60,862 nt of DNA from Globomyces pollinis-pini. Taxonomy: Eukaryota > Chytridiomycota > Chytridiomycetes > Rhizophydiales > Globomycetaceae. The stretch spans positions 1 through 60,862 of the forward strand of contig MU621179.1 of the NCBI GenBank assembly GCA_025399215.1, given 5' to 3'. Positions within the stretch are counted from its first letter, which is position 1; every line of letters begins with the position of its first letter. The notes under the pieces are model-generated. The model ran no database searches. It was not told where the DNA came from and was given only the letters and a program-made list of their open reading frames with translations. Positions 1 to 60,862 of the stretch are shown here, piece by piece. A program made the position numbers and the translations under genes.

Positions 1-590
1 TTGCTTAGGTAATCACTTGCTTTTCGCCCATCATAAAAGATGACAGTAAAATTCTTCAAAACCAATTGCAGTACGGCCAACAACTTTTTTGTTTTAACCT
101 CTTTCACATCGATTACATACGTAACTCGTTCGGGATTGTCCAGGCAAATGCAAATCAACTCCAAATCTGATAATTTGGAGTCACTGTTGGATTTTCCAAA
201 ACCAAAATGCATACTAACGTAAGATGTGGTACGTGTAGAAGCAATTGATTGAATTTTATCATAGCAGCTGTTCATCTTGCTTGCTTCATTGATGAGTTCT
301 GAAGAGCTCAGGCCAACTTCATTGCGTCTTTGGACCACAATATTTGGAGATATGTAAGTTTCCACTACAGGTGGTGGAGTACTTTGCGTATTAGTACTGG
401 AAAGAAAGATCCGATCACCTATTAGTACCAATCTTTGCATTGACTTCTTATGCACATGAGTAGGAGTCAATTGGTAATTGATTTGTGGTAAAACGTTTCC
501 AAGAGTTTCTAAGGTGATAACCTCACATTGTTTTTTTTTCATATAATTGAAGACTGCAGACATATCTTGTACATCTTTCGGTGTGTTCAT
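1..590 (-). CDS. 3'-5' exonuclease-domain (EXD1/RNase D-like) protein, 3' part cut by window edge
   Basis: An open frame runs from an ATG at 588-590 off the window edge without a stop (196 complete codons, no intron needed). The later part reads as beta strands and helices of a DnaQ-like exonuclease fold, with segments like LELICICLDNPERVTYVIDV and VLKNFTVIFYDGRKASDYL. These resemble the 'DCR..SD.L' region of RNase D/EXD1-type 3'-5' exonuclease domains. The first half is low-complexity and family-poor. The family role would be RNA 3' trimming or RNA binding. The C-terminal half of the domain is missing, so the catalytic acid residues cannot be checked. The call rests on pattern resemblance only; a different Rossmann-like protein is possible. 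Confidence 0.45.
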   Translation of the reverse strand, partial: MNTPKDVQDMSAVFNYMKKKQCEVITLETLGNVLPQINYQLTPTHVHKKSMQRLVLIGDRIFLSSTNTQSTPPPVVETYISPNIVVQRRNEVGLSSSELINEASKMNSCYDKIQSIASTRTTSYVSMHFGFGKSNSDSKLSDLELICICLDNPERVTYVIDVKEVKTKKLLAVLQLVLKNFTVIFYDGRKASDYLS

Positions 591-1065
591 TTTGAAAGAT
601 ATTACCAAAAAATAATAGATCCACAACCAGCAATATAACAATACTAAAACAAGCCTAAATCCACGCCCCAACCAAACAAAAATACTGAGAAGTACCCAAC
701 CTTTAGAAAAGGTTGGATTTCTCCTTGCTTTTCTTACAATTTCTGGTTAAGTGTGAATCCAGCAAAAAAGTAAATGTTCTGAGAGTAGCGCAATACAAGC
801 AGCTAGAGCGAACCAGCTCTACGAAAATCCAACTTTCTTTGTTTCAATTCTTTTTAATTGTTTGGATGGGAAAGTATAACAGCTTTTTAACTGGAATTAT
901 GTATTATAACATCTTTCCAAACAGTTCGTATGGAATTGATTTGATTATATGGCCGTACTAGCGCTACATTAGGAGATGTGCTTAACTACATGGACCATTC
1001 TAGCCATAAATAGATACCTTTTAGCCTTTGTACTTAATTGAGATTTTTTTTTCCAAGAGTTTATC
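591..1065. other. intergenic region with a small hairpin
   Basis: No convincing gene on either strand. An 82-codon plus-strand frame at 713-961 lacks family signal. The stretch holds a perfect 9-bp inverted repeat at 696-704 and 708-716 (CCAACCTTT, 3-nt loop). It lies between divergent starts (EXD1-like on minus, ERJ5 on plus), so it probably carries both promoters. Confidence 0.5.
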
Positions 1066-1948
1066 ATGAACATTCTGTTTCTACTCAACTTGCTCACCAT
1101 CGTAGCATCATGGAAACCAGAAGGTAAAATAACAATAGAAAGTTGATTCAATTCCTAGAAATTACCATTTTTGATCTAATGACAGATTTACGACAATTTT
1201 TCCCAAAAGCTGACTTTTACTCCATCTTGGAAGTCGATAAGGATGCATCTAAAGGAGTGATCAACAAAGCTTACAGAAAAGTCTCGTTGAACTATCAGTA
1301 AAGATCACATTATTCATTTATCTAGCCCTGACAAAACTTCTGAACCAAATGCACCAAAGATTTACAAGACATTGACTTCTATTGCTGCTATTTTGAAAAA
1401 CCAAAAGTCAAGAGCGTTATATGGTAATCATTTATAGATATGCTGACAGTTTTATAGACAAGCATTTAAGACGAGGATTCCCCACTTGGAGGGGAAGTGG
1501 ATATCATTACAACAGATTTGAACCTTCAATTCCCTTTATCTTTGTTTTGATCTTGGTGTTTGTGTCAGTTGCACAATATATCACTGCCTGGATTCTTTAT
1601 CTTCGACCTGCTCCTGAACGTGTTGCAAAAGCACAAGATAGTGATGAAGAAGAAGATGAAGATGAACCAAAAGTTGTTTTAACAGCAACTCAAATTCAAA
1701 AACGATTAAAGCGACAAATGAAAGACAATGTTGATGGTGAATCTCCAGTTTTATCCAAAAAAGATATCAAGAGAGGTAAATACTTTTTGCCAGAAGCAAA
1801 AACTGTTGAAGTTGAATCTCCTCCACTTGAAATCCCAGTGAAAGAAATTCCTTCTCTTTACAATTTGGCAATCGTTCAAGTACCTGTTTACTTGCTTCGT
1901 TCTATCACGTCCTTCACCAAACAAGATAAAGGGGTCAAGCAAGAATAA
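1066..1948 (+). CDS. ERJ5: ERJ5-type ER membrane J-domain co-chaperone
   Basis: Exons 1066-1123, 1159-1297, 1326-1423 and 1458-1948 give 261 aa. The first exon encodes a hydrophobic signal sequence (MNILFLLNLLTIVASW). A J domain follows; removing the 28-nt intron 1298-1325 restores the HPD motif that stimulates Hsp70 ATPase. After the J domain comes the hallmark GFPTWRGSGYHYNRF block, then one transmembrane segment and an acidic, lysine-rich cytosolic tail. This order (signal peptide, lumenal J domain, single TM, charged tail) matches yeast Erj5, a type I ER protein that helps Kar2/BiP in folding. Length is close to the yeast protein. Each of three 28-35-nt introns is needed to keep frame and domain continuity. 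Confidence 0.88.
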
Positions 1949-2007
1949 ATTCAGTTAAAATTTATTTTTATTCAGACAGCTTTTGATTATTGTATTAACT
2001 AATGAGG

Positions 2008-3484
2008 TTATTTTTTTGGGTGCAGAACTTCTAAAGTACCATCTTCTAACTCTTTTGTTCTCCAAATACCACGTTCGATTAATGTGTTGATCCCATCTTC
2101 TAAGATTCCACCAGCATCATGAATCTTTTCCATCGGAAAACCTTCAGATTGGTCAAATCTAAAACTTTCACGCAAGATTTCTGGTCTTCCCTCAATAGAT
2201 AAACCAGTTTGTTCATTGATAAACTGTCCAATTCTCTTCAATGCCATGCGGGAAAACTTATCAACAGGAGCCAAAGCTTGGAAAACATGAGAAGATTCTG
2301 CATAGATTTCCAAGCGAATGTTTGAGGTCTTGAAAGATTCTTCAGCAAAAAATATCCCATCATCTCTAACTCTTTCAGTTCCACCAACTTGAATAAGCAA
2401 TGGACTGATAGGTAAGTTTTCGATTTCCTTGCAGAGAATTGGACTTGCATAAGGATGCGTTATATCATCATCATGTTCAACATACACATTGTGTCTGGTA
2501 TCGGAGACATACTTTGGATCATACGCAGCATCTGGTAGATAATCATATTCTTCATTTAAATGCCATGCAGGCAATGATTGTGTTAAATCTACCTAAAAAG
2601 AATAAGTGATTGATTTTATATTTACCCAAGGAGACATTCCAACACAAGCACCAGGAATTGGGAATAATCCTTCACTGTCACGACAGTACAACATACTTGC
2701 AATAGCTAAACATCCACCAGCACTATCTCCAGCAAAAGTGACTTGACTAGGTAAGTATTTCTTTTGTGACGGATCAGTAGGATTAATCAAGCTTTGATAT
2801 GCGGATATGATATCAATTATTGGTGCAGGGAATTTATGCTCTGGTGCCAAACGATAATCAATGGATAGGACTCTAGCATTAGAATATTTTGCCAATCGCC
2901 AAGTCATAATTCGATGAGTTCGCCTGTTACCCAAGAAATAAGCACCTCCTAAAAAGATTTAGAAATGAAAGGGTATACCATGAATGTACAAAATTACACG
3001 TTCCATCTTTTCTGTTGGACCATTTTTATCATAGTCAACCCATTCAGCATTGAATGTCCCATTATAGTCATGAGCTCCAACAGTATTCTTTACAACGATG
3101 TTATCTCTTCTTTGAATCTTCACTTTGGTGATGGATACATCTAATGGAGTAGGTGTGGTAGTTTTTCGACCAGATGTAATCACTTTTGCAAAATCCACTT
3201 GGTTTTTAAAAGTAAACAAGAACTTTCGTATACCAATGTTTGCGATATGCTAAGAATAAAATTAACAGAATGAAACATACACGAGCACTAGATACAGAAG
3301 GAAGTTTTGCAGGAGCATCTTTGACTGATCGTTCTCTCATTAATGTTCGACCATTAGAGACAGTTGGTGAAGTAGGACTTTTAGGTGAATCTGGGGTAAA
3401 TACTGGAACGTCCACCAATGTAGTTTGGGATAAGTTTGTGACTAATTTGAATTTTCTGGATAGCGTATCATCAACAGAAGGCAT
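2008..3484 (-). CDS. alpha/beta-hydrolase of the hormone-sensitive lipase group
   Basis: Exons in transcript order: 3281-3484, 2979-3249, 2626-2948, 2008-2592 (460 aa). The splice at 2949-2978 rebuilds HGGAYF, the oxyanion-hole motif of the HSL/Est family. The nucleophile elbow GDSAGG lies in the third exon, and a late His (SSHVFQ) with an upstream acidic VGGTERVRDD region could complete the triad. The N-terminal ~70 residues are Ser/Pro-rich and probably regulatory. Likely role: esterase or lipase on neutral lipids or sterol esters; substrate and location cannot be read from sequence. The 5'-most intron (3250-3280) removes a hydrophobic-looking stretch that would otherwise mimic a membrane anchor. 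ERJ5 lies downstream, convergent. Confidence 0.85.
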
Positions 3485-4116
3485 TATAATTCTTACGTTT
3501 TATTAAACCCCTTTTTAGAGTGTCATTTTATAAGATACAAACCCGAATGCTTTGTCACACAATGAATCATTTTGTTACACAAAGTATGGCATGGTAAAGT
3601 ATCAACACGGACATTTCATGTCTAAACAACTACTAATTTGTAATTGGTTCTACCTACTAGTAATTTCCCATTTGTATATCAATACTCAGTCTTTTGGGTT
3701 TAGAATTAGCATCAGAAATTGTTTGATTAAAAACTGTTCGGGTGATCATATGAAAAAAAAACGGTCAAGTGACAACTTCATTAAATCCCTTTCCAATTAC
3801 TGCGGGCCGAGTGTTCATTTCATCTTTTGATGATCTTGTTGTTCAACTGTCTATAAACAGAGTTGAAAGAATCCGAGACTCTATTAAATTGATCAAGATT
3901 TGAGAACAATTAGATGGTGTATAGTAATTATCTACAACATCTCATTGGTTTAGAATGGATTTTTCATGGGATTTGATGGTTACAGGAGAGTCAAAGGAAT
4001 GGCTGCAATTTAACCATTTTAATTCATCTCAAATCTTTAACTTTTTAAAATCATGCAAAAAAAAATTAAACTTTTCTTGTATAAAAAGACTTTGTAAACT
4101 TTTTTATCTTTAACAA
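3485..4116. other. intergenic region
   Basis: Shared upstream region of the hydrolase (minus) and the zinc-finger gene (plus). Two near-identical TTTGT(C/T)ACACAA words lie about 22 bp apart around 3550-3584. A 92-codon plus-strand frame at 3552-3830 has no domain signal. Nothing else is seen. Confidence 0.4.
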
Positions 4117-6048
4117 ATGAAGATAATAAAGGATCAAGATTCGGAAGTATCCTATGAGAAACTAGAAAAGTACTTTGATGAACTGAAAAGTAAAGATCAT
4201 CCAAATATTTTCAGTCCGACTCAAGATGCAGATCCAACTTTATACTGCTATGGAAGAAATGGTCAGAAATGCCCTTTCTTACCGCCTAACAATGCAGAGA
4301 TCGATGAACCATTGACACAATTATCAAACAGAGCCGTCGTACACTATAATGGTTGCTGCTTTGACTGTTGCAAATCCTCTAATCAATTTGGAATTTGTCC
4401 ATGCAAACTTCACTTGGATGTTGCTTCCTCTAGATTTTGTTTTGGATCAAAAGACGCTCCGTGCAATACGTTCAAACAAACTGGAGAACTACAACCTATT
4501 CATAGTTTTAAAATGTGTATTGAATGCGCAAAACAATATAATGGGGGATACTGCGTATGTCCCGATTGTACTGGCACTGGAGTTCGGATTGATGCAGGAC
4601 TTATTTGTTACGGCACGAATCTTTATGAGTGTGTTAATTACACTATTAACCATGTAAGAAAAATCTACAAGAAACAGCTCACGGGATTTGTCTGTTCTGC
4701 ATGTAACACATTATGGAAACAATTACTGCAATTTAAAAACCGTCCAAAGTCAGAAACGATTACTAAAAATGGAATATCTGTAAAAAAGGCTCGATTGTAC
4801 ACCGATGATCCACCTCCAGTAACTTTTAGAATAGACATGAACATTCAGAATTTGAATTCAAAAGCACCTCAGCGACACATTCCTTCCATTCCTATACCAG
4901 CAGTGTTAAACATTCAATTTACACCTACCTCAATACATCCGTGGTATTTAATACCAATCAGACAATGTTTAATTTGTCGCACTGTTCACGCTCCGCTTTT
5001 CTATCATATAGTGAATAAGTTTGATCTTTGTAGTGCTTGTTATACTCTTTGGCATACTTATCTAAAAAATCTGGAAAGCACTGATTGGAAATTCCAACGC
5101 GAAGTGAGACAAGGATTTATCGTTCCAATGCAAGATTTAGAAGACATTATTCAATCTTACAACATTCCATCGGGTGAATTCAAAATTATCTTCTTATGGG
5201 CTAGAAATTCGGAAACTTATACTGAACCTGCCAGTGAATGTTACAAGTTGGACTTTTTGTTAAAGTGCAACTCAAAAATGTATGCTAAAACTAAAGAAAA
5301 GGTACTGGCTGGTAGTGGCCGTACTTACATTGTACCGGATAAGTACTATAAATCAGGAGCAGCAAATACAACGTTAATATCTTGCGACCCTTTTCAAGAT
5401 TATCCAAATTGGGGCAACTTGTGTTTGGATATCAATTGTATTCTCAATTCCCGAACCCAAGTGACTGCAAATATCATTATTAATCGCATGGACGAATTGT
5501 CAACTTCTCCTTTTCATTTGCGAAATGCTTTGGCAAGACTTGAACATCCTACGCGTACCTTTATTGTTGTTAAAAGCTTAACAGCGAATCCAAATCAATC
5601 TGGAACTTGTGTAGTATCTGACCTTGTCGAACTGTTAGACTCCAGGGTCGATTTTTCGAAACTCGATACGGTTGCTGGACTTTGTTTAAACTCATGTTTT
5701 AAAAAAGAACATTTCACTGGTAATCTTTGCTATAATTGTCAAGCATCCATGATAGGCATCCAACCCACAGACGTATATGGGTCATCTGTGATACCAGATA
5801 CACTTAATGAACAAGGAATGGAAGATATTTCTATGACTGTTCAAAATCAATCCGATTTCCTCCCTCCCAGATTATTCACACTCAATGGTTTTATTGAAGC
5901 AGAAACTGTAAAAGGAAATTCAGATACGTTTGTGTGTAAAGATGAAAACTTTGAACTAGGAATCATGTTTACTTCAAATCCTCAATCCCGTAAACCGAAA
6001 TCAAAAGAGAATGGAATTAAAAACGAGAAAGATCAAGTAGTTTTTTGA
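4117..6048 (+). CDS. cysteine-rich multi-zinc-finger protein with a GATA-like finger; intronless
   Basis: A single 643-aa exon. Residues about 40-200 hold three divergent copies of a unit that starts C-[YF]-G-x(n)-C (C44, C108, C164) and continues with Cys pairs such as CxxC or CCFDCC; the last ends VCSACNTLW. Residues C284-C287-x17-C305-C308 have exactly the spacing of a GATA-type zinc finger, and the second pair is followed by YTLWHTYLK, much like LCNACGLYYK. A further Cys cluster (C523, C527, C538, C541) lies near the C terminus. The pattern suggests a nuclear DNA- or RNA-binding protein with several structural zinc sites. I recognise no full-length family. It is the longest intron-free coding frame here, among intron-rich neighbours. 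Confidence 0.75.
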   Translation: MKIIKDQDSEVSYEKLEKYFDELKSKDHPNIFSPTQDADPTLYCYGRNGQKCPFLPPNNAEIDEPLTQLSNRAVVHYNGCCFDCCKSSNQFGICPCKLHLDVASSRFCFGSKDAPCNTFKQTGELQPIHSFKMCIECAKQYNGGYCVCPDCTGTGVRIDAGLICYGTNLYECVNYTINHVRKIYKKQLTGFVCSACNTLWKQLLQFKNRPKSETITKNGISVKKARLYTDDPPPVTFRIDMNIQNLNSKAPQRHIPSIPIPAVLNIQFTPTSIHPWYLIPIRQCLICRTVHAPLFYHIVNKFDLCSACYTLWHTYLKNLESTDWKFQREVRQGFIVPMQDLEDIIQSYNIPSGEFKIIFLWARNSETYTEPASECYKLDFLLKCNSKMYAKTKEKVLAGSGRTYIVPDKYYKSGAANTTLISCDPFQDYPNWGNLCLDINCILNSRTQVTANIIINRMDELSTSPFHLRNALARLEHPTRTFIVVKSLTANPNQSGTCVVSDLVELLDSRVDFSKLDTVAGLCLNSCFKKEHFTGNLCYNCQASMIGIQPTDVYGSSVIPDTLNEQGMEDISMTVQNQSDFLPPRLFTLNGFIEAETVKGNSDTFVCKDENFELGIMFTSNPQSRKPKSKENGIKNEKDQVVF

Positions 6049-6179
6049 ATTCTTCTTTGTTTAATAAACTTTATCGCGGCAAATTATCCTTTTTTGCATC
6101 CTTTGCTGAGCTTATTTTTTTTTGGTTCCATTCCATTTACTTTTTACATTTTTAACTTTCAAAAGTTTGTCACCTTTAA

Positions 6180-7815
6180 ATGGAGAAAAAAACAAAACTG
6201 GATTTAAATGCAATTGTCACTTTGGTTGCAATTCATATGCAATATAAACTATTGGCATTACCAGAAGACGATATTGTTCATTCTAATTTTTGTATTTGGA
6301 AGACTGACGACTTGGATATATTAAAAAACAAATTCAAATTGACTTCTGATGAGCAGGTTTCCTTTTAATTTTAATTGTCAGGATTGGATTGATGCTGTAG
6401 TTATTCCTAGTCCAGATGCTTTGGATGCTTTAACGTACAGAATGTATGAAAAATTACCTACACTTCAGAGTTCAACTCAAAACAAATTGGTGGTGAGAGA
6501 AATAACTTCCCGGATTATAAAAGCGATTCTTTCTACAGAAGCAGTCTATGATGCAAGAATGAGGGCAACACTTCGATCAATGGCTAATTCGCTTTTAATC
6601 CAGAAAACTGATTCTGAAAAATCCGAACAAAACTCACAATTAGAAGAATCGATTTTATTTTTGTCAGAAAAAGATGCAATAATGTTGATGTCATCACTAA
6701 ACAAAAGTTCAAGTAATAGTAGTAATTCTATCAACGAGGAGCCAGAGACTGAAAAGGAAACAAACACCAAAAAGTATAAGCGATGGGCTGGTGTAGGTGC
6801 TGCAGGTGTCTTGGGTGGTGTCATTATTGGAGTTAGTGGTGGTTTGGCAGCTCCGTTGGTCGCCGCCGGTTTAGGTTCATTATCAGCCAGTCTGGGTATT
6901 GCAGGAGTAGCGTCAAGTGTTGCTGTGATTGGTACTGCATCTGGTGCTGCTTTAGTAGGATCTATTTTTGGTATTACTGGTGCTGGTTTAGCAGGTTACA
7001 AACTGAATAAGCATCTGAAGGATTTAGAAGAATTTTACTTTACCCCTCTTTCTAATTCTGGTACCTGTTTATCATATACAATTGTAATTTCTGGATGGAT
7101 AGAAAATCTAGAAGAATCAACCACTCAATGGGAGCCAATGATCAAAGATTATTCAAACCACGAAATAATAGCATTAAGCTTCGAGCGAGAATCTCTAGTA
7201 AAACTTAGCGCAGCCATCTATGATTACATCAAATCAAATGCGATCTATACTGGTGCACAAGCTGGAGTTGCTTTGACGTCAGCTGCAGCATTAGCATTTG
7301 CTTTAACAATTCCAATCGGGTTGCTCACAACGGTATCTATGATTGATAATCCATGGAACTTGACACTCACCAAAAGTGAAATGGCAGGAAGGATTCTGGC
7401 TCGATCTGTGGTTGCAACATATCAAGGGGGAAAGAGACCAATAACACTAGTTGGACATGGAATGGGAGCTAGAGTGATAGTGTATTGTTTAGTGGAGCTA
7501 TATTCAATGCGAAATGACATGGATGTATATGGCCTAATTGACAGTGTATTTTTGCTTGGAGCAGCTGCATCATTGAGTATAGAAACGTGGAATGAAATTC
7601 GACAAATTGTAGCGGGAAGATTTGTCAATTGTTTTTCAAAGAACGATTGGTTTTTACACTTACTCTTCCGTTTACATAGCAATCCTGCAGCTGGAGAAGA
7701 TGAAATTGATATTGACAGTATTGAAAATTTTGATGTCAGTGAAAGAGTTGCTACCCATGTGGATTATGTGAAAGATTTGGATAGTATCTTGAAATTGGTA
7801 AATTATGACATGTAG
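6180..7815 (+). CDS. DUF726/TMCO4-family membrane alpha/beta-hydrolase
   Basis: Exons 6180-6356 and 6382-7815 (536 aa); the intron is 25 nt. The N-terminal ~150 residues are helical. A long Gly/Ala-rich hydrophobic region follows (about residues 150-225, GVGAAGVLGGVIIGVSGG...), as in TMCO4. The hydrolase part has the GHGMGARV nucleophile elbow followed by the GLIDSVFLLGAA strand that is characteristic of DUF726. Yeast YFL034W and S. pombe Mil1 are relatives; Mil1 is linked to membrane traffic. The substrate is unknown. The intron call depends on frame: the upstream frame ends in TAA inside it, and removing it joins ...DEQ to DWIDAV. Confidence 0.85.
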
Positions 7816-8425
7816 CAAAATAAATTGACATAAAAATTGTATTGATAATTGTTATTCTTGCTTGTGAGTTGTTGGATACCAAATTAAGGTTTTTAAAATC
7901 TTAATTGCGAAGAATTGTTGATCATCGTCGAAGATTTCCAGTTTGAGTGGTGTTTATTGGTGAATAATAGAATTATTATTCAAGATATGTCTTTTCAAGA
8001 GATTCAACCCAAATGATTTACAGCAATTTAATACAATGATACATTCGAATGAAATGAGAATGAATGGGATAAACTATTTGCATTGGTGAGGGGCTATTGA
8101 TTGTGTCAAACACCAGTTCCCCTTTAGTCCCATACTGACATCAGCTGACTGCATAACCCAAATAATTTTACATCAAATACAAACGACCCAAAGACTGACA
8201 TAGTTATATTGAATTGAAGTTTGTAAATAACTGGCATTTACTTCGAAATTGCTTCACTATTGCTTTAAGTATCGATTGTTGAAGCCAATTGAAGGGGTTT
8301 ACTGGTGTGTGTGTCACGTTCGACGGGTAAATGTTGTTTCAACTCGTTGTACAAGCATAGCACAAGTGAGAGCCCAACTGATTGAAATATCTGAAAGAAT
8401 CATTGCACAACTACCGTAAACTGAA
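7816..8425. other. intergenic region
   Basis: About 600 bp, AT-rich, without a convincing frame on either strand. It separates two plus-strand genes and should hold the terminator of the DUF726 gene and the promoter of the next. No repeat or RNA gene is recognised. Confidence 0.4.
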
Positions 8426-8854
8426 ATGTTTGCATCACTAGCATTTATAAAACCATTCGACCCCAAAGCTCCATTGACATCGATAAATGTAACAGGATGG
8501 AATACAGTTCAAGTGCAATACCAGACGATTGATGGGAATCTTGGTGGTGTGCTGAGACAAGTGACTAATAATATATGGGAAGATCAAATGATTGGAAGAA
8601 ATAAGTTGATCATTTATAATGAATATCGAAGGGATTATGATGATATAATATTACAACATGAAGCTGGTGTTCAACTGATACTGAATTTGAAATTACGAAC
8701 AATTCATTATTCGGATAAAACTATCAATCATAGATGCATAGCTAGAATTGTTCAAAGTTACAAGACTGAAGAAAATATACCCACACAAGCTCAAAATGGT
8801 TATACTAATACTGCCTTTTTGGATACACAACCATATAACCATCGATTGATGTAG
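8426..8854 (+). CDS. hypothetical protein, 142 aa
   Basis: An intact single frame with an ordinary amino-acid composition and several Trp/Tyr-containing beta-like segments (TGWNTVQVQYQ, GVQLILNLKLRTIHYSD). I recognise no family. It could be the last exon of a longer gene, because the 600 bp upstream is otherwise empty. It ends 60 bp before the convergent PPR gene. Confidence 0.45.
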   Translation: MFASLAFIKPFDPKAPLTSINVTGWNTVQVQYQTIDGNLGGVLRQVTNNIWEDQMIGRNKLIIYNEYRRDYDDIILQHEAGVQLILNLKLRTIHYSDKTINHRCIARIVQSYKTEENIPTQAQNGYTNTAFLDTQPYNHRLM

Positions 8855-8914
8855 TTTAATTTAATATATTTATCTGATATGCTATTCAATGATGTGCACT
8901 AGTTCTTTCCATCT

Positions 8915-11202
8915 TCATCTGGTGGATAAAATTTTAGATCGGAGCCTCCAAAACTGATTCAATTCGCAAAATCGAATTATCATGTTCAAGAATATTGGAT
9001 CGACTTTGACCTTCATATTAGTAGATATGTCAGCTTGATCTGAGTTCTTAATATTACTTTTGGTAAACTGACTAAAAGTCAGTGAAGGTTCACTGCCATT
9101 TGTTTGCTTGTCTTGGGGATATAAAATGGTGTGCAGTTTAGATGCTGGAATTGACTCTCTGACGTTATTTGATTGAAAGTCTTGAATATTACGTATACAA
9201 TTCCAAACTTGAAATATTCCCCGCTCAGTTCGGAACGAGGGATGGATGTTTTGCTCTGTATAATCAACTATTTTCACATTATCAAAGCCTCTTGATTCAT
9301 TAGATTTGTTTTGTATGTCCAATTGCAAGCAATAGTGGTGAATCATTAGACCATAAAGTTTTATCTCTAAACTCTGACGTGAAAAAGTTGATGTTTCTGA
9401 ATTCGAAGTCCTTGTAAGAATATTGGAATCCAAAAAACCAGACGTTGATAAAATTTGAGGGTATTGTAAATCTTTTTTGGGTGTATGCTGTTTGGGACGG
9501 TAGTTTAGTACGTAATCATTGACTTTCAACATCAGCTTCCTAGTGAATCCATATTTCGATATCATCGCTTTGATCAGATTTTCCAAGGAATTAAAGGTGG
9601 GCATCATTCCTCGTGCCATCATTTCCGTTTCCACATCTTTGAATTCTTTCTCCATGTTTTGTTGTTTGTAATAATTGGCGACTTTATGAAAAAACGATTC
9701 CGAATATACAGACATCAGTTCAGATTCGTATTTTATATAAGTTTGGAAGAGAAATTCAACGACAAAATTGTAATTTCTAAGCTTCGGGTGTGAATGTAAA
9801 TGAAAAAATTGGAGAGTATTTAAGTAAACATCATTTTTATGAGTTCTTGGGCGTTTTGCTGTTGATGGTCGTAATGTTACAATATAATCCATCAAGATAT
9901 TAAGTGTTTCAAGTTGTGGTATCAATTGAGAATTGATAAGGTCTCGAAAAGCTCCTAAAGCAGCAACTATGGATCGGTTCTTGAGCCTTTGTTGAATAAG
10001 AGAGTGGTAAACGATGGATGTGACTGGTATTTGTCGATGAATCATCATAGATATCAAAGATTCAGCGTATGATTTTAGTCGCACTCGAAAAAAGTATGGC
10101 ACAAGTACTTCCCCAGCTCTAGAATCAAACATGTCCAAACTAATCATTTCCTTGCTTAACGTAATACACATAGTCGGATTATTCGTAAATTCAAACCTTT
10201 GAAAGTATGACAGGTACATGGATTGAGTCAATCCACCTTTCTTTGCAAAGATCTTGAGATACTCATATGATTGAGTGGCAGATTGGTATTTGCAAATAGA
10301 GTTAAACAGACTCTCATTGCAAGTAGAGTCTGGTATAAGTGGATTTGTTGGTACTGGTACATCCAATAATGGTGATGGTATTCCCTGAGTATTAACAATA
10401 CGACTATCATGTACCTGCATAATATTATACCATTGGTCACCGTAATCAGAACCTAAAGGTGTGGAAGCGTCAATAAGTAATGAAAACGTCTGGGTATTTG
10501 GACAGATGTCCATTTTAAGCATTTGGCAATACATGTTTTTTAACGTTTCAATAGAAGTTCTGCCTATACAACCACGTATCAACGTATTGTAGATTTCCGT
10601 GTTTGGTTGTATATTATTCCGTTTCATTTCTTCAAATAGTCGCATAACTTCTGATAAATTACCACTAGATGAATAAAGAGCCATTAATGAATTGAATATG
10701 GATATTGTGGGTTTGTGACCCATGAATAGAAATCTATTGTAAATTTGACTAGTAGAATCCCAACTAGATCCCTCTGAGACACAAAAATCCAGCAAAATTT
10801 CAAATACTTCTGCAGGTGGTTTTAAATGAAAGATTATCATTAAGTTGTAAATAGTGATGGCGGCATTGAAATCTTTCTCATACTGAGCTATGAATAATGA
10901 TTAAATAACCAAATTGTAATACATTTTCTCATCAGTTGAATGAATAGTTGGCTATTGAGGGAATGCTTGTGAAATTGGTTTTCTGAATTCTCTCTTGTAT
11001 CTATAATGAAATCCAAAACATCTCTTATTCCATTGACATTCGATAATTTCAAAACATGATCATTGAATAATGAATTCATTTGAACTGAGGTTGAATATCT
11101 AAGAGTAGGTGAAATAGACCAGTGACAGACGGCATATGGTTTATAAGTCTTTGTAATCCAGCCAGATTGAACTGCAGTAAAGAATCGCTTAAGAGAAATC
11201 AT
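8915..11202 (-). CDS. pentatricopeptide-repeat (PPR) protein, probably mitochondrial
   Basis: Exons 10923-11202 and 8915-10887 (750 aa), with a 35-nt intron at 10888-10922. The N terminus (MISLKRFFTAVQSGWITKTY) is basic and lacks acidic residues, as in mitochondrial targeting peptides. Degenerate 35-residue PPR units are clearest at the start of exon 2, for example TISIFNSLMALYSSSGNLSE followed by MRLFEEMKRNNIQPNTEIYN. PPR proteins bind organellar RNA and act in its processing, stability or translation; the target cannot be inferred. The start lies 69 bp from the divergent WW gene. Confidence 0.85.
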
Positions 11203-11271
11203 GTAAAGATTGAGCTGTAGTCAAACTACAGGAAAACCTTTTCGTTTTTCTTTTTTTTGAATCTTCTTACC

Positions 11272-11814
11272 ATGACCAGTAATGTAGGAGGTTGGCAAGC
11301 AGTTTGGGATAAAGAAGCAGATGCCTATTATTACTGGAACCCAGTAACTCAGGAAACAACGTGGGATGATCCTAATGAAGGAAATGACTCTAAATCAAAA
11401 GCAAAGGATACTCAAAAACAAACTGATGATGGAAAACCTGTTGTTGATAAAGGAAATGAACCAGTGAAAACAGCTGACGATTATTACAAAACTAAAGAGT
11501 ACTATGATTGGTACATGGCGAATATGCAACAACAACAGAGTTTTGTTCCTCAGACTATTAAACCAAATCATTTTGATGATTTAGTTGCTAATCCACGTTA
11601 TGATCCAAGCATGCAACAAAATACACACTCAAAAGAATTCAGGCAAATGAATTACTATTTTGACACTGAAAAATACCAAAGAGATCGTGCTTTAGATCGA
11701 GCCAAACCAGTTGTAAAGAAAAAATACACCAAGAAGGAATTGGAAAAGTTCAAAATTAAAAAGAAGGAGAAGAAAGTTGCATCATTACTGGCGAGAATGG
11801 GACCAGATCTATAA
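11272..11814 (+). CDS. WW-domain protein with basic C-terminal tail
   Basis: 180 aa, single exon. The WW domain spans about residues 6-35 (GGWQAVWDKEADAYYYWNPV, then TQETTWDDP) with both signature Trp and the YYYWN core. A low-complexity middle holds a YYKTKEYYDWYM segment. The C terminus has a conserved fungal-looking motif (EFRQMNYYFDTEKYQRD and KELEKFKIKKKEKKVASLLA). The domain set resembles small nuclear WW proteins tied to pre-mRNA splicing, which would suit this intron-rich genome; that role is inference. I chose the ATG at 11272. Confidence 0.8.
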   Translation: MTSNVGGWQAVWDKEADAYYYWNPVTQETTWDDPNEGNDSKSKAKDTQKQTDDGKPVVDKGNEPVKTADDYYKTKEYYDWYMANMQQQQSFVPQTIKPNHFDDLVANPRYDPSMQQNTHSKEFRQMNYYFDTEKYQRDRALDRAKPVVKKKYTKKELEKFKIKKKEKKVASLLARMGPDL

Positions 11815-11877
11815 CAACAATGTGAATTTCTACTATAATAAACCAAAAAATTCGAAAACAAATCATATATTCAGTTG

Positions 11878-12756
11878 CTACAGTTTAGATCTTGTAATAG
11901 ATATTCCACGATCATCTTGTTCTTCTACCAAAAGCGAAGGAAACTTCTTTGGTAGCATTCTTGGTGGTTCAACTAATGGATTACATCGATACTTTTCAAA
12001 GTTTGTTACACCAGTAGACTTCAAAAAATCTTCATCAATTAAACATTTTCCGTTCACAACTTCAATAGGTTGATTCAAAATCTCCAAACAGGCATCGGCA
12101 AATATCGAGGGATCTCGAAGAAGTTTATCATCCATTTTGAAATTATCAGTCACTTGAGATTTAATTGCAGTGGCAGGCCACAAACAACTGATGGATTGAT
12201 TTTCACCCAATTCCATTGACAACCCAACAGCAAGAACGGACATGGCAATTTTTGTCATAGCATAAGGAGTTTTACCTCTAAAGAATCTTGAGTATATTGG
12301 TGGTGATACGACAATAAACCTACCAAACTTTTGTTCATCAAATATTGGTAAGGCATGGTGAACTGTCAAATACAATCCCCGATCATTCACTTCATGCATT
12401 AAATCAAACTTCTTGACTGTTGTGGATTTAACCTTGCTCCAATCAATAGCACCAGGGTTATAGATGATCGCATCAATCCTTCCATACTTTGATACTACTT
12501 GATCAATGGCATGGTTAATAGTAGATTCCTTTCTCACATCACAATGAATACATTCCCCAGTTCCATTTTCTTCCATAAGTCGTTGTAATACGTCTTCTAT
12601 TGTTCCTGGTAACTTTGAAGGCTGATTGATGGTAGACTTAGATAGTAGTATTACATGGTACTGTTTAGATAATGTGATTGCAATTTGTGCACCAATACCC
12701 CTCGAGGCACCAAAGACCATAGCTACTGGTTTTGAGGACTTCAAGTTGGTGATCAT
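11878..12756 (-). CDS. short-chain dehydrogenase/reductase, HSDL2-like
   Basis: 292 aa, no intron. The Rossmann motif GASRGIG is at residues 16-22, the catalytic Ser is near 151 (SPP), and Tyr165-x3-Lys169 (YAMTK) follows. The stretch SKLPGTIEDV after strand 2, FDLMHEVNDRGLY and SCLWPATAI match the hydroxysteroid dehydrogenase-like protein 2 group rather than generic SDRs. The usual NNAG is replaced by YNPGA, as in some HSDL2 relatives. There is no SCP2 domain, and no PTS1 peroxisomal signal at the SKL-like end: the C terminus is RSKL, which could itself act as PTS1 (SKL). A peroxisomal NAD(P)-dependent oxidoreductase is therefore plausible. Confidence 0.82.
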   Translation of the reverse strand: MITNLKSSKPVAMVFGASRGIGAQIAITLSKQYHVILLSKSTINQPSKLPGTIEDVLQRLMEENGTGECIHCDVRKESTINHAIDQVVSKYGRIDAIIYNPGAIDWSKVKSTTVKKFDLMHEVNDRGLYLTVHHALPIFDEQKFGRFIVVSPPIYSRFFRGKTPYAMTKIAMSVLAVGLSMELGENQSISCLWPATAIKSQVTDNFKMDDKLLRDPSIFADACLEILNQPIEVVNGKCLIDEDFLKSTGVTNFEKYRCNPLVEPPRMLPKKFPSLLVEEQDDRGISITRSKL

Positions 12757-12904
12757 CTTTGATAAAAGGTCAAAATAAATTAAGAAAGAAATCTAGAAAC
12801 TTGGAAATGTTTTTATCTTATTTCTAACGGTAATATATCAAAGAGTAAAGTCAATGACAGTCAGAGAAAGATATTATGATTTTCGTGTTTATATTAATAG
12901 TCAA

Positions 12905-13702
12905 TCACCACCACCATACGCGAATATAAAAGACCAAAATCACTATTGTCAAAACAATTATAGGTGGTCCATATTTTTGGTACAATGCTTGCCAATTTAA
13001 ATGTCTAGAATCTTTCAAATATTTCTTTGATTCTGAAGAAAGGTTCTGAGAAGCGTTTGACATCCCTGCAATGTTAATGATCCTTGAAATAATTACTTTC
13101 CAATTGCTCGCCACGTCCCAACACTTCTTGAATGTTTTTTGTCATGATACGTGTCACGTCGCCCAAGTCTTCATTCAATTTTTGTAAATTACGTTGAGTT
13201 CTATAATTCACCAATTAAATAATCATATTACCTATAAATAAGATTAAAGTATTTATAGTTACCTTGCATCTTTATAATTCTTTTTGGTTTTTTGAATGAA
13301 GTTATCAAATTTAACAAATGCATATGGTCTAGCAACTCGTTGCATTTCATGTCCATATAAAGCATGGAATTCAGTTTGTAATTCTTCCAAGAAGCCAAAA
13401 GCCAATTTTTTAGGGTATGACTTTTCACAAACACATAGATAGCAAACACCGAATTCAATCATGTAACTAATTGATAAGAAAGAGACGATTAAATTACTGA
13501 AATACAAATGGGTGAGAGTCAATTGAACCTATACAGTTAGTAAGGCTAATCTACATTTCTGTTCCGATTCTTTTGATAATCTTTTCATTAAATGTTTTGC
13601 TTGATTTGTATATTCGGTTAAACCGTGAGAATCTTCGTCATCCATACTAGCAGCTAATGGAAGTCCATCAGCAACTCTGGCAATAAGTGTTGACTTTACC
13701 AT
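12905..13702 (-). CDS. SEC22: SEC22 R-SNARE of ER-Golgi traffic
   Basis: Exons: 13555-13702, 13498-13528, 13263-13466, 13097-13200, 12905-13065 (215 aa, the usual SEC22 length). The longin domain is intact once two introns are removed (FHYMIEFGVCYLC, SYPKKLAF). The R-SNARE motif has its zero-layer Arg near VLGRGEQLE and ends ESKKYLKDSRHLNWQALYQK. A C-terminal membrane anchor follows. The first intron (13529-13554, 26 nt) contains a perfect TTACTAAC branch site. The third intron is 62 nt and consists of two back-to-back 31-nt GT...AG units (see findings). The start lies 59 bp from the divergent RING gene. Confidence 0.93.
13201..13262 (-). other. tandem double intron (2 x 31 nt) in SEC22
   Basis: The only way to join ...NYKDA(R) to TQRNLQKL in frame is to remove 62 nt. 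This stretch is two complete GT...AG units, 13232-13262 and 13201-13231, each 31 nt, each starting GTAA and ending TATAG, with no base between them (TATAG|GTAAT). Confidence 0.7.
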
Positions 13703-13761
13703 AAAAAACGTTAAAAAATTGTGAAAGACTTTATCGTAGTAGAATATCAAAAGAGTGAAAG

Positions 13762-14537
13762 ATGGAGAAGCTGAATGAACTGGATTTCTTGTTTGATAAT
13801 TCTAAAGTGCTTCTAATGACTGATGGTCCTCCAAGTATTCCAGATTGTTGCTTACTGGATATTCCAAAAGAGAATTATGGATTCGAAGATATGGAAGATG
13901 AATCTACTGTTATAGTAGATCGTATACAACAGTCTAATCTTCCAAATCAACAAGTTTTTGGTTCATCCCCATTGATAGATACATCTAATAGGACAATACC
14001 ATCAAAAGTCCAAGTAAATTTTATTAGGTTCTTAACCTCACTTTAGAAATCAACTGCACATGATAAATCTAATCATTTAATCTCAAAATCGGAGAGTTTG
14101 AATGATAAAACAAAGACCGATTTAACGTTGATGCGAGCGATGGAGTAAACCTAAACCAAACTTATCTTTAGAGAGAGGAAGAAAAAGGCACTGGAAAAGC
14201 GAAACCAAATGATTAAAGATATTGAAATGCAATATCAATTGGAACTAGCAATGATTAACAAAGAATTTAACGACAGTATTGGTAACACTGAGGATGATTC
14301 AATCTGCACCCTCTGTTACTCAAATTGGACTGATCAAAGTATGCTAAAATTGATTTAAACAAAAGTTATTCAACCTTGTTTGCACGCAATATGCTCAAGC
14401 TGCAGTGCAAAGATATCAGATGTCTGTCCCTGGGATCGCATGGCAATCACAGGTAATATTTTGAGCCTTTGATATAGATAGGATATACAAACCCTTTAAT
14501 ATAAAAGAAACTATTGTGTTTATTCAGAATCTGTTGT

Positions 14538-14548
<11 letters not shown>
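13762..14548 (+). CDS. RING-finger protein
   Basis: Exons 13762-14013, 14047-14144, 14172-14338, 14366-14452, 14478-14548 (224 aa). An acidic N-terminal region is followed by a charged coiled-coil-like helix (RKKKALEKRNQMIKDIEMQY). The RING comes next: C-x2-C (CTLC), then C-x-H-x2-C-x2-C (CLHAICSSC) and CPWD. The RING is split by the 27-nt intron 14339-14365. A ubiquitin E3 role is the family expectation. The 3' end is ambiguous: accepting at 14477 gives a stop at 14548 and overlaps the convergent kinase by 11 nt; accepting at 14481 gives an earlier stop at 14502-14504. Confidence 0.75.
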
Positions 14549-15977
<1,429 letters not shown>

Positions 15978-16374
15978 ATCTAACAATCTAGGTATCTTTG
16001 TTGAGTCATCACTTTTTGTCCATTCAAACATCCACCCCCCACTCACACAATTCTAGTGTTTACTTGATTCAATACATCTGGCATTCTTGGATTTTTAAAC
16101 GAATTAGCATTGCGAAACTACTTTTTTATTAATGTAGTCCTAGTTTCTAAAATCAGGAACTCATTGTGCTCGCGATCTACAGATTTGTATTTTGAAATTA
16201 AAAGATACATACAGTACATATATATTTGTCTGTAAGTGGATGATTAGAGAGTCTTAATTAGTAATTAAAATTAAGAGTGATTAAAGATTTGATTCGCGTT
16301 AACATCTTGGTTCCCTCCACTCCACATCCGTTTTTTCAACAATTGTGAGCTATTCAACCATTTTCAAAGTGCTG
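15978..16374. other. intergenic region
   Basis: Divergent upstream region between the kinase and a small plus-strand gene. It is AT-rich, with runs such as TACATATATAT near 16213 that could serve as TATA-like promoter elements. No gene is seen. Confidence 0.4.
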
Positions 16375-16559
16375 ATGACGGTTAAAAACTTCAATTTCAT
16401 ATTTCTACTGGTGAATTTTGGATCTATGGTGTTTATGACTTTACTAAAACAGGAAAGAGGTGCGATGATGTCTGCACAAGTCACTGTTGTAAGTGGGGTA
16501 TTACATTTATGGTTTGTTCGACACAGCTATACCAGAATTGTTTTCAATGGATGAAATGA
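16375..16559 (+). CDS. small single-pass membrane protein, 48 aa
   Basis: Exons 16375-16488 and 16527-16559 (38-nt intron, GTAAGT...ACACAG). The product has one hydrophobic segment (FNFIFLLVNFGSMVFMTLL) followed by a charged, Gln-rich tail ending LYQNCFQWMK. Size and layout resemble small organelle membrane subunits, but I do not recognise the family. Without the intron the frame runs on to another stop at 16554, so the 3' end is uncertain. Confidence 0.45.
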
Positions 16560-16753
16560 TAGATCTCATTGTTTGTAGGTCGTGTTAATCGAACCAACTT
16601 ATCACTCCATAATTACAATAAATGACAATTGCATATTTACATTAACATTCTATTTTCTTCTGTATTTCATTTACACTCCAATTTCATTCAAAATTAAACT
16701 CTTTCAGTGACTTTGTGTCACCAATCAGTCACTGTGACAGATAACAAAAATCA

Positions 16754-17177
16754 ATGACTTTCGTTATCTTATCGCCTTTAAAACAACCAAAAAAAAATTC
16801 AATTTTTGTTTCCAATTTTATAATGTCTTGCGTTGATTATTTCACTCATGAATTTGATTCTATTGGACTACATGAAGTTTGGAAGAAAACAACAAAAACT
16901 AAAGACTTGGTCGAAAATGGTCGTCGGTATCGTATATTTCATTAACCTTTTTCTTAGTTTGGAGAATATTGTTTGGAGGAAATTCTTTCAAAATCATTTT
17001 CAATTAGATACTATCAATCCTAAATCGCTAAATTGGGAAAGATCAAATTGTTGGTTATATGGTCCGCTATTTGAAAATGATATTGATAATGGTGATACTG
17101 TCTCTCATCCCAAGAAAAGAGCATCTTTGGGTTTAAAACGAGTTGATAAATTCATAAAACTGAATGGTCTCAGATAA
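16754..17177 (+). CDS. AreA/GATA-associated (DUF1752-type) domain protein
   Basis: Exons 16754-16926 and 16958-17177 (130 aa). Splicing the 31-nt intron creates DYFTHEFDSIGLHEVWKK, TKDLVENGRRLENIVWRKFF, the conserved 'FD...EVWK.TKD.L.NGRRLEN..WR' core of the short domain that precedes the GATA finger in fungal AreA-type regulators and also occurs alone. No GATA finger is present. The second half (SNCWLYGPLF, then basic) has no further domain. A transcription-linked role is inferred from the family. An alternative start is the in-frame ATG at 16823. Confidence 0.75.
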
Positions 17178-17278
17178 GATCAAATTGTTCCTTTCATTCG
17201 TATTTATTAACTCCTCTCTTTTGTAAATTCATGACATTTAGAAATAAACTATGATAAATGTCTATTTTATTAATTAAA

Positions 17279-20200
17279 CTACCTGGCGTCATTTTTAATC
17301 TTTGGTAATTTAAGAGATGGCTTATTCACATCAACGAGTTCATGTGGTTGCAATCGATGATATACTCTGAATCCTATGCTAGTTGCCACTGGTGATGATT
17401 TGTTGAGGTATTCGCGTTTGTTGAACTTAAAGAATCGCTGCTTTGCATACGTAGTTTTAGAAAATCCGTTTTTCCTTTCTATGGTATGATCTGTTTTATC
17501 ATTGAACAGTGGTGGTAGCGAGAAACTCTCATTTTTGCTTTCAGTTGCTGCATAGAGTGAATCCTCTTCCACCGATTCCACCGCTTTTAATTTCTGTGTA
17601 TATTTTTTGAACTCAAGACTCGTGGGATCATAAATATCCCATGGTAAAAATGGATGCACGTAAGTTGATGGTGTTCCAATATCCCATGATGTTGGTTGTC
17701 CTAGAACTCCAATAAACTCACCCAAACACTATTGTTAAAGTTTATCTTCAAAGTTACTGTGAAAATTCTGACAGTACAGTCAACCGAACTGGACACAATT
17801 AAACTATTGGTTTCCATTATTTCAACACAGGTAATTGACGCTGCATGTGCTTTGAAAGCAATCTTGATGGGCATAACTGAACTGCAATCAGTCAAGTCCG
17901 ACTGATTTTCGATTCCTGCATTTTGAATATCATAGATGACAATATTTCCTTTGGCATCACCTGTTACTAGAATAGAATTTTGTAGATTGGTCTGCATTGC
18001 AAATATCCCCTCATTTCGATTTTTAGAGCAATCAGCCGATAGAAAAAGTAATCCAGAATTCACATTCCAGAATCTTATTATCCCATCCCCACCTGTTGAA
18101 ACTAATGCTGCAGCATCAATATTGTCTTGTCGAGAGTTTAAGAAAATTACTAAATAGTATTAGTATAATTCAATCCGTCAGTTACATTTATCTATAGATC
18201 TTCTCTGTATGGCAATTTCATCATCTAATGGATCGTAAATTCGAAACCGATGAATTATGTGACCCCCATTCAAATTACATACAACTATTTCCCCGTTAAA
18301 GCTAGAAGTAGCAAGGTTTCCTGGTGGACAGAAAGCCATCGACAAGACATCGTCCGTGTGCCAAAGAGATTTACTATGTGATTCATGAGGCCATGTATAT
18401 GTTGGAAACAACGTCAATGACTCTGGATCATCTAAAAACATTGTGATTCTTTGATTCCACCCAGTTGCGACGATATATGTGGTCTCTTTTATCTTGATGT
18501 ACTATGATGTTACAAAGGCCATCATTACTGCTAGTCCAGTGACTTCAGTTTTATCATTCTTCACTAATTCTTGCAACAACTCGCCGTTATTATAGTTCCA
18601 AATTCGAATAGTTCCATCTAGACCGATTAAAACATAAATGCCATACCACGTCCTCCCGTTATGAGCCTTCTTTGCTTTGCATCAAATGACATTGTCGTGA
18701 TTTCAGAATTTCCATGCACATCTGCAAATCTAAAAGTCTTTTGCCCATTAAATGGATCCTATTTGTTATTAATAGACTCATACCCAAACATTCACCACAC
18801 CACCATCACATGCACTAACAATCTGTTCAAATGTACCATTATAAACAACACAACGGACAGGATATGAGTGACTCTGTGGATTTGCCTTAAATGCAAATCT
18901 ATCGTTTAGCTGATAGGTGTTGAGCATGTTAGAAGTGGAAATAATTCTTCCACCAACTTTGTTGAATGTTACTGTAGATAGAAAGTTATCTGGCTTTTGC
19001 TTAATTGTATTTGTAATTGTTTGTAGGCATTGCAACTTTCTAATATCCCATATCTTGATATTCTTGTCAATAGATAATGAAATAATCTGGCCATGAATTT
19101 CGTTGATTGCAATATCAGTAATAGGGGAATTATGACCCTTTAATGTTGCCATTGGATGGTGTAATCTATGAGGGTTCCATAATCTAATTTGTCTATCTGT
19201 TCCGCCTGTTACGATAGTTACAGGAAATCGACAGTAGGCAAACGTATTTAACCCTTTATTTACTGGAGATATATGATATTGCCATTTATGATTGTTATCA
19301 AGTTCAGCCACTACAAGTGACTCGTTTGGATCTGGTGAGCATGAAATAACGGCTTTCAGTTCTGGGATATACCTCACCCTACATACCCAATCACCATGCG
19401 CTTTTCGTTTCCAAATATGTCCCAATTGTTTTAATTTCCGATCACCTTCTTTTTCTACAAATATTCGTTCAACTTTGCCTTTGTGACGAACAGCGACTTT
19501 TAGCATCACATCTATTATATCATCAGTTTTTTCGTTTTACCATCGTCAAAGGTAAAAATGCTGATATGTCCTGAATCGGTTCCATATATCAACATACTCT
19601 TTGGGAAATTTTGAGAAGATTCCTTTACTGTTGCAAAATCCAAGGATAACGCATTGGTATTTTGTAAATCCAGACATAAACATCTTTCCATTGTACTACT
19701 CTCTAATACATGGTTAAACAAAGTATTTACCATAGAATGTAATGTGATGATCATCAGAAGCAACCGCAATTTTCTGTATGGATTCCATATATATAGCATC
19801 GTTGATCCATCTATACGGTGTTCCTTCAAAAGTCGTAGGATCTTTGACAGTGTCGAATCCAAATCCTTTCTTTTTTTCAATATACAACTGTCTAACTATT
19901 AATAAATCAAACTCATACGCTGCATTTTTGAAAGACCTTTGTAGCTTTAACCGTTCATTCCAGTAACAAATTGTTCCCTCTCGACAAACTGTCATATATC
20001 TCTTCATAGACTCTATATACTGTACCCTAACAATCATTTCACGATGCTGAGTATTTGTGGTATGCCTTTTTGAATTATTTTCATCAACTTCGAATAATTG
20101 AATTTCTTGAGCTTCAATCATTTGTTTCTGTCCTTCAGCTCTCAACAACATATCTAATATAGCATTAACATTTCAGAAAATAGTACATGTACTAAAATCA

Positions 20201-20635
20201 TCCCAATCGATAAGATTATCAGTATTTGAATCAATTTTCATAAACATGGTGACCATTTGTTCTTCAGTCAAACCTTTACCCAATACTTGTCCAAATGCTT
20301 CCACAAACGTTTCCATTGGAATTTTCCCAGATATTGGATCTGCACATCTCTAATATATATCAATAATCCCATTTGTAAATACTTCAAATATATCTAGTAA
20401 CTCTTTAAAGTGATTCAAATTAATATCACGCTCAGCTCTATGTAGAATTAACACTGTTTCTATATTGCTACCTGTATAAAGCGGAATCTATTGATAAAAT
20501 TATAAAATGATCTTAAATACCTTTAATAATATTGACTTTATCAGTATTCATTTTGTAATTGATCAATTCCGATTTTCCATCTGTCTTTGCATATCCTTTA
20601 TTGGATATCTTAAGTTGACTGACTGCGTTATTCAT
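17279..20635 (-). CDS. CFAP337: WDR49/CFAP337-type EF-hand and WD40 flagellar protein
   Basis: Exons: 20521-20635, 20472-20487 (16 nt), 20383-20437, 20187-20349, 19731-20153, 19541-19702, 18784-19511, 18647-18758, 18529-18617, 18186-18501, 17758-18149, 17279-17728 (1006 aa). The N terminus has an EF-hand (KIDSNTDNLIDWDDFSTYML) like that of WDR49. Many WD40 blades follow (GGTDRQIRLWNP, DKNIKIWDIR, GGRDGTIRIWN). The tail contains IGVLGQPTSWDIGTPSTYVH and PFLPWDI, typical of this family. The protein belongs to motile cilia, so it points to a flagellated cell. All 11 introns are 25-36 nt. The start is provisional; a further upstream exon is possible. Confidence 0.85.
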
Positions 20636-20817
20636 CAGACAATATTCAGGCAAGGTCAGATTGGTATGTTTACGAAGGAGATGACTATGCCCTTCATTGT
20701 GCTTCAAAAACGGTTAAAAGTGTCAAACAATGCCAAGGTAAGCATCGGATACGTGAAATCACATTTCATTCACATATGATTATATACAGCTGACAAAGAC
20801 AATTTAAATCAGAACTT

Positions 20818-22208
20818 TTATTGTTTTCCCAACGCTATAGTGCTTTCTACTGAATAAATGACGGTTTCAAGCAATTTAATTCCTTGATCAACTTCAGATT
20901 TCGTGATATTTAATGGGGGGATGACTCGAATAGTATTAGATCCGGCGGATACTACTAAAAGACCATGTTGGTGACAGGTATCGACAAAAATTTTAGTTGG
21001 AACATTGTCACGAAGTTCAATACCAAGTAACAAACCTAATCCTCGAACTTCTTTGATAATTGGAGACGCCTTTGCCAAGTTTTCCAAGTTTGATTTCATA
21101 TATTCTCCGATTTCATTCACATGAAGCAAAAACTTGGGATCACTAACAGTATCCCATACATACTGACCAACTCTAGTAGTGATTGGTGATCCACCAAATG
21201 TAGTTCCATGATCTCCAGGTGAAATTGTTGCGGCCACCTTTGGTGTCAATACAATTGCACCTAGGGGCAAACCATTTGCAAGTGGTTTTGCCATTGTAAT
21301 AATATCAGGGGAACTACCAAAGTTGGTAAACCCATACATTTTTCCAGTTCTACCAACTCCACACTAATAGTTAAGAAACTAACACGAACTTGAATTTCAT
21401 CTGCAATCAATAGTGCACCAGTTTCATCACATTTTTGTCTCAATCTAGAGAAAAATTCCGAATTCACAGGATGGATTCCACCTTGTGTTACTTACTGGAA
21501 TAGCCTTACCTTCACCTTGTATTGGTTCGATTATTACAGCACAAGTTTCAGTTGTTATAGATTCTAACGCTTCAATATCATTAAATGGCAAGGTTTTAAA
21601 TCCTGGTAATAATGGAAAGAAAGGCTTTTGATACTTTAAATTCGGAGTTGCAGATAACGCGCCCATAGTTCTTCCATGAAATGCATGAGAGAAGGAAATG
21701 ATTTCAAATTTATCTTGGTTTGGAAAAGTGGACTTTGCATACTTTCTAGCAAACTTAAAAGCACCTAACTTTAGATTTTGACAATCATCAAACCTTCATT
21801 GGCCTCCGTTCCTGTATTACTGAAGAAAACTTGGGCCTTGTTTAATTTAGGGTCATCTTTGAGTGATTGGACCATTCGTTGAGCTAATCCTTCTGCATAT
21901 TCATTATGATACAGATTTGATAGATGAATAATCTTCTTTACTTGATCCGAAACCAGTTCTACAACATTTTTATGATTATGTCCTAAAGCATTAACTGCAA
22001 TACCGGCAGTGAAGTCTAGAAACTTTTTGCCATCTGAATCGTAAAGCCAACAACCTTCACCACGAACAAATACATTTGGTGGTCTTCCATAGATGGGAAG
22101 GAGAGATGACTTTACCGACGAAGATATAGCTCTGAGTTGAGATTTGGATATCATCATGTTCTTAGGGTAAGGTTTATCAGTATTTTTTTCCAGGTCTAAA
22201 ATCTCCAT
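20818..22208 (-). CDS. ARG8: acetylornithine aminotransferase
   Basis: Exons: 21794-22208, 21510-21764, 21390-21481, 20818-21363 (435 aa). It is a class III PLP aminotransferase of arginine synthesis (N-acetylglutamate semialdehyde to N-acetylornithine). Visible blocks are FLDFTAGIAVNALGH, FFSNTGTEANEGA, SFSHAFHGRTMGALS, EPIQGEGGIHPVN, ADEIQCGVGRTGKMY and the PLP-lysine region TMAKPLANGLPLGA. Two of these blocks are only complete after splicing. In fungi the enzyme is mitochondrial; the N terminus here is not a clear presequence, and a short upstream exon is possible. The start lies 105 bp from divergent POP7. Confidence 0.92.
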
Positions 22209-22313
22209 CTCTAAAAAAACAATATAGAATCTGTCATTCGAACAATTGAAGTTACTATAAGACTAAATTAAAGTAAGTATTTGATGCTGAATTTTTTTTA
22301 CTTCTAAAGACCA

Positions 22314-22693
22314 ATGCCGCAAGATATACGGAGACGAACAAAGAGAGCTCCAATTAGACCTGCTACGATAGAAAGTGATATTTATGTATCTAGGAAAACT
22401 ATCATACCAACACAATTGAAAAGAGTCGAGACACTCTTCAAGAAAAAGTAAATCCTCAATTCTAATGGATCTTTAGTCATAAATATCTAACTGTTCATGG
22501 ACTAGGATTTGCTATTCAAAAAGCTGTGCAATTATCTTTGGCAATTAAGGCAAAATACCCAAATGTCGAACTAGATGTTCAAACTTCGACTGTCACTTTA
22601 ATTGATGATATAACTCCTGTAGATTTGGATGAAGATGATGAAGTTGACACAAGAAATAATTCCTCCATTCATATTAAAATAACCAGAATCTAA
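22314..22693 (+). CDS. POP7: RNase P/MRP subunit POP7 (Rpp20)
   Basis: Exons 22314-22447 and 22477-22693 (116 aa). The Alba-fold core reads YVSRKTIIPTQLKRVETLF, then TVHGLGFAIQKAVQLSLAIK, then VELDVQTSTVTLIDD, ending SSIHIKITRI. This is the Rpp20/Pop7 arrangement, a protein subunit shared by RNase P (tRNA 5' maturation) and RNase MRP (rRNA processing). The N terminus is basic (MPQDIRRRTKRAP). The single 29-nt intron splits the first helix. Confidence 0.88.
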
Positions 22694-22726
22694 ATTGAAG
22701 AATTTGGTTTAAATCTTCATATTTAT

Positions 22727-22782
22727 TGGATATTTTAAACCACAAGCTATTTTTTGAATAAACTGGATATTTTAAACCACAA
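22727..22782. repeat. 19-bp direct repeat at the ERV41 3' end
   Basis: TGGATATTTTAAACCACAA occurs at 22727-22745 and again at 22764-22782, 18 bp apart. The second copy lies inside the last ERV41 coding exon; the first lies just beyond the stop. The arrangement looks like a 37-bp tandem duplication that may have reshaped the C terminus. Confidence 0.75.
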
Positions 22783-24038
22783 TCTAAAGACTATTGAAGA
22801 TGTCACAAAAACTCCTAGAAATTATATGTTTACAAAAAACTTTACCACCGATAATACCACAAGTTCTGGTGATAAATTCTATGAAACCTCTGCGTAGTTG
22901 AGTAATTCTAACCAAAATTGGCTCAATGTTGTATTTGATGAATATTCCTGGAAGAGCATCTGGATTGTTTGGATCTACTGGATGTGAAAACTCGGTAACA
23001 GCATATTGATTGGTTACAATCAAACCTTGTCTTTAATTTCTCGTATATTACCTTCAAAGAACGTGACTGCTTTATCAACATATATGGTAGGAACGATTGC
23101 AAGGAAATATTGAAAGTTATCAAAGTGCGTGACTGCATTTACATGTGTCATATCAAGTGGGTTCATTAAGCCTGGATATCTCTTTCCAAATGAAAATTCA
23201 TCAATTCGATGAGTGAAATTTAGGGCTATGTATCAGAAAATGATGCTTTACCATCATGAGGAGCGTGTAACCCTCTATATCCATGTCCAATAGCTGTGAT
23301 ATGAAACATTCCTTCTACTTTGGCAACTGAAAATGATCCTTTAACTCTACAAGCATTCAATTTTCCTGGCAATAAGTCAAGAGATTATGATACCATCTAC
23401 TCTAAGATTGTCCACATGAGAGCCTGGTTGTGGTCTATCTTTGTTTTTATTAAACGCTTGAGTATCCAGATGTCTAACGTTAAAAATTAAAAGTTACGAA
23501 GATAAATCCATGACATTATTGGTATGATAAGTTGCTGGAGTGATTTCAAGTAATTTTCCAACTGGAACAGATGATCTAGCAACATCCAGTACATCAAACC
23601 GTAAATCTAAAAAATTTAGGAAAGGAACAATGTACATTTGCATTCCATTGCCACTACAATTATAAGCACGTTAAACTTACCCGTCATATCGATATTAATA
23701 TCCAGGTTATTCTCTCCAGCAGTTTGGTCTACTAAGAACCTAAATAATGAATAATCAATCATATCCATACTCATAGTCTGAATGCAGTCCTCTCCATCTT
23801 GCCAATTCAGACCTAACATAAACATTTATAATCTATCACCTTGGAATTAGAATTCAAGTCTTATACCTATGCGTCAAAACTATCAAGTGAGTTACCATAA
23901 TAAAATAGTAAGAATCACCATCATTATCACCGAAACCATACCCCCTTGCTCAGTTGGTTGCGTAAGCGAACTATCAATTTTTGGAAAAGCATCTAGTTTT
24001 ACAAAGACTGATGTCCTTCGTCGATAAGCAACAGACAT
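22747..24038 (-). CDS. ERV41: ERV41/ERGIC2 COPII-vesicle cargo receptor
   Basis: Ten exons: 23896-24038, 23771-23812, 23681-23739, 23636-23653 (18 nt), 23498-23606, 23394-23473, 23252-23365, 23052-23225, 22846-23025, 22747-22814 (328 aa). The order is a cytosolic FVKLDAFPKIDSSLTQPTEQ, TM1, the lumenal INIDMTVAMECKYLRFDVLD, ACRVKGSFSVAKVEGMFHIT, LNFTHRIDEFSFG, PGIFIKYNIEPI and TM2. These match ERGIC2/Erv41 step by step. Erv41 with Erv46 retrieves ER residents from the early Golgi. Introns are 24-31 nt except the first, an 83-nt stretch made of three GT...AG units. The C-terminal tail overlaps a direct repeat and may be altered. Confidence 0.9.
23813..23895 (-). other. tandem triple intron (29+27+27 nt) in ERV41
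   Basis: Joining TM1 (...VILTILLW) to SELARWRGLHSDYE in frame removes 83 nt. They split without remainder into 23867-23895 (GTAACT...CATAG), 23840-23866 (GTATAA...CCAAG) and 23813-23839 (GTGATA...GTTAG). The middle unit contains TTCTAATT as a branch-site candidate. Confidence 0.65.
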
Positions 24039-24157
24039 TTGAAGTCAGGAAAATTTTCAACACGAAATTGACATTCACTATAGTGAAAAACACCAAATGA
24101 ACAATTAAATATAATCCTATATATTAAAAACACGGGACACTATTCATATAGAATCGC

Positions 24158-26616
24158 TCAGCAATCGTAGCAAAAAAGCACATTATTTCCCTCTCCTCGG
24201 TTTTCAGATTCAATCATTATACTATCGTCCATATCTAATGCTTCTTGATACAAATGTTCTGGCATCACTTTCAACTTCATCAGTTCAAAATCTATAGCGT
24301 TGTATTTTTGAGTAAATTCAATGCCCTGTTCTCCATATGCATTCACATTTTGCTGTATATATTGGTATAAACTATGCACCACGTCTATTGCAGTGATTCG
24401 AACTGTTCGGGACGGATCTTCCAGCTAAAACAGTTTAATTTCACAAAGATTAGTACCATTTCAATTATCGAAATCAGCTCGATTTCAAATGCATCAATTA
24501 TCCCAGCATGATTATGGATTTCTTTAATGAATTCCAAAGATTTGATACGCACCTGTGAATCTTCATGATTTAAGAATTTGGTATTGATATAATGATGGGA
24601 TTGATTTCCCAAAAGGGTTTGCCAATGGATTGGGACGGCTACCATCAGATCCAATAGTGATGATAAAACGACAGGCTCTTTATCTTCTAACATACAGCAA
24701 AGAATTTTGTTCAACTGGTATTTCAAGATCAACTCATTAATGAAATCATTGAATTTGTACCATACCTGAAGTTAATGAATAAGTAAATACTTTTAAACAC
24801 AATAAAGCAGAGGAACGCACATATGCTTCTTCATCTTCAAGTCTATCAATTGCAAGTTTCATAACTTTCAAGTGCTCAATGTTTTGAAGGAAAGCAGCAT
24901 GTGTTTTGAAATCAATATCAACTAAAAACTGAATAGAAATATCTCTATAGTCCCACCCAGGATGTACAGATACTACCTGAACAAGCTGCATCAGTTTTAT
25001 CTAGAATCAAAATATGATGACACTTACAGCCCTATCCTTATTATCTTTAGCAAGAATCAGTAATAGTTCCAATGAAGCCTTTACACATGGAACAGATATC
25101 CGTGCATTAGATGAGCAAACATCATACACAATTCCAAATACCAAGTCATTTTCATATTCATGAAGGAAAGTCCCATCCCTTAAACATTGAATGATTCTTT
25201 GAGTCAATTTTTGGTTCTTTTGGAATTTTGAGCAGCATTTTAATAGCGGTTTAACCAAATTCTAAAAACAATAAGTTTGAATCATCAAGTACTTTGCTAA
25301 ATACCGGTTGCTTAAAGTTAGAGAGGCAATATCCACAGATAGTAACCAATTCATTTAAAAACGTTCCAGTTTGAATCGTAAGTATTTGTTCTGGTAGTTC
25401 TTTTACATGAGTTTTCAAATTCTGCAAGGAAGAGTTGACTTTTAATAGAGGACTTTTAAATTCTATGTGATCATCCATTTCACATAAGACGATATTAAAA
25501 AAGTTCCTTATCGTTAAGCAGAATTCCAATAATATCTCATCACAACTAAAGTCGTGGGCGATTTTAGTCAATAACTTCAATAAACCTAATATTCGAATAC
25601 AATTGGGAACGTTAATCGTCGAGAGGCTGGGAATGATGTACTTATTCAGAATATTATTGATTCTTTCTTCTATGGTGGTTTTCGTTTCTATTGCATTAAT
25701 ATTTGAAAAGTTTATGTTTAAGAATGATGCAGTGCCATTTGCCATCATATTTTCTAATATGTTTAGTGACTTTTGTTGAATGAAGCGATCAGAGTCAATA
25801 CTGAGAGACAAGCACATGTCCACCTGGTATTAAACCATATAACTTACAAGCTTTTCGTTAATGATATGGATTTCTGTCATTTTTATTTCGCTAAGGTTCC
25901 AAAGTAATTCAAGGGCGTTGCAGTAATTTTCTTTGGTGTCAAACATACTGTACAACTTTCCGAGAACAATATCAAACTCATCTAACTTGTTTGCATTCAA
26001 CTGAGATATATATATACAAATTGTTTTACAGGTAGCGTTGGCAATCTATAGTGACATTAAGTAATGATCTTACAAATAAGTTGGTGTCGTTTAGACTATC
26101 ACACAACTGTTGTAAACATGGCTGATTTAATCTAATCCAGTTAAAAGCATGGTTCGATTTGACAATTGAACCAATTGATTCTATTATTCCAAATTTTAAC
26201 GCTGCTGGTATTTCATCCACTTTTGAACTCTCCAGCTGTCCAAAAACAAAGTTCAGCAAAGAAGCGTGCTCATTTAATACTAAATCAAAAATAGCGCTTG
26301 ATTCTCTATCAATTCCAATTATATGCCCTAATAATCGAACTACTAACGAAACGACTCTTTCGTCTTCATGAGAGATACTTTCCTATTCATAAGATAAATA
26401 TTTAATTATACATGGACAGCTTTCAAGAGACCCAAATCGATCATATACAAAGCATCATTGACAGATTTACATTCATTCGAGACAAAAGATAATATTTTCT
26501 CATGTCTAGCAGGATCTGAAATAGCCTTTACATCGTTTGTTAGTGATTCTCAGTAATACTTTTTTCATTAACGGAATTCTCTTGAATATCTTTTCCAGTA
26601 CTAATTTGTGTTCCAT
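24158..26616 (-). CDS. HEAT-repeat protein, possibly BRAT1-like
   Basis: Ten exons: 26560-26616, 26412-26525, 26074-26382, 26030-26045, 25848-25981, 25293-25823, 25028-25261, 24761-25000, 24457-24732, 24158-24424 (about 725 aa). Helical HEAT-like pairs run throughout (LDRLEDEEAYVRSSALLCLK-type, LEDPSRTVRITAIDVVHSLY). The length, all-HEAT layout and a disordered acidic tail ending in ...VLFCYDC recall BRAT1, whose C terminus ends in a conserved Cys-Tyr that reaches the INTS11 active site. This is inference from layout and tail only. Splicing around 25982-26073 is unsure: either 28-nt and 48-nt introns with a 16-nt exon, or one 55-nt intron with a GTCACT donor. Confidence 0.65.
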
Positions 26617-26805
26617 TTTGCAGAGTAAAAAGGGAAAATGGGAAGGATAGACACTTTCCAATTCGAGATGTATTTGAAGAATGATAATATTTCATACGCA
26701 TAGAAATCGCATAGAGTCATGAATAGGACAATTATACATGGTGATGTTTTGTATGACCAACTGTTATATCCAGCACAGTGTCACAATTAACTGAACTTTT
26801 TGACC

Positions 26806-27597
26806 ATGATCGTATTCAGTGAATTGATCGATTTCTCTTTCATATCGGTATCTGCCGCTTTGAACTATTACATTTCCATAGCTTCAATCAAACAAGTCAC
26901 ATTGCAAAAATCTTATTTCTCTTTACTCTTACACTCTATACTCTACTGTAATGCTATCGATTCAGGTACATTGTTGGTTATGCTGACTTTAGTTGCTACT
27001 TTAATTGATTATATGGCTCGTTTGATCACTGTCTACCAATCATCACTACATGCTGCCATCATTTCATGGCACATTATGACATTTATTCGCTATTGGATGT
27101 TCAACACTTTCATATTTCTAGGAATCGGGATGATGATGGTGCATTCTGTTCACATTCCATTGGATAGATTTCGTTGGTTTATATCCATCTTTGTAATGGC
27201 AATCCCTATATGCATTGGCTGTTATTTGGCAATGTGAGTTGATTCTTAATACTGAAAGAATAGAATGGATGTAAAGGCAATGTATGACTTCAACCCAATC
27301 AGAACAATTTGGAGAACTTCCGTGATTTTCATATTACTTGTCTTAAACACACTCACTGTTGCATTTGTAGAAAAGGAAATCTTGAATGAAGATGGAGTGA
27401 GTAGGACTGGAAAGACGTGCAAAATGTTTCCATATAGTGGTCTATTGGTAGTTCATCTCATTATTTTTCTACCTTGGTACATTAAACACTTGTATATGTC
27501 TTATTATGTGATTGACGAATCAATATTTGAAGCAGTTTATGAACTAGTTACTGTTTATCGCCCTCTGTTGTACCATTGTATCATTAGACAGATCTAA
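26806..27597 (+). CDS. polytopic membrane protein, unrecognised
   Basis: Exons 26806-27233 and 27264-27597 (30-nt intron, 253 aa). Six or seven hydrophobic segments are visible, for example LLVMLTLVATLIDYMARLIT, WHIMTFIRYWMFNTFIFLG, WFISIFVMAIPICIGCYLA, IWRTSVIFILLVLNTLTVAF and LLVVHLIIFLPWYIKHLYM. A charged loop (VEKEILNEDGVSRTGKTCK) lies between the last ones. No family motif is recognised. The start is 189 bp from the divergent HEAT gene. The next gene downstream is also a membrane protein on the same strand but shows no obvious similarity. Confidence 0.6.
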
Positions 27598-27821
27598 CAT
27601 CAGAATAAAGTTAATAAGTTATTGATTGTGAAATTATATTCAAAGTTCCTTAAATACCCATTACCGTTAACTTTTTTGCTATTTATTAAGGTTTCTTGGA
27701 CTAAAATAATGAATCCTAATTCAATTTTTTCCTATTTCAAATGTCAGTTTGATTTCATGATGATGAATCATTTATCATTGTGATCAGAAATTGTCCTTGA
27801 GCTTTTCGCCATTTTTTGATC

Positions 27822-29031
27822 ATGTTGGCAGGTTATGCAGAACCCACTCCTGTCCAAAAGAGAATCCCAGCCGTTAAAACCAAGGTGAAATCTGTAGAAA
27901 AAGATGAAATTGAAGATAAGGAGGAAGAATCTCTAATCGCGGATGATTCAGGAGGGATCTCAAATTATACACCAATACGACAACTTGTATTCTTGGGTAA
28001 ACTCTTTTTTGGAAGAAAGTTTTTCGTTCATCGAGTGTCTGGGTTGATCTATTTGTTACAGTACGCTTTAGCTCTGTCTTTATATCTCTACGATTATGAT
28101 CTATTTTATAATTCGCCGCTTATTTGGACGCTTCCGATCAATGGTGTCTTTCAAACCATCACTGCGATTTATACTTTTACTTTTCTTCCTAGAAATACCA
28201 AAGGTAAAATGTAAATGCTTATAGGTAGAAAATGGGTATTTTTCAGATAGATTTACAATGTCTTTTCAGTTTGTGGTTGAAAATTCATTCTTTGCGTTGA
28301 TATTATTTTTCCATTGGATTTACTTTCATCGCATTGGTTATGATTGGCTTCAAAAGACAGGATTGATTGAATGGACGTTTGTCTTTTTTCCATACGTGGT
28401 GAGAACTTTATGGCCAAAAACAAGATTTCGTGATTCATTTGAAAATATTAAATCTCAAACACCACGTAATCAAGTGTTCTATAAATTTGCCATCACTCTC
28501 ACAAAGACATTTTATATTTGGGCAAAACATTACATGGGTAATGGTTCAGGTGTGATTTTTTAAACGTGACAGGGTACTTTCTAAATTATGCAAGGTTTCT
28601 GAATCGAATTGATGACGTGGAAGTCAAAAATATCTATTTGATGGCCATATTTAGGTATTTCGTATTGGTTTTTTACTCTTGAAGTTCATTTGCCACAACC
28701 ATCTCTATCTTCTTACATACTTTAAAGTTCCGTAAAATGATTGGTCCTCGAACATCTTTTGTCATATACGCTGCGTCATATCTCTCGACTTTTTATTCCT
28801 TTTATCAAGTGATGGATATTTTTACAAAGTCTTTAGATCTGGTATTGATTTGCTTTGGTAAATCTTTTTTTTTAATTATCAGTGGGACTCGTTATCAATT
28901 ACTCGGACGCGCATTATCAACATTTGTATCAAGGATTGGTGTTTGGATTATTGATGGATGCACGTTATAAAGTGTTACCAGACCTTTTTCGTGAATACAT
29001 TCCAATTCCTCTTGGAAACAATCATAACTAA
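27822..29031 (+). CDS. polytopic membrane protein with acidic N terminus, unrecognised
   Basis: Exons 27822-28203, 28247-28537, 28573-28654, 28685-28857, 28883-29031 (358 aa). A charged N-terminal region (KTKVKSVEKDEIEDKEEESL) is followed by about seven hydrophobic segments. Distinct blocks are FFGRKFFVHRVSGLIYLLQY, HRIGYDWLQKTGLIEWTFVF, FLHTLKFRKMIGPRTSFVIY and LYQGLVFGLLMDARYKVLPD. The well-kept frame across four introns argues for a real gene. I recognise no family. Intron 1 (28204-28246, 43 nt) consists of a 21-nt and a 22-nt GT...AG unit. Confidence 0.65.
28204..28246 (+). other. possible tandem double intron (21+22 nt)
   Basis: The 43-nt intron divides into 28204-28224 (GTAAAA...TATAG) and 28225-28246 (GTAGAA...TTCAG), joined AG|GT. 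Using the first acceptor alone leads to a stop after nine codons. Each unit is shorter than the usual introns here, so chance AGGT is more likely than at the other loci. Confidence 0.4.
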
Positions 29032-29144
29032 TAAACTGTGTATTGATGGTGACTCATCGTTTGATGACCATTAGAATATCCATGTATACGAATTGTAGAA
29101 ACGTGATTGGTATTTTTTTCCAAATATTTACCATATCATATCTG

Positions 29145-29372
29145 ATGAGTGATAGGCCAATACAAATTCAATCAACTAATGGATCGAATTCTGGTAATTT
29201 TTTCCAGAAATGGTTTATGAAATTGATCCCAAAGAAACCAATTACAAATGGTAGAGTAAAGAAAAAGAAGGATGTACGTCAACTTGTAATTGGTCAACCA
29301 TTAGAAAATAGTTTTCAACATTTACAGCATGTTGGAAATAATGATGGAGCTAATCGAATTATACAACACTAG
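29145..29372 (+). CDS. small CRIB-motif protein (CDC42 small effector-like)
   Basis: 75 aa from the ATG at 29145. A basic stretch (KPITNGRVKKKKDVRQL) precedes VIGQPLENSFQHLQHVG, a full CRIB consensus (I-[SG]-x-P-x(2,4)-F-x-H-x2-H-V-G) for binding GTP-loaded Cdc42/Rac. This resembles CDC42SE proteins, in which a short protein is little more than a CRIB and a basic patch. The upstream in-frame ATG at 29046 would add 33 residues that look non-conserved. The start lies only 114 bp after the membrane-protein stop. Confidence 0.75.
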   Translation: MSDRPIQIQSTNGSNSGNFFQKWFMKLIPKKPITNGRVKKKKDVRQLVIGQPLENSFQHLQHVGNNDGANRIIQH

Positions 29373-29571
29373 ATTGAATTCAATCCCCTCTCGTTTTGTG
29401 GGGGTACAAATATGTGTACAATTTTCAACAAACATTAAACTTATTTAATAAATCCAATCATGTTTATCATTTACAAATTCAGTTTAGTAATGATGAGATA
29501 ATTTATTAAAGTAATGAAAGGAATCGTTTGTTTTTTTACTAAATTAATATAAAGGGATTCGATTTGTCGAC

Positions 29572-32500
29572 TTAATCCGACTCTGTATCTGGTTCCTTTT
29601 CACCTCCTAATAGATTAATTACTATATTCATTACCTTCACTCAACCATTTGAGATGTCTGGCACGACGTCTTACTTCTCGTGCTTTCAATTCATTTCGAT
29701 TAAGCTTCTTTTTCTTTCCTGATGATTTACTCACAGACTTTGCAATTTTTTCGGCTGCATCAGCAAAATTATCATCGTTGATTTCAACAACACCCTATTG
29801 TAAATATATTTAAATAAATTTACCTTTTTGGTCATTTTACCACCTTCAATATTCCACAATTCAGGACATAATGCACCCACAAATTCAGTATTATGTGAAA
29901 TCATAATAACGGCACCACCCCAATCTCTAATAGCGACAGCTAAACCACCAAGTGCTTCTCTATCCAAATAATTGGTAGGTTCGTCCAATACAAGCATATG
30001 AGGATTATTCCACATTGCAGCAGCCAAGACAACTTTGACTTTTTGTCCACCAGATAATCCAGAAATAGGATTGTTATCGGCAATATCTCCAGGTAGACCA
30101 ACTTCTTCAATGTGGCTTCGAATCACCGATGGTACCAATTCACGATATCCTTGACCTTCTCGTGAGGCTTCTTGATCATCAAAAGCTTGCACCATCTTCT
30201 GGAAACCTTGTTCCAATAAAAATTCTCTAGTTAACCATTTGTTATGTTTATGTGGAAGTCCGACCCACTTGACTTCGTATTGGAACGATTTCTTTAATTT
30301 GGCACGACCAAGTAACAATTCAATCTTGTTTTTATGTCCCATGAATTCCACATATTTGTCCATTTGAGCAAGATCTTCATCTGTAAGCTTTCTGGTTGCT
30401 TTTTCCAAAACTTCACGATCTTGACCACCTTGATAACGCCATTGAATGTACTGGTTGGGAGTTTTTTCTAAATGTTGCTCCAAATGATGGAAAGCATGTT
30501 GTGCAACATAACCAACTCGAATGTTAGGATGCTTCCAAACAACACCCTCTTGAGGAATCAGTTCACCAGTCAATAACTTGATCATTGTGGATTTTCCGGC
30601 CCCATTGGCTCCAACAACACCAACACGGGATGAAAGAGACAGTTGGACGGAAACATTTTGCATTGACGGCTTTGGGGCACCTGGGTAGGTGAAGGTACAG
30701 TTGCTCATTTTCAAAATAGCTTTGGTATTACTACGAATTCCGAGCAAAATAGAAGGAGGTGGAAAACTAAACTTCACTGTGGTAGCGGCGAGGGTATAAT
30801 AAGATTTACCTTCTGGTCTTCTCTCTACGAATCTAAAAACATAAACAATAGGTGATAATCTTACTTTGATAAATTTCCTTTGTAATAGACAAGTTTCTTA
30901 TTCTCATAATGTGTGATGTAAGTACATACATTATCGAGGAATCCAGAATCGTGAGACACAATCAAAGAAGTGATGTTAGGGTTGGAAACCAAATACTTTT
31001 CTAACCATGCTACATTTTCAACATCCAAGTGATTTGTAGGTTCATCTAAAAGAAGAATATCGGCATTCATTAACATTGCTCTGGCCAACTCTAATTTCAT
31101 CTTCCAACCTCCTGATAAAGCACCGACGGGTTGGACATGACGTTCTTCTGGAAATCCAACATCGAAAAGAGCTTTTACAATATCCTTTTTAGAAATGTGA
31201 GAGAGTCCAGGATCAGCAGCAAGAAAGTCAACAATGTTTAAACTAGCATCAGCACCTTGTAACGAATGTTCTACAAGCACACAGCGAAGTTCGTCTTGAC
31301 TAGGGAATCCATCGACCTTTCCTTTAGAAATAGCTCTCATTAAAGTAGATTTTCCGGCACCATTGTGACCACATAAACCATAACGTTGTCCCCGACGGAG
31401 ACGTAGGCGTGTGTTGTTAAGAAGCATCATACCACCATATGCCAAACTAAACTCACAATCACACAGTAATTCACCTTCTGTATCATCATCTTCATCACCG
31501 TACTTTTGAGTAGCCTTTGAATATTAGTGTTATCTGATATGCTTACCTTGTATAATGTGTGATAATGCTCCAGCAAATGCTTAGCTAAAGCTTTGGCTTG
31601 AGCGTTGGTGACAATTCCTCCAATTACAGGAACAATGTATTTTTCCCATGATGGTAGTTTAAAGACTTCACTTGACAATAAATGCGATAAAGCACCAGCG
31701 GCAAATGCAAAAGAAGGGTCAAAAAAAGAAACTACGAAGATCTTCTGTTTCGAAATAAATTTGGAGATTTCCTTTCTAATCTCCTCTGGAGTAGCACCAA
31801 ACTTGGTTACCGCAACTTCACCACCAGCAGCGTTGACCAATGTACGTCTTGCAGCTGAGGCGAGGGCTCTAATTTCAGGGAAAGCAGCAGTTTCGATGAT
31901 TCTATCTAATCCTGGCAACAACTGTGGCATAAACTGCCCAGCATCTGGTGGATTTCTAACCAATTTGAATAAATTATCAGCAATAACAACAGTTGGTCGC
32001 ATCACTGCTGCACTTCTATCATTAAGGGCTCTAACTAATAATGGAACCATGAGGGCTAAAGCAGGACCGGTGACTTCAGCAACAAACTACACAGAATTAA
32101 ATGACCATAGAAACTTACTGTTGTTGCAGATAAGGTCTGTACTGCTTTAGTAACTTTATCGGGGTTTGCCATACATTCAACAAGTAAAGTTGAGTGAGGG
32201 TCAATATCTGGATTACCCACCACCTTACACAACTTGGTCATGCATACAATTGCACTCTTGCTCACCTTGAAAAAGTCAGTAATATTAAAATACATCTAGT
32301 TTTGTATCGTGCATACAATTGGTAACAGCAGGGATAATTTCAGGTAGACATTCACCCACTGGAATGGGGAAACGAACACCAAGATCGGTTAAAAATTCAA
32401 GCGCTGCCAATTTTGATTGCCATTTACCAGTTGTTCCTTCCAAAAGATAAGGGATTGCAACAGACACAGTATGATCTTCAAGTTTCTCCAAAATATTTCC

Positions 32501-32842
32501 AACAGCCAAATGAGCAGCTTCGCGAACAGGGAGTCCTTTATCAGCCTCACCTTCTAATATTTTGGAAATTAGAGGGAGTAAATAAGGTAAAATAGGAATT
32601 CCAACGACTTTAGCAATACCAGCCAATCCAATTAACCCGGCCTCTCTTTCCAAACCTGATTTTTTATTGGAAGCGCAAGCCAATAATTTGGAAAGAATAG
32701 CATCCGTTGATAAGACAACAAGGCCTGACTTTAGGATATGATTACCCAACTCTTCAGCATAAGTTAAGCAATCACCACTGCTTTCACAAGTATTCATAGA
32801 ATTGATGATATCATCGGTAGTTCGTGTTGCATCTTCAGCCAT
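29572..32842 (-). CDS. TEF3: translation elongation factor eEF3 (fungal ABC-F ATPase)
   Basis: Exons: 32294-32842, 32119-32265, 31547-32086, 30865-31514, 29824-30832, 29635-29794, 29572-29606 (1029 aa; yeast has 1044). HEAT repeats lead, then ABC1 (GHNGAGKST, LSGGWKMKLELARAML, LLDEPTNHLD), ABC2 (GANGAGKST, LSGGQKVKVVLAAAM, VLDEPTNYLD) with the chromodomain insert (YEVKWVGLPHKHNKWL), and a Lys/Arg-rich tail (SSGKKKKLNRNELKAREVR) that contacts the ribosome. eEF3 drives E-site tRNA release and is essentially a fungal and allied feature. Six introns, 28-32 nt. It is the best-conserved protein in the window. Confidence 0.97.
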
Positions 32843-33342
32843 GAATAGAAAGTCTAAGTAAATAATTTTTTATTTTTTTTTTAAATTGATTGTTTCAAGG
32901 GTAAGAATCAGCCACGATGATAAGAAAGTGAGAACACGTTGAGTGAAGACCATTACCAAAAATATTCTTTTACGTTCGCGTTTGGGATTACTTGTAATCA
33001 CACAGAGTCGCTATTTGCTTACTCTTCATGATTCTTGTTTCATTCTTTTGTTCTGGTTCATTTGAAACGTTTGGCGTTTTACCACTATAGTTTCAATGAA
33101 ATGTCCGAATACTAAGGGACTGATTCATATTTAACACGAAAATAAAGTAAACTCACAAACATATCATCCAGTATGGTACAAGGATAGTAGCTTACTATAG
33201 TACCGGTATTTATAGCAATAAACGTGTCACATTTAATTGAATCCTTCCTTACCTTTCAATACTTGGTGATATAAACACTATTAGAAGAACAAGTCAACAA
33301 TACCAAGGATCCATTTTGTAGACACCATTTTGCGTGAGTGGC
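32843..33342. other. intergenic region upstream of eEF3
   Basis: Contains the eEF3 promoter. Notable are a T/A-rich tract just upstream of the start (32863-32884) and short pyrimidine runs. No gene is seen on either strand. Confidence 0.4.
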
Positions 33343-33543
33343 TTATGTGGCTGGTGGCAGAAGGCTTTTATATAAGGAAGAGAACCTTTGCAGTATAATC
33401 TGTTTGTTCAATTTGTAAAGGATTGGATAGTCAATTTCTTTCCTTTTTTTATCAAAACCAATGAAATTATCAATAGAATCAGGATTTAATGAGTCCATGT
33501 TTATTACTGGATATGATGCTGGATTAATCAACCCACTTTGCAT
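33343..33543 (-). CDS. small hypothetical protein, 66 aa
   Basis: A single intact frame from ATG to TAA. The sequence is not low-complexity: an acidic/Pro N-terminal half and an amphipathic helix (YPILYKLNKQIILQRFSSLY) ending SLLPPAT. No family is recognised. It starts 32 bp from the divergent zinc transporter. It could be a small complex subunit or chance. Confidence 0.35.
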   Translation of the reverse strand: MQSGLINPASYPVINMDSLNPDSIDNFIGFDKKRKEIDYPILYKLNKQIILQRFSSLYKSLLPPAT

Positions 33544-33575
33544 TCAACCTATTTTAAGCCACACGATCATTCATA

Positions 33576-35068
33576 ATGTATAAAAAACAAATTTCAAAGT
33601 CTGTCTTTCTCTCCAAACTAGAAATGCTATCAAAACAAACTAAAATATCATCCATGATTGGATTGACTTTCCTCTTTTTCCTGGTGGAGTTGATCACTGG
33701 TTATGTGGTTGGATCCATTGCTCTTGTCGCCGATTCGTTCCATATGTTGTCTGATGTGATTGCCTTAGTAATTGCTCTATATGCTACAAAAGTACTTTTT
33801 TTGTCATTGTTCATTATATGTAGTTAGCAAAATCTAAAACCGCTGGCCCTGAGTACTCTTTTGGGTTACAGAGAGCTGAAGTGCTGGGTGCTCTTATCAA
33901 CGGAGTATCACTTTTGGCTTTATCAGCAACTCTTATTATTGGTGCCATCCAAAGATTTTTTAATCCGGAAGGTAACAGTCTATATCTTACCCGAAGTAAT
34001 TGATCATCCTTGGATGGTTTTGTATGTTGGGTCTGGTGGTTTATTAATCAACATTATTGGTATGTTCATATTTCATGGTAGGCAGTTAATTTGAGCTTAT
34101 CGCAATAGATCATGGTCATCTGCACTCTGATCAACACACCGAAAAAGAAGGCCTGCTGGAAACTTCTACAGCAGGCCATCCAAAGCTAATGGACTTGGAG
34201 AATCCGGTGAATCTTAATTCAAATGTCGTGATGGTGGCTACTCTAATGCAGCAGTCTCAATCAACTACTCCTGAAATTGAAATGCTTCATCGTGATTCAA
34301 AAAATCTCTCTTCCACCGCTACTTGTTCTGAATCTCATAACCACGATACCGAAAAGGCTGAGGCTGACGGGTCTCATCATGGCCATTCGCATTCTCCAGG
34401 TCATAAACATGATCATGCTGCTAGCCACGGCCACTCTCATAACCATGACGATATGAACATGCATGGTGTGTTTCTCCATATCTTGGGAGATCTCTTGGCC
34501 TCAATTGGAGTCATCATTTCTGCTTTATTGATAATCTATGTGAACCAGTCTTGGACAATTTATGTGGATCCAGCAATATCTGTATTAATTACTTTGATTA
34601 TTATCAAATCTACAGTGCCTTTGGTCAAGTCTGCCTGCTATATTCTACTTCAAGCAACTCCAAAAACTGTATCCGTATCTAAAATCCGTGAAGACATTTT
34701 AAATATTGATGGTGTTCTTGGGGTACACGAATTGCATGTCTGGCAGTTATCTGATTCACAGATTGTTGCATCCATTCATGTCGTCGTACCGCATCCAGAC
34801 TCTGTTTCTCATAACCCAGCGTCCGAAAAGTGCTATATGGAGTTGGCTGAAATCATTAAACTACGTCTTCATGTTTGCGTGTTATACAATACTTATTTGT
34901 AGGGTCATGGAATTCACAGTACTACCGTTCAGCCAGAGTTTTTGATAAGTAGTCCTATCACGGTAATTGTATCATTATTTTATGAAATAGGATGAACCTT
35001 CGATTACTTGCCTATTGCGTTGCGCGTCGGAAGATTGTGCTGAAAAGACCTGCTGTCCACTCAATTAA
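33576..35068 (+). CDS. ZRC1: CDF-family zinc transporter, tandem copy A
   Basis: Exons 33576-33791, 33824-33971, 33997-34077, 34109-34872, 34903-34962, 34991-35068 (448 aa). It has six TM segments with the zinc-binding pairs SIALVADSFHMLSDV (HxxxD) and HGVFLHILGDLLASIGV. A His-rich cytosolic loop lies between TM4 and TM5 (HHGHSHSPGHKHDHAASHGH). The C-terminal domain (GVLGVHELHVWQLSD) is typical of Zrc1/Cot1 vacuolar Zn/H+ antiporters. The Cys-containing tail (LLRCASEDCAEKTCCP) may also bind metal. The initiator may be the in-frame ATG at 33624. It is paralogous to the next gene, with identical intron positions and phases. Confidence 0.92.
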
Positions 35069-35273
35069 ACTACAATTAAATAAACACTATTATTTCAATT
35101 AAATACACGATTGTGTTACTTTGTGTGCGTGAGTATCTACAAAATTGAAAGAAAAAATTAGTTTCCCAAAAAGAAGGTTTAACAAAGCACCAGTGTAGTT
35201 TTCCATTTACATACAAAAGACCCGTTCACCCATTTATGTATGACTTACAAATCAGATACCAAAGTGATGAGTA

Positions 35274-36816
35274 ATGAACAGTCATCAATCTCCAATACAA
35301 ATCGAATCGCACCCAATTTTGTTATTTTTTTTTTCACACATGCCAAACAAACAACTTAAAATACAATGTATGATTGTGTTATCCTTCATCTTCTTCACTC
35401 TGGAGTTGGTATGTGGTTATTCAGCTGGTTCTATTGCTCTTATTGCCGATTCGTTCCATATGTTGTCTGATGTTATCTCTTTATTTATTGCTCTCTATGC
35501 GGCAAAGGTATTTATCGTCTTATTGATTGTAGTTGGCGAAATCTAAATTGGCTGGACCAGAGTATTCCTTTGGTTTACAAAGAGCTGAAGTGCTGGGGGC
35601 CTTGATTAATGGTGTTTCCCTTTTGGCTTTATCTGCTACCTTAATTATTGAAGCCATTCAACGATTTTTTAAACCGGAAGGTACTTGCTCAAGTTATATT
35701 AATTACTATCAACTAGAAATTGAAAATCCTTGGACCGTTTTCTACGTTGCATCTGCTGGACTTATTGTCAATTTACTTGGAATGTCACTCTTTCATGGTA
35801 TGTTCAAGTGTTGATCAAGTTAATATATAGAACATAGTCATGCTCATGGACATCATGGACATGGTCATGATTCATATGTTGCGTTAGAGGAAGGAGATAA
35901 CGAGTCGGATACAGGATTGGAAATTGAGAATCCCATCAATTTAAATGATGCAGTTGTGATGGCTGCTACATTAATGCAATCGGAACAATTGGCCAGGGAA
36001 TCGGCCACGGAACAAACGCAACTTATTTCTTCACACAATCATCAGGACTATTCTTCAGTAGTTGAAGTCGAACCTGTCGCCTGTTCGCATGGCCATAATC
36101 ATGACCATGGCCATTCTCATCAACACGCTCATCAAGAAAACCACAACCATGATAATCATGCCCATGATGGACATGGTCACAGTCATGCTCATCATGATAT
36201 GAATATGCATGGTGTATTTTTGCATATTCTGGGCGATCTGTTGGCATCTCTTGGAGTGATCGTTTCTGCATTGATCATGATATATGTAGAAGGGTCTTGG
36301 ACAACATATGTAGATCCAGCCATTTCACTGGTGATCACTCTCATTATTATCAAATCTACTGTACCTTTGGTGAAGTCTGCCAGTTACATTCTGTTACAGG
36401 CCACACCTAGAGCAGTTTCAGTTGAAAAGCTACGCAGGGATATTTTGAAGATTAAAGGAGTGCTGGGTGTTCATGAACTACATGTTTGGCAATTGTCAGA
36501 CAATCAAACAATTGCTTCTGTTCATGTTATTGTTCCAAAAGCAAAAGAAGAACCTGTCGATGGAGATCAATATATGAAATTAGCTGCTGCCATTAAAGAT
36601 AGATTACATGTAACAATTCTTTTTCCCTCATATTAGTCTCATGGCATTCACAGTACAACCGTTCAACCTGAATTTGTTTCAGACATAAAAGATGATGATT
36701 CTGTAAGTGATTTTATTTATCTCATGATGGTTTAGAGTTCTGGAGAAGTGAAATGTCTATTAAAGTGTGTCTCCAAAGCGTGTGAAGACAAGATTTGTTG
36801 TCCATCTGACCTATAA
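35274..36816 (+). CDS. ZRC1: CDF-family zinc transporter, tandem copy B
   Basis: Exons 35274-35507, 35533-35680, 35717-35797, 35831-36609, 36637-36702, 36736-36816 (462 aa). It has the same fold as copy A: SIALIADSFHMLSDV, HGVFLHILGDLLASLGV, and a longer His loop (ACSHGHNHDHGHSHQHAHQE and following). The C-terminal Cys tail (KCVSKACEDKICCP) is kept. Exons 2 and 3 have the same lengths as in copy A (148 and 81 nt), whereas the introns differ in length and sequence. The likely start is ATG 35340, aligned with 33624 in copy A. The duplication may widen the range of zinc or cobalt tolerance. Confidence 0.92.
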
Positions 36817-37200
36817 TCACTATCAAACCATATGTTTAATATAGATGAATTAACTCTTATAACTACATCTGATAAATTTCTTTACAAATTTCGGATGCCA
36901 ATTTTCTTTTCATTTTTGAATTGTATCTTGACCAATGAAGAATATGTAGTAGCAATTATTACATCGCCTGTCGATTGTTACTTATCCTGATTGGTCATTC
37001 TACAAGTCAAAACGACTACATTCCGACCAATAAATCATGCATTCTTCATAAAAGGTGTTTGGGAAGATCAAGTTTACTTCACAAAAGAAATTGGAATGCT
37101 ATATTAAACATGGTTTTGTAGGAGTTGAATCCATAAACAATATGGTTCTGACACTCAATCAATCATTACAAAAAAGAATAATGAATTAAATTGAATTATA
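36817..37200. other. intergenic region between convergent genes
   Basis: 3' region between the zinc transporter (plus) and DGAT1 (minus). The words AATGAAGAATATG (36935-36947) and GCATTCTTCAT (37038-37048) form a loose inverted repeat. No gene is seen. Confidence 0.4.
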
Positions 37201-38833
37201 TTAGCTAGTCAATACCTTCTCATTCTCTTTCTGCCACATATAGTAATACATAACTACACATGTTGGTTGACCAACGATCGTAAACGATAACCAAAAGATA
37301 ATGTTACCTAGTTTCAATCAAAAACAGACAGATATTTACCAATTGTATCAAAGAAACTATCAGTATGTGATCCAAAGAATTTAGCTCTGATCTTATTGAC
37401 AACATACGTACCAACAATTAATGGAATTTGAAGCATCATACCCCAAAATGCAAATCCATTCAAGTTGTGTGTTGGTATACCCACCAAAACTTCGTGTCTA
37501 TGAAAATGTTATGTGATTCAATGCTTACAATATTGCTGAAACTGTAAAAACGCAAAATACTGCAATCATAGGATTTACTTTGTAGTAGGATATAAGTGGT
37601 CTGAATACATGTCGTTTACACCTAAGGTTTAGAAAGTATTATATACCAGTGATGTACAGGTGCATTCCATAATCGCTATTGTATTAAGATTTACAAGTAT
37701 GAATACCCAATATTCAGATATATCTTTAGCATTCCACCACTAAATCGTTTAATGATGATATCTTACGGCTTTGTAGAATTCTCGATCTCCAAATTGTAGA
37801 AGTTCCGCCAAGAAATTTAACCAACTATGGAAGATAGCATAGAACCCCAGTAACCATATTCCAACACTTGAGAATTAAAATATTGCCATCCAAACCTAAC
37901 AATTGATAATTTCAGAATTCGTTCGACCAAGTGAATATGACGCGAATCGTCCATTTCTCTTATACAATCTTCCAACACCGGCACTAACGATTAAAACACA
38001 ATGTTATACTTAAATATTGAACCGCTAGAAAATACATTCCAAGAACAGATATGAATAATTCACATAACCTTTTTAACAAGAATGTTGTACTGATTCGCTC
38101 AGTTTTGGGATATATCGGTTGATAGCATAATGTAGGTGCAATAATGAAATAAACAAGATTATATAAGGAAATATTGGCTGGATAGGGAAGAGAAACTGTT
38201 ACTGGAATGTCATTCTTTTTCGCGAGTTCAACAGTCTTTGCATAATACCAAAGTTCACTATTGACAAAACTATATGATGTCAGTTTTAAGCTCAGAACGA
38301 TAGATGAGAGCAGTGGGGCAACAGATGCCAACTGTAAATGGTTAATCATTTAGATTACTGGATGCCAAATTTTAAAGTATGATATAAAGCATGAGACCGT
38401 AAAAGAAATCATAATATTGAGAATCTGTAGGTAATTGGACAAGATACGATTATTTGATGACTTGAATGATTGTTTAACCAAATTCCACTCCAATAAATAA
38501 GTGAATACAATAGGCCCCTAAAGATTTAGAAAGAAATATTACGATCTGCAGGAATATGTTTGTTAAAGACCAAAGGATATCTCTTTCATGAATGGAAATC
38601 GTTGGGAAACCCACCAAAAAACCAAATCTTAAAAAATTGCCCAACATCAAACGAAAGTTAGAAACTGCTAGTAATAGTATTGATAAATTGAAGAATCCTC
38701 GAAAGTTTTGATTGGAAGCATCTCGGGATAAAGGAGATACTCTGGATCGGTGAATTTGAATGGAATGCACAGAATCCAACTTTGATTTTGAATCCACTTG
38801 ATCGGAGTATCCATTAGAATTGATCTTTTCCAT
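37201..38833 (-). CDS. DGAT1: diacylglycerol O-acyltransferase 1 (MBOAT family)
   Basis: Ten exons: 38543-38833, 38359-38517, 38010-38331, 37896-37983, 37767-37866, 37707-37739, 37647-37675, 37529-37621, 37340-37497, 37201-37307 (459 aa). DGAT1 signatures appear in order: [82 protein letters not shown], the active-site His in [15 protein letters not shown], and [11 protein letters not shown]. FYxDWWN reads FYKAWWN here. It makes triacylglycerol in the ER, in line with the lipid-filled zoospores of flagellated fungi. Nine introns of 25-32 nt; two junctions fall inside conserved Trp codons. Confidence 0.92.
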
Positions 38834-39001
38834 TCTCAATCTTATTCAAACTTGCAAATGAAACAATATTATTGCAACATCTGTGCGTCCTTATCTCTGT
38901 AACGTGTCAAATTAAGATATGATTGATACTTGACAATTGTTGAGAAATGTTATCAGATTCTCAATAAAAGGAATGGTATATTATTCATTCGTCTAATTTT
39001 A

Positions 39002-41310
39002 TTAAACTGGTGACGCTTCCGTTCCAATTGCTGTTGTATCTTGTTTGTATGTCAAAAAGTCACATTTGGCACGGTCAATTTCATCCATCTCTGGTTGCTT
39101 TGTCGGAGTTGCAGGGTTTGATGAATTTATTCTGGTTTTCACAACTGGCTTGTTCGCTAACCGAAGTGATTTCTTTAGCATTATTTTTTCTTGTAATTTC
39201 TTCAACTGTGGATCTGCATCCAATAGAATACCTTTTATGTCATTATTGCTCCGGTCGGATTGTACAGATGCGACCGAAAGTCCTCGATCAGGCAGCGCTT
39301 TGTGGGTACGCTGTTGCCGTCTGTTCTGTCTCACTATGTCGATATTTTGCATCATCGCGTTAATCTCCTGTGCCCTTTTTAATTTGCTGTTTGCAATCTC
39401 AATCCTTTTATTCTCTTGAAGTGCCTTTTCGCGTAGCTTGATGTGCGAAAGCCTCTCTTGTAACTGTTTTTAGTGGATTCTTGAGATTACCTCTATTACA
39501 GACATTTCTCCAAGCAACCCGAATCCGGATGATTCAGTCAGATCTATCTCTTTGTGTAACGCTGGTCCTTTCTTTTCCAAAAGTCGAATTTGTTGAATCA
39601 ATTCTACTTTCCTCGCTCTTTCCTTTTCTGCTTCCTTTTGCATTTGCTCTTGTAAAGCTTTTTTCTCTTTTGATACTTTTGACGCTAAAAGTTAAATATG
39701 TTTTTTGACTACCTTGTTTTGATTTTTCTTTGGCTAAAGCTTCCTTTGCTTTGGCAATACCTTCCTTACTTTGCTGTACGCTCTCGATTATCTTTTTTTG
39801 GTACTTTATCTGTTCCTGTTTCCACTCTTCTGCTTGTTCTTTAATTTCTTCCTGTGTAGCCATTACTTCTGCCGCCTTTTCTCTACTAATTAATGGTCCA
39901 TTTTGGATTACTTGTTCTCTAATATCTTTCTTTGTCTCGATAAATATGCCTCTTCATGAAGTAATTGGATTTCTAATCGTTTCTTTTCCATTTCAATTAG
40001 TTTTGCTTCATCATCTTTTGACCTGATTTCATCTTTCCATCTATGAAACTCCTCAATATCCCGAATACCCATTTCTGCTTCAAGTAAAGAATTTTGCTGT
40101 GATTCCTTTTCTTTTTTAATGAGAGCTTGCTCTCTTAGAATTGCCCCCACATTCAACTTCACATCTACTTTCATGTTAGACATTTTTTGCAATGATTTCT
40201 GAGAATTTCTTTTGATTTTCTGAATGCTCTTCATTTCTTCAAGTTTGATTTTTTGACGTAACTAACTATTAATAGATCATTCACTTACTTGTTCTATTTT
40301 TTCTTTATTCTTTGGTTTTGCTGCATTAAACTGTTTTGATTGTGCTTCTTCGTAAACCTTCTTTGATTGTTAAATATCATATATTACCATTGATTTCTCC
40401 TTATTAATCTTTTGAAGCCTTTTTAATTCTTTCAGCTCTGCAGGTTGTTTAAATACATGTTTTGAAATCTCTTGTGCCTTACCAGCAGTTAATACTTTGT
40501 TATGTACCTTAATCACCACTGGAATAACATATTCTGGATTTGGTAACTTTCTTGGTTTCACTTCCGTTAATAAAAAGGGATTTGTTTCTAAAATTAAACA
40601 CCAATTGATACCAATAGGAGGTCGATCACTCTTTTGGACAACCATGCCCTTTTCAGTCAATGTTACCAACTCCTCCTTCAGCTGATCTGCCATGGAAACA
40701 TGATGAAGCAGTTGATCAATAATACTAGAAAGTTTTTTAGATATATCTAATTACTGTTCCTTTACAAAGCTACTGTCCAATATGGTACACCAAAGATTTT
40801 TTAGTTCTTTCTGTATGAGCGAAGGGTTAAATAAGAAGCTGATGAGAGATGCCATGTGCTCTGGATGAAAACAGTGTACAAATCTACTGAATGTAGCAAA
40901 TCCTAATTCTTCAAGTCTCCAAAGACCCATATAAGTAATTATCGAGAATAGATAAAACTCTGTAGTTAATAAAAACAATTGATACCTTTTTGAAGAAACT
41001 TTCCTTTATTCAATTTATAGAATAATTTCAGAGTTGCTTCAAGGAAAGCACGATGGCGAATACAACCGAAATACATTTCTTTAATGAAGTTTGCATCATT
41101 TTTAACCGTAATCTAATGTTACTGTAAAGGTGTTACTTCATGTTTCTTTAAATAATTTGTTATTATCACTTCTTCAGATTCTGCAATTGGATTTGTCAAA
41201 TCTCGTTCATGTTGATTAATCAACTTATTTCCAATTGGAATTCCTAAATGATTGTATTCGTGTTCAATTAAACAATTTCTGGTATGTATTATTAGCTTTC
41301 GAGAATTCAT
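39002..41310 (-). CDS. CFAP99: cilia- and flagella-associated protein 99
   Basis: Nine exons: 41137-41310, 40986-41112, 40774-40959, 40388-40746, 40289-40360, 39912-40261, 39713-39885, 39491-39684, 39002-39463 (698 aa). The N-terminal region has MYFGCIRHRAFLEATLKLFY and WRLEELGFATFSRFVHCFHP. The middle holds a conserved KLNVGAILREQALIKKEKE, then long charged coiled coils (KALQEQMQKEAEKERARKVE, LQERLSHIKLREKALQENKR). These match CFAP99 of motile cilia. The exact role in the axoneme is not known to me. It sits 159 bp from IFT80 on the same strand. An extra N-terminal exon is possible. Confidence 0.8.
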
Positions 41311-41469
41311 TCAATAGGTTAATCAAAGCGAAAAAAACGCGACATTTAACCTTTAAATTCCAAACATACATTAGTTGAGTTGAATGTAAATAGTTGAGCA
41401 ATATTCAAATTTATCATACTACGAATAAATCTTAATTATCTGGTTTATTAAAGCAAAAAAACCCAACGA

Positions 41470-44175
41470 TTATCTAAGTTTCACGGAGCCCCTTTCAGCA
41501 TCTAATTCCATAGCAATCTTGGCTTTCACTTTTGGCCATTCTACAGGAACTGTTTGAGTATACTGTAAAAATCTCTTGTTGTCTTCTAAACGTCCAAGAG
41601 CTTTAAGGTACTTTGCTCTAAAATAGAGCACAGTGTCCACATGAGTTTTATATTTGATAGCTAACTCCAATGCTCTTTTAAATTAATCAAACGCTGTTAC
41701 CTATCCCAATTGTAAAGATCTATCCACATTCTGATACATCGATATGTTAGATTAGCAGATAAGAGAATTCCTTCTGCTTCCTTTGGTTGTTTTCGAAGAA
41801 GCGCCAATTCGGCTTCTCGGCCTTCCGCAGATGGTATGTCTCTAATGTAACATACATATTGCACCTTGTGGATCTAAAAATAAACATAAGTAAGAACTTT
41901 ACTTCATCGATAGATGCAAAGGCAACTTCTGCAGTATTTAGATCGTGATTGAACAGTGCCATGGCAGCTAATGAGGCCCATAATTCTTTAGATTTGATAT
42001 GTCTACAGAGTCTAATAGCTTCTTCCCATTGTTTCTTTCTGGAAAACTCTTGAAGCATTGCTGCAAATGGACTTATGTTACTCACACTCATCAAAGCTCC
42101 ATCTGCTCTTCTCAAAGTACAGTTAGTCCCAATGAATGAGACAAACTGGGCATTTTTTCCATATATACTACATTTAAATATTGATTTGTCATACCTCCCA
42201 TCTCGTTCATTTCTTACTAAAGGAGCAACGTCGTCATCAACAAAAACAGCATTTGGATAATACCAAATCACCAATTTTCCATCCATGATAGCAACTAATA
42301 GATCTGCTTCATCATTCCATGCAAATGTATCAACCATTGTTCCTTTACCATTAGTACTGCAAGGTCAATTACCAATTTTTTGTACCACTGGTTTCATCAC
42401 CTTTGTTATATACAAGTCATGATTCTTATCCAACATAACTAATTGCCGACCGGTTCCAGAATTCGATTTATTCAGTGCTATTTCTAAAACATCCATAGTA
42501 TGTTTCATTGGCCCATCTCCAATCATCTTGCCTGATTGAACATCAAATAGATATATATCTATGGTAAATGTCTAAACACTTACTTTTTTCGTCATTGTGA
42601 TCTTTTACGGCTAGTACTTCATTTGAGAGAGATATTGTTTGTGGTGTCATAAATTCTCCTCTCATTCCAGCAAACTTTGGTTGACTCACTAGTCGAGCAT
42701 CATAGGTGAATATTTGAATTCCAATAAAACTGTCCACTAAAACAAAATACCTAATATTAGAATTCACTTAATTTACTCTGCACATTGTTGAATACAAGTC
42801 ACTCGTCCATTATTTGTCAAATCTACTATTACTGGTGTGTTCCAGTTTCGCTCATTATAGACGTAACACTGGTAGCAAGTGGTGATTACCAAGTGTCCAA
42901 ATCCAATACAAGCCTTAATGACTCTATCCCGGAATTCTACTAGTTAGAAGTAGTTTCATACCTAAGTTTTCAATAGAGCATTGCACAATATCGTAAACAG
43001 ATACTTTATGATCATCTACAATTTTTACTTGGTACTGTTTCCAATCCAGTCGTCTGTTTGTTAGAAAGTGTATCAATACCTGTTTACAATATGTCCAAAT
43101 ACTACTGCGCCTGATCCTCCTGCTGATGCTAATTGAGTTCCATCTGGAGTCCAAGCAATATTAAGCAAAGAACCAGATTGAGACTCCTCCATTGCATAAC
43201 ACCACTCTAAGTTAGCAAGAGAATCAATACCCCAAGTTTATCGCATATTCCAAGTAGATTAAAAGATCCAATGGCAAACATGTCACCGCTGGGACACCAT
43301 GCAATGGATGTGACCGGATGCTCGAATGGTGTACTTGAGAATATTTTTCGTCCGTAAGTGTCCCAAACCTATAGGATAAATCACCTGCGATGCATCTATA
43401 TACCTTATACTTTTTGTCTTCACCACAAGATACTATTAAATTATTGACTAGGTTCCAATCCGCCTTCAGAATAAGTCCATCGTGTGCTTTCCACTAATTG
43501 ACTAAGTATGGTGTTAAATACCTGAGTTGGCTTATTTGCTGGCTGTAATGACTTGATCACCAAATTCTTTCCATTCGTGTACAAAACAAATTCATTATCT
43601 GATGACCAAACAACACAGTAAATTGGAAAACTCGTTTTGGCTAGAGTGGATCTCAACATTCCACTTCTTGACCAAATTTTGATATGACCATCTTCCCCAC
43701 CTATTTTATTAGGATAATTTTAATACCAGTGACCAATGCACTACCTTCATAGTTCCATTGCAAACATATCAATGCACCTTTGTGAGCTTCTACTCCTCGT
43801 TCAATCTTCCCCCCTTTTGAACATATATAAAATTTGCCTACGATTAACATTCCCGTAGTTTACCATCGGTTCCTCCCACCACAAAGGTGTCAGCAGACAT
43901 CTGACCTTTTCCAGGTGAAGCGGGAAACCATTTAAGGTCTGTTACACTAACCTTTGGATCGTCATCATCCACTAATTTTCCTGAAGGATTGAAAGTTGTC
44001 ACAGTTGAGAGTAAATCTCCATCCCCTGACCATTTTAAGATTGTTTTATCGTCACTAACAGAATACAGCTCATTATCCTGAGTCCAACCAACGCAAGTAA
44101 CCAGATCAGTATCTAAAATCAATCATAAATTAATATACGCTTATTGACGGGGGTCTGTACAAGTTTCAACTTCAT
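41470..44175 (-). CDS. IFT80: intraflagellar transport protein IFT80
   Basis: Fourteen exons: 44139-44175, 43864-44112, 43727-43837, 43522-43700, 43404-43493, 43231-43368, 43080-43204, 42962-43053, 42777-42936, 42584-42750, 42373-42558, 41903-42342, 41701-41873, 41470-41674 (783 aa; human 777). Two WD40 propellers start [20 protein letters not shown]. Blades such as [36 protein letters not shown] and [16 protein letters not shown] match IFT80. The TPR-like C terminus follows ([36 protein letters not shown]). IFT80 is a core IFT-B subunit needed to build flagella. Introns are 25-35 nt, several with CTAAC branch sites. Confidence 0.94.
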
Positions 44176-44270
44176 GTATTGTGGTGAATCTTGTTAGAAA
44201 AACGCGCTTTAAACAAAAGCGAGTTCTTTTAAACATTTTATCTTATAACTACACTATTAAAATATGTTGT

Positions 44271-45091
<821 letters not shown>

Positions 45092-45361
45092 CGATAGGCA
45101 ACTCGCCTACTTCAACCTCATAAAGAAACGCTCATTGGCCAGTATATCTTTCAAATCCATATCAGGAGTTGTAGCAGTCGCTCACATCTATATTCATTCG
45201 AGTTTATATTCAGAATTGTGTGTTCAAATACTATTCTGAACATCATAGGATAATTTTTGGTAGCTGGAGGTAGACTGGGAGAGTCTAAGATGACAATTTA
45301 ATTGATTTGTTGATGGAATTGATGTTGCTGATTGTATAAGAAATTATGAAATTTAGGATGT

Positions 45362-45434
45362 GCTGGCGTGGCTTAGTTGGTAAAGCGTCAGTCTCATAAT
45401 CTGAAGATCATGAGTTCGAGCCTCATCGCGAGCA
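45362..45434 (+). tRNA. tRNA-Met(CAT), elongator type
   Basis: A 73-nt cloverleaf: acceptor GCTGGCG/CGCGAGC with one G-G mismatch at the fourth pair, D stem GCTT/AAGC, anticodon loop CTCATAA, T stem ATGAG/CTCAT with loop TTCGAGC, discriminator A. The anticodon arm TCAGTCTCATAATCTGA is the same as in yeast elongator tRNA-Met. No intron. It is followed by a run of eight T. Confidence 0.9.
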
Positions 45435-45436
45435 CA

Positions 45437-45444
45437 TTTTTTTT
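45437..45444 (+). terminator. RNA polymerase III terminator of the tRNA gene
   Basis: Eight consecutive T two bases after the mature tRNA 3' end, the standard Pol III stop signal. Confidence 0.8.
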
Positions 45445-45673
45445 GCAGTTTTCTATTTATATCCTCTAAATCATCTGTCCATGCGATTGGGCAAACCCGA
45501 CAAATGCAGTGTTATTGAATGAATATAAGCTATGGTCGGTCTCACTCGGCAACACATATTCCTTCCCTAATTTTTTCTAGCGTACTTCGTCTTTAATCGT
45601 GTCTTATTTCCTCAAAATCCGACAGAAACTGTTAAAATATGAGTAATCGGTATAATATTTTGTAGTTGTTTAT

Positions 45674-47194
45674 TCATTTTATCAGCTTTCGAGCAATCAT
45701 ATCTGCTAAAATCAGACCATCTTTGGATGGTGTAATATGATCGATTTTTCCAAACGGATTATGGCAAACATGAATGAGTTTGGCATCCGTAAGTATCGTA
45801 ACCTGTTCCATATCTAATATCTAAACATTAGTATATGAAAAACCTAAACATCTTCCAATCGCCCACCACTAACAGTTTCAAAAACTGTTGCATTTATTCC
45901 TTGTTTAGCCCGCATACCAAACATGATCAATTCCTAGAATATAAAAGCCTATAATGATTACTTCTTGAATGTCTTTCTTGGTCATTGTTGTAGTTTTCAC
46001 TATACTTGAGGTTAAATATAGAAACTATTACCCATGGCCAACGTTCTCGCATTGTTCAATCCATCTACTAGGTGATAATGCCTGATTTAAAGTTTGATAT
46101 GGGTTACTCTGTAAGTTCGATAACGAATATTATCAGCCTTGAACAATCGTCCATGTGCTCCAGGTCCAATTCCAATATAATCATTACCGTTCCAATAACC
46201 TGTTTCTTTAACTAACGACATCTATACCCTGATTGTGTTTACTACGATTGCTTGATAAACCATCCTTTGCATACGATGATACTTCGTATTGTCCATAACC
46301 ACCTCTTTGTGTAAGCTTGAGTAGATTAGAAAGTATTGAATACTTCTTGAGTCAATTGAAACATGTCTACCAGAGTATCTTCACATGGGAAGAGATTTCG
46401 ATTTGACGATTTCGAAGCTAATTTTGCTAATGGGGTTCCATTCTCCACCGTTAATTGATATAGCGATAAATGATTGGCACCAAATGAGAGAATTTGAGAT
46501 AATTCTAATTCCCATTGGTCTGTTGTATGGCCAGGTCTTCCCCAGATAAAATCAAGTGATACATTCTCGAACAAGGACTGAGCAAGAGTAATAGCTTGAA
46601 GTGCTTCATTTACATTGTGGTCTCGACCAAAGAATTTTAAATCATCATTATCAAGAGACTAGTATAGATTAGTCTTTTCATAAATGTTCAACCTGTATAC
46701 CTAATGAAAGTCGATTGACACCAGCAGCTTTAAAATCTTTCAGACTTTGAGCTTCTAATCGGGTTGGATTGGCTTCTAATGTAACTTCCAAATCTACAGC
46801 AGGTTTAAAATTCAAATCTATAAACAATAATTTTAGAATGTTTTCCACCAATGTAGGTTTTGCTAATGATGGAGTCCCTCCTCCAAAATAAATGGAATTG
46901 ATTGTTTGTTTAGTTTGATCCAGTTCTGATAAATCATGAGTTAAATCAGTCAGATACGCTTTTTCCAAGCGAAGATAATTTAAACTGGTAATTAGATCAT
47001 GTAATTAAAATACTTTGCCGGTAAAGTGTACTTGTTGAAATTACAATATGTACATTTGCTACTATTAAAATACTGTCAAACCTTGTACAATATGGATAAT
47101 GAACGTAAATTGATATCAACCGTCTACTACTTCTGTTAATCTGAATTGGTGTGTTTCTTGGATTGAATGATACACATCCAAGTCTTACAGGCAT
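45674..47194 (-). CDS. HEMW: HemW/RSAD1-type radical SAM protein
   Basis: Ten exons: 47082-47194, 47014-47058, 46693-46984, 46344-46658, 46228-46315, 46108-46199, 46032-46081, 45962-46004, 45850-45933, 45674-45820 (422 aa). Removing the 23-nt intron 47059-47081 restores the cluster motif C-x3-C-x2-C (YCTSKCTYCNF) after SIYVHYP. NSIYFGGGTPSLA, RLSLGIQ, DFIWGRPGHTTDQW and DYIGIGPGAHGR are typical of HemW, a heme-handling protein related to HemN; it lacks the HemN C-x-C variant. The 26-nt intron 46082-46107 resolves what first looks like a frameshift. The start lies 57 bp from divergent ADE2. Confidence 0.9.
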
Positions 47195-47251
47195 TTGTGA
47201 TGGAATTCAATATCTCTGATGAAGATTTTATATTTTTTCGAATTCAAATCA

Positions 47252-49126
47252 ATGGAATCAAAAACAGTAGGAATTTTAGGAGGAGGGCAATTGGGCAGGT
47301 ATTTAAACAAGTAAAATTAAAGCTAGAATGCTTAATGAAGCAGCTGCTAGACTGAATATTAAAACTTGCATCTTGGATAAAGATAACACTCCAGCTAAAC
47401 AAATCTCAAATGCTGACCATATCAATGGAAGTTTCACTAACAAAGAAGCTATTGAATTATTGGCTAAAAAGTCAAATGTCTTGACTGTTGAAATTGAGCA
47501 TGTTAATGCTGACACCTTACAAACAATCGTTAATAATGGGACTCCAGTTCATCCTGACCCACAAACCATTAAAACTATCCAAGATAAAGTAACCGGATTG
47601 TTTTATACTAACTTTAGTATTTGCAAAAAACATTCCTCCAACAAATGAACTCATCCATTCCTATTTCACCATTTCAAGAAATTACTGGAAACTTACAGGA
47701 CGCAATTGTTAAAGCTGGAAAAGAATTTGGTTATCCATTGATGTTAAAGTCAAAGACGTTGGCCTATGATGGCAGAGGGAACAAAGTCATCAAGACTGAA
47801 GCTGATATTGCATCTGCTATCAAATCACTTGGTGGTGGTCCTCCAGCTGGACCTGGATTATATGTTGAAAAATGGGTTCCATTTATAAAAGAATTGGCTG
47901 TGATGGTTGCAAGAAGTACTACTGGCGAAATCGTCTCATATCCATGTGTCGAAACGGTCCAGAAAGAAAACATATGCCATTTAGTCATTGCCCCTGCTCA
48001 AATTGATGGTATTATTTGTGAGAGAGCGCGATTTATTGCTGAATCCGTTGTAAAATGTTTCTCAGGTTTGATTTGGTTTGTACTGACCCTCCAGGAGCTG
48101 GAATATACGGAGTAGAATTATTCTTACTTCCAAATGGTAGATTGTATTGGACTTAATTTTTATAGGGGACCTTGCATTTAATGAAATTGCACCACGACCA
48201 CATAATTCCGGACATTACACTATTGAAGCATGCCATACATCACAATTTGAACAACATATTCGATGTGTAACTGGATTACCGTTAGGAAGTGCAGCAATGA
48301 AAGTACCTGCATCTGTTATGATCAACATAATTGGGCTGGGAGAAGGTCATGAAGCGTTGGAAGCAACTCTAAAACCATGCAAAGATTCATTATCTATTGC
48401 TGGAGCTACGGTTCATCTTTACGGAAAACCTGATTGCCGACTTGGACGTAAAATGGGACACATTACGTTGGTAGGTGACTCTATGGCTGAGTTGCTACAT
48501 AGTGCAGAAAAGTTATTAAACTCTCCTGTACCCGATGCTTCACCACTTGTTGGAATCATCATGGGGTCTGATTCTGACTTACCAACAGTTAAAGCTGCAG
48601 CAGTCATTCTAAAAGGTTGTTCTTGTTTTGATTAACTTAAATATAGCATTTGAAGTCCCATTTGAATTGACTATCGTATCAGCTCATCGTACTCCCGATA
48701 GAATGATGGATTATGCACGAAAGGCTCATGAACGGGGTCTGAAAGTTATTATTGCAGCTGCAGGTGGTGCAGCACATCTACCAGGAATGGTATATCAATA
48801 AATTGTAACGATAGGTTGCTGCTATGACACCTTTACCAGTAATAGGAATCCCTGTTGCATTAAAAGTGCTTGATGGTGTTGACTCATTACATTCCATTGT
48901 CCAAATGCCAGTAAAAGTTTTATTGTTATAATGTCTGTAGCGTGGAGTACCAGTAGCAACAGTGGCAATCAACAATTCAACCAACGCTGCACTCTTGGCA
49001 ATCAGAATTTTGGGTACTTTAATACCTTCATACGTTGAAAAACTAAAGAACTACACTCAGTTACAAGAGGAAGAAGTTATGAACAAAGTGAAAAAGATGG
49101 AGAGTTTGGGATGGGAATCATATTAA
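47252..49126 (+). CDS. ADE2: phosphoribosylaminoimidazole carboxylase (PurK-PurE fusion)
   Basis: Eight exons: 47252-47298, 47327-47588, 47618-48065, 48095-48136, 48166-48615, 48647-48789, 48815-48910, 48941-49126 (557 aa; yeast 571). The N-terminal ATP-grasp PurK part has [24 protein letters not shown] and [19 protein letters not shown]. The C-terminal PurE part has [33 protein letters not shown] and GVPVATVAI. This PurK-PurE order is the fungal/plant form catalysing AIR to CAIR in de novo purine synthesis. Intron 2 carries a perfect TACTAAC branch site. Seven introns, 25-31 nt. Confidence 0.96.
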
Positions 49127-49161
49127 TAAAGATGATGTTTTATTATTTGCTATTACTTTCG

Positions 49162-49629
49162 CTAATCCGTAATTGTACAATTACCGAAAAACAAATAGTC
49201 TGCTTCATATGGTACAATGGTACTTGATTGACCAGTGATTCGTCCACCTTTGGTATGAGATCTTACTATAGATTGTATCCCATACAACGGTGATGACTTA
49301 TCAACATCATTTAAAGCAATGAATTGAACCCAATCTATATTTTCTTCCGGTTTATCATAATCTTTCAATCTAATGGATACATTTACAAATAACTGATCTT
49401 TGGGAGTCATGAAGTATGCCTTATCATCAGATGAATTCCATTCAAATTTTAAAGATGCTGAACCCATATCTGCTATTGCTTTTATCATATCCAATTGATT
49501 TGAAATTGTGTTGATTTGGTAATGAACAGTACCTTTAGCCCTTAGAATGAATTTAAGTTGGGAATTGTTTGGAATCAGTTTAAAAAGTTGGAAATAATCA
49601 GGTTTATAGTTTGGTATGTTGTCATCCAT
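49162..49629 (-). CDS. DUF3455-like protein, intronless
   Basis: 155 aa, single exon. The pattern LKFILRAKGTVHYQIN, ASLKFEWNSSDDKAYF, DWVQFIALN, GIQSIVRSHTKGGRITGQSS and VPYEADYLFFGN follows the DUF3455 layout (beta-rich, with 'G...I.R..T.GG' and 'VPY.ADY.F'). Family members in bacteria and filamentous fungi are usually secreted; no signal peptide is visible here. Function is unknown. Lack of introns fits a recent arrival, but the gene is short enough to lack introns by chance. Confidence 0.7.
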   Translation of the reverse strand: MDDNIPNYKPDYFQLFKLIPNNSQLKFILRAKGTVHYQINTISNQLDMIKAIADMGSASLKFEWNSSDDKAYFMTPKDQLFVNVSIRLKDYDKPEENIDWVQFIALNDVDKSSPLYGIQSIVRSHTKGGRITGQSSTIVPYEADYLFFGNCTITD

Positions 49630-49752
49630 TTGGGAAACTAAAAAAGATTCAAAACTCCAAGAGTTTAATAGAAACTAATAGGAGTAAATGATCTGTGTTA
49701 CACTTCTGTAGTGTAGATCTGAACAAATTTCTTTGAAAAATATTACCACAAA

Positions 49753-49956
49753 ATGTATATTCCCATCACAATCATTGCAGCTTTTTCTGAAGTGTTGTAC
49801 CCTCGCTGCACAGCTTTAGGTCAATCAAGATGTATAGAAAATAATGGATACGTGTGTGTGAAATTGGGAAACTCTCCAGATAGTTGGTCATTAATTACCA
49901 AATGTCCACCAGGGACTCAATGCAAAATCTTTGGAGGTCTAGTACAATGTTTCTAA
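49753..49956 (+). CDS. small secreted cysteine-rich protein (chitin-binding-like)
   Basis: 67 aa. A short hydrophobic leader (MYIPITIIAAFSEVL) precedes about 50 residues with six Cys, ordered C..C..C..C..C..C (RCTALGQSRCIENNGYVCVK, then KCPPGTQCKIFGGLVQC). The G-x-x-x-C, Y-x-C and C-x2-GT-x-C spacing resembles fungal CBM19-type or similar small carbohydrate-binding modules. It could bind chitin or act as an extracellular effector; both are inference. Confidence 0.55.
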   Translation: MYIPITIIAAFSEVLYPRCTALGQSRCIENNGYVCVKLGNSPDSWSLITKCPPGTQCKIFGGLVQCF

Positions 49957-50065
49957 TAAAACGGCTCTAAATAGTCGATCTATCCAATCAATTTCACAAC
50001 ATATTCATTTCAAATTATTTTAAAAAAGAGATTATCCCAAAGGATTTTACAAAAATTGCCACGTT

Positions 50066-50338
50066 TTACGGTGGACCAGTCAGGAATGCAGTTTTCAACC
50101 AGCAAAAAGATATGATCAGTCGGAACTTCACTTCAATATCTCTAACTCCCGTGCAAAGATAACGTTCACCATGTTTTTCTCTGCTTTTTATACTATCTAA
50201 GAGTGGCTTGTAGTGGCTTATCAAATGACTCTTATTGTGTGTATTCAACCAATCAAATGTCGAATTTAATCTATTCTTTTTTCCCTTTTTGTTGACTGAT
50301 GGTTTGCTTCTCTTTGCATAGAAAAGTACTGGAGACAT
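50066..50338 (-). CDS. hypothetical basic protein, 90 aa
   Basis: Intact frame, basic (SKPSVNKKGKKNRLNS) with a central HYKPLLDSIKSREKHGERYL. The last 20 residues are hydrophobic and may be intron read-through. No family is recognised. Confidence 0.3.
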   Translation of the reverse strand: MSPVLFYAKRSKPSVNKKGKKNRLNSTFDWLNTHNKSHLISHYKPLLDSIKSREKHGERYLCTGVRDIEVKFRLIISFCWLKTAFLTGPP

Positions 50339-50548
50339 TTGATTGGATATTGAGCGCTATTGCGTAAGGCTGTATCAGATATAGTATATTTAATATGTCT
50401 AAGCTTTGAGTTTCAATAAGTATAAGATTGTATCAATAAGATATTATAGCAAACTTAAGATTAGAAATGGAGGGGTTAGCGATAGTATGGAGTGACTCGT
50501 TACTGAGATTCAATTTACAATTGGAGTTTTACTGAAAAAAAACTCAAC

Positions 50549-50855
50549 ATGCCAATCAGCACTGAATTACTAAAAGCCGAAGCAACTCTAGTAAATGGAA
50601 TAATATACTAACACAGAACAGGATAGTTTCTTATTACTTAATGAAAGGTAGTATTTTTGAAATTAATGTAATAGTGCATTTTCAATGTGCAAAAAGAAAT
50701 GTATTAATCCAGAACTCAAAGAAGGATCTTTAACGACGGGAGAAAGTGCATGTACTGATAGATGTTTACAAAAGTTTTTTGAAGCTAATCTGTTAGTAGC
50801 AGAAGCAACAGCAGACCATATGATTGACAAGCATAAAACCATGAATTCACAATAA
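50549..50855 (+). CDS. small Tim-family mitochondrial chaperone, copy 1
   Basis: Exons 50549-50590, 50622-50647, 50675-50855 (82 aa). The twin CX3C motif is present: CKKKC and CTDRC, separated by a loop (INPELKEGSLTTGESA), with helices on both sides (ATLDSFLLLNESAFSM, LQKFFEANLLVAEAT). Intron 1 contains TACTAAC. Small Tims escort hydrophobic precursors through the intermembrane space. The GES-C-DRC context is closest to the Tim10 type, but Tim8/9/13 cannot be excluded. Confidence 0.82.
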
Positions 50856-50979
50856 TTGATTCATCTTATTGATTATTTAAAAGTACTTACCAATAAACTC
50901 ATGAATTTTAGTAATACCTTACTGGTTCATTATACAAGTGAGGTGGTATCCATAGCACTTTCTTTTTTTTACTTCAAAC

Positions 50980-51359
50980 ATGAGTTACTTTCAAACCAAA
51001 GAGAAATATTCACAAAATCAATTAGACCTTGATATAAAAATGGTAAAGTAGAAAATAAATTGAATGATAGACTATGGTAGCAAATAAATTAAATGGGTAA
51101 TTTAATACAACCTTAACATTAAAGTGTTTTGGATGCGTGTAAAGCAAAATGTATGCAAGAATCTAATGGAGAAGCTTTGATGAACAAAGTATATTATTGT
51201 TTTAATTTATATGGATAGGGAGAGATACTTTGTACTGATCGTTGTGTCTCCAAATATTTCGCAGTCTTATCAATTTTTGAGGGTAAAATGCAAGAGAGAA
51301 TGACAGCACAATCAGAAGCTGCTCAGCAAGATCAACAACAAACACAGCAACAACAATAA
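50980..51359 (+). CDS. TIM10: small Tim-family chaperone, Tim10-like, copy 2
   Basis: Exons 50980-51042, 51071-51096, 51125-51188, 51219-51359 (97 aa). The twin CX3C is CKAKC and CTDRC, followed by VSKYFAVLSIFEGKMQE, close to Tim10 (CLDRCVAKYFE). The N-terminal LDLDIKMTMVANKLNGVLDA fits the Tim10 first helix. The C terminus is Gln-rich (AAQQDQQQTQQQQ). It lies 124 bp after copy 1 on the same strand. The two differ in exon number, so they are old paralogues or separate family members brought together. Confidence 0.82.
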
Positions 51360-51436
51360 TTATTTTCTAGTTAAATCATCAATAAATAATCTAGTTTTGT
51401 AAAATCATTCCTCTTGTTTTATTATTTTTTTTATTC

Positions 51437-54286
51437 ATGACAATCACTTCAAATTTAACCTTTTGCTCAATAGCTATTAATCGTGTTAGTCAAGGAATTG
51501 ATCTGAAAGACAATATTATCGTAGCTGCTGCCGGTTCTTTTGTATTAGTCAGAAATTTAGAAATTGATGGACAATCAGGTGTATCAACGTTAAAGGGACA
51601 CACCAAAAATGTTACTGCAGTATCATATGTGTTCGACCCAAGTTCTCAAAATTATTTTATAGTATCAGCTTCTGCTGATAAATCAATCATTGTGTGGAAT
51701 TTCAACGAACAGGCCAACAAGGTTTTGGTTCATTTCAAAGTTGATATTAGTGGGAAATATTTGCCAGACTTTGTGAACATTTGGCTGGTGTAGTAGCGTT
51801 AGGTACATTCCAAGGGGAGCAATCAACTTCATCATTGATATTCTCTTCATCAGATTCAGCAAACACTATCAGGATTTGGGAGTTAGTTAGCGGTATTTAG
51901 AACTGTTAGCAATTAACATTATTTAGGCTCTTTCAAATGCATCCAAGTAATTCAACTAGGATCACATCACAGTATGAGTTTGGCTTTAGCAACATTACCA
52001 AAAACAAATAGTATTGCATGACTTGCTAACCAATTCAGTTCCACTTATGTTCTCTGGGGATACTGATTTAAAGTTGAATGTATACGCGAAAAAGAGCGAT
52101 AAGGTAAACAATATCAAAATCAATTTACTGGTCAGTTTGAAAAAATCTTGTCGTTACAAGGACATACTGATTGGATTCGATCAATTAAAGTTGCTAGTTA
52201 TACTGAAACTCATAAAGAAGATTCCAAAGAAGGCTTGAAGGAAGGAGATTTAATGGTAACTAGCTCGTATTAATCAAAGATTGCGTCAGCATCTCAAGAT
52301 AAATATATCCGAATTTGGAAAGTATCTGAAGTGAGTCAATCATCAAACTCGGTCCAAAGTGATGACTTATTGGATGCCATGTCTAACATGACCATGTACC
52401 ACTTTTAACTGCTAAAATTTAGGACAAATGGTCAACTTAGCACCAAAGCACACTTTATTGAATTATTGAACAACGACGAGCCCTTAAAATACACATTTAT
52501 GCTTGACACAGTTCTCATGGGACATGATGATTGGGTATTTTCAGTTAACTGGCAAAAGCGCACCAAAATCAGTAAGTTGCAAATAAACGCTTATATCAGA
52601 TTTGGATGGTAAGTTGGTAGATCATCAACCAATGTCACTTGTTTCTGCTTCTGCTGACAAGACCGTTATTATTTGGAAGCCCGATCTCCATAGTGAGACA
52701 TGGATTCCAAAAAATAGAGTAGGAGAAGTAGGTGGTACTACACTAGGTTTTTATGGTGGTATCTTTTCTGAAGATGGAAGCAGAGTTTATTCGAACGGTT
52801 ATAATGGAGCTATTCATGGTTGGGAATGGAATAGTAGTAGTATGCAAGTTTCTTCATCGAATTCTAGGCACAAGTCTCGATTGGACACCTTTAATTGGTA
52901 CAAGTGGACATTTTGCTTCTGTAGAATGGTGTCAATGGGATCCTACGGGATCATACCTTCTTTCCACTTCATTAGACCAAACTTCGAGAATAATATCATC
53001 GTGGAAGAACGGTAATAAGACAACATGGCATGAAATTGGTCGACCTCAGATTCACGGTTACAACCTTCAATGTTTTGCATTCACCAACAAGTATCAATAC
53101 GTCTCTGGAGCAGATGAAAAGGTAGTGCGAGTATTTGATGCACCAAAAACATTTGCTCAAACGTTGCAATCATTAACTACGATTCCAGAAAGTGAAGATA
53201 TCATTGTACATACATTACTTTACTTAATACTAGAATGAACGACCAATTGGTGCGAATTTACCGGCCCTAGGCTTATCCAATAAGGCCGTTTTTGAAGGTT
53301 AAGTATACAATAGTTAACTGTGTAGGTGAAGCTCCAAATGCCTCAGTAGATAATCGCTTATCAGCATATACTGCAGAAACTCTTGCCGCATCATTATCAT
53401 CAGCATTAACACAACCTCCATTTGAAGAGCATTTATTGTCAAATACCCTATGGCCAGAAACCCAAAAACTGTAATAGTTGAATATTAATGTTGTAGTTAT
53501 GGTCATGGTTATGAAATTATAGCAACAGCGGCAAGCAAAGATGGAAGTATGGTTGCGACAGCATGTAAAGCGTCTAAAACCGAACATGCTGGTGTGAGAT
53601 TATGGTGTACTTCAAAATGGATCGAGTTATGCGCTCCATTAGACTTTCACTCATTAACTGTTACGACCATTAAATTTTCAAATTGCAATAGATATTTGCT
53701 AACTGCTGGAAGGGATCGTAGTTGGGCACTATTTGATTTAGAAAAGGTAAAGGAAGAAAAGAAATGGACTATTATTCAATCTCGCCCAAAAGCACATGCG
53801 AGAATTATTTGGTCTAGCAGTTTCTCGTTTGACGATAAACTATTTGTAACAGGATCACGAGATAAATCGGTTTGCTATCATTGCTGATGATTAGTTGAAA
53901 ATATGGGGATCCATTAACGGTGCATATGATTTAGTTGAGACTGTAACGTTCAAGGAAAGTGTGACGGCAGTTGATCTTTATTCTTCACTTATCGAATCAA
54001 AGTGAGTTTCAAAAACTAACGTAATAGTTATGTACTTGCAGTTGGTCTAGAAAATGGTGATATTTTCATCATACGTTTTTCATTATTGGACAATAAGATT
54101 ACTGTCAATGAAAATACACCTTTGAATCAAGCGTAATAGAAGGAATGATATTAACTTTATAGAGATACACATAATGGTACTGTGAAATCGGTGTCTTGGA
54201 GACCAAACCAATCAGATACGAAAAAATTGGAATTGATTTCTTGTTCAGAAGATTTCTCTGTTAGAATGTATTCTATTACTCTCTAA
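51437..54286 (+). CDS. ELP2: Elongator complex subunit ELP2
   Basis: Fifteen exons: 51437-51721, 51751-51892, 51927-52010, 52039-52103, 52136-52255, 52280-52395, 52423-52571, 52600-52839, 52868-53205, 53234-53297, 53326-53470, 53497-53869, 53895-54001, 54028-54132, 54163-54286 (818 aa). It has two WD40 propellers with ELP2 hallmarks: RVGEVGGTTLGFYG, TTWHEIGRPQIHGYNLQCFA, YVSGADEKVVRVFDAPKTF, LPALGLSNKAVFEG and KLYGHGYEI. Elongator modifies U34 of tRNAs. Exon 8 ends in AGTAGTAGTA, giving three in-frame donor choices. All introns are 24-34 nt. Confidence 0.93.
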
Positions 54287-54422
54287 ATCTCACATTAAAT
54301 CAAAATAAAATATATTTCTTTCATTGAATATGGTATTGTTGGAATACATTAATCTTTATATGAGAATCGTGGTAATTGTAATGAATGAAACCAATCGATA
54401 CTAAGATAAGTTGACAAGTTAT

Positions 54423-55304
54423 TTACCCTTCCACCACAGATTTTGGAACCACAGTATTCACCAAACTATCCGATTAATGAACAAGTACAAACCTATGTGC
54501 TTCATCAATTGGTTTTGAATATTTCTGAACAATATGTTCAACAATGATTTTTCTTGTTTGATCTAAGACTATCAATAAGATACGTAAATACCTAAATTTG
54601 CCATTATAAAACCTTGTTCCAAACGATCAAAAGAAAATTCCATCTTGTTCATTAACATTTATAAAAATTACCGCCTGAGAAACATATTTATCATTTGGAT
54701 TCGCTTCATGACTTAAATCAGGTAGTAATACCAATTTTGATTTCAATAAAAATGTCATTCGTTCATAAGTGATACAATGACTGGAACAAAAGAATAAGGT
54801 AGATGGATAATGAGTTTGAATATTTGATATTTCTTTAACAATTGGTAGATTTGCTGATGAACTAAATATATAGACAATATCATATGAATTATAACACTTA
54901 AGTTAATGAAATGGAATTACATTTGGTGAATTCAAATTTCCACATTCTTTAACATGTTTAAGTTGCTTGATATCTGTACCTTTACGACTCATCACCGATA
55001 CTGGTGAGATTAACGTGATTAATTGGTTGGACTCTAGAATATTGAGATATTTTAATAGTTGTTGGATTAATAATTCGCTAGTTTCTGGAAAGATATCTGG
55101 TGATAAAATCCCGATTTTAATTCCTTGGGGATTTACTTGATTGGTCCAAATTGCTAATTGAAGCATTTGATATATCGTTGATTCGGAATTGCGATGATAT
55201 TTTAACCTTAATAACCTCCAAGAATCCAATTCCTTTTTACCATTTTTGCCAACTGAAAACTCAAACGTCAAGTTTTTTAGTAACTCTGATAAATCTTCTT
55301 TCAT
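54423..55304 (-). CDS. conserved-looking protein, 259 aa, unrecognised
   Basis: Exons: 54921-55304, 54672-54896, 54592-54643, 54493-54568, 54423-54465. Frame is kept across introns of 24, 28, 23 and 27 nt, which argues strongly for a real gene. An alpha/beta pattern is visible: helix (STIYQMLQLAIWTNQVN), strand (GIKIGILSPD), helix (ETSELLIQQLLKYLNIL), strand (NSYDIVYIFSSSANLPIVKE), strand (YPSTLFFCSSHC), then a C-terminal helix (DRLEQGFIMANLVLDQTRKI). This could be a Rossmann- or P-loop-like fold without an obvious Walker A. It lies convergent with ELP2. Confidence 0.6.
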
Positions 55305-55702
55305 TTGTTAAAATATTGTTTGTTTCGCGTCTTTCCTAACGCTCACAGGTCAACATAACTAAGTGCATTACAGATTGAGCATGCATTTGGCAAGATTATT
55401 CATATAAAACTATTTACACTAATTATACAGAAAGGTGTAATACCAAATTGTAATGATCAATAATATCAAAAAAATGGTAGACGTGATAGAAGTCTTAAAT
55501 AAGTATTTGATATGAACTGATGTTAACCTTAATTGTTCACTTCTCCAACGCAGAAGGTTTCTAAGTGACCATTACAGTTAGTAATCTCGGGATTAACGTA
55601 ACTATGTAAAATTGGTATGTAAGAAAGGATGGAAGCTCAGAAAATGATTTGAACGAAATTGATATTCGGTATTGAAAAATGTATTGAATTCCAGTGAAAC
55701 TC
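55305..55702. other. intergenic region
   Basis: Upstream of the 259-aa gene and downstream of ATP synthase e, both on the minus strand. AT-rich; no gene, repeat or RNA is seen. Confidence 0.4.
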
Positions 55703-56106
55703 TTATTTTTTCTTTGGTGGTTCTTCGGCAGTCTTAGCAGCCCAGTTTGCCCAAGCACTAAAGAGGATTAAAACAAAGAAATAAATTACTCTCCATCGAA
55801 TTTGTAAGAATTGAAATCAATGGTGGTGACTAAATGGTTAGAAGTGAAAGATTACGGCCATCACGTTTAGCGATTTTAGCTTGTTCTTTTTGAAGTTTAG
55901 TATCATAAGCAATTTTAGCTTCTTCGACCAATTCTTCATAGTGAATTCGTTTGTGATCCAGGGAACGTTGTTTTACATGGTGAGTCAGGTAATTTTGTCT
56001 GTTCCAGCCGTACCAAACACCGACACCCAACAAACTCCAACGAAGGAACTAGGATGAGCTATGGTCAGATTACGCTGACAGAATGAGAATTTACGAGGGA
56101 GGCCAT
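55703..56106 (-). CDS. ATP21: mitochondrial ATP synthase subunit e
   Basis: Exons: 56074-56106, 55856-56048, 55790-55829, 55703-55757 (106 aa). The single TM segment carries the GxxxG-type motif (SFLRWSLLGVGVWYGWNRQ) that drives ATP synthase dimers. A charged coiled coil follows (RIHYEELVEEAKIAYDTKLQ, KEQAKIAKRDG), and the tail ends EEPPKKK. Length and layout match subunit e (yeast Atp21/Tim11). It sits in the F0 sector of the inner membrane and helps shape cristae. The start lies 50 bp from the divergent PP1 inhibitor gene. Confidence 0.85.
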
Positions 56107-56156
56107 TTGAAGAAAACAAAAAATTAGAAAAACCAAAAGGAATCAAGCCACTCTTT

Positions 56157-56973
56157 ATGAAAAGTATTCTGAAGAGGAAGAAGTCTGGTCAGAAGGATGA
56201 AGATACTGCTAATAGAGGGTATGGTATGATGCTAATGATAGTATTCAATGGGATGAGGATAATTTGATGATTACGGAGGTTCTTGCCTTTTGTTCCTAAT
56301 TATACTAGGTTGCCAATTTTATCACTAATTAAAAGGTTTATTATATCAACCTAATTATAAGGTCAGTAATATGTTACTGATAATTATAGGCTGGAAAAGA
56401 TTCGACTATGAAGATTATGGAACCAAAAACTCCATATATTCATTACAATGCAGATTTAGACGAGTTTAATGGAACTAGTGGTAATTGCTATTGTTTTTTT
56501 ATCTTTCAGGTATTACCCCGTTTGAATTGGCTTGTGCTATCAATAATACAACCCTAGATCGTGCTGATTCGCTTAATTCAAATATTATGTCTGAAGGTTC
56601 TGACTGGGAATCTGGCGAGGAGAAATTAAATGCTCTTGGTAATGAACAAATAGATTAATTCTTTAGAATTAGGTAAATAACTCGTATTTTTGACCTTTTT
56701 AGGTTTGCTTATTGTTGTAATTGAACATTATTAGAAGAGGAAAGAGTCAAGAGACAAAAGTTCAACAAACTGAGGAGTCAGCACTATAATATGAAGAAAG
56801 TATTAGCGCACGCCAAAGAACAACTAGAGAATGAAGAGGCAGATGAAGATTTCAATGTACTTTCTATTACCTTACGATAGAACCCTGATAAACATGATGT
56901 ATCTATGCCCATGACTCAATCACACTCCTCAGTTTTTTCTGAAGTTGAAGAAACCAATCACCGCATGCCGTGA
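56157..56973 (+). CDS. GLC8: protein phosphatase 1 inhibitor-2 (GLC8/PPP1R2)
   Basis: Exons 56157-56218, 56242-56278, 56390-56480, 56510-56638, 56735-56856, 56881-56973 (177 aa). Inhibitor-2 elements appear in order: MKSILKRKKSG (the SILK/KGILK docking site), IQWDEDNLMITE, STMKIMEPKTPYIHY (the PxTPY site that GSK3 phosphorylates in homologues), and VKRQKFNKLRSQHYNMKKVL (the HYNE-like PP1 active-site helix). It modulates PP1. Two of its five introns are long for this genome (111 and 96 nt) and are made of four and three GT...AG units. Another intron is 23 nt. Confidence 0.9.
56279..56389 (+). other. tandem quadruple intron (30+27+26+28 nt) in GLC8
   Basis: Between ...NLMITE and AGKDSTMK lie four GT...AG units with zero bases between: 56279-56308, 56309-56335, 56336-56361, 56362-56389. 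The first three share a CTAATTA word just before their AG (CTAATTATACTAG, CTAATTAAAAG, CTAATTATAAG); the fourth ends GATAATTATAG. Keeping unit 1 or 2 gives an in-frame stop; keeping 3 or 4 shifts frame. Confidence 0.75.
56639..56734 (+). other. tandem triple intron (34+30+32 nt) in GLC8
   Basis: Between ...KLNALE and EERVKRQ the 96 nt split into 56639-56672 (GTAATG...AATTAG), 56673-56702 (GTAAAT...TTTTAG) and 56703-56734 (GTTTGC...TATTAG), joined AG|GT each time. Confidence 0.7.
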
Positions 56974-57118
56974 TAGTAACTTGCAGTATATATAAAATCA
57001 AATAAATTGACTCTATTAAATAAATCAACGTGGTTCTATGTTCAAGTTACTATGTTTCGTATAATTTTTTGTTTTCAATTTTAAATCACTTCACTGTCGA
57101 TATTTCTACTTGACTTTA

Positions 57119-58639
57119 ATGAAAGGAAAGAAGAAATTAAAGTTTCCAAAACATTCAGATATACCGAGTGTTAGACAAGACAATTTATTTCAAAGTAACA
57201 ACCAAAATGCAATTATACCAAATTTAAATTCTATACCAACGCAATTGGGAAATACTTTGGATCACCTTTCTTTTAAAGATAAACTGAATGCATTAGAAAC
57301 TCTTCCTTTTTTAACTGAAGTGGAAGAGGATGAAATGTGTATGCAAATTATTTAAATTAACGTTACAGTGAAATCAGTTGCCGATGAAATATCAATCATG
57401 ACTGATATATTGAAGGAAAATATGAGTGACGCTCCTGAAATTTTGATTAGAAAGTATATGGATCTGGTTTTTGGAATGACTTTTCTCATTATTAGTTTCA
57501 AGACTTCAAAAAGACAGATATTAAACTTCAAAAGTACAAGAGCTTATCTCAGGAAGCTGTAGTTGAAATAGATAATCGTAATCAACCAAAATTATTGACT
57601 TTCATTTATTAGTGAATTCTGAATTAACGAAATCTACCCATCAAAAACAAACATTGGAATCAATATCTAGAGAATTGCAAAGGAAATTTCGAACCGCTCA
57701 AGTATTTTATATTCATATTTATAATGAATAGGAAGAGAACAAGAATTATATCAAAGCAAAGGATGAAGTTGTTCATGATATTCAAAACAAGTTTTTCGCT
57801 CAGCGACTAGAAATGAAAGACATTCTGGAATCAAAAAATAGACAGTTAATGAAATCCCAAGACGATACAAATATGTATTAATATCATTGTCGTTTACATG
57901 TGTAGTTTGAAGGCAAAGTTCAAAAGTTTCTTGGAAGAGTATCATATACGAGAGCAGCATGTAATTTTATCAAACTAATGGTAGTTTATGGCTGTGAACA
58001 AAACAAAAGATAAAGAATACGCATTATGTCAAGCAAAGCGCGATCTGTTTCTTGAGCAGGCCAAAGAGGCAGAGTTAAAATACGAAAAAGTGAATAATCA
58101 ATTAAATACGTTTGTGAAAACTGAAGTGGATTTAAGAAAGCAACTTTCAGTTTATGTAGAAAAGTTCAAACAAGTGGAAGAGACACTGAATAAAAGCAAC
58201 GAACTGTTTTTGAATTTTCGGAAAGAGATGGAAATAGTAACAACATTTAATTAACGGATCAGATGACCAAGAAAACAATGAGACTAGAATCAGAGAAGGA
58301 AATGGTGAAATCCAACAATATCCATTTGACGCAAATTAATGAGGATTTATCCAACAAAGTATATGAATCTAGATTTACAGTTTAGATTGAATCACTTCAG
58401 CATTCATTCGATGTTTCTGAATTAAGAGTGAAAAAGTTGGATAGCATCTGTCGAGCATTACAAACCGAACGAATGTCAGAACGTATAGCTAATCGCGTAG
58501 TAAGATTGTTGGAGATATTAATTTCAATTAGAAGGCGGATCTTAAAATAAATCCAAACGACAACAGCCAAATCTCAAACGATTCCGTTAATGGAGTTTCG
58601 GAACAGAAATCAAATATTAAAAAAGATAAAGATGGTTAG
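57119..58639 (+). CDS. TXLN: taxilin-family coiled-coil protein
   Basis: Ten exons: 57119-57338, 57369-57466, 57496-57577, 57613-57701, 57732-57874, 57906-57960, 57985-58236, 58263-58358, 58386-58496, 58532-58639 (417 aa). The long coiled coil has taxilin signatures: TLESISRELQRKFRTAQ, FKSFLEEYHIREQHFM, LRKQLSVYVEKFKQVEETLN, KSNELFLNFRKEMEIMTKK and KLDSICRALQTERM. Taxilins bind syntaxins and act in vesicle traffic. The N terminus is basic and the C terminus Asn/Ser-rich. Nine introns, 24-35 nt. Confidence 0.88.
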
Positions 58640-58718
58640 CATGTGTTCAATTAGTTTGGGGCATTTGTAGCCATACATTTAATAAATTATCAGTATACAA
58701 TAAAAATGACTTTTTATT

Positions 58719-59438
58719 CTAAATTTGAACACTAAGTGTGGGCTTTTTGACATATACTGGAACGCTGGAGGACGACACTAACTTGTTCAAAAGATCGAAC
58801 CAAACTGATGCAGGAACGTTCTCATCTGTCACATAGACACCATTTACATAGAACTGTGGTGTAGCATAGACACCTCTGTTTGCACCTAATTCATAAGATC
58901 ACTTCAAGCACAAACCATATTTCCAAGCCTGTTTTGCTGTATTGGTGTTGATAGGCTCCTGGATAGAAGCTGCTAAAAAAGACCTTTCTAAACCTGATTC
59001 AACACCAATATCAACAATTTGATCAATGACTTGTTGAAAAGATTTATGAGGAATATCATAAAATTCAGCCAGATGGTTGAATGTATTATTGACATATGTG
59101 AGCAGCTGGTTCGGATATTCTTTCGCAATGGCAAATGCCAATGCGGTCGCAGGAAAAGCATACGGATGATATGGCAATGGATAAAAATGATATTTGATCT
59201 GAATTGATTTATCTGGTAGGTTCGTCAACAAGTACTGTGAGATTTTGAATGCTTCTTTAGAATCTGGGCAATGAAGATCTAAAAACTAAAGATAATTATA
59301 AGTAAATTCCTATACCACTTCGAATATAACCTTGGGATTGACTGTGTTTCCATATGATATCCCAAATGGAGTTTTCGGGATTGGCAATTGCGCAAAGACT
59401 ACACTAAGGAACCAAAACAGAATGTTGATAATTTTCAT
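58719..59438 (-). CDS. secreted or ER thioredoxin-fold (DsbA-like) protein
   Basis: Exons: 59316-59438, 58916-59285, 58719-58885 (219 aa). The signal peptide is MKIINILFWFLSVVFA. A thioredoxin-like fold follows: VIFEVFLDLHCPDSKEAF with a single Cys where DsbA has CxxC, a helical insertion (AIAKEYPNQLLTYVNN...), then KYGANRGVYATPQFYVNG with the cis-Pro (ATP). With only one Cys in the active-site position it is unlikely to be a disulfide oxidase; it resembles the thioredoxin-like fold proteins of unknown role found in several protists and fungi. Confidence 0.75.
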
Positions 59439-59592
59439 TGAAGATATTGAATGGAAACTCGATCTGTAATTAAGAAATCATAATGACGCCATATTGTAAT
59501 TTACACCCACAGACATTCTTGCGAATGACGATGTTCCACAGATAGATTAAGATACATCCAACAACAAATTTAAAGGGTCGCTCTGGTCGATT

Positions 59593-60013
59593 TTACACGA
59601 TAGATTGATGCGATATGACAATGACTTTAGTTCCATTCAAGTTCGGAGAATAAACGCGAAAAGCCACATTACCATTTACCATGAATTTTTTTACTGAGTA
59701 GTTTCCAAATCTAAATGTAAGTAAATATTTTGACCCTACAAATCCCGTACTCGATGATGAAAACATGCAAGCTACTTCTTAAATATTATGTAGAATTTGT
59801 TATCTCACCAAGATCGTTGAGAGTACAACCTCCACCAATCCATAACTCTTTTTATGTTGATATTTACTAACAGTTTTAATAGGGTAAGAATTTGATATTT
59901 TCTTTTCATTTCCAATGATGAATTATAAGAATCGCTACACTGAACTTCATGTTGATTATTCACCAAGATCTTTGAGGAATCCATTCCTAATCCACATTTT
60001 TTCGTTGCTTTAA
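59593..60013 (-). CDS. Ser/Cys-rich IPT/TIG-like repeat protein, 5' end unresolved
   Basis: Provisional exons: 59868-60013, 59809-59845, 59593-59774, with introns of 22 and 34 nt. The protein reads ...CGLGMDSSKILVNNQHEVQC, SDSYNSSLEMKRKYQIL..., then LWIGGGCTLNDLGVACMFSS, SSTGFVGSKYLLTFRFGNYS, VKKFMVNGNVAFRVYSPNLN. The alternation of V-x-C, Ser runs and short beta strands ending in an N-G pair resembles IPT/TIG extracellular folds. A second, weaker copy of the 'WI..G...DLG' block is encoded around 59960-59995 in another frame. No start was found up to 60530; the region holds only short frames, so the gene may be decayed or have introns I could not place. Confidence 0.35.
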
Positions 60014-60423
60014 CTAATCTTTAAGGTCCCCTGGACAAGTTAGAAGATTTTGAAACACTAGAAGGTATGTTTGAAAACTCTCTACAATTGTCTAATGATG
60101 AATAATGCTGTTGAACGTGTTAATGATTTTCTTTTAAACTACAATTCCCTGAAAGACTTCTGTACTTTATTATCGAAATTTTACCAGAGCATATTCTAAT
60201 TCTTTAGATAAACCTTCATTCCGCTTATCTGGCTGCGTTAAAGATAATTCGAATGGCGATTTTTTTTTCTATTCCTAGTCCATATGATGTTTGTAATTTG
60301 CGTATGACGTTTCTCATGGGAAGCTTGCCGGCTTCAAATAAACCATGGGTTTCTGGTTGATTCTAAATGTAACTGATGGACTAGTTCTGTTTTGTAAATA
60401 TATTTTATTTAGGAAAAATCTAT

Positions 60424-60455
60424 TTTGACACCTTTTCGAACTAATTTGACACCTT
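60424..60455. repeat. direct repeat TTTGACACCTT x2
   Basis: Identical 11-bp words at 60424-60434 and 60445-60455, 21 bp apart start to start, about two helical turns. This could be a regulatory pair or a trace of a mobile element edge. Confidence 0.5.
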
Positions 60456-60511
60456 GTCACAATGCGGAAAAATATTATTTTTAATAATATAAAAGTATCA
60501 TAACTATAAAG

Positions 60512-60533
60512 TGTAAACTAGCTGTAAACTAGC
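60512..60533. repeat. tandem repeat TGTAAACTAGC x2
   Basis: Two abutting identical 11-bp words, ending 3 bp before the stop side of the zinc-knuckle frame at 60537. Confidence 0.55.
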
Positions 60534-60536
60534 AGT

Positions 60537-60857
60537 TTATTGAGAACGTGTCCGTGACTTATGTCCACCTTGATGGCAACGACTACATTGACGACCATCA
60601 ACATATTCAAAATGAGACTTATCCCAAGTTGTTGACTTTATATTTTTAGATCCAGCTGGTCTTCCTCTTGATTTCTTAACTATTAATGGCTCTTTGATAT
60701 TGCCAACTGGCTGGCTTATCACCGCATTGGATCTTGTCGCAACAAAATTGATATCAGGGTTAGTAATGAGATTAGCGATGTGGTCAGGCATTCCATAGGG
60801 TTTTAAAGTTGCTATTTCTAATGGCAAGCACAAACCCTCTCTCCAATTATTGTTTTT
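60537..60857 (-). CDS. possible transposase C-terminal fragment (AT-hook plus zinc-knuckle-like end)
   Basis: The frame has no ATG of its own near its start and meets a TGA at 60858-60860, so it is an exon or a fragment. It carries KKSRGRPAGSKN, an AT-hook-like GRP core, and ends QCSRCHQGGHKSRTRSQ. This resembles the C-x2-C-x4-H-x(4)-C knuckle that closes many Mutator-like transposases, but the last Cys is Arg/Ser here. Short direct repeats lie just beyond its stop. A host DNA-binding protein is the alternative. Confidence 0.4.
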   Translation of the reverse strand, partial: KNNNWREGLCLPLEIATLKPYGMPDHIANLITNPDINFVATRSNAVISQPVGNIKEPLIVKKSRGRPAGSKNIKSTTWDKSHFEYVDGRQCSRCHQGGHKSRTRSQ

Positions 60858-60862
60858 TCAAC

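Follow-up and report, generated by a model that had tools for sequence, protein, structure and literature searches.

Intron-sized GT...AG units abutting without exons in GLC8 and other genes of Globomyces pollinis-pini, best explained as tandem intron arrays

Is the 111-nt stretch that interrupts the GLC8 gene of Globomyces pollinis-pini a single intron, or a row of four complete introns with no exon between them? The window, i.e., the whole stretch of DNA analysed (60,862 nucleotides, contig MU621179.1, forward strand), is contig C90 of the 18.55-Mb, 459-contig genome. The sequence-only reading of this window had proposed that the conserved protein forces the removal of 111 nt, and that these divide exactly into 30, 27, 26 and 28 nt, each unit beginning with GT and ending with AG. 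The partition proved exact in all its coordinates, and the features of the gene are as follows.

56157..56278, + strand: 5' coding part of GLC8/IPP-2 (protein phosphatase inhibitor 2), up to ...DNLMITE; contains one ordinary 23-nt intron; Pfam IPP-2, E 9.9e-20
56279..56308, + strand: array unit 1, 30 nt, GTTCTT...CTAAT (56296-56300)...TAG
56309..56335, + strand: array unit 2, 27 nt, GTTGCC...CTAAT (56325-56329)...AAG
56336..56361, + strand: array unit 3, 26 nt, GTTTAT...CTAAT (56351-56355)...AAG
56362..56389, + strand: array unit 4, 28 nt, GTCAGT...CTGATAAT...TAG
56390..56480, + strand: exon 3' of the array, starting AGKDSTMKIMEPKTPYIHYNADLDEFNG; the next intron opens with GTAATTGC at 56481
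56673..56734, + strand: second GLC8 array, two units (30+32 nt), between ...LNALEL and EEERVKRQKFNKLRSQHYNMK; placed by the gene model, with loose support from a less conserved junction alignment

Without the 111 nt the protein reads ...QWDEDNLMITE|AGKDSTMKIMEPKTPYIHY..., and the junction MITE|AGKDSTMKI is gap-free in 12 of the 12 IPP-2 homologues found, which bears out the demand for loss of the entire stretch. Solved inhibitor 2 (2o8a) gives a weak match (E 4e-4), in which small gaps occur at the junction. A Globomyces GLC8 protein is not among the 12 public homologues, and the public gene set consequently does not confirm this gene. Retention of units would be costly: of the 15 possible patterns, 14 lead to a stop codon in the retained part or in the next 60 nt, and the 15th to a frameshift. 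A branch-like motif is present in every unit, namely CTAATTA near the 3' end of units 1-3 and CTGATAATTA in unit 4. The CTAATTA common to three units had been taken as a hint of duplication; the shared motif is there, while the hint is weak, the units being 0.50-0.71 identical to one another against a random median of 0.56 and a 95th percentile of 0.67. The expectation of one AG|GT per about 300 nt was set too high, since on the + strand one AGGT is found per 423 nt, which is rarer. The judgement that the partition is unlikely to arise by chance holds: when the 111 nt were shuffled 3,000 times with dinucleotides preserved, a complete partition into GT...AG units of 22-38 nt arose in 2 cases, and in none did every unit score as an intron. 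The four-unit partition, with no exon between the units, is therefore confirmed as real, and it is one case of a pattern that extends over the genome.

The extent of this pattern was assessed with purpose-built gene models in which exons of zero length were allowed. Training of the semi-Markov gene finder began with the window and continued with the window plus 20 unselected 10-kb stretches (C1-C20:20001-30000), 261 kb in total. Within these 261 kb, 654 introns were modelled, 631 of them 22-38 nt long and 23 longer. The short introns mostly carry a GTA[AT] donor and a [CT]TRA[TC] branch motif a few bases before the acceptor, which is mostly TAG; extrapolation from the sample gives about 43,000 short single introns genome-wide. 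The same sample holds 14 modelled arrays, which scales to roughly 1,000 genome-wide (Poisson 95% range 544-1,670), and the median array unit measures 29 nt versus 28 nt for single introns.

The gene model places 187 introns and four arrays in the window (13201-13262, 23813-23895, 56279-56389 and 56673-56734). At 56279 the model alone kept two of the four units, and the other two rest on homology. The two arrays outside GLC8 are the following.

13201..13262, - strand: SEC22, two-unit array (31+31 nt), between KKNYKDA and RTQRNLQKL; gap-free versus SEC22b (8hr0, 2nup)
23813..23895, - strand: ERV41/ERGIC-type gene, three-unit array (29+27+27 nt), between MMVILTILL and WSELARW; Pfam ERGIC_N match across the junction, 85 residues on 85 profile positions

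The earlier count, by which five of seven introns longer than 36 nt divide in this way, is reproduced in part: four arrays are recovered, the figure of five in seven only partly so. Three undivided introns above 38 nt were also modelled in the window, two of them apparently bridging adjacent genes and the third being of unclear status. The window further contains a tRNA-Met gene (CAT anticodon) at 45362-45435, the sole tRNA gene that ARAGORN finds there with the bacterial code setting.

Homology at the junction is available for eight of the 14 sample arrays, those in GLC8, SEC22, the ERV41-type gene, CLK, TFB2, PMM, EXO70 and WNK. Among the remaining six, the second GLC8 array is loosely supported, and two arrays in L018 as well as those in SEC14, RAB3GAP1 and GPC1 are predicted by the gene model. 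In the CLK kinase, removal of five units (25+27+29+28+29 nt) restores FLHDLG|LIHTDLKPEN, gap-free versus its homologue; the gene model had cut this array to three of the five units, and the full array was recovered with homology. The 90-nt TFB2 array is gap-free versus solved TFB2 (7o4i) and five of the eight other species aligned; the exceptions are two proteins with one extra residue exactly at the junction and one without the stretch. Along its full length, the spliced TFB2 model shows 100% identity to a public Globomyces pollinis-pini protein, the next-nearest proteins coming from chytrids. The PMM junction is gap-free versus the best match, 5ue7, the second match (6i5x) having three extra residues there, and for EXO70 the homologue alignment shows a two-residue gap a few residues downstream of the junction.

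Longer arrays were obtained from a pattern search, and their loci are therefore selected for the pattern rather than being a sample. The longest is that of PHYHD1 (C12:42085-42369), whose ten units (29+28+28+28+28+27+29+29+28+31 = 285 nt) lie between VLQSMLIFK and QPDIGGEV, gap-free versus PHYHD1 2opw. An eleventh PHYHD1 unit suggested by the gene model was rejected because its 27 nt code for VLQSMLIFK. Mgm1 carries six units, with the junction EFPQL|GLGKIT gap-free versus 6rzt, and a trehalose-6-phosphate synthase-like gene carries four, with IWIQDYHF|MLLPALL gap-free versus 5dxf. In EFCAB9 (L032, contig C264), seven units add up to 185 nt, and GSVEFDE|FYLLMCIL is gap-free in 14 of the 14 aligned proteins, out of 33 found. 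ATG3, with eight units of which the first (38 nt) is uncertain, and an MBOAT gene, with seven, are assigned to their families by Pfam only. In the public Globomyces gene models, the predicted boundaries of the 90-nt TFB2 array and of the 185-nt EFCAB9 array are reproduced exactly.

Several further observations were made at these loci. In the EFCAB9 exon after the array, the gene model kept a 24-nt intron, which would read LPYNLIKG and is absent from the public protein; its length is a multiple of three and it is stop-free, and such tiny in-frame introns are easily missed. A run of seven TAG|GTA boundaries occupies C102:3738-3929 (L036); the gene model found no gene around the pattern at L036 or at L001. 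One small contig has arrays at three places within about 4.2 kb (C451:3089-7286). A nearly identical 36-nt string, CTAATATTAGATGAGGTTG...TTTTTGATCTAAT, recurs at C14:120041, C24:23809 and C61:14105, and represents a dispersed repeat or a gene family.

The earlier reading had also proposed to look for an excess of evenly spaced AG|GT sites in long introns across the genome. On both strands, 372 TAGGTA...TAGGTA pairs fall at periods of 25-37 nt, compared with 30 at 10-22 nt and 26 at 38-50 nt, each class comprising 13 periods; single introns flanked by TAG and GTA would account for about 14 pairs at intron spacing, and the genome-wide enrichment there is about 12-fold. Triples with two intron-sized gaps number 102, against 8 in the reversed-pattern control. 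For pairs, this control (ATGGAT) gave 248 at 25-37 nt, 262 at 10-22 nt, 206 at 38-50 nt and 410 at two-unit spacing, and it stood at 64 versus 86 matches in a further pattern search of the genome, so that only the triples clearly exceed it. Taking into account that ATGGAT is high at every spacing, it behaves as a hexamer of other composition and use; being unmatched in composition, it was considered less fair a control than the other spacings of TAGGTA itself, and trusting it would shrink the excess. In the 261-kb sample, the spacing histogram of plain AGGT pairs has no clear peak at 25-34 nt and is uninformative.

The shuffling applied to GLC8 was extended to other arrays, with 3,000 shuffles each: next to the 2 for GLC8, partitions arose in 0 for CLK, 1 for Mgm1, 3 for the ERV41-type gene, 3 for GPC1 and 11 for TFB2. 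Five two-unit arrays tested singly were partitioned in 72-160 of 3,000 shuffles, each being weak alone. For the tested arrays of at least three units, these counts (0-11 of 3,000) and the genome-wide spacing lead us to reject chance partition of a long intron.

The units also carry internal intron signals. In 100 units defined by their boundaries, taken from the listed TAGGTA pairs at 25-37 nt and chosen by boundaries and spacing alone, YTRAY lies 5-13 nt from the end in 46, compared with 16% of shuffles and 3 of 25 control stretches. The corresponding figure for modelled introns, 361 of 631, is inflated, as the model itself uses the motif. On branch score, these 100 units fall slightly short of the modelled introns (p=0.004). 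In GT...AG ends, branch motif distance and size relative to the introns of this genome, the units agree with the U2-type features tested. An ordinary long intron would have no internal split into intron-sized GT...AG units, and arrays of at least three units do have one.

The assumption that only introns of about 22-36 nt can be spliced in this organism, from which removal one unit at a time had been deduced, is contradicted. In the WNK kinase, a 73-nt intron adjoins a 28-nt unit, contains no AG|GT and no later internal AG, and its flanks are gap-free versus WNK3, which makes it the best-supported long intron of the sample. Further long single introns of 57-116 nt and more were placed by the model alone, and many of the longest among the 23 modelled long introns are doubtful. 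Collectively, these introns indicate that length alone does not force unit-by-unit removal. A rarer second class of single introns of about 57-116 nt was noted at L011, L015, L018, L022, L023, L028 and others. In 13 long introns, picked from the 22 outside arrays by a GTA start and a length of at most 120 nt, a choice that favours the donor type counted, GTA[AT]G[AT] donors occur in 6 versus 72 of 600 short introns, and CTAAC near the intron end in 4 versus 28 of 600.

The central idea of the sequence-only reading, a tandem array of complete introns of about 28 nt separated by zero-length exons, is strongly supported and generalises beyond GLC8. The arrays exist, they interrupt conserved coding sequence, they are enriched at intron spacing, and some of their units are tandem duplicates. 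It is highly probable that their best explanation is that of tandem intron arrays, in which two to at least ten complete minimal U2-type introns abut as AG|GT and are removed unit-wise. Each unit, of about 23-38 nt, would come with a GT donor and an AG acceptor of its own and, in most cases, with a branch motif that can be recognised; all units would reside at one intron position, and each would be recognised by intron definition and excised as a separate intron. Whichever unit is lost, the next GT would be brought up to the exon or AG in front of it, or that join would be left intact; the order of removal should consequently be immaterial, and the final mRNA the same. As two spliceosomes can hardly occupy abutting units at once, removal should be sequential. 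The sequence data fit such a stepwise process.

This proposal must be weighed against one-step removal, in which the whole array leaves as one ordinary intron of 55-300 nt bounded by the first GT and the last AG, and the internal AG|GT sites are relics of tandem duplication. The 73-nt WNK intron and the longer modelled introns of the same genome make one-step removal physically possible for small arrays, and the public gene models do join the outer array ends, as any model would. However, relic sites should decay, and this is not what is found at two-unit spacing. In the first 100 of the 191 TAGGTA pairs at this distance, 56 have TAG|GTA in between, 19 have another AG|GT that splits the pair into 22-38 + 22-38 nt, and 25 have none. 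An internal AG|GT is thus kept in 75 of the 100 listed pairs, and the 25 without it compare with about 22 expected by chance, a figure derived from 23 control rows that cover 26 periods on the same contigs. Pairs of array origin with a lost middle site would therefore number about 3, with a wide error, up to roughly a fifth being compatible by this estimate. The unit interiors have mostly diverged: 22 of the 29 listed neighbouring unit pairs have an identity of at most 0.65, under the random 95th percentile (0.67; median 0.56). The persistence of internal sites while interiors diverge is most simply explained by need, each unit keeping its donor and acceptor, and the internal splice sites thus appear to be retained. 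If unrelated introns had been gained recently, their sites would be equally intact, and retention would then show no selection. Moreover, branch motifs persist in units chosen by boundaries alone, and the long-intron donor type is missing from the first donors of the sample arrays (GTA[AT]G[AT] in 0 of 14, versus 6 of 13 selected long introns), a count that by itself does not separate arrays from short introns (72 of 600). One-step removal is accordingly considered unlikely.

Two other explanations are far less probable still. AT-rich minisatellites inside introns, with a period that happens to equal the intron length and with only the outer sites mattering, would account for the close repeats within PHYHD1 units 1-6 (0.68-1.0 alike) and Mgm1 units 1-4 (0.81-1.0). 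Nevertheless, the 22 of 29 neighbouring pairs at background identity are at odds with satellite-like homogeneity, the 25-37-nt period stands out genome-wide over both shorter and longer ones, and the register is GT...AG, partly by construction of the search, yet also in the unselected sample; such an origin is hardly credible. Equally improbable is a regulated or alternative splicing device, in which partial removal of the array would tune expression through nonsense-mediated decay. The cost of every missed unit to the GLC8 transcript agrees with it, but the arrays sit in many unrelated genes and nothing points to regulation.

Regarding the origin of the arrays, some units bear the marks of duplication. 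PHYHD1 units 2 and 3 are identical, as are Mgm1 units 2 and 4; beyond the similar early units, the later units of both arrays are less alike, with the exception of PHYHD1 unit 8, which is 0.83 like unit 1. The EFCAB9 array holds a duplicated two-intron dimer. These identical or similar units show that whole introns were duplicated in tandem, exactly from GT to AG. Duplication is clear in these three genes, but not in GLC8, for which it had been suggested, or in most of the listed neighbours. Where the exon before an intron ends in AG, or the exon after it starts with GT, the intron would be flanked by microhomology, through which slippage could duplicate exactly one intron. Arrays would then expand, their units diverging while selection keeps each one spliceable. 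As a second route, unrelated introns may have been gained serially at AG|GT. The AGGT model of tandem duplication with AGGT microhomology presents a likeness to the arrays. The exon flanks are suggestive in this respect: 8 of 14 sample arrays follow an exon that ends in AG, versus 168 of 600 single introns (p=0.03); when a GT at the start of the downstream exon is counted as well, the figures become 10 of 14 and 212 of 600 (p=0.009). The test covers 14 arrays, and this feature was the strongest among several inspected, uncorrected. An introner origin was rejected within the material compared: in 731 introns and units (631 from the sample, 100 boundary-defined), 34 pairs share 12-mers across loci versus 35 in shuffles, and there are no cross-locus families.

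Taken together, these findings lead to a broader proposal that we regard as somewhat favoured: the minimal intron may act as a tandem repeat unit that multiplies in place by slippage across AG|GT microhomology, yielding arrays of up to ten or more units that would be invisible in the mRNA and in which every unit would be kept by selection since each is spliced on its own. If this is true, the roughly one thousand arrays of this genome would offer a natural assay for intron birth and for sequential splicing repeated at a single site. If units are removed singly, one exon-exon junction would see as many as ten rounds of spliceosome action, with only introns of about 28 nt in between, and neither exon definition nor a cryptic exon would be needed, unlike in the recursive splicing described in flies. 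Identical, similar and fully diverged neighbours occur together, and the genome seems to catch introns multiplying in place, which would make the origin and cost of introns directly testable. Gene finders with a minimum exon length should mis-model array genes; even the model allowing zero-length exons broke on GLC8 and the CLK kinase until homology was used.

Abutting spliceosomal introns in arrays were not found described in the open-licence PMC literature, searched mainly at the level of titles and the starts of abstracts. Recursive splicing at ratchet points (zero-nucleotide exons) in Drosophila shares with the arrays the juxtaposed AG|GT, and its steps regenerate a donor. Ratchet points are located within long introns, where a cryptic exon is reportedly required (PMC8605326). 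The arrays have the zero-length exon at AG|GT without the long intron or the downstream cryptic exon: as wholes they measure 55-285 nt, with units of about 28 nt and up to ten in a row, and nothing but the next unit could take the place of a cryptic exon. Fungal stwintrons are likewise complex intervening sequences in a fungus that are removed by consecutive splicing reactions, one intron being nested in a splice element of another (PMC9024468, PMC12403724, PMC7138796). In contrast, array units are complete and side by side rather than nested; no unit interrupts the donor, branch element or acceptor of another, and each retains GT and AG ends of its own and, in many cases, a recognisable branch motif.

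In human UBC, tandem AGGT sites that can act as 5' as well as 3' splice sites separate coding monomers, with a variable coding output (PMC10809524). The array sequences permit the same dual use of AGGT; unlike those of UBC, however, these sites bound non-coding introns, and a fixed mature coding sequence is expected. In intron gain by tandem genomic duplication (PMC4974935), the duplication creates a new intron, whereas arrays would multiply an existing whole intron in place. Introners and introner-like elements also multiply introns within a genome, inserting their own copies into many genes (PMC9860276); a family of similar introns at many loci, which defines them, is not seen among the 731 introns and units compared. 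The arrays are thus akin to recursive or consecutive splicing, and there is a fair chance that they deserve a class of their own.
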